A program made the translations under genes and the position numbers. Below the pieces are notes generated by a model. That model did no database searches and was not told the DNA's origin. It saw only the letters and a list, made by a program, of their open reading frames with translations. Shown one piece after another: positions 1 through 21,261 of a stretch of 21,261 nucleotides of DNA; the first letter of the stretch is position 1; each line of letters opens with the position of its first letter. This DNA comes from an uncultured Cyanobium sp. (GTDB taxonomy: Bacteria; Cyanobacteriota; Cyanobacteriia; PCC-6307; Cyanobiaceae), in the NCBI GenBank assembly GCA_937919075.1, contig CALFOF010000293.1, positions 1 to 21,261 on the forward strand. The letters run 5' to 3'.

Positions 1-35
1 CTAGACGATGAGCATCAAAACAGTGAGCGCTGGAC

Positions 36-899
36 TCAGCCTTTCACGCCATCGCCGCTGGAACTGGGCAGGATGTAACGCTGAAGGGCGATGAACAGCA
101 CCAGCACCGGCAGGATCGACACCACCGATCCAGCCGCCACCAGCCGCCAGTCGAGGGAGAAGCTGCTGGCGAGCTGTTGCAATCCGAGCGGAAGGGTATA
201 GAGATCTGGGTCGTCCAGAATGATCAGGGGCCAGAGAAAATCACTCCAGGTGCCGATGAACACGAACATCGCCAAGGTGATCAGATCGGCCCGTGCTGCG
301 GGAATCATCACGTTCCACCATTCGCCCAATGGCGTGCAGCCATCGATGCGGGCGGCCTCCTCCAGCTCCACGGGCACGCCGATGAAGCTCTGCCGCAGCA
401 GAAAGATGCCGAAGGCGGTGGCAGCCTGGGGAATGATCAGCGCCAGCAGGGTGTTGCGCAGGCCCAGCTGCACCATCAACAGATAGAGCGGAATCATCAC
501 CACCTGGAACGGAATCAGGATCGTGGCCACCACCAGCGCCAGCACCAGGCCCCGGCCGGCGAAGCGCATCCGCGCCAGCGGGTAGGCCGCCAGGGAACAG
601 AACAGCAGGTTGCCCACCACCGCCAGCAGGCTCACCACTGCGCTGTTGAACAGATAGAGGCCGAGCGGATGGTCGGCGAACAGTCGCCCGTACGCCGCCA
701 GGCTGGGTTGCGCTGGAACCAATGACGGCGGCGAGGCGAAAATGTCTTCGGCCGGGCCTTTCAAGGAGGTGCTCACCAGCCAGAGCAGGGGCACCAGCAC
801 CATCAGGGCCACCAGCAGCAGCAGCCCCAGTTGCAGGGCCGGCAACCATGGCAGCCCTGCGCTTCGCTGGATCTGTTGCCGGCGGGAGGTGCGGCTCAC
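36..899 (-). CDS. Carbohydrate ABC transporter permease (MalG-like, binding-protein-dependent)
   Basis: This is an inner-membrane permease subunit of a sugar-type ABC importer. The 287-residue product has hydrophobic segments near residues 20-45, 78-106, 117-145, 150-170, 205-228 and 255-275, giving the six spans expected of MalG-type permeases. The EAA loop that contacts the ATPase is clear at about 180-200 (EEAARIDGC... with Gly and MIP in place). Length fits the family. It starts at GTG 899, which overlaps the leuA stop (GTGA), so it is probably translationally coupled to leuA. No partner permease, ATPase or binding protein is visible, although the window ends just downstream. The substrate cannot be read from the sequence; osmolyte or sugar uptake (GgtD-like) is a guess. 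The family call is secure. Confidence 0.9.
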
Positions 900-2518
900 A
901 GGCGGGGGCGTTCTGCCACCGGCAGCGGCGCGCGCTGCGGATGCAGAGGCAGCCGTTCGGTGCCCTGCACCAGCCGGTTGAGTGCATGGATGAAGGCCTG
1001 GGCGGCGGCCACCACGATGTCGGTGTCAGCGGCGTGCCCGGAGTAGAGCACCCCTTGATGGCGCAGGCGGATGGTGACCTCCCCCATCGCATCGATGCCC
1101 TCGGTGACCGACTTGACGCTGAACTCCACCAGCTCGTTGGGGACCCGCGCCAGCGCGTTGAGCGCCTGGCAGACCGCGTCCACCGGGCCGGTGCCGATGG
1201 CGGCGCCGGTGAGCTCGGCGCCATCGGCTGTCATCAGGGTGACGGTGGCGGTGGGCTGCAGGTGGGTGCCGGTGCTCACCTGCACCAGCTTCAAGGTGTA
1301 TTGAGCATCGGGTTGCTGGGCTTGCTCGCTGACGATCGCTTCAAGGTCACGGTCGGTGATCTCGCGCTTGCGATCGGCCAACTCCTTGAAGCGGGCGAAG
1401 GCGTCGTCGAGGTCTTCACGTTCGAGGCCATAGCCCAGCTCCTCCAGCCGGGCGCGGAAGGCACTGCGGCCGCTCAGCTTGCCCAGCGACAACCGGGTGC
1501 TGCTCAGACCGATCGTGCGGGCGTCGATGATTTCGTAGGTGAGGCGGTTCTTGAGCACGCCGTCCTGGTGGATGCCGGATTCGTGCGCGAAGGCATTGGC
1601 GCCCACGATCGCCTTGTTGGGTTGCACCGCCATGCCGGTGAGGTTGGACACCAGCCGGGAGGTCTTGGCGATCTCCTCGGTGCGCACGCCGGTGAGCGGC
1701 TCGATGCCGGCAGCGTCGCGGCCAAGGAAGGGGTTGAAGTAGGCGCGGCGCACATGCAGCGCCATCACCAGCTCCTCCAGTGAGGCGTTGCCGGCCCGTT
1801 CGCCGATGCCATTGATGGTGCATTCGAGCTGGCGGGCGCCGTTCTTGACCGCTTCGAGGAAGTTGGCCACCGCCAGCCCCAGATCGTTGTGGCCGTGCAC
1901 GGAGATCACCGCCTGGTCGATGTTGGGCACATGGCGATCGATGCCGGCGATCAGGGCGCCGAATTCAGCCGGGGTGGCATAGCCCACGGTGTCGGGGATG
2001 TTGATCGTGGTGGCCCCGGCGGCGATGGCAGCCTCGATCACTTCGTAGAGGAAGTCCGGGTCGCTGCGGCCGGCGTCTTCGCAGGAGAACTCCACGTCCT
2101 CCACCAGGGAGCGGGCGTAGGCCACCATCTCGGCGGCGATCTGCACCACCTCGGGCCGGCTTTTGCGCAGCTTGTGCTCCAGGTGGATGTCGCTGGTGGC
2201 GATGAAGGTGTGAATCCGCCGCCGCGCCGCCGGGGCCACGGCATCGGCGCAGGCCTTGATGTCGCCCCGGGTGGCCCGGGCCAACCCGCAGATCACCGGG
2301 CCATCGACGGTGCCCACGGTTTCGGCGATGCGGTGCACGGCGTTGAAATCGCCGGTGCTGGCGAAGGGAAAGCCCGCCTCGATGATGTCGACCCTCAGGC
2401 GCGCCAGCTGCTGGGCGATCGCCACCTTTTCCTCGAGGTTGAGGCTGGCCCCCGGTGACTGCTCACCATCCCGCAGGGTGGTGTCAAAAATCAGAACCCG
2501 GCCGGGATCCTTGGCCAT
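896..2518 (-). CDS. leuA: 2-isopropylmalate synthase
   Basis: LeuA condenses acetyl-CoA with 2-oxoisovalerate in the first committed step of leucine biosynthesis, in the cytoplasm. The 540-residue protein starts [20 protein letters not shown], with the DRE-TIM metallolyase signature (Asp12, Arg16, Asp17). The metal-binding HGHND motif is at 208-212, followed by the glycine-rich [14 protein letters not shown] stretch near 235-250. The C-terminal part, from about 390, fits the LeuA regulatory domain that senses leucine. Length is normal for long bacterial LeuA. ATG 2518 is the natural start because the catalytic motif follows within 12 residues. The NYN-domain gene ends 40 bases upstream on the same strand, and the ABC permease overlaps the stop codon, so the three may be co-transcribed. 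Confidence 0.97.
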
Positions 2519-2558
2519 GGCCGCTGCAGGTCGAAATGAGTACGTGTTAGAGGCGATC

Positions 2559-3194
2559 CTAGACCGAGGGTCCGATCACCACTTCTCGGGGTGAGTGCTC
2601 GAAGGAAGCCACTTCCGGGCGGATCACCTGGTGCCGCAATGGTTCCGGCCGCGGCAGGGCCTCCGGCGTGCTGCGCTGGAACACCGGCGCCTGGACAGCC
2701 TCCATCCTCTCGAGCTGGGCCTTGAGCTTGCCCAGGTCGATGAAGCGATCCACCGCATTGCGCAGCTCGCGCGGCACCATGCCGTCAGCGTTGATCAAGG
2801 TGATCTTCAGGCCCTGAGCCCGGAGCATCTCCACCAGCCGTTCTAGGTCGCGGCTGCCGCTCATCAGCCACAGTTCATCGGTGCGGTGGGCCACGGCCAT
2901 CAGGTCGAGGCAGATTTCCACATCAAGATTGGCGCGGGCAAACTGGCGCTGGTCAGGGTCGGTGCCGAACTCCCGCAGCGGTTTGGTGCGCACGGTGAAG
3001 CCCAGGCTGGTGAGCGCGTCCCGGAACGGGCGCTGATCGGTGGGATCCTTCAGCCCCGTGTACCAAAAGGCACTGCCCAGATCACTCACCCCTTCCGACG
3101 CCAGCTCCAGCAGGCGGCGTGGATCGAAGAACCAGCCGAGCTTCTGCTGGGCGTAGAACATGCCGTGCCCGTCAACTGCCAGACAGCGACGCAT
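2559..3194 (-). CDS. NYN (LabA/DUF88-like) domain protein
   Basis: This 211-residue protein looks like an NYN domain, a PIN-like fold found in RNA nucleases and in the cyanobacterial LabA family. From the chosen start at ATG 3194 the first strand is [11 protein letters not shown] (Asp8). A second acidic patch, LDVEICLD, gives Asp91 and Asp97. The C-terminal strand [12 protein letters not shown] is at about 110-121. The last 45 residues are Pro/Arg-rich and probably disordered. The frame stays open a further 68 codons upstream, but that segment has no domain resemblance and crosses the intergenic region, so 3194 is preferred. The usual SGDxDF motif is altered here (SGSRDL), so catalytic activity is uncertain. 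It lies upstream of leuA with a 40-base gap. Confidence 0.75.
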
Positions 3195-3391
3195 CTCTCG
3201 TTTCGTTAAACAAAAACTGTAGAGACCACCCTCTGCTTCCGGTGTCCCCCCTAATCCTTGCCTGCGGAGCCCGTCAGATCGGTCGCCTGCAGCCCGCGGC
3301 ACTCCTGGGCTGCGGATCGATTTCATGGCGAAGCTCACGGCGGAGAGCGTGGCGGTGGAACCGTCCCCGTACACTCCCGTGAACGGCTGGA
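3195..3391. other. Divergent intergenic region between NYN gene and GH57 gene
   Basis: These 197 bases separate two genes transcribed away from each other, so both promoters should lie here. On the minus strand TACAGT (3221-3216) is a possible -10 box for the NYN gene. On the plus strand TACACT (3370-3375) is a possible -10 box for the GH57 gene. I see no convincing -35 partner for either, and no strong repeat or hairpin. Confidence 0.35.
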
Positions 3392-4969
3392 ATGGCAATG
3401 GCCACAGGCGAACTGGCCCTGGTCCTCCATGCCCACCTCCCCTACGTCCGCAGCAGCCAGCCTGGCTCGCTGGAGGAAGATTGGTTCTTCCAGGCGCTGT
3501 TGGAGAGCTACCTGCCGCTGCTCGAGTTGCTCGAGGCTGCTGCAGCGGATCCCGCCCAGGCCCCGCGTCTCACCCTCGGCCTTTCCCCCACCCTGCTGTC
3601 GCTGCTGAGCGCGCCTGATCTGCAGGCCCGTTTTCCGGCCTGGCTCAATCAGCGCCTTGAGTTGCTGCCCCTGGCGCCGCCACCACACCTTGAGGCGGCT
3701 GAGGCACTGGAGGCCCGCCTCACCCATATCCGCCAGCAATGGCATGGCTGCGGCGGTGATCTGCTGTCCCGTTTCCAGCGGCTGTGGCAGCTCGGTGTGG
3801 TCGACCTGCTCACCTGCGCCGCCACCCATGGCTACCTGCCGCTGCTGCGGGCCACCCCCGAGGCGGTGCGGGCCCAGCTGCTCACCGCCATTCGGGAACA
3901 TGAGCGGCTGCTGGGCGCGCGTCCGCAGGGGATCTGGCTGCCGGAGTGCGCCTATTTCGAAGGCCTCGACCAGCAGCTGGTGGCCTGCGGCCTGCGCTAT
4001 GCGGTGCTGGATGCCCACGGGCTGCTGCACGCCCTGCCCCGGCCGCGCTATGGCGTCTATGCGCCGATCTGTTCGCCCGCCGGCGTGGCCTTCTTCGCCC
4101 GTGATGGGGCCTCCACCCTGCCGGTATGGTCGGCCTCGGAGGGCTACCCGGGCGATGGCGCCTACCGGGAATTCCATCGGGATCTGGGCTGGGATCTTTC
4201 CAGCGAAGCCCTCACGGCGGTGGGGATCGAGAGTCCCCGGCCGCTCGGCCTCAAGCTGCACCGGGTGTCAGCCCGGGGCACGCCATTGGAGCGGAAGCTG
4301 CCCTATCTGCCGGGGCCGGCTGAGCAGCGGGCCGCTGAGCACGCTGCCACCTATCTGCGCGGGCGCGCCGTTGAGCTGGAGGGTCTGGGCCGGGCCATGG
4401 ACCGGCCGCCGCTGCTGGTGGCCCCATTCGATGCGGAGCTGTTCGGCCATTGGTGGTACGAGGGGCCCCACTTCCTGGCCCAGCTGTTCCAGCAGGCGCC
4501 TGCCGTTGGCGTCGGGTTCACCACCCTGCGCGATGTGCTGCGCCGCGGCGAAACACTGCAGATCTGCCGGCCCTCTCCCTCCAGCTGGGGACAGGGGGGC
4601 TACCACCACTACTGGCTCAACGAGAGCAATGCCTGGGTGGTGCCGGAGTGGAACCGGGCCTCGGCCGCCATGGTGGAGCGGGTGAACCGGGGGGTGGGCA
4701 GTGCCTCCCAGCTTCAGCGCCTCAATCAGGCGGGCCGGGAACTGCTGCTGGCGCAATCCTCTGACTGGAGCTTCATTCTCAGGGCCGGCACCACCACCGA
4801 TCTGGCTAAGGAACGGATCCGCACGCACCTCGATCGCTTCTGGCGCCTGCTGGCGGCGATCGACAGCGGCAACGATCCCCCTGGCGGCTGGCTGGCGGCG
4901 GTGGAACGGGAAGATCCGCTGTTTCCGCTCATCAATGCCGCCGACTGGGCCACGCGGCCGCCGGCTTAG
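3392..4969 (+). CDS. GH57 family protein, 1,4-alpha-glucan branching enzyme-like (DUF1957)
   Basis: This is a glycoside hydrolase family 57 protein of the branching-enzyme type, expected to form alpha-1,6 branches in glycogen-like glucans in the cytoplasm. The 525-residue product has the GH57 opening motif HAHLPYVR at 13-20. The nucleophile motif WLPECAY puts the catalytic Glu at 185. The acid/base motif PFDAELFGHWWYEG puts the Asp at 347. The WGxGG...YWLNES region at 399-412 resembles the aromatic-rich acceptor site of characterised GH57 branching enzymes. The C-terminal part matches the helical DUF1957 region. ATG 3392 is used; an in-frame ATG at 3398 is equally plausible because a TGGA sequence sits just before 3392. 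The universal stress gene follows 62 bases downstream. Branching activity rather than another glucanotransferase activity is inferred. Confidence 0.9.
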   Translation: MAMATGELALVLHAHLPYVRSSQPGSLEEDWFFQALLESYLPLLELLEAAAADPAQAPRLTLGLSPTLLSLLSAPDLQARFPAWLNQRLELLPLAPPPHLEAAEALEARLTHIRQQWHGCGGDLLSRFQRLWQLGVVDLLTCAATHGYLPLLRATPEAVRAQLLTAIREHERLLGARPQGIWLPECAYFEGLDQQLVACGLRYAVLDAHGLLHALPRPRYGVYAPICSPAGVAFFARDGASTLPVWSASEGYPGDGAYREFHRDLGWDLSSEALTAVGIESPRPLGLKLHRVSARGTPLERKLPYLPGPAEQRAAEHAATYLRGRAVELEGLGRAMDRPPLLVAPFDAELFGHWWYEGPHFLAQLFQQAPAVGVGFTTLRDVLRRGETLQICRPSPSSWGQGGYHHYWLNESNAWVVPEWNRASAAMVERVNRGVGSASQLQRLNQAGRELLLAQSSDWSFILRAGTTTDLAKERIRTHLDRFWRLLAAIDSGNDPPGGWLAAVEREDPLFPLINAADWATRPPA

Positions 4970-5031
4970 CCGGGCCGCGGTCCCGTGCTCGAATCAGAGC
5001 GGAGCCGTCCCGATCTGGGTGGAGTTTGGCC

Positions 5032-5478
5032 ATGTTTCAGCACCTGCTCGTTCCAACCGACGGCTCCCAGCTTTCGCTGGCCGCCGCTGCCGCCGCCTGC
5101 CGCTTTGCCCGTGAGGCCGGCGCCAGGATCACTGTTCTCAATGTGCGGGCCCATGCACCGCTGGGGCTCTATTACGGCTCAGGTGAATGGATCCAGCCCA
5201 GCACTTTGCAGGAAATCGAAGAGGTGGGCAAGGAAGCCTCCCAGCGGGCCTTGGCGGAGGTGCTGAGTCTCGCCAAAGAGGCCGGTGTGGAGGCGGCGAG
5301 CGAGAGCGTGGTCAACGATTCGCCGTCGGAGGCGATCCTGGCGGCGGCGGAGCGCCACGGCTGCGACCTGATCTTCATGGCCTCCCACGGGCGGCGTGGC
5401 CTCACCGGCCTGCTGCTCGGCAGCCAGACGCAGCGCGTGCTCGCCCAGTCCAAGCAGCCGGTGCTGGTGTTCCGCTGA
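5032..5478 (+). CDS. Universal stress protein (UspA family)
   Basis: This is a small cytoplasmic UspA-fold protein of 148 residues, the normal size for a single-domain family member. It opens MFQHLLVPTDGS, the typical first strand with the Asp of the ATP-binding type. Near the C-terminus, MASHGRRGLTGLLLGSQTQ matches the nucleotide-binding pattern G-9x-G(S/T), and the protein ends in the usual PVLVFR strand. ATG 5032 was chosen because GGAG at 5021-5024 sits seven bases before it. An in-frame TTG at 5026 would lie too close to that ribosome binding site. It follows the GH57 gene by 62 bases on the same strand and converges with the lycopene cyclase gene. Its specific stress role cannot be read from sequence. 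Confidence 0.93.
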   Translation: MFQHLLVPTDGSQLSLAAAAAACRFAREAGARITVLNVRAHAPLGLYYGSGEWIQPSTLQEIEEVGKEASQRALAEVLSLAKEAGVEAASESVVNDSPSEAILAAAERHGCDLIFMASHGRRGLTGLLLGSQTQRVLAQSKQPVLVFR

Positions 5479-5523
5479 TCCAGGCAGTGCGTGGTCCTGG
5501 GCCGAGGGGGTCAGGCGCAGGCG

Positions 5524-6753
5524 TCAGCCCGCCAGGGCTCGCCAGGCCAGGGCCAGTTCCTTGCCCTGCGGCAGCATCAGGCCGAGCCGCACATCGCTGG
5601 GGGCCTGGCCGAACAGGCCCAGCATCGCCTGCACCAGCTGCGGCACGGTGAGGGTGTTGGCCAGAAAGCCGGTCCACTGCGGTTTGGGCAGATGGAAGAA
5701 GGTGTCAAAGAAGTGGCAGAGCTCCGCGTGCGAGAAGCGCATCAGTTTTTCGAGGCCGAAGCGGTAGATCGCCTGCTTGCGAACCAGCTCGGCAGACCAG
5801 AGCGTTTGCCAGGCCTGCTGCGCCACTTCTGGTGAGGAAGCGCTCGCGCTGGCCAGGCCGGCGGCAATCGCCGCCGCCAGGCCGGGGGCGCGGCGCAGCA
5901 ACCCGCCCACCATGTAGCCCGAGGCGGGGTGCACCATGCTGGCGGCGCCACCGAAGCCCACCACCTGCTGGGTCAGATCCGGCAGCGGCAGGGTCATCGG
6001 GAACCGGCAGCGCTCCGTTTCTCGCACCTGCTCGACGCGGATGCCCCGGTGGGCCAGCCGTTGGTACAGACGCCTCTCCAACAAGCCGAAGGAGAGCGGC
6101 GGGGCGAGGGCGAGGGAGGTTTCCTCCACGAAGAATTCCCCCTGCCCCAGATCCATGGCGTAGAGGAAGGTGGGGGGCTCCAGCCGTTCGTCGGCGCTGA
6201 GGTGATCGTTGCGGTAGTCCATCAGCACACACTTACCTTCCGCAACGGGAGCGGCGGAGAAGCGGCCCACGAGGCCGAAGGCGGCCTGCTGGGCGATCGG
6301 GCCGCGCTCGGGGCGGCGGATGAACACCGGGTCATGGCCACTGGCATCGACCACCAATCGCGCCGTCAGGCTGGTGCCTTCGTCGGTGGTGACCACCGAG
6401 CCGTGGGGGTCGTGGTGGATCGCCGCCGCCTGGCCGCGATGCCAGCGGAGCTGCCCGGCGCAGCCATCGAGCCAGTGCTGCTGCAGCCGCTGGCGATCGA
6501 ACAGTCCGTAATCGTGCTGCAAGGCCAGTGGGCCCGCGCCGAAATCGGCCACACAATCCGACCAGCGATGGCCGAGCAGATCGGCGAGGCCGAGCGCGTC
6601 AAGTTCACGGCCCCAGATGCCGAAGGTGTTCTGCCAGGGGCTGAGGGGATCGGTGGCGGCCAGGGCCTCCACCTGCAGCCCGTGGCGGCACAGTTCAGAA
6701 CCGATGGCCAGAGCGGCCGGTCCGGCGCCGATCAGCAGGACATCGGCGCTCAG
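5524..6753 (-). CDS. crtL: Lycopene cyclase (CrtL type), CTG start
   Basis: CrtL cyclises the ends of lycopene to carotene rings at the membrane, in carotenoid synthesis. The reading frame gives 409 residues from CTG 6753, in line with other cyanobacterial CrtL proteins. It begins [20 protein letters not shown], the dinucleotide-binding motif, followed by the NTFGIWG motif typical of plant/cyanobacterial cyclases. Later conserved stretches include FLYAMDLG and [18 protein letters not shown]. The frame is open only from 6774, with no ATG, GTG or TTG before the motif. The first standard start (GTG 6672) would delete the nucleotide-binding site. The CTG is preceded by GAGGAAG and overlaps the gyrA stop (CTGA), so translational coupling to gyrA is likely. 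Beta versus epsilon specificity is not decided. Confidence 0.88.
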
Positions 6754-9440
6754 CTGTCTTCCTCGCTGGTGAGGTCAGCCGCTTCGCTGGCGGCTTCCGC
6801 TGTTGCGGCGGGGAGCGCCATGGTTTCGGCAGGAAGCGCCATGGTTTCGCTGTCGAGCTCCGGCGTTTCAGTGTCGTCGTCTTCGGCGGCGGCCGGCGGA
6901 ATCAGCACCACTTCGGTGAGCCGGTCGCCAGTATCAAGCCGCTGCAGCTTCACCCCCGTGGCCGCCCGCGATTGCTGGGGAATGGCGTCGGAGGGCATCC
7001 GCACGATCACCCCTTTCTCGCTGACCAGCATCAGCTCCTCGCCGGAGCCGAGCACCTTGAGGCCCACCAGGACGTCGCCAGCGCGGCGGAACTTGATCGC
7101 GCGCAGGCCCAGACCGGCGCGGCGCTGCAGGCGGAACTGGTTCACCGGCACCCGTTTGCCCAGGCCACTGGCGGAAGCCACCAGCACCCAGGGCCCCTCA
7201 CTCACCGCCACCTCGGCGTCGGCATCCCCATCGGTCTCCTCGCCGTCCTCCTCGGGGCTGCTGCTGGCGATGCGATCGGCCAGCTCGGCAGGAAGCACGT
7301 CCATGCTCACCAGTTGATCGCCGGTGCGCAGTGCCATCGCCCGCACGCCGCGGGCGGTGCGGCCCAAGGGGCGCAACTCCCCATCGGTAAGACGGAAGTG
7401 GATGGTCATGCCTTTGAGCGAACCGATCAGCACGCTGTCGCCCGGCAGGGCCAACCGGACCCAGCGCAGGGCATCGCCTTCCTCCAGCCCGATCGCGATC
7501 AGGCCGTTCGAGCGGATGTTGGCGAAGGCCGAGAGACGGGTGCGCTTGATGTAGCCACCGCTGGTGAGCATCAGCAGCTGCACGTTGTCTTCGAAGGCGC
7601 TCACCGCCAGCAACGTGGTGATCTGCTCCTCCCGCGGAATCGGCAGCAACTGCACCACCGGAGTTCCCTTGGCGGTGCGGCTGCCCACCGGGATGCGATA
7701 GGCGGGCACGGCATACACCACGCCTCGGTCGCTGAACAGCAGCAGGGTGTCGTGGTCGTTGCAGCTGATGAACAGCCGCACCGCTTCTTCCCCCTGGCTG
7801 CGGGTGCCGGCCTTGCCGCGGGTGCCGCGGCTGGTGGCCTCGAATTCGCTCACCGGCATGCGCTTGAGGTAGCCGTTTTCGGTGAGCAACACCACCGAGC
7901 GCTCGTTGGCGATCAGGTCGATGTCTTCAAGGCCGCCTTCAAGATCAAGGATCTCGGTGCGGCGGGGAGAGTCGTAGCGGGCGCGGATCTTGGCAATTTC
8001 CTCGCGGATCAGGCCCAGCACCCGCTCACGCCGGCCGAGGATGTCTTTGTAGTCGGCGATCTTGGCCACCAGATCCTCATGCTCGAGCCGGATCTTGTCG
8101 GCCTCCAGCGCGGTGAGGCGGCGCAACTGCATCTGCAGGATGGCGTCGGCCTGGATCTCGCTGAGGCCGTGGCGCTCCTGCAGCTGTTGCCGGGCCGTGG
8201 CGGTGTCGGCAGCGGCGCGGATCAGCGCGATGATTGGATCAAGCTGCTCAAGCGCCAGCAGCAGGCCCAGCAGGATGTGGTCGCGCTCTTCAGCCTTGCG
8301 CAGCAGATAACGGGTGCGCCGCTCGATCGTTACGATGCGGAAATCGAGGAACACCTGCAACATCCGGCGCAGGGTGAGCAGAATCGGCTCCCCATTCACC
8401 AACGCCAGCATGTGGGCAGAGAAATTGCACTGCAGCGGCGTGAGCTTGAACAGGTTGTTCAGCACCACCTGCGGATAGGCATCTCGCCTCAGTTCGATCA
8501 CAATGCGCATGCCATCGCGATCGCTTTCGTCGCGGATGTCGGAAATTCCCTCGAGCTTCTTGTCGTTCACCATCTCGGCGATGCGCTCGATCATCGCCGC
8601 CTTGTTGGTTTGATAAGGAAGCTCGGTGATGATCACCGCATCCCGATCCGGCCGGCCGGTAACTTCCAGCGTTTCGATCGACGCCACACCACGCATGGTG
8701 ATCGATCCTCTGCCCGTAAGATAGGTTTCACGGATGCCGCTGCGGCCCAGAATCTGGCCGCCGGTGGGGAAATCCGGGCCGGGAATGATCGCCATCAGCG
8801 CTCGATCATCCACCTCAGGATTGTCGATCAGGGTCAGTAGACCGTCGATCAATTCAGTGAGGTTGTGGGGCGGAATGTTGGTGGCCATGCCCACCGCGAT
8901 CCCTGAAGACCCATTCAACAGCAGGTGCGGCACCCGCGCCGGCATCACGGTGGGTTCCTGCTGCGATCCATCGAAGTTGTCGATGAAATCGACTGTTTCT
9001 GCCTCGATGTCTTCCAGCAGGCTGTCGGTGGTGAGGGCCTGCAGCCGCGATTCCGTGTATCGCATGGCCGCCGGAGGGTCGTTGTCGACCGAACCGAAAT
9101 TGCCGTGCCCATCAATCAGGGGCATGCGCATGGAGAAGTCCTGGGCCATGCGGACCAGGGCGTCGTACACGGCGGTGTCGCCATGGGGGTGGTACTTGCC
9201 GAGCACTTCGCCAACCACACGGGCGCATTTCCGGTAGGGCCTGTCGCTGGTGAGGCCGAGCTCGTACATCGCATAGAGAATGCGCCGATGCACCGGCTTG
9301 AGCCCATCGCGGGCGTCGGGCAACGCCCGGCCCACGATCACGCTCATCGCATACTCCAGGTAGGAGCGCGACATTTCGTTTCGAAGGTCGGTTTGGATGA
9401 TCCGCCCGTCGGACTCGCCGGGTCCTGTTGGGTCTGCCAT
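6750..9440 (-). CDS. gyrA: DNA gyrase subunit A (type IIA topoisomerase A subunit)
   Basis: The A subunit cuts and rejoins DNA during supercoiling, together with GyrB. The 896-residue protein has the breakage-reunion domain (about 15-480), with the catalytic Tyr at residue 128 in the AMRYTES motif. The quinolone-determining region reads [17 protein letters not shown], with Thr at the position of E. coli Ser83. The six-bladed C-terminal domain follows from about 520. The canonical GyrA box (QRRGGKG) is not intact; the matching site reads SRGTRGKAG. The last 60 residues are an acidic, Ala-rich tail with a duplicated [10 protein letters not shown] 9440 is preferred to GTG 9443 because the only Shine-Dalgarno-like GGTGA immediately precedes 9443. 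The lycopene cyclase gene overlaps its stop. Confidence 0.95.
6814..6849 (-). repeat. Tandem 21-bp duplication in the gyrA tail
   Basis: A 15-base perfect match (AGCGCCATGGTTTCG on the plus strand) occurs at 6814-6828 and again at 6835-6849, a period of exactly 21 bases. In GyrA it encodes two copies of ETMALPA in the low-complexity C-terminal tail. The period is a multiple of three, so the frame is kept. Confidence 0.9.
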
Positions 9441-9446
9441 CACTCA

Positions 9447-9470
9447 CCACTTTATCCGTGACCCACTTTA
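9447..9470. repeat. 8-bp direct repeat in the gyrA / DUF39 divergent promoter region
   Basis: CCACTTTA occurs at 9447-9454 and 9463-9470, a period of 16 bases, immediately before the gyrA start in the 96-base region shared with the divergent DUF39 gene. TTTAAT at 9467-9472 on the plus strand is a five-of-six match to a -10 box and could serve the DUF39 gene. A regulatory role is inferred from position only. Confidence 0.4.
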
Positions 9471-9536
9471 ATCGAGGCTCAGCCGCCTTGTTCGGTTCAG
9501 GTCCCCGACGCCCCCTCAGCCCTGATCTGGCCGCCG

Positions 9537-10691
9537 ATGTCCCTGGCCCCCCGCAGCGAAGCCGATCTTCAGCAGCGCCAGCGCAGCGGCACTCTGCGCG
9601 TGCTCGCTGCCGCTGATTTCCGGGCGTTGGTGGTGGCCGGCGGCCTGGAAGCGGCCTACGCCGCCACCGACGTGGTGGTGGCGGCCAATGCGGAGTTCAC
9701 CGATCAGGCCACGCTGCAGCTCAGCCTCGGTCCGGTGGATCCGCCTCTGCGCATCCGTGAGGCTCGGCTCGACGGGGTGCTGGCCCAGGGGGCGGGCGGC
9801 ATCGCGGGCCTGTGTCTGTCGATTGGCGGCGGGCTGGGCGAGCCGTTGCGCCAGGGGGGCGCCCAGGTGCTGGACGCCCTGCTGGCCGGCCGGGAGGTGG
9901 AACTCACGCTCACCGGCGAAGCCACCGCCTCCCACCCGCGCCGGGAGTACCGGGGCCGTCTGTCGCTGGAGCGCCTGGGTGGCGCTCGCCTGCTGCTGCA
10001 CCGCGCCATCGCTGAAAACGGGGTGGTGGCGGTGAGCAGCGGAGAGGGGGTGGTGCGCAGCCCTTACGGCCCCTTGCTCGGTCCCTACGGCAACGCCCTC
10101 TACAGCGGAGCCGGCAGCAGCAGCATCGGTCTCACCATGCCCTCGCTGGCCTGGCTCGGTCCGGGATCGCCCGTGCTGGTGGCGGGGGCGCTGGGCTTGG
10201 TGATCGGGGCCGGCCATGGCCACCAGCCCGGCACGCGGCGGCTGCCCAGCGGCCACGCGCGCACTCCCGGGGCGGTCGCAGCCGTAAGCGTCGACCTGCA
10301 CGGGCTGCGGCCCGACTGGATCCGCGCCTGTTTCTTCGAAGGGCATGGCAGTGCCCTGATGGTGCCGATCGCCGTTCCCGTGCCCCTGTTCAATCTCGCT
10401 GTGGCCCGTCAGGCCGCGATCGGCGACGACCAGCTGGAAGCGCCCGTGCTCGATTTCTCGATTCCGCGCCGGATCCGTCCCGGGTTCGGTTTCGTGCCCT
10501 ACAGCCAGCTGCTGGCCGGGGTGATCCAGGTGGACGGCCGCCGCATCCCCTGCGCGCCGGCCCACAGCCCCCGCCTGGCCCGGGAGATCGGCGCCTGCTT
10601 GATCGAGCAGCTGCGGAAGGGCTGCTTCCCGCTGCGCGGGCCGCTGGAGCCGCTTTCAGCGCGCCAGGGCCTGATCCCCCTGGAGGGTTGA
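9537..10691 (+). CDS. DUF39 (homocysteine biosynthesis / sulfurtransferase family) protein without the family cysteines
   Basis: This 384-residue protein resembles the DUF39 family, whose archaeal members make homocysteine from aspartate semialdehyde using protein persulfides. Supporting stretches are the N-terminal SEADLQQRQRSGTLRVL helix, the LGPVDPPLRI segment (64-73), HPRREYRG (133-140) and the C-terminal VDLHGLRPDWIRACFFEGHG (252-271). In archaeal members I recall a Cys in MCSSG and a second Cys before YPRKE. Here those aligned positions are Asp56 and Ser132. Five other cysteines exist (93, 265 and three near the C-terminus) but not at those sites. No CBS or ferredoxin domain is attached. 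ATG 9537 has no clear ribosome binding site. The gene is divergent from gyrA. Family membership is fairly firm; the activity is unknown. Confidence 0.75.
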   Translation: MSLAPRSEADLQQRQRSGTLRVLAAADFRALVVAGGLEAAYAATDVVVAANAEFTDQATLQLSLGPVDPPLRIREARLDGVLAQGAGGIAGLCLSIGGGLGEPLRQGGAQVLDALLAGREVELTLTGEATASHPRREYRGRLSLERLGGARLLLHRAIAENGVVAVSSGEGVVRSPYGPLLGPYGNALYSGAGSSSIGLTMPSLAWLGPGSPVLVAGALGLVIGAGHGHQPGTRRLPSGHARTPGAVAAVSVDLHGLRPDWIRACFFEGHGSALMVPIAVPVPLFNLAVARQAAIGDDQLEAPVLDFSIPRRIRPGFGFVPYSQLLAGVIQVDGRRIPCAPAHSPRLAREIGACLIEQLRKGCFPLRGPLEPLSARQGLIPLEG

Positions 10692-10692
10692 T

Positions 10693-10710
10693 CGGCCCTG
10701 TCAGGGGCCG
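10693..10710 (+). terminator. GC stem-loop just after the DUF39 gene
   Basis: CGGCCC (10693-10698) pairs perfectly with GGGCCG (10705-10710) around a six-base loop, two bases after the DUF39 stop codon. No T-run follows, so intrinsic termination is doubtful; it may instead act as an mRNA 3' end or processing stem. Confidence 0.3.
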
Positions 10711-10742
10711 CTGTGCTGGCCTGCTGCAACGGTCTGCCGAAG

Positions 10743-10769
10743 GGAGGCGCCGGGCTGCCGGAGGCGCCG
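10743..10769. repeat. 10-bp direct repeat GGAGGCGCCG before the CURT1/CAAD gene
   Basis: GGAGGCGCCG occurs at 10743-10752 and 10760-10769. The inner GGCGCC is self-complementary, so the two copies could also pair as a stem. A run of five T follows at 10786-10790, eleven bases before the next start codon. Function is unclear: leader structure or remnant terminator. Confidence 0.45.
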
Positions 10770-10800
10770 TAGGCTCCCGTTGCGGTTTTTCTGGCAGTCG

Positions 10801-11565
10801 ATGACCGAGCCTTCCGCTTCCTCCAACTCGCCGTTCCTTCCCGGGGAGCAACCGCCGGCGCCTGAGCCCGCCGGAGAGGTCGCAGTTCCTGAACCCTCCA
10901 GCGGCGAGCATGCCGCTGCTGAACCGCCTGCCGAAGCCGCCGCTGCGCTTGCAGCGGACGCTGGTGCGGCACCTTCCTGGCAGCCGGCCCCAGAATCGAT
11001 GGTGTCGCCCGAATCGATAGTGCCGCCTGAGCCGGTGGTGGACTCGGACCGCTTCCCGCTTCCGCTGATGAGCGCGCCCGCTGATTCGGAGGCTGGATCC
11101 CAGGCCAATCCTGGGGAGGCGCCGGTCGCCGCCACGTTCGCGGCCTCGGTCGCCGCCACGGCCCCTGCTGCCGGGAGCGAAGCCCCAGCTGCTGAACCTG
11201 CTGTGGCGGCCACCGTCCACGTGCCGGCCGCCCCGGCCACCGCCGAGGGCGGTGGCGAATGGGATCTGCTCGTGACCAAACTGCGCGAGTGGATCGGCAG
11301 CGGACGCCTGCAGGACATGCTTGTGAAGTACCAGGCACCACTGCGCGCGGTCGCCCTGTTGCTTGCTCTGGTGCTGGTGCTGCGCCTTTACAGCGCCGTG
11401 ATCGGCGCCATTGACAGCCTGCCCCTGCTGCCGGGGCTGCTGGAGCTGGCCGGGGTGATCTGGCTCAGCCGCTTTGCTGCCTCCCGCCTGGTGCGCAGCA
11501 GCGATCGCCAGCAGTTGATTGCGTCGCTGGAGCAGCGTTGGCGGGCGTTTCGCGGCAACGACTGA
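10801..11565 (+). CDS. CURT1/CAAD-domain thylakoid membrane protein
   Basis: The C-terminal 100 residues (about 150-254) fit the CAAD/CURT1 domain. An amphipathic helix (EWDLLVTKLREWIGSGRLQDML) precedes two closely spaced membrane helices at about 182-203 and 208-227. A charged helix (RSSDRQQLIASLEQRWRAF) ends the protein. Family members sit in thylakoid membranes and induce membrane curvature, and the same domain is found appended to some cyanobacterial aminoacyl-tRNA synthetases. Residues 1-149 are Pro/Ala/Glu-rich, low in complexity and probably disordered, and longer than in the usual stand-alone protein. ATG 10801 was chosen over an upstream in-frame TTG at 10780. A stem-loop follows the stop, then guaB3 85 bases on. 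Confidence 0.85.
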   Translation: MTEPSASSNSPFLPGEQPPAPEPAGEVAVPEPSSGEHAAAEPPAEAAAALAADAGAAPSWQPAPESMVSPESIVPPEPVVDSDRFPLPLMSAPADSEAGSQANPGEAPVAATFAASVAATAPAAGSEAPAAEPAVAATVHVPAAPATAEGGGEWDLLVTKLREWIGSGRLQDMLVKYQAPLRAVALLLALVLVLRLYSAVIGAIDSLPLLPGLLELAGVIWLSRFAASRLVRSSDRQQLIASLEQRWRAFRGND

Positions 11566-11573
11566 GGCCGCCC

Positions 11574-11595
11574 GTCGGGCCGGGCGGTGCCCGAC
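11574..11595 (+). terminator. Stem-loop after the CURT1/CAAD gene
   Basis: GTCGGGC (11574-11580) pairs perfectly with GCCCGAC (11589-11595) around an eight-base loop, beginning nine bases after the stop codon. No T-run follows, so it is a weak terminator candidate or a 3'-end stabilising hairpin between this gene and guaB3. Confidence 0.4.
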
Positions 11596-11650
11596 CGGGA
11601 GGCAGACAGGCCTGTTGATAGCTTGGCCCGACTGCGACGTCCATCCACCG

Positions 11651-12814
11651 GTGACCATTCAGTTAGGCGGAAAGCGCACCGTCCGTCGTGCCTACGGAAT
11701 TGATGAAATCGCTCTGGTTCCCGGAGGTCGCACGGTCGATCCGGATGTCACCGACACCCGCTGGAGCCTCGGTGGCATCGATCGCGAAATCCCGATCATC
11801 GCCAGCGCGATGGATGGGGTGGTGGATGTGTCGATGGCCGTCGAGCTCTGCCGCCTCGGCGCGCTTGGGGTGCTCAACCTTGAGGGCGTCCAGACCCGCT
11901 ACGAGGACCCCAACCCGGCACTCGACCGCATCGCGGCGGTGGGCAAGCAGGATTTCGTCCCCTTGATGCAGGAGCTGTACAGCCAGCCTGTGCAGGAAGT
12001 GCTGATCCGCAGGCGCATTGCCGAGATTCGCGAGCAGGGCGGCATCGCCGCCGTCAGCGCCACCCCCGCTGCCGCGTTGCGCTTTGGCAAGGCGGTGGCG
12101 GAAGCCGGCGCTGATCTCTTCTTCGTGCAGGCCACGGTGGTGTCCACCGAGCACATCGGGCCTGAGGGCCGCGAGCGGCTCGATCTGGCCACCCTCTGCC
12201 GCGAGATGGGCGTGCCGGTGGTGATTGGTAACTGCGTCACCTACGACGTGGCCCTGGAGCTGATGCGCGCCGGTGCCGCCGGGGTGCTGGTGGGCATCGG
12301 CCCTGGCGCCGCCTGCACCTCCCGCGGGGTGCTCGGGGTGGGCATCCCCCAGGCCACCGCAGTCGCCGACTGCGCCGCTGCCCGCGACGACCATGAGCAG
12401 GAAACCGGGCGCCGCGTGCCCGTGATCGCCGATGGCGGCATCGTCACTGGCGGCGACATCTGCAAGTGCATCGCCTGCGGGGCCGATGCCGTGATGATCG
12501 GCTCGCCGATCGCGCGGGCGGCCGAAGCACCGGGCCGCGGCTTCCACTGGGGCATGGCCACACCGAGCCCGGTGCTGCCGCGGGGCACCCGCATCAGCGT
12601 CGGCACCACCGGCAGCCTCGAGAAGATTCTGCGCGGCCCCGCCAGCCTCGATGACGGCACCCAGAACCTGCTGGGAGCCCTCAAGACATCGATGGGCACG
12701 TTGGGTGCCCGCACCCTCCGCGAGATGCAGCAGGTGGAGGTGGTGGTGGCCCCCTCCCTGCTCACGGAAGGCAAGGTGTATCAGAAGGCTCAGCAACTGG
12801 GCATGGGCAAGTGA
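11651..12814 (+). CDS. guaB3: GuaB3 family IMP dehydrogenase-like protein
   Basis: This is a 387-residue TIM-barrel protein of the IMP dehydrogenase/GMP reductase superfamily, which converts IMP to XMP in guanine nucleotide synthesis. The catalytic loop reads GIGPGAACTSRGVLG, with the active-site Cys at 222. The phosphate-binding segment VIADGGIVTGGDI and the GADAVMIGSPIA strand follow. There is no CBS pair between the barrel strands, and the length and N-terminus (VTIQLGGKRTVRRAYG) fit the cyanobacterial GuaB3 group rather than canonical GuaB. GTG 11651 is the start, since residues further upstream have no family resemblance. Yfr1 and trxA follow downstream, the order I recall from related marine cyanobacteria. 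Confidence 0.93.
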   Translation: MTIQLGGKRTVRRAYGIDEIALVPGGRTVDPDVTDTRWSLGGIDREIPIIASAMDGVVDVSMAVELCRLGALGVLNLEGVQTRYEDPNPALDRIAAVGKQDFVPLMQELYSQPVQEVLIRRRIAEIREQGGIAAVSATPAAALRFGKAVAEAGADLFFVQATVVSTEHIGPEGRERLDLATLCREMGVPVVIGNCVTYDVALELMRAGAAGVLVGIGPGAACTSRGVLGVGIPQATAVADCAAARDDHEQETGRRVPVIADGGIVTGGDICKCIACGADAVMIGSPIARAAEAPGRGFHWGMATPSPVLPRGTRISVGTTGSLEKILRGPASLDDGTQNLLGALKTSMGTLGARTLREMQQVEVVVAPSLLTEGKVYQKAQQLGMGK

Positions 12815-12887
12815 GGCTCCTGCTCAACCCTTGAATCGGCGCGCCATTTCAGGCAGTTTTCCAGCAATGAGACGCCACTGGACTGGC

Positions 12888-12907
12888 CGAGACGGGGGCT
12901 AGTCTCG
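12888..12907. repeat. Inverted repeat with GGGGGCTA loop upstream of Yfr1
   Basis: CGAGAC (12888-12893) and GTCTCG (12902-12907) are perfect complements around the loop GGGGGCTA (12894-12901). The same octamer recurs at 12914-12921, exactly 20 bases later, as the loop of the Yfr1 5' hairpin. This first copy covers the zone where the Yfr1 -10 box (TAGTCT at 12900-12905 is the best candidate) should lie. Confidence 0.7.
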
Positions 12908-12908
12908 T

Positions 12909-12970
12909 GCCGTGGGGGCTACGGCTCGCACACTCCTCACACCACCCCGCCCGGCGCGTCCGGGCATTTT
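12909..12970 (+). ncRNA. yfr1: Yfr1 small regulatory RNA
   Basis: Yfr1 is a short cyanobacterial trans-acting RNA that pairs with target mRNAs, notably outer membrane porin messages, through an unpaired core. Three parts are visible in order. First, a 5' stem GCCGT/ACGGC (12909-12913 with 12921-12925). Second, a single-stranded stretch carrying the invariant ACTCCTCACAC at 12932-12942. Third, a 3' terminator stem GCCCGG/CCGGGC (12949-12954 with 12960-12965) followed by ATTTTCTCTT. Its place between guaB3 and trxA matches the synteny reported for marine cyanobacteria. The 5' end is approximate (12908-12914), as the promoter is weakly defined. The size, about 60 bases, is normal. Confidence 0.93.
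12949..12970 (+). terminator. Intrinsic terminator of Yfr1
   Basis: A six-base-pair all-GC stem, GCCCGG and CCGGGC, closes a CGCGT loop and is followed by ATTTT and further pyrimidines. It forms the 3' hairpin of Yfr1 and may also insulate trxA from guaB3 read-through. Confidence 0.85.
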
Positions 12971-13003
12971 CTCTTCCAACGTTCGGTGGCGGTCCCGGGA
13001 ATG

Positions 13004-13030
13004 TTGCCAATGCCGTTGCTACATTGGCAA
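13004..13030 (+). promoter_or_regulatory. Perfect 9-bp inverted repeat overlapping the likely trxA promoter
   Basis: TTGCCAATG (13004-13012) and CATTGGCAA (13022-13030) are exact reverse complements separated by nine bases. The right arm overlaps an extended -10-like sequence, TGCTACATT (13017-13025: TG, one base, then TACATT). The trxA start codon is only 20 bases downstream. The layout suits an operator for a dimeric repressor or activator, or a leader hairpin if transcription starts further upstream. No regulator was identified. Confidence 0.6.
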
Positions 13031-13049
13031 AACCTTGTCCCCCCCTCGA

Positions 13050-13373
13050 ATGTCCAGCGCCACTGCCGTCACCGACGCCTCCTTTGAGCTGGATGTGCTC
13101 AAGAGTGATGTGCCCGTGCTGGTGGATTTCTGGGCTCCCTGGTGTGGTCCCTGCCGCATGGTCGCCCCGATCGTCGATGAAATCGCCAAGGAATTTGAGG
13201 GCCGCATCAAGGTCTTCAAGCTCAACACCGACGAAAACCCCAACGTCGCCAGCCAGTACGGCATTCGCAGCATTCCCACTCTGATGGTGTTCAAAGGTGG
13301 TGTGAAAGTCGACACCGTCGTTGGCGCCGTGCCCAAGAACACTCTGTCCGGCACCATCACCAAATACCTCTGA
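13050..13373 (+). CDS. trxA: Thioredoxin (TrxA/m-type)
   Basis: Thioredoxin reduces disulfides of target enzymes in the cytoplasm and receives electrons from ferredoxin- or NADPH-dependent reductases. The 107-residue protein has the classic active site [10 protein letters not shown], with the redox cysteines at 32 and 35. The buried Asp in VLVDFWA, the cis-proline segment RSIPTLMVF and the terminal helix all fit. Length is typical of the m-type TrxA of cyanobacteria. ATG 13050 is the start: it precedes the fold directly, and the frame upstream runs into Yfr1. Expression probably starts at its own promoter, which carries the inverted repeat at 13004-13030. The LOG-family gene follows after 23 bases. 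Confidence 0.97.
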
Positions 13374-13396
13374 GTTCTCCCCTCGCCCCTCCCGGC

Positions 13397-14512
13397 GTGT
13401 TGTCGCAGCCAGCCTCCGCCACCCCGCCGGATCCCTTCCCTTCGCTCTCTGCGCGGGCTGAAGCGGGCACTGGCCCTGAACTCAGCAACCACCCCCAGCG
13501 ATTGTTGATCGATCGATCGATCGCCACCTTGATGCGCATCGCCGGCAGCGGTGCCGATGGCGAGGATTGGCGGCTGATCAGCGGCACCCTCCAAGACATC
13601 CAGCAGGCGCTGCAGATGTTCGAGCAGCACCGCCGCACCCGCAAGGTCACGGTGTTCGGCTCGGCCCGCACCACCCCAGAAAGCCCCTGCTACACGCTCA
13701 GCGAAGAGCTGGCCAGCTGTGCCATCGCGGCAGGCTTCGATGTGATCACCGGCGCGGGTGCCGGCGTGATGGAGGCGGCGAATCGGGGGGCCGGCAGCGA
13801 TCACGGCTTCGGCCTGAATGTGCAGCTGCCGTTCGAGCAACAGCCCAATCCCTACATCGCCGGTCGCAGCGACCGCCTGGTCGACTTCCGTTACTTCTTC
13901 ACCCGCAAACTTTTCTTCCTGCGCGAGTGCGATGCGCTGGTGGTGCTGCCGGGGGGCTTCGGCACGCTCGATGAATTGTTTGAGTCGCTCACGCTCATCC
14001 AGACCGGCCGCATTGCCCCGATTCCGGTGGTGCTGCTGGCCCCCCCCGGCGATCCCTTCTGGAGCAACTGGCAGCACACGCTCCGCCACGACTTGATCGA
14101 TCGTGGGCTCGTGAGTGAGGCGGATGCGGCCCTCTTCTGCAAAGCCAGCAGCGCCGCCGAAGCCATGGCGCAGATCTGCCGCTTCTACCGCGTGTTTCAT
14201 ACCGCCAGGCTGGTGAATGATCGCCTTGAGCTGCTGCTGCACGCCCCCCTCACGCCCACGCAGCTCAAAGTGCTGAACCAGCGCTTCGCCGACCTGCTGG
14301 ACAGCGGCCAGATTGAGCAGGATGAAATCTGCGATGTTTCTGACCAGCTCCGGCCATCGCTGCGCTTCGATTTCAACGATCGCAAGGTGGGCCGGCTTTA
14401 TCAGCTGATCGAGCATCTCAACGGGCTCGATCTTCAAGGTGCACCGGAACCGCACCACCCAGAGCAACGCCGCTGCGCTTTCCCGCCCTCACCAGAGCGC
14501 GGCCTGCCATGA
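13397..14512 (+). CDS. LOG family (TIGR00730-type) Rossmann-fold protein
   Basis: This 371-residue protein contains a lysine-decarboxylase-like Rossmann domain of the LOG family. Members of this family can release cytokinin bases or hydrolyse nucleoside monophosphates. The domain runs from VTVFGSART (about 84-92) through VITGAGAGVMEAANRGA to the signature PGGFGTLDE at 185-193. An N-terminal helical region of about 80 residues and a C-terminal part (about 270-371) go beyond the minimal domain, matching the longer cyanobacterial version. It starts at GTG 13397 and ends in an ATGA overlap with hisH. The biological role in cyanobacteria is not established, so no symbol is given. Four tandem GATC units at 13507-13522 lie in the coding sequence. 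Confidence 0.85.
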   Translation: MLSQPASATPPDPFPSLSARAEAGTGPELSNHPQRLLIDRSIATLMRIAGSGADGEDWRLISGTLQDIQQALQMFEQHRRTRKVTVFGSARTTPESPCYTLSEELASCAIAAGFDVITGAGAGVMEAANRGAGSDHGFGLNVQLPFEQQPNPYIAGRSDRLVDFRYFFTRKLFFLRECDALVVLPGGFGTLDELFESLTLIQTGRIAPIPVVLLAPPGDPFWSNWQHTLRHDLIDRGLVSEADAALFCKASSAAEAMAQICRFYRVFHTARLVNDRLELLLHAPLTPTQLKVLNQRFADLLDSGQIEQDEICDVSDQLRPSLRFDFNDRKVGRLYQLIEHLNGLDLQGAPEPHHPEQRRCAFPPSPERGLP

Positions 14513-15138
14513 CCCGGATCGGACTGATCGATTACGGCATGGGCAATCTCCATTCCGTGCGCCGCGCGATCGAGCGCCTCGGAGCAGAGGTGGTGCCCGT
14601 GCAGGACGCCGCTGCAATGCAGGCCTGCAACGCGTTGATCCTCCCTGGCGTGGGCGCCTTCGACCCCGCCATGCAGCGACTGGAGCAGGCGGATCTGATT
14701 GAACCCCTGCGCGACTGGTGCGGCTCGGGTGGGCGTCTGCTGGGGATCTGCCTGGGGCTGCAGTTGCTGTTCCAGAGCAGTGAGGAAGGCCAGCGCGAGG
14801 GTCTGAGCCTGCTGGCGGGCCGGGTGCGGGCCCTGCCGCGCACGCCCGATCATCCGATCCCTCACATGGGCTGGGGGCCGTTGCTGCCGGGCGCGCCATC
14901 ACCGCTGCTGCCACTGGATCACCCACCCGCCTGGGTCTACTTCGTGCATTCCTTCGCCGCCGATCCCACCGATTCCGCCTGCGTCACCGCTCAGGTGGCG
15001 TATGGCGATGCCCGGGTCACGGCCGCGGTCTGGCAGCAGAACGTGGCGGCCTGCCAGTTCCACCCGGAGAAATCAGGCCCGGTGGGCCAGCAGATGCTGC
15101 GCCGCTGGCTGGGCTGGGTGGAGAGCGCCGCCGCATGA
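14509..15138 (+). CDS. hisH: Imidazole glycerol phosphate synthase, glutaminase subunit HisH
   Basis: HisH hydrolyses glutamine and passes ammonia to HisF to make imidazole glycerol phosphate in histidine biosynthesis. The 209-residue protein opens IGLIDYGMGNLHSV, as expected for HisH. It carries the class I amidotransferase triad: the nucleophile in LLGICLGLQLLF (Cys81) and the CQFHPEKSG motif (His185, Glu187). Length is normal. The ATG overlaps the stop of the LOG-family gene (ATGA), which implies translational coupling. No hisF is present in the window, so its partner is encoded elsewhere. rsmD starts 24 bases downstream. Confidence 0.96.
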   Translation: MTRIGLIDYGMGNLHSVRRAIERLGAEVVPVQDAAAMQACNALILPGVGAFDPAMQRLEQADLIEPLRDWCGSGGRLLGICLGLQLLFQSSEEGQREGLSLLAGRVRALPRTPDHPIPHMGWGPLLPGAPSPLLPLDHPPAWVYFVHSFAADPTDSACVTAQVAYGDARVTAAVWQQNVAACQFHPEKSGPVGQQMLRRWLGWVESAAA

Positions 15139-15148
15139 CGCACCTGAT

Positions 15149-15176
15149 ATGACACTGCGGACATGACACTGCGGAT
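15149..15176 (+). repeat. 14-bp tandem duplication spanning the rsmD start
   Basis: ATGACACTGCGGAC (15149-15162) is followed directly by ATGACACTGCGGAT (15163-15176), identical at 13 of 14 positions. The period is not a multiple of three, so the first ATG reads a five-codon ORF (MTLRT) whose TGA at 15164-15166 overlaps the ATG of rsmD. Confidence 0.9.
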
Positions 15177-15744
15177 CAGTGGTGGCCGCCGCCTGGTCAG
15201 CCCAGCGGGTTCGGCGGCCAGACCCACCACCTCGCGGGTGCGGCTGGCGGTGATGAATCTGCTCAGTGCACATCTGGAGGGAGCGCGTTGGCTCGATCTC
15301 TGCTGCGGCAGTGGGGTGATGGGCTGCGAGGCGCTGCAGCGCGGCGTGGCGGCCGTGGTGGCGGTGGATCAGGACCGAGCGATGGCGGCCACGGCGCGGA
15401 CCAATCTCGAAACGGTGCGCTCCGGGCTCAGGCGGCCGGTGACCGTGGAGGTGCTCTGCCGCCCCCTGCCGCGGTGGCTAGAGGGTGGCGCTTGCCGCAC
15501 CGCTGGTGGGCCGTTCGATCTCATCTATGTGGATCCGCCTTATGACGCTGGATTGCACCAGCCGATCGCCGTGTCGGCGCTACAGCACGGCTGGGTGGCC
15601 GCTGGCGGGCTGCTGATCTGGGAATGCGGCAGCGGCCGGGTGCCCCAACCACCTGCCGGTTGGGAGCTGAGCCAGCAACGCCGCTACGGCAGCTCGGAAG
15701 TGGTGCTGCTGACGCCCCTACAGACGCCAGAAGATCCGCCATAG
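15163..15744 (+). CDS. rsmD: 16S rRNA (guanine(966)-N(2))-methyltransferase RsmD
   Basis: RsmD methylates a guanine of the small-subunit rRNA using S-adenosylmethionine. The 193-residue protein starts with the family signature MTLRISGGRRLVSPAG, followed by RPTTSRVRLAVMNLL. The SAM-binding motif is DLCCGSGVMGCEAL at 45-58 and the catalytic DPPY tetrad is at 124-127. Length is normal. ATG 15163 gives the conserved N-terminus; an almost identical ATG 14 bases upstream is out of frame because of a tandem duplication. It is the last gene of the trxA-LOG-hisH-rsmD run and converges with petG over a 33-base gap. Confidence 0.94.
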   Translation: MTLRISGGRRLVSPAGSAARPTTSRVRLAVMNLLSAHLEGARWLDLCCGSGVMGCEALQRGVAAVVAVDQDRAMAATARTNLETVRSGLRRPVTVEVLCRPLPRWLEGGACRTAGGPFDLIYVDPPYDAGLHQPIAVSALQHGWVAAGGLLIWECGSGRVPQPPAGWELSQQRRYGSSEVVLLTPLQTPEDPP

Positions 15745-15777
15745 CCGCTGGGTGAAGTGAAGGCGAGGAGCGCCGGA

Positions 15778-15891
15778 TCAGCCGCCCAGGGCGCTGCCAC
15801 GGCGGTATTGGTTCCAGGCCGCTACGAACAAGCCCAACAGGGTGACGGGAATCAGACCCAGCACGATGCCGCAGAGCAGGGGTTCAATCAT
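15778..15891 (-). CDS. petG: Cytochrome b6f complex subunit PetG
   Basis: PetG is a single-span subunit at the edge of the cytochrome b6f complex in the thylakoid membrane, needed for complex stability. The product is 37 residues, the standard PetG size, beginning [20 protein letters not shown] and ending [11 protein letters not shown]. The hydrophobic helix covers about residues 5-26. ATG 15891 was chosen because it yields the exact conserved N-terminus; the frame is open further upstream but without similarity. The gene converges with rsmD and diverges from cytM, with 74 bases between the two starts, so promoter elements for both lie in that gap. Confidence 0.96.
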
Positions 15892-15965
15892 CGAGAGCCA
15901 GCCACACAGAAGTGACGCAATTGTTTCACGTCTGCGGCAGTCTGGAGCGAGCAGCATGACGATCC

Positions 15966-16373
15966 TTGACAGGTGATCTGATCCCGGCAACGGCTCCTGG
16001 GGGGGCAGCGGCCACCCCCTTTCGCCGTCAGGGTCTGATCACAGCGATGGTGCTGATGGCTGCTGTCGCCTGTGCGCTGCTGGCCCTTGGGTTGCTGCCC
16101 TCCATCGGTGGCGACCCCTACACCCGCCAGACCCTCGACCTGTCCGGTTCGGCCGATCGCGGCAGCAGGCTGTTCTTGATCAACTGCGCCGGCTGCCACG
16201 GCATCGCCGGGCAGGGGCTGGTGGGCCCGAGCCTGCATGGCGTCACCCAGCGCAAGAACGATCGCCAGCTCGTGCAGCAGGTGGTGAGCGGCCGCACCCC
16301 GCCCATGCCCCGCTTCCAGCCTGATCCCCAGGCCATGGCTGACCTGATCGCCCATCTCCACGCACTGGCGTGA
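15966..16373 (+). CDS. cytM: Cytochrome cM
   Basis: This is a membrane-anchored class I c-type cytochrome of the CytM type, a minor cyanobacterial cytochrome linked to stress and dark or mixotrophic growth. One hydrophobic segment (about 24-47) is followed by the haem site NCAGCH (Cys74, Cys77, His78). The likely axial Met is in TPPMPRFQP (Met114). The stretch [21 protein letters not shown] is characteristic of CytM. The start is uncertain: TTG 15966 gives 135 residues, whereas ATG 16047 gives 108, closer to the short CytM of other cyanobacteria. A run of seven G at 15999-16005 lies between them. It is divergent from petG and overlaps the next gene by GTGA. Confidence 0.88.
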
Positions 16374-17170
16374 CAGCCCCTGCGCCCGTTCCCTTGCCAC
16401 TGGTGGTGGTGCTGGTCGAACCTACCGGGCCGCTCAATGTGGGCAGTGCTGCCCGGCTTTGTGCCAACTTCGGCATCAGCGAGCTGCGCCTGGTGGCGCC
16501 CCGCTGTGATCACCTCGGCGATGAAGCCCGCCGCATGGCCGTGCATGCCCAGCCGCTGCTGGAGAAGGCCTTGGTGTTCCCCGGCCTGGCCGCCGCCATC
16601 GCCGATTGCCGCCGCGTTGTGGCAGCCAGCGGTCGGCCGGAGGCAGCCCCGGTGGCCGTGGTGGATCCGCCCGAGGCCTTTGCCTGGCTGGCGGCTGGGG
16701 CTGGAGATGGAGGCGCAGAAGGAAAAAGAGGCGGAGAAGGAGAAGGAGGTGGGGCCGCTGGTATGGGCCCCCGTCCTGGTGACGGTCCCGACAACAGCCC
16801 CGGCGTGGCGGCGCCGGGTGCGGCCGCCCTCGTGTTCGGCCGGGAAGACCGGGGGCTGAGCAACGACGAACTTCTGCAGGCCGGACGGGTGCTGCGCATC
16901 GCCGCCGATCCCGCTTACACCTCGCTCAACCTTTCCCACGCGTTAGCCATCGTGTTGCACGAATGGCACCGGTTCCACGCCCCTCGTCCCGGGCCCTGGC
17001 CTGCCCCCCGCCACGGCGCTGCCCACACCGGTGCGGCGCGCCGATCTGGAAGCGGCGCTGGCCGATGCCCAGGCCCTGCTGTTGGAGGTGGGCTTTCTGC
17101 TGCCGCACACGGCCCATGCCCGCATGGCCAAGGTGCGTGGACTGCTGCAACGGGCCCAGATCGATGCTGA
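16370..17170 (+). CDS. trmJ: TrmJ-family tRNA/rRNA 2'-O-methyltransferase, frameshifted near the 3' end
   Basis: This is a SPOUT methyltransferase of the TrmJ group, whose known members methylate the ribose at tRNA position 32. Motif 1 is VEPTGPLNVGSAARLCANFG (16-35), motif 2 ALVFGREDRGLSNDEL (153-168) and motif 3 IAADPAYTSLNLSHALA (177-193). After residue 211 the protein continues in a non-conserved Gly/Ala/Arg-rich frame up to the stop at 17168-17170. The true family C-terminus lies in another frame at 17010-17237. Removing one C from the six-C run at 17004-17009 joins the frames into 288 residues. A low-complexity insertion sits at about 110-150. GTG 16370 overlaps the cytM stop. The break could be real, programmed or an assembly error. 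Confidence 0.8.
   Translation: MTAPAPVPLPLVVVLVEPTGPLNVGSAARLCANFGISELRLVAPRCDHLGDEARRMAVHAQPLLEKALVFPGLAAAIADCRRVVAASGRPEAAPVAVVDPPEAFAWLAAGAGDGGAEGKRGGEGEGGGAAGMGPRPGDGPDNSPGVAAPGAAALVFGREDRGLSNDELLQAGRVLRIAADPAYTSLNLSHALAIVLHEWHRFHAPRPGPWPAPRHGAAHTGAARRSGSGAGRCPGPAVGGGLSAAAHGPCPHGQGAWTAATGPDRC
16697..16820 (+). other. Low-complexity insertion in the TrmJ homologue
   Basis: Between the end of the first half (DPPEAFAWL) and motif 2 (AALVFGRED) lie about 40 extra residues, Gly/Glu-rich then Pro/Gly-rich. The DNA at about 16700-16760 is a purine-rich run of GGAGAAGGA-like units, unlike its GC-rich surroundings. In another frame the same bases would encode a Lys/Glu-rich repeat. It probably arose by slippage and forms a surface loop. 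Confidence 0.6.
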
Positions 17171-17237
17171 TGAAGTGGCCCTGCTGCGCGGCATGGTCCG
17201 GCAGCTGCGCTGGGCCACCGATCGCCGGACCCCTTAA
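17010..17237 (+). pseudogene. Displaced C-terminal segment of the TrmJ homologue
   Basis: The frame from 17010 encodes ATALPTPVRRADLEAALADA and continues to QLRWATDRRTP before its stop at 17235-17237. The stretch LLLEVGFLLPH...MAKVRGLLQRAQIDADEVALLRGMVRQL matches the helical C-terminal end of TrmJ-type proteins. It has no start codon of its own before GTG 17031 and no ribosome binding site, so it is the separated tail of the upstream gene rather than an independent gene. The break is at or near the C run at 17004-17009. Confidence 0.8.
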
Positions 17238-17258
17238 CGTCCTGCCAATCCTTCTTGC

Positions 17259-18350
17259 TTGTCTGTGCGCTCGGGCCGTCCCCCCCGATCCGGATCCACC
17301 GGCTGGTTTCAGCCCCTGGCCATGGTGCTGCGATTGCTGGTACTGGGCGTCGGCCTCGGTGTGATCACCGGCACGGTGCTCAAACAGCTCGCCCCTCGGA
17401 TGGCCCAGGGCGCGATGGACACGCCGCGCATGGGAGCAGCCAGCACGCCGGTGGCGGCGCTGCAGCAGGGCATCCCACTGGGCAGTTTCGAGCCCCGCAA
17501 GGAGCTCACGGCCCTCAGCGCCCGCTGGAAGGCCCTGGCGGCGGCCCAGAAAGACCTCAAGGTGGGCGGCTACCTGCTGGTGCTCGATGACGGCCGCTTC
17601 GCCCAGCTCAATGCCGACACGCCGCTGCCTGCCGCCAGCTCGATCAAGACGCCGATCCTGCTGGTGGCACTGGAGGATCTCGACCGTGGCAAGTTGCGCT
17701 GGGGCGAACCCCTACCGCTCACCAAAGAGGTGGTGGGCGGTGGCGCCGGCTGGATGGCCAGCCGTCCGCTCGGGACCCGCTTCCCCTTCTACGAGGCGGC
17801 CACCGAGATGATCCGCGTCAGTGACAACAGCGCCACCAACCTGGTGATCAAGCGCGCGGGGGGAAAGCTGGCCATCAATGCCCGCTTTCAGGCGCTGGGC
17901 CTGCCAGCCACCGTGTTGAACAACTGGTTGCCCGATCTGGAGGGCACCAACACCACCAGCCCCCATGACCTCGCCCGCTCCATCGCCTTGGTGGACACCG
18001 GCGCCAAGCTCAGTCCACGGGCACGGGATCACTTCCGCACGATCATGGGCACCTCGCGCACCAACACCCTCCTGCCTGCGGGCGTGCTCAGGGGAATCGG
18101 CGGCAACTCCAGCGATCCCGACAGCGAGCTGCTGGCCCGCGGCATCACCGTGCTCAACAAGACCGGTGATATCGGCATTGCCTACTCCGATGCCGGACTG
18201 ATCGAACTGCCCAATGGCCAGCGGGCCGTGGCGGCGTTCATGGTCAAGGGCCCCTTCAACGATCCCCGTTCCACCGATCTGATCCGGGCGATGGCCGCAG
18301 CCCTGAGTGAAACCCTGATCGGCCGTTCCCCTGCCCCCACCCCGCGATGA
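17259..18350 (+). CDS. Class A beta-lactamase-fold serine hydrolase, membrane-anchored
   Basis: This 363-residue protein has an N-terminal membrane anchor (about 19-42) and a periplasmic serine hydrolase domain of the beta-lactamase/penicillin-binding type. All three active-site elements are present: SxxK at Ser127-Lys130 (ASSIKTP), SDN at 188-190, and KTG at 301-303 (LNKTGDIG). The omega-loop region (NNWLPDLEGTNTTSPHDLA, 221-239) lacks a clear ExxLN motif, so the deacylating Glu of true class A beta-lactamases is not evident. A role in peptidoglycan handling is therefore at least as likely as antibiotic hydrolysis. The start is TTG 17259 or GTG 17265, neither with a good ribosome binding site. 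It ends in an ATGA overlap with the DUF3370 gene. Confidence 0.87.
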   Translation: MSVRSGRPPRSGSTGWFQPLAMVLRLLVLGVGLGVITGTVLKQLAPRMAQGAMDTPRMGAASTPVAALQQGIPLGSFEPRKELTALSARWKALAAAQKDLKVGGYLLVLDDGRFAQLNADTPLPAASSIKTPILLVALEDLDRGKLRWGEPLPLTKEVVGGGAGWMASRPLGTRFPFYEAATEMIRVSDNSATNLVIKRAGGKLAINARFQALGLPATVLNNWLPDLEGTNTTSPHDLARSIALVDTGAKLSPRARDHFRTIMGTSRTNTLLPAGVLRGIGGNSSDPDSELLARGITVLNKTGDIGIAYSDAGLIELPNGQRAVAAFMVKGPFNDPRSTDLIRAMAAALSETLIGRSPAPTPR

Positions 18351-19915
18351 ACCTGCAAGCTCCCCGCAACCGCCGCCTTCAGCGGCTGAGCCCCCTGCTG
18401 CCGGCTCTTGCCGGTGTCGTCCTGGTGCTAAGCGCCGGCGGCAGAGCCGCAGCTGATTCAATGGCCACTCTGGCGGCCAAGCCTTTGGCCAATCCGCTGG
18501 CCAAGCCTGCTGCGGCAGCCCCCGCGACAGCTCAGGCCCCCGCTTCCGCTCCCACCACCGTGCTGCGGCCCCAGCAGGTGCGGCCGCTGCCCGGGACGCT
18601 TGATCAGGTGCCGGTGATCAACGACAACAACCCCGAGCTGATCACGGCGCCCGGCATCCTGCTCTCCACTTTCGATGGGGCCGCCACGCTGGGCGGGCAA
18701 CCCCTCGGTGTCCCGGCAGCCCATCTCAACCGCCCGCTGAAAGGACGCTTCGACCTGTTCAGCCATCACGTGTACGCGGGACGTCCCGAAACCGTCGATT
18801 CCACCCTCTGGCTGGCTGTGGTGGCGGCGCCCAGCGGCTCGCGGCCGGTACGCCTGCAGCTGATCAGCGGTTCCACGGCGCTGTCGCAGGCCACTGACCC
18901 GAAGCAGGCAGACGCCCCCTTCCTGCCCCTGCCGGCGCTGGTTCCCCACGACGGCACTTCTGCGTTTTCTGGGCCGGGCAGCCGGGTGGCTGCTGAATTG
19001 CTGCAGCAGCGCCGCAGCCCTGAGATTCCCGCCCAATGGCAGCTGCCTGCCGGAGAGCTCACCACCTTGGTGGCGGTGCCGATCCCGGTGCGCGGTCTCG
19101 ACCCCCTGCTCAACGGCCGCAACCTGCAGCTGCGGCTGGTGAGCGACGGGCCGGTGCAGGTCGCCACCCTGGCTGCCCTCGGCGGTGACCAGCCCCCCTC
19201 CGCCGCCACCTGGCTGGAGCTGCTGCGCGGTGGCCTGAGTCCCAAGGAACACCAGCCCACCCCGCGCGGCACCAAGGGGCGGATGATCTATTCGCGGGTC
19301 AGCGGCGTGCAGCTGGGCAGCCGCTGGACCGGCACGATTACCGATCCCGGCAGCCCGGTGCTGTCGGTGCGCAGCGCCCCGGTGTCGTGGCCGATCGCGG
19401 GGCTGGAGCTGGGCACCCTGGGCACCGGCCAGGTGCAGACCGCCGAGCTGGATGCCTTCTATCCCGGCACCGCCTGGGCCGCCCACGGCAACTACGGCGT
19501 CGAGTACGACCTGCGTCTGCCGTTGCGCAACGACAGCACCGAAACGAGCGTGCTGGCACTGGCGCTGGAGTCGCCCCGCAAGACTGACAAGCCGTTGGGG
19601 GGGCTCAGCTTCAACGCCACCGAGGCCCGTCCGGTGATGTTCCGCGGCACCGTGGAGGTGAGTGGCCTCGACGATCCCCAGGGGCGGCGGATGGGTCGCC
19701 GCTGGTTCCATCTGGTGCAGCGCCAGGGGCAGCAGGGTCCAGAGCTGGGCCGGGTGCGGCTCCAGCCGGGAGAGCAACGGGAGTTGCGCGTCCGATTGAT
19801 CTATCCAGCCGATGCCACCCCACCCCAGGTGCTCACCTTGCTGCCGGTCCCCGCCCCCCCGGCGGCAACCTCAGCTGTGAAACAATCCGAACCCGTGCCG
19901 AGCTGTCGTCCGTGA
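18347..19915 (+). CDS. DUF3370 family exported protein
   Basis: This 522-residue protein matches the cyanobacterial DUF3370 family, whose function is unknown. An N-terminal signal-like segment (basic residues to 13, hydrophobic core about 16-30, then AAADS) suggests export. An Ala/Pro-rich linker runs to about residue 66, then the conserved part begins (VLRPQQVRPLPGTLDQVPVI). Recognisable family stretches include FDLFSHHVYAG near 145 and NYGVEYDLRLPLRND near 390, consistent with a beta-rich secreted domain. The ATG overlaps the stop of the serine hydrolase gene and its own stop overlaps the chlI start, so it is likely co-translated with both. The pairing with a periplasmic hydrolase hints at a cell-envelope role; this is inference. 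Confidence 0.85.
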   Translation: MNLQAPRNRRLQRLSPLLPALAGVVLVLSAGGRAAADSMATLAAKPLANPLAKPAAAAPATAQAPASAPTTVLRPQQVRPLPGTLDQVPVINDNNPELITAPGILLSTFDGAATLGGQPLGVPAAHLNRPLKGRFDLFSHHVYAGRPETVDSTLWLAVVAAPSGSRPVRLQLISGSTALSQATDPKQADAPFLPLPALVPHDGTSAFSGPGSRVAAELLQQRRSPEIPAQWQLPAGELTTLVAVPIPVRGLDPLLNGRNLQLRLVSDGPVQVATLAALGGDQPPSAATWLELLRGGLSPKEHQPTPRGTKGRMIYSRVSGVQLGSRWTGTITDPGSPVLSVRSAPVSWPIAGLELGTLGTGQVQTAELDAFYPGTAWAAHGNYGVEYDLRLPLRNDSTETSVLALALESPRKTDKPLGGLSFNATEARPVMFRGTVEVSGLDDPQGRRMGRRWFHLVQRQGQQGPELGRVRLQPGEQRELRVRLIYPADATPPQVLTLLPVPAPPAATSAVKQSEPVPSCRP

Positions 19916-21000
19916 GTCAGACCCGCAAGCGCAGGGTGTTCCCCTTCACCGCCATCGTCGGCCAGGAGGAGATGAAGCTCGCCCTGCTGCTGAACGTGAT
20001 CGACCCCCGCATCGGCGGCGTGATGATCATGGGTGACCGGGGCACGGGCAAGTCGACCACCATCCGCGCCCTGGCTGACTTGCTGCCGGAAATCCCGGTG
20101 GTGGCCGGCGACCCCTACAACAGCTCCCCCACCGACCCCGATCTGCAGAGCAGCGAGGTGCGCGCGCGGGCCGAAGCCGGTGAGACCCTGCCGGTGGAAC
20201 CTCGCCAGGTGCCGATGGTGGACCTGCCACTGGGCGCCACCGAAGACCGTCTGTGCGGCACGATCGACATCGAGAAAGCCCTCAGCGAGGGCATCCGGGC
20301 GTTTGAGCCGGGCTTGCTGGCCAAGGCCAACCGCGGTCTGCTCTACGTCGATGAGGTGAACCTGCTCGACGACCACCTGGTGGACGTGCTGCTGGATTCG
20401 GCCGCCTCGGGCTGGAACACAGTGGAGCGGGAAGGGGTGAGCGTGCGCCACCCGGCGCGTTTCGTGCTGATCGGCTCCGGCAACCCGGAGGAAGGGGAGC
20501 TGCGGCCCCAGCTGCTCGACCGCTTCGGCATGAGCGTGGAGGTGCGCACCGTGCGTGATCCCGAGTTACGGGTGCAGGTGGTGGACCAGCGCACCGGCTT
20601 CGACGCCGACCCCGAGGCCTTCAGCGTGCAGGTGCAGGAGGTCCAGGAGGCCCTGCAGGCGCGGGTGGTGGAGGCCCAGAACCGCTTGCCCTCAGTGGTG
20701 ATCGACGACGACCTGCGGGTGCGCATCTCGGCGGTGTGCGGCGAACTGGATGTGGACGGCCTACGCGGTGACATCGTCACCAACCGGGCGGCCCGGGCCC
20801 TGGCCGCCTTCGAGCACCGCAACGAAGTCACCGACGACGATGTGGCCCGTGTGGTGGCCTGCTGCCTGCGCCATCGCCTGCGCAAGGATCCGCTGGAGCA
20901 GATCGACACCGGCGACCGGGTGATCAAGATGTTCTGCAAGGTGTTTGAGCGGCCCGAGCCAAGCGACCGCAGCGCTTTCGAGCTGGCCCTCGCGGCCTAG
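19912..21000 (+). CDS. chlI: Magnesium chelatase ATPase subunit I
   Basis: ChlI is the AAA+ subunit that, with ChlD and ChlH, inserts magnesium into protoporphyrin IX, the first step committed to chlorophyll. The 362-residue protein opens RRVFPFTAIVGQEEMK. It has Walker A GDRGTGKST at 41-49 and Walker B LLYVDEVNLL with Asp147-Glu148. The sensor region is GSGNPEEGELRPQLLDRFG, and the C-terminal helical lid carries NRAARALAAFE. Length is typical of cyanobacterial ChlI. It starts at GTG 19912, overlapping the DUF3370 stop (GTGA), and its TAG shares one base with the ruvC start. No chlD or chlH is in the window. Confidence 0.97.
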   Translation: MSQTRKRRVFPFTAIVGQEEMKLALLLNVIDPRIGGVMIMGDRGTGKSTTIRALADLLPEIPVVAGDPYNSSPTDPDLQSSEVRARAEAGETLPVEPRQVPMVDLPLGATEDRLCGTIDIEKALSEGIRAFEPGLLAKANRGLLYVDEVNLLDDHLVDVLLDSAASGWNTVEREGVSVRHPARFVLIGSGNPEEGELRPQLLDRFGMSVEVRTVRDPELRVQVVDQRTGFDADPEAFSVQVQEVQEALQARVVEAQNRLPSVVIDDDLRVRISAVCGELDVDGLRGDIVTNRAARALAAFEHRNEVTDDDVARVVACCLRHRLRKDPLEQIDTGDRVIKMFCKVFERPEPSDRSAFELALAA

Positions 21001-21261
21001 TGCGCATCCTCGGCATCGATCCCGGCCTTGCCCGTGTCGGCTACGGCGTGATCGAGACCGGCCCGCCCCAGCAGATGCTCGACTGCGGCATGATCCAGAC
21101 CCTTCCCGGCCGCTCCGATGGCGCGCGAATGGTGGAGATCGCCCGCGATCTGCGCTGGCTCGTGCGGCGCTGGCGCCCTGAGCTGGCCTCGGTGGAGAAG
21201 TTTTTCTTCTATCGCCCCAGCACCACGATCTCGGTGGTGCAGGCCAGGGGGGTGGTGATCA
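21000..21261 (+). CDS. ruvC: Holliday junction resolvase RuvC (partial, cut by window end)
   Basis: RuvC cleaves Holliday junctions during recombinational repair, working with RuvAB. The visible 87 residues begin MRILGIDPGLARVGYGVIE, with the first catalytic Asp at 7 in the RNase H-like fold. The second acidic residue is in ASVEKFFFYRPSTTISVVQARGV, matching the conserved segment around the active-site Glu. GTG 21000 is the start, with its first base shared with the chlI stop (TAGTG). The 3' part, including the last two catalytic residues, lies outside the window. Confidence 0.95.
   Translation, partial: MRILGIDPGLARVGYGVIETGPPQQMLDCGMIQTLPGRSDGARMVEIARDLRWLVRRWRPELASVEKFFFYRPSTTISVVQARGVVI

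Follow-up and report, generated by a model that had tools for sequence, protein, structure and literature searches.

Yfr1 is a small regulatory RNA of almost all cyanobacteria, usually found beside a thioredoxin gene. A sequence-only reading of a 21,261-nucleotide contig from an uncultured Cyanobium sp. (the window, meaning the whole stretch of DNA analysed) placed a Yfr1 RNA between guaB3 and trxA. Is this stretch a genuine Yfr1 gene or a part of one of its neighbours, and with which RNAs might it pair in this lineage?

A Yfr1 gene between guaB3 and trxA

The covariance-model search that the sequence-only reading had proposed was run with the Rfam Yfr1 model, RF01116. The match at 12912-12968 (+) spans model positions 1-59 of 59 and scores 62.9 bits (E 1.4e-10), well over the curated cut-off of 38 bits, with the predicted 5' end at G12912. 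It is the sole Rfam match over cut-off in the window and the only RF01116 match in the genome assembly (2.31 Mb, 389 contigs, 88% complete). The invariant core claimed from the letters is there as well: the 11-base pairing sequence ACTCCTCACAC is exact at 12932-12942 (+), occurs once in the window and once in the whole assembly, and is present in 0 of 100 dinucleotide shuffles of the window. Both flanks bear out the proposed syntenic place, with an IMP dehydrogenase-like gene upstream (guaB3, 11651-12814 (+), start codon approximate; PF00478, 7e-47) and a thioredoxin gene downstream (trxA, 13050-13373 (+); PF00085, 4e-33). In the GTDB genome set, which may leave out the window's own record, a 42-base stretch of this Yfr1 is matched exactly just once, by Synechococcus sp. 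ATX 2A4, the nearest named relative found.

The minimum-energy fold consists of a 5' hairpin, an open linker and a terminator stem, as had been proposed; the T-run said to follow proved to be interrupted, with four T in a row and no clean run. The 5' hairpin (12912-12931 (+)) has seven pairs plus one 1x1 internal G/G mismatch at the fourth pair, within the 6-10 bp and at most one bulge or internal loop expected of Yfr1. A single mismatch at the fourth pair is common to 23 of 30 folds, and a mismatch in the Yfr1 5' helix has already been described (PMC2190773). The core lies within a linker of 17 nt (12932-12948 (+); family range 16-20 nt) that is unpaired in both the minimum-energy and the centroid structures. 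The terminator, recovered by fold and by terminator scan (12949-12975 (+) with its T-tract), has a stem at 12949-12965 of six G-C pairs followed by ATTTTCTCTT, which agrees with the G+C-rich 6-9 bp hairpin and U-tail of the family; the tail itself reads AUUUUCUCUU. The fold energy by itself does not stand out (z -1.74, with 8 of 200 shuffles folding equally well) and 0.6 such terminator sites are expected by chance in the 1.2 kb scanned, so that the case rests on the covariance score, the conservation and the gene order.

Yfr1, its core and the guaB-yfr1-trxA order were published in 2007. For Prochlorococcus and Synechococcus that report describes, as here, two hairpins, an unpaired linker of 16-20 nt with the exact ACUCCUCACAC, a U-tail and this gene order (PMC2190773). 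The window differs in details only, namely the interrupted T-tract and a linker ending in ACCACCCC, an ending common, among the 30 loci fetched for comparison, to the same-genus loci L015 and L016 plus L030. An abundant transcript of 54-69 nt also belongs to the family definition. Yfr10 and Syr5-type RNAs share the core motif (PMC6778093), but in Yfr10 it sits in a single-stem loop and synteny is lacking, whereas the window RNA has it between two stems and next to trxA; neither of the Yfr10 features was found in the window RNA. The window RNA is thus confirmed as an ordinary, well-formed Yfr1 ortholog, real but expected.

Elsewhere in the window, a SpoU/TrmJ-type RNA methyltransferase gene (16370-17260 (+)) has an apparent C-terminal part that continues in the next frame, the change falling between about 16975 and 17040; it looks like a frameshifted gene or an assembly error at that place. 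At 17259-18350 (+) a Beta-lactamase2-family protein (PF13354, 2.1e-49) adjoins a DUF3370 protein (PF11850).

Conservation, promoter and absence among relatives

RF01116 gave exactly one match, above cut-off, in each of 51 of 60 genomes (own included), and among 14 control genomes it matched only Synechococcus elongatus. The 30 loci fetched (own included) are those with the best E-values of the 51. In all 30 of these the core is exact and trxA lies 3' of yfr1 (cut by a contig end in L024). The order guaB3, yfr1, trxA, usual but not universal for the family, is found in 29 of the 30, the window among them; the only exception is L023, where the 1.5 kb upstream gave no guaB3 match.

In an alignment of 28 distinct rows, 95.3% of pair cells are kept, with 92.3% paired in the 5' helix and 98.8% in the terminator helix. 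When the structures are slid along the alignment, the paired fraction falls to 20.7-48.8%. Covariation counts, which are inflated by the kinship of the aligned sequences, include 13 cells in which both partners changed, where shuffles average 4.3 (0 of 500 reach 13), and four pairs with double changes, where shuffles average 1.5 (3 of 500 reach four). The slide by -2 likewise gives four pairs with double changes, equal to the real structure, and for further pair types the count does not exceed that of the shuffles (232 of 500).

Conservation extends upstream of the RNA start. Among 28 same-family rows (L019 and L023, from other families, were left out), T(-12), A(-11) and T(-7), counted from the first model position, are unchanged in 26 rows apiece; G(-16) is found in 25 rows and G(-14) in 23. 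Upstream of -20 every column stays at or below 0.33 bits, with no conserved -35 element. From these columns we place a putative -10 element, TAGTCT, at 12900-12905 (+). The pattern supports a promoter of yfr1's own that would lack a -35 box, which would explain why a consensus sigma-70 scan reported no yfr1 promoter.

A mechanism can be proposed from these features together with published work on Prochlorococcus and Nostoc, from which transcription of the plus strand, repression and titration are all extrapolated. Directed by the -10 box, transcription would begin near 12912 and stop at the 12949-12965 hairpin, giving an RNA of about 57-63 nt. The two hairpins would hold the 17-nt linker single-stranded, leaving the core to pair with mRNAs around the ribosome-binding site and block their translation, with porin mRNAs as the likeliest targets; Yfr2-type RNAs would compete for the same core. 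We assign a probability of about 0.96 to this whole explanation, a Yfr1 gene of a picocyanobacterium with promoter, two hairpins, core-mRNA pairing and Yfr2 competition.

Nine of the 60 genomes have no RF01116 match (G009, G010, G012, G015, G018, G022, G027, G035 and G044), of which G044 falls outside the family. G009, G015, G018 and G022 (71, 90, 81 and 72% complete) contain only distant thioredoxin-like matches with 28-34% identity; they say nothing on loss, as their assemblies seem to lack the guaB3-trxA locus. G010 (99% complete; L057) retains guaB3 and trxA separated by a 47-nt spacer with no Yfr1 between them, apparently a clean loss. The guaB3-trxA pair is also present in G012 and G035, where the core is absent, and these three genomes thus appear to represent three Yfr1 losses. 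Copies of the core occur elsewhere in G010, one being the antisense of its Yfr2 RNA and another lying at C61:19759. G027 has the exact core at the Yfr1 place (L054), about 148 nt upstream of trxA, with neither hairpin, and yields no RF01116 match even at E up to 1; this looks like a Yfr1 that has decayed or changed greatly and of which only the core survives. The sole match in the scan of G027, to a microRNA family far below cut-off, was taken as chance. Published Yfr1 losses concern low-light Prochlorococcus (PMC2190773, PMC6778093).

The partner RNA and candidate targets

Yfr2 (Cyano-1, RF01701) is the partner RNA, with the opposite motif, complementary to the Yfr1 core. It was identified in 36 of 40 genomes at E up to 0.001, and the Yfr2-family RNAs of the relatives carry the complementary motif. 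The complementarity itself is published (PMC6778093). Pairing was compared using one locus per genome, omitting one off-register row (L095, G017) and eight Yfr2 loci from other families. The same-genus genomes G001 and G002 each have a single Yfr2, whose motif is an extended GGGGGUGUGAGGGGUG; with the window-type linker it makes about 15 pairs and reaches -28.8 kcal/mol, compared with -15.1 to -26.6 kcal/mol for the own Yfr1 linker and Yfr2 of 13 other genomes. The stronger Yfr1-Yfr2 pairing in this genus is our own observation, drawn from two close genomes. Linker swaps show no specific co-evolution: the Yfr2 of G011 reaches -27.1 kcal/mol with the window linker versus -22.3 with its own. At L084, L094 and L106 an exact Yfr1 core lies close upstream of Yfr2 on the same strand, which fits the published Yfr10 RNAs upstream of Yfr2.

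For porins there is experimental precedent. Yfr1 represses a fusion to the 5'UTR of a Prochlorococcus porin gene in E. coli and Yfr2 relieves the repression (PMC6778093), and 11 Nostoc mRNAs are regulated through the Yfr1 core in E. coli, where reporters have likewise shown porin repression for Nostoc (PMC6974561). We searched OprB-type porin leaders, of which the own assembly has one and G001 and G002 three each, using the unpaired linker only, since duplex energies for the whole RNA were distorted by pairing of the hairpin arms and were discarded. All four leaders of the tandem porins of G001 and G002 contain GUGUGAGGA, an exact 9-nt complement of the core (pairing with UCCUCACAC) that ends 4-5 nt before the AUG; part of this site (GAGGA) is also Shine-Dalgarno-like. 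With one tandem porin the linker duplex reaches -20.5 kcal/mol with 11 pairs in both genomes, and 0 of 200 shuffles are as low. The other tandem porin gives -15.7 kcal/mol and nine pairs in G001, a marginal value that 12 of 200 shuffles reach, and -17.0 kcal/mol for a discontinuous best duplex in G002 (3 of 200). Since the tandem pair probably arose by duplication and G001 and G002 are closely related, the four leaders would be nearer to one or two independent events than to four.

The third porin leader contains no core-matching site in any of the three genomes: 68, 92 and 244 of 300 shuffles are as low in the own assembly, G001 and G002, respectively, and the best linker duplex of the own porin is -11.6 kcal/mol. 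This porin (L042) and its counterparts (L043, L046) were rejected as Yfr1 targets, having no site above shuffles. The porin control anticipated by the sequence-only reading thus finds backing in the literature and in the tandem leaders of G001 and G002, but not in the sole porin of the own assembly. Neither Yfr2 nor the tandem porins were found in that assembly, at 88% completeness, and for this genome we therefore infer both from its relatives. Silencing of porins by Yfr1 may occur in this lineage, as the related genomes suggest.

Other candidate targets yielded little. In the own genome, apart from the antisense of Yfr1, the only 10-nt complement of the core is at C279:1361, apparently inside a coding frame; there is no enrichment of core complements, since a backwards control pattern also occurs once. 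The leaders of pyrophosphatase genes, a published Prochlorococcus target, show a site for the window linker in 0 of 5 cases (the start of L130 is doubtful, and the own-genome gene, a fragment, is not among the five). Five mraY rows were discarded for implausible start codons (the first ATG of the open segment), with the wrong frame in at least two.

The comparisons of porin leaders and of Yfr2 provide modest leads. They can be combined into a speculative picture that we consider doubtful, in which this genus tunes Yfr1 through strong partners, with a Yfr2 sponge, seeded tandem porins and a third porin that has escaped, while elsewhere in the family Yfr1 is lost or reduced to a bare core.

Alternative readings and the meaning of the locus

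Could the stretch belong to one of the neighbouring genes? The trxA reading frame can be followed back without interruption to a GTG at 12912, as would befit a coding 5' extension of trxA, and the trxA frame is open through Yfr1 in 7 of the 30 loci, the window included; in the other 23 an in-frame stop falls inside Yfr1 or between Yfr1 and trxA, and on these stops the coding reading was rejected. Conservation moreover tracks the RNA structure and the unpaired core, and trxA has a probable -10 box of its own, TTGCTACATT at 13016-13025 (+), with TTGCTANATT present between yfr1 and trxA in 21 of the 30 loci. We give a trxA extension virtually no credence. A 9-bp perfect inverted repeat at 13004-13030 encloses part of this -10 box; by eye it is intact in L015, altered in L016 and not evident in ten other printed spacers, and it was taken as chance. 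On the upstream side, yfr1 follows guaB3 in the same orientation at a distance of about 100 nt, ends in a terminator that can also terminate guaB3, and drew no promoter call from the sigma-70 scan, all of which would suit the 3' end of the guaB3 transcript, or a product processed from it, rather than an independent small RNA. Against this stands the strongly conserved -10 box 7-12 nt before the predicted 5' end, with hardly any conservation further upstream. Yfr1 is also found without guaB in some published genomes (PMC2190773, Table 2), as appears to be the case at L023. We regard a guaB3 3' end as very improbable.

A different question is whether the core acts by base pairing or is a protein-binding site, an early alternative raised in PMC2190773. 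Its invariance would be unusual for an antisense RNA, and so would the very high abundance of Yfr1, given as 18,000 copies per cell for S. elongatus PCC 6301 (quoted in PMC6974561). That Yfr2-family RNAs and the start sites of porin genes carry sequences exactly complementary to core bases argues instead for pairing, as do published core mutations after which pairing and regulation are lost or reduced (PMC6778093, PMC6974561). We consider protein binding in place of antisense action improbable, somewhat less so than a guaB3 3' end.

The favoured reading is therefore that of a Yfr1 gene whose RNA would act through its core, and the window adds another clean instance of a small RNA that ranks among the most conserved in cyanobacteria and that protein-only annotation would miss. 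The relatives that have lost Yfr1 or kept only its core would allow a test of whether the hairpins are needed, and porin leaders with and without the seed within one genus would provide a natural test of porin control.
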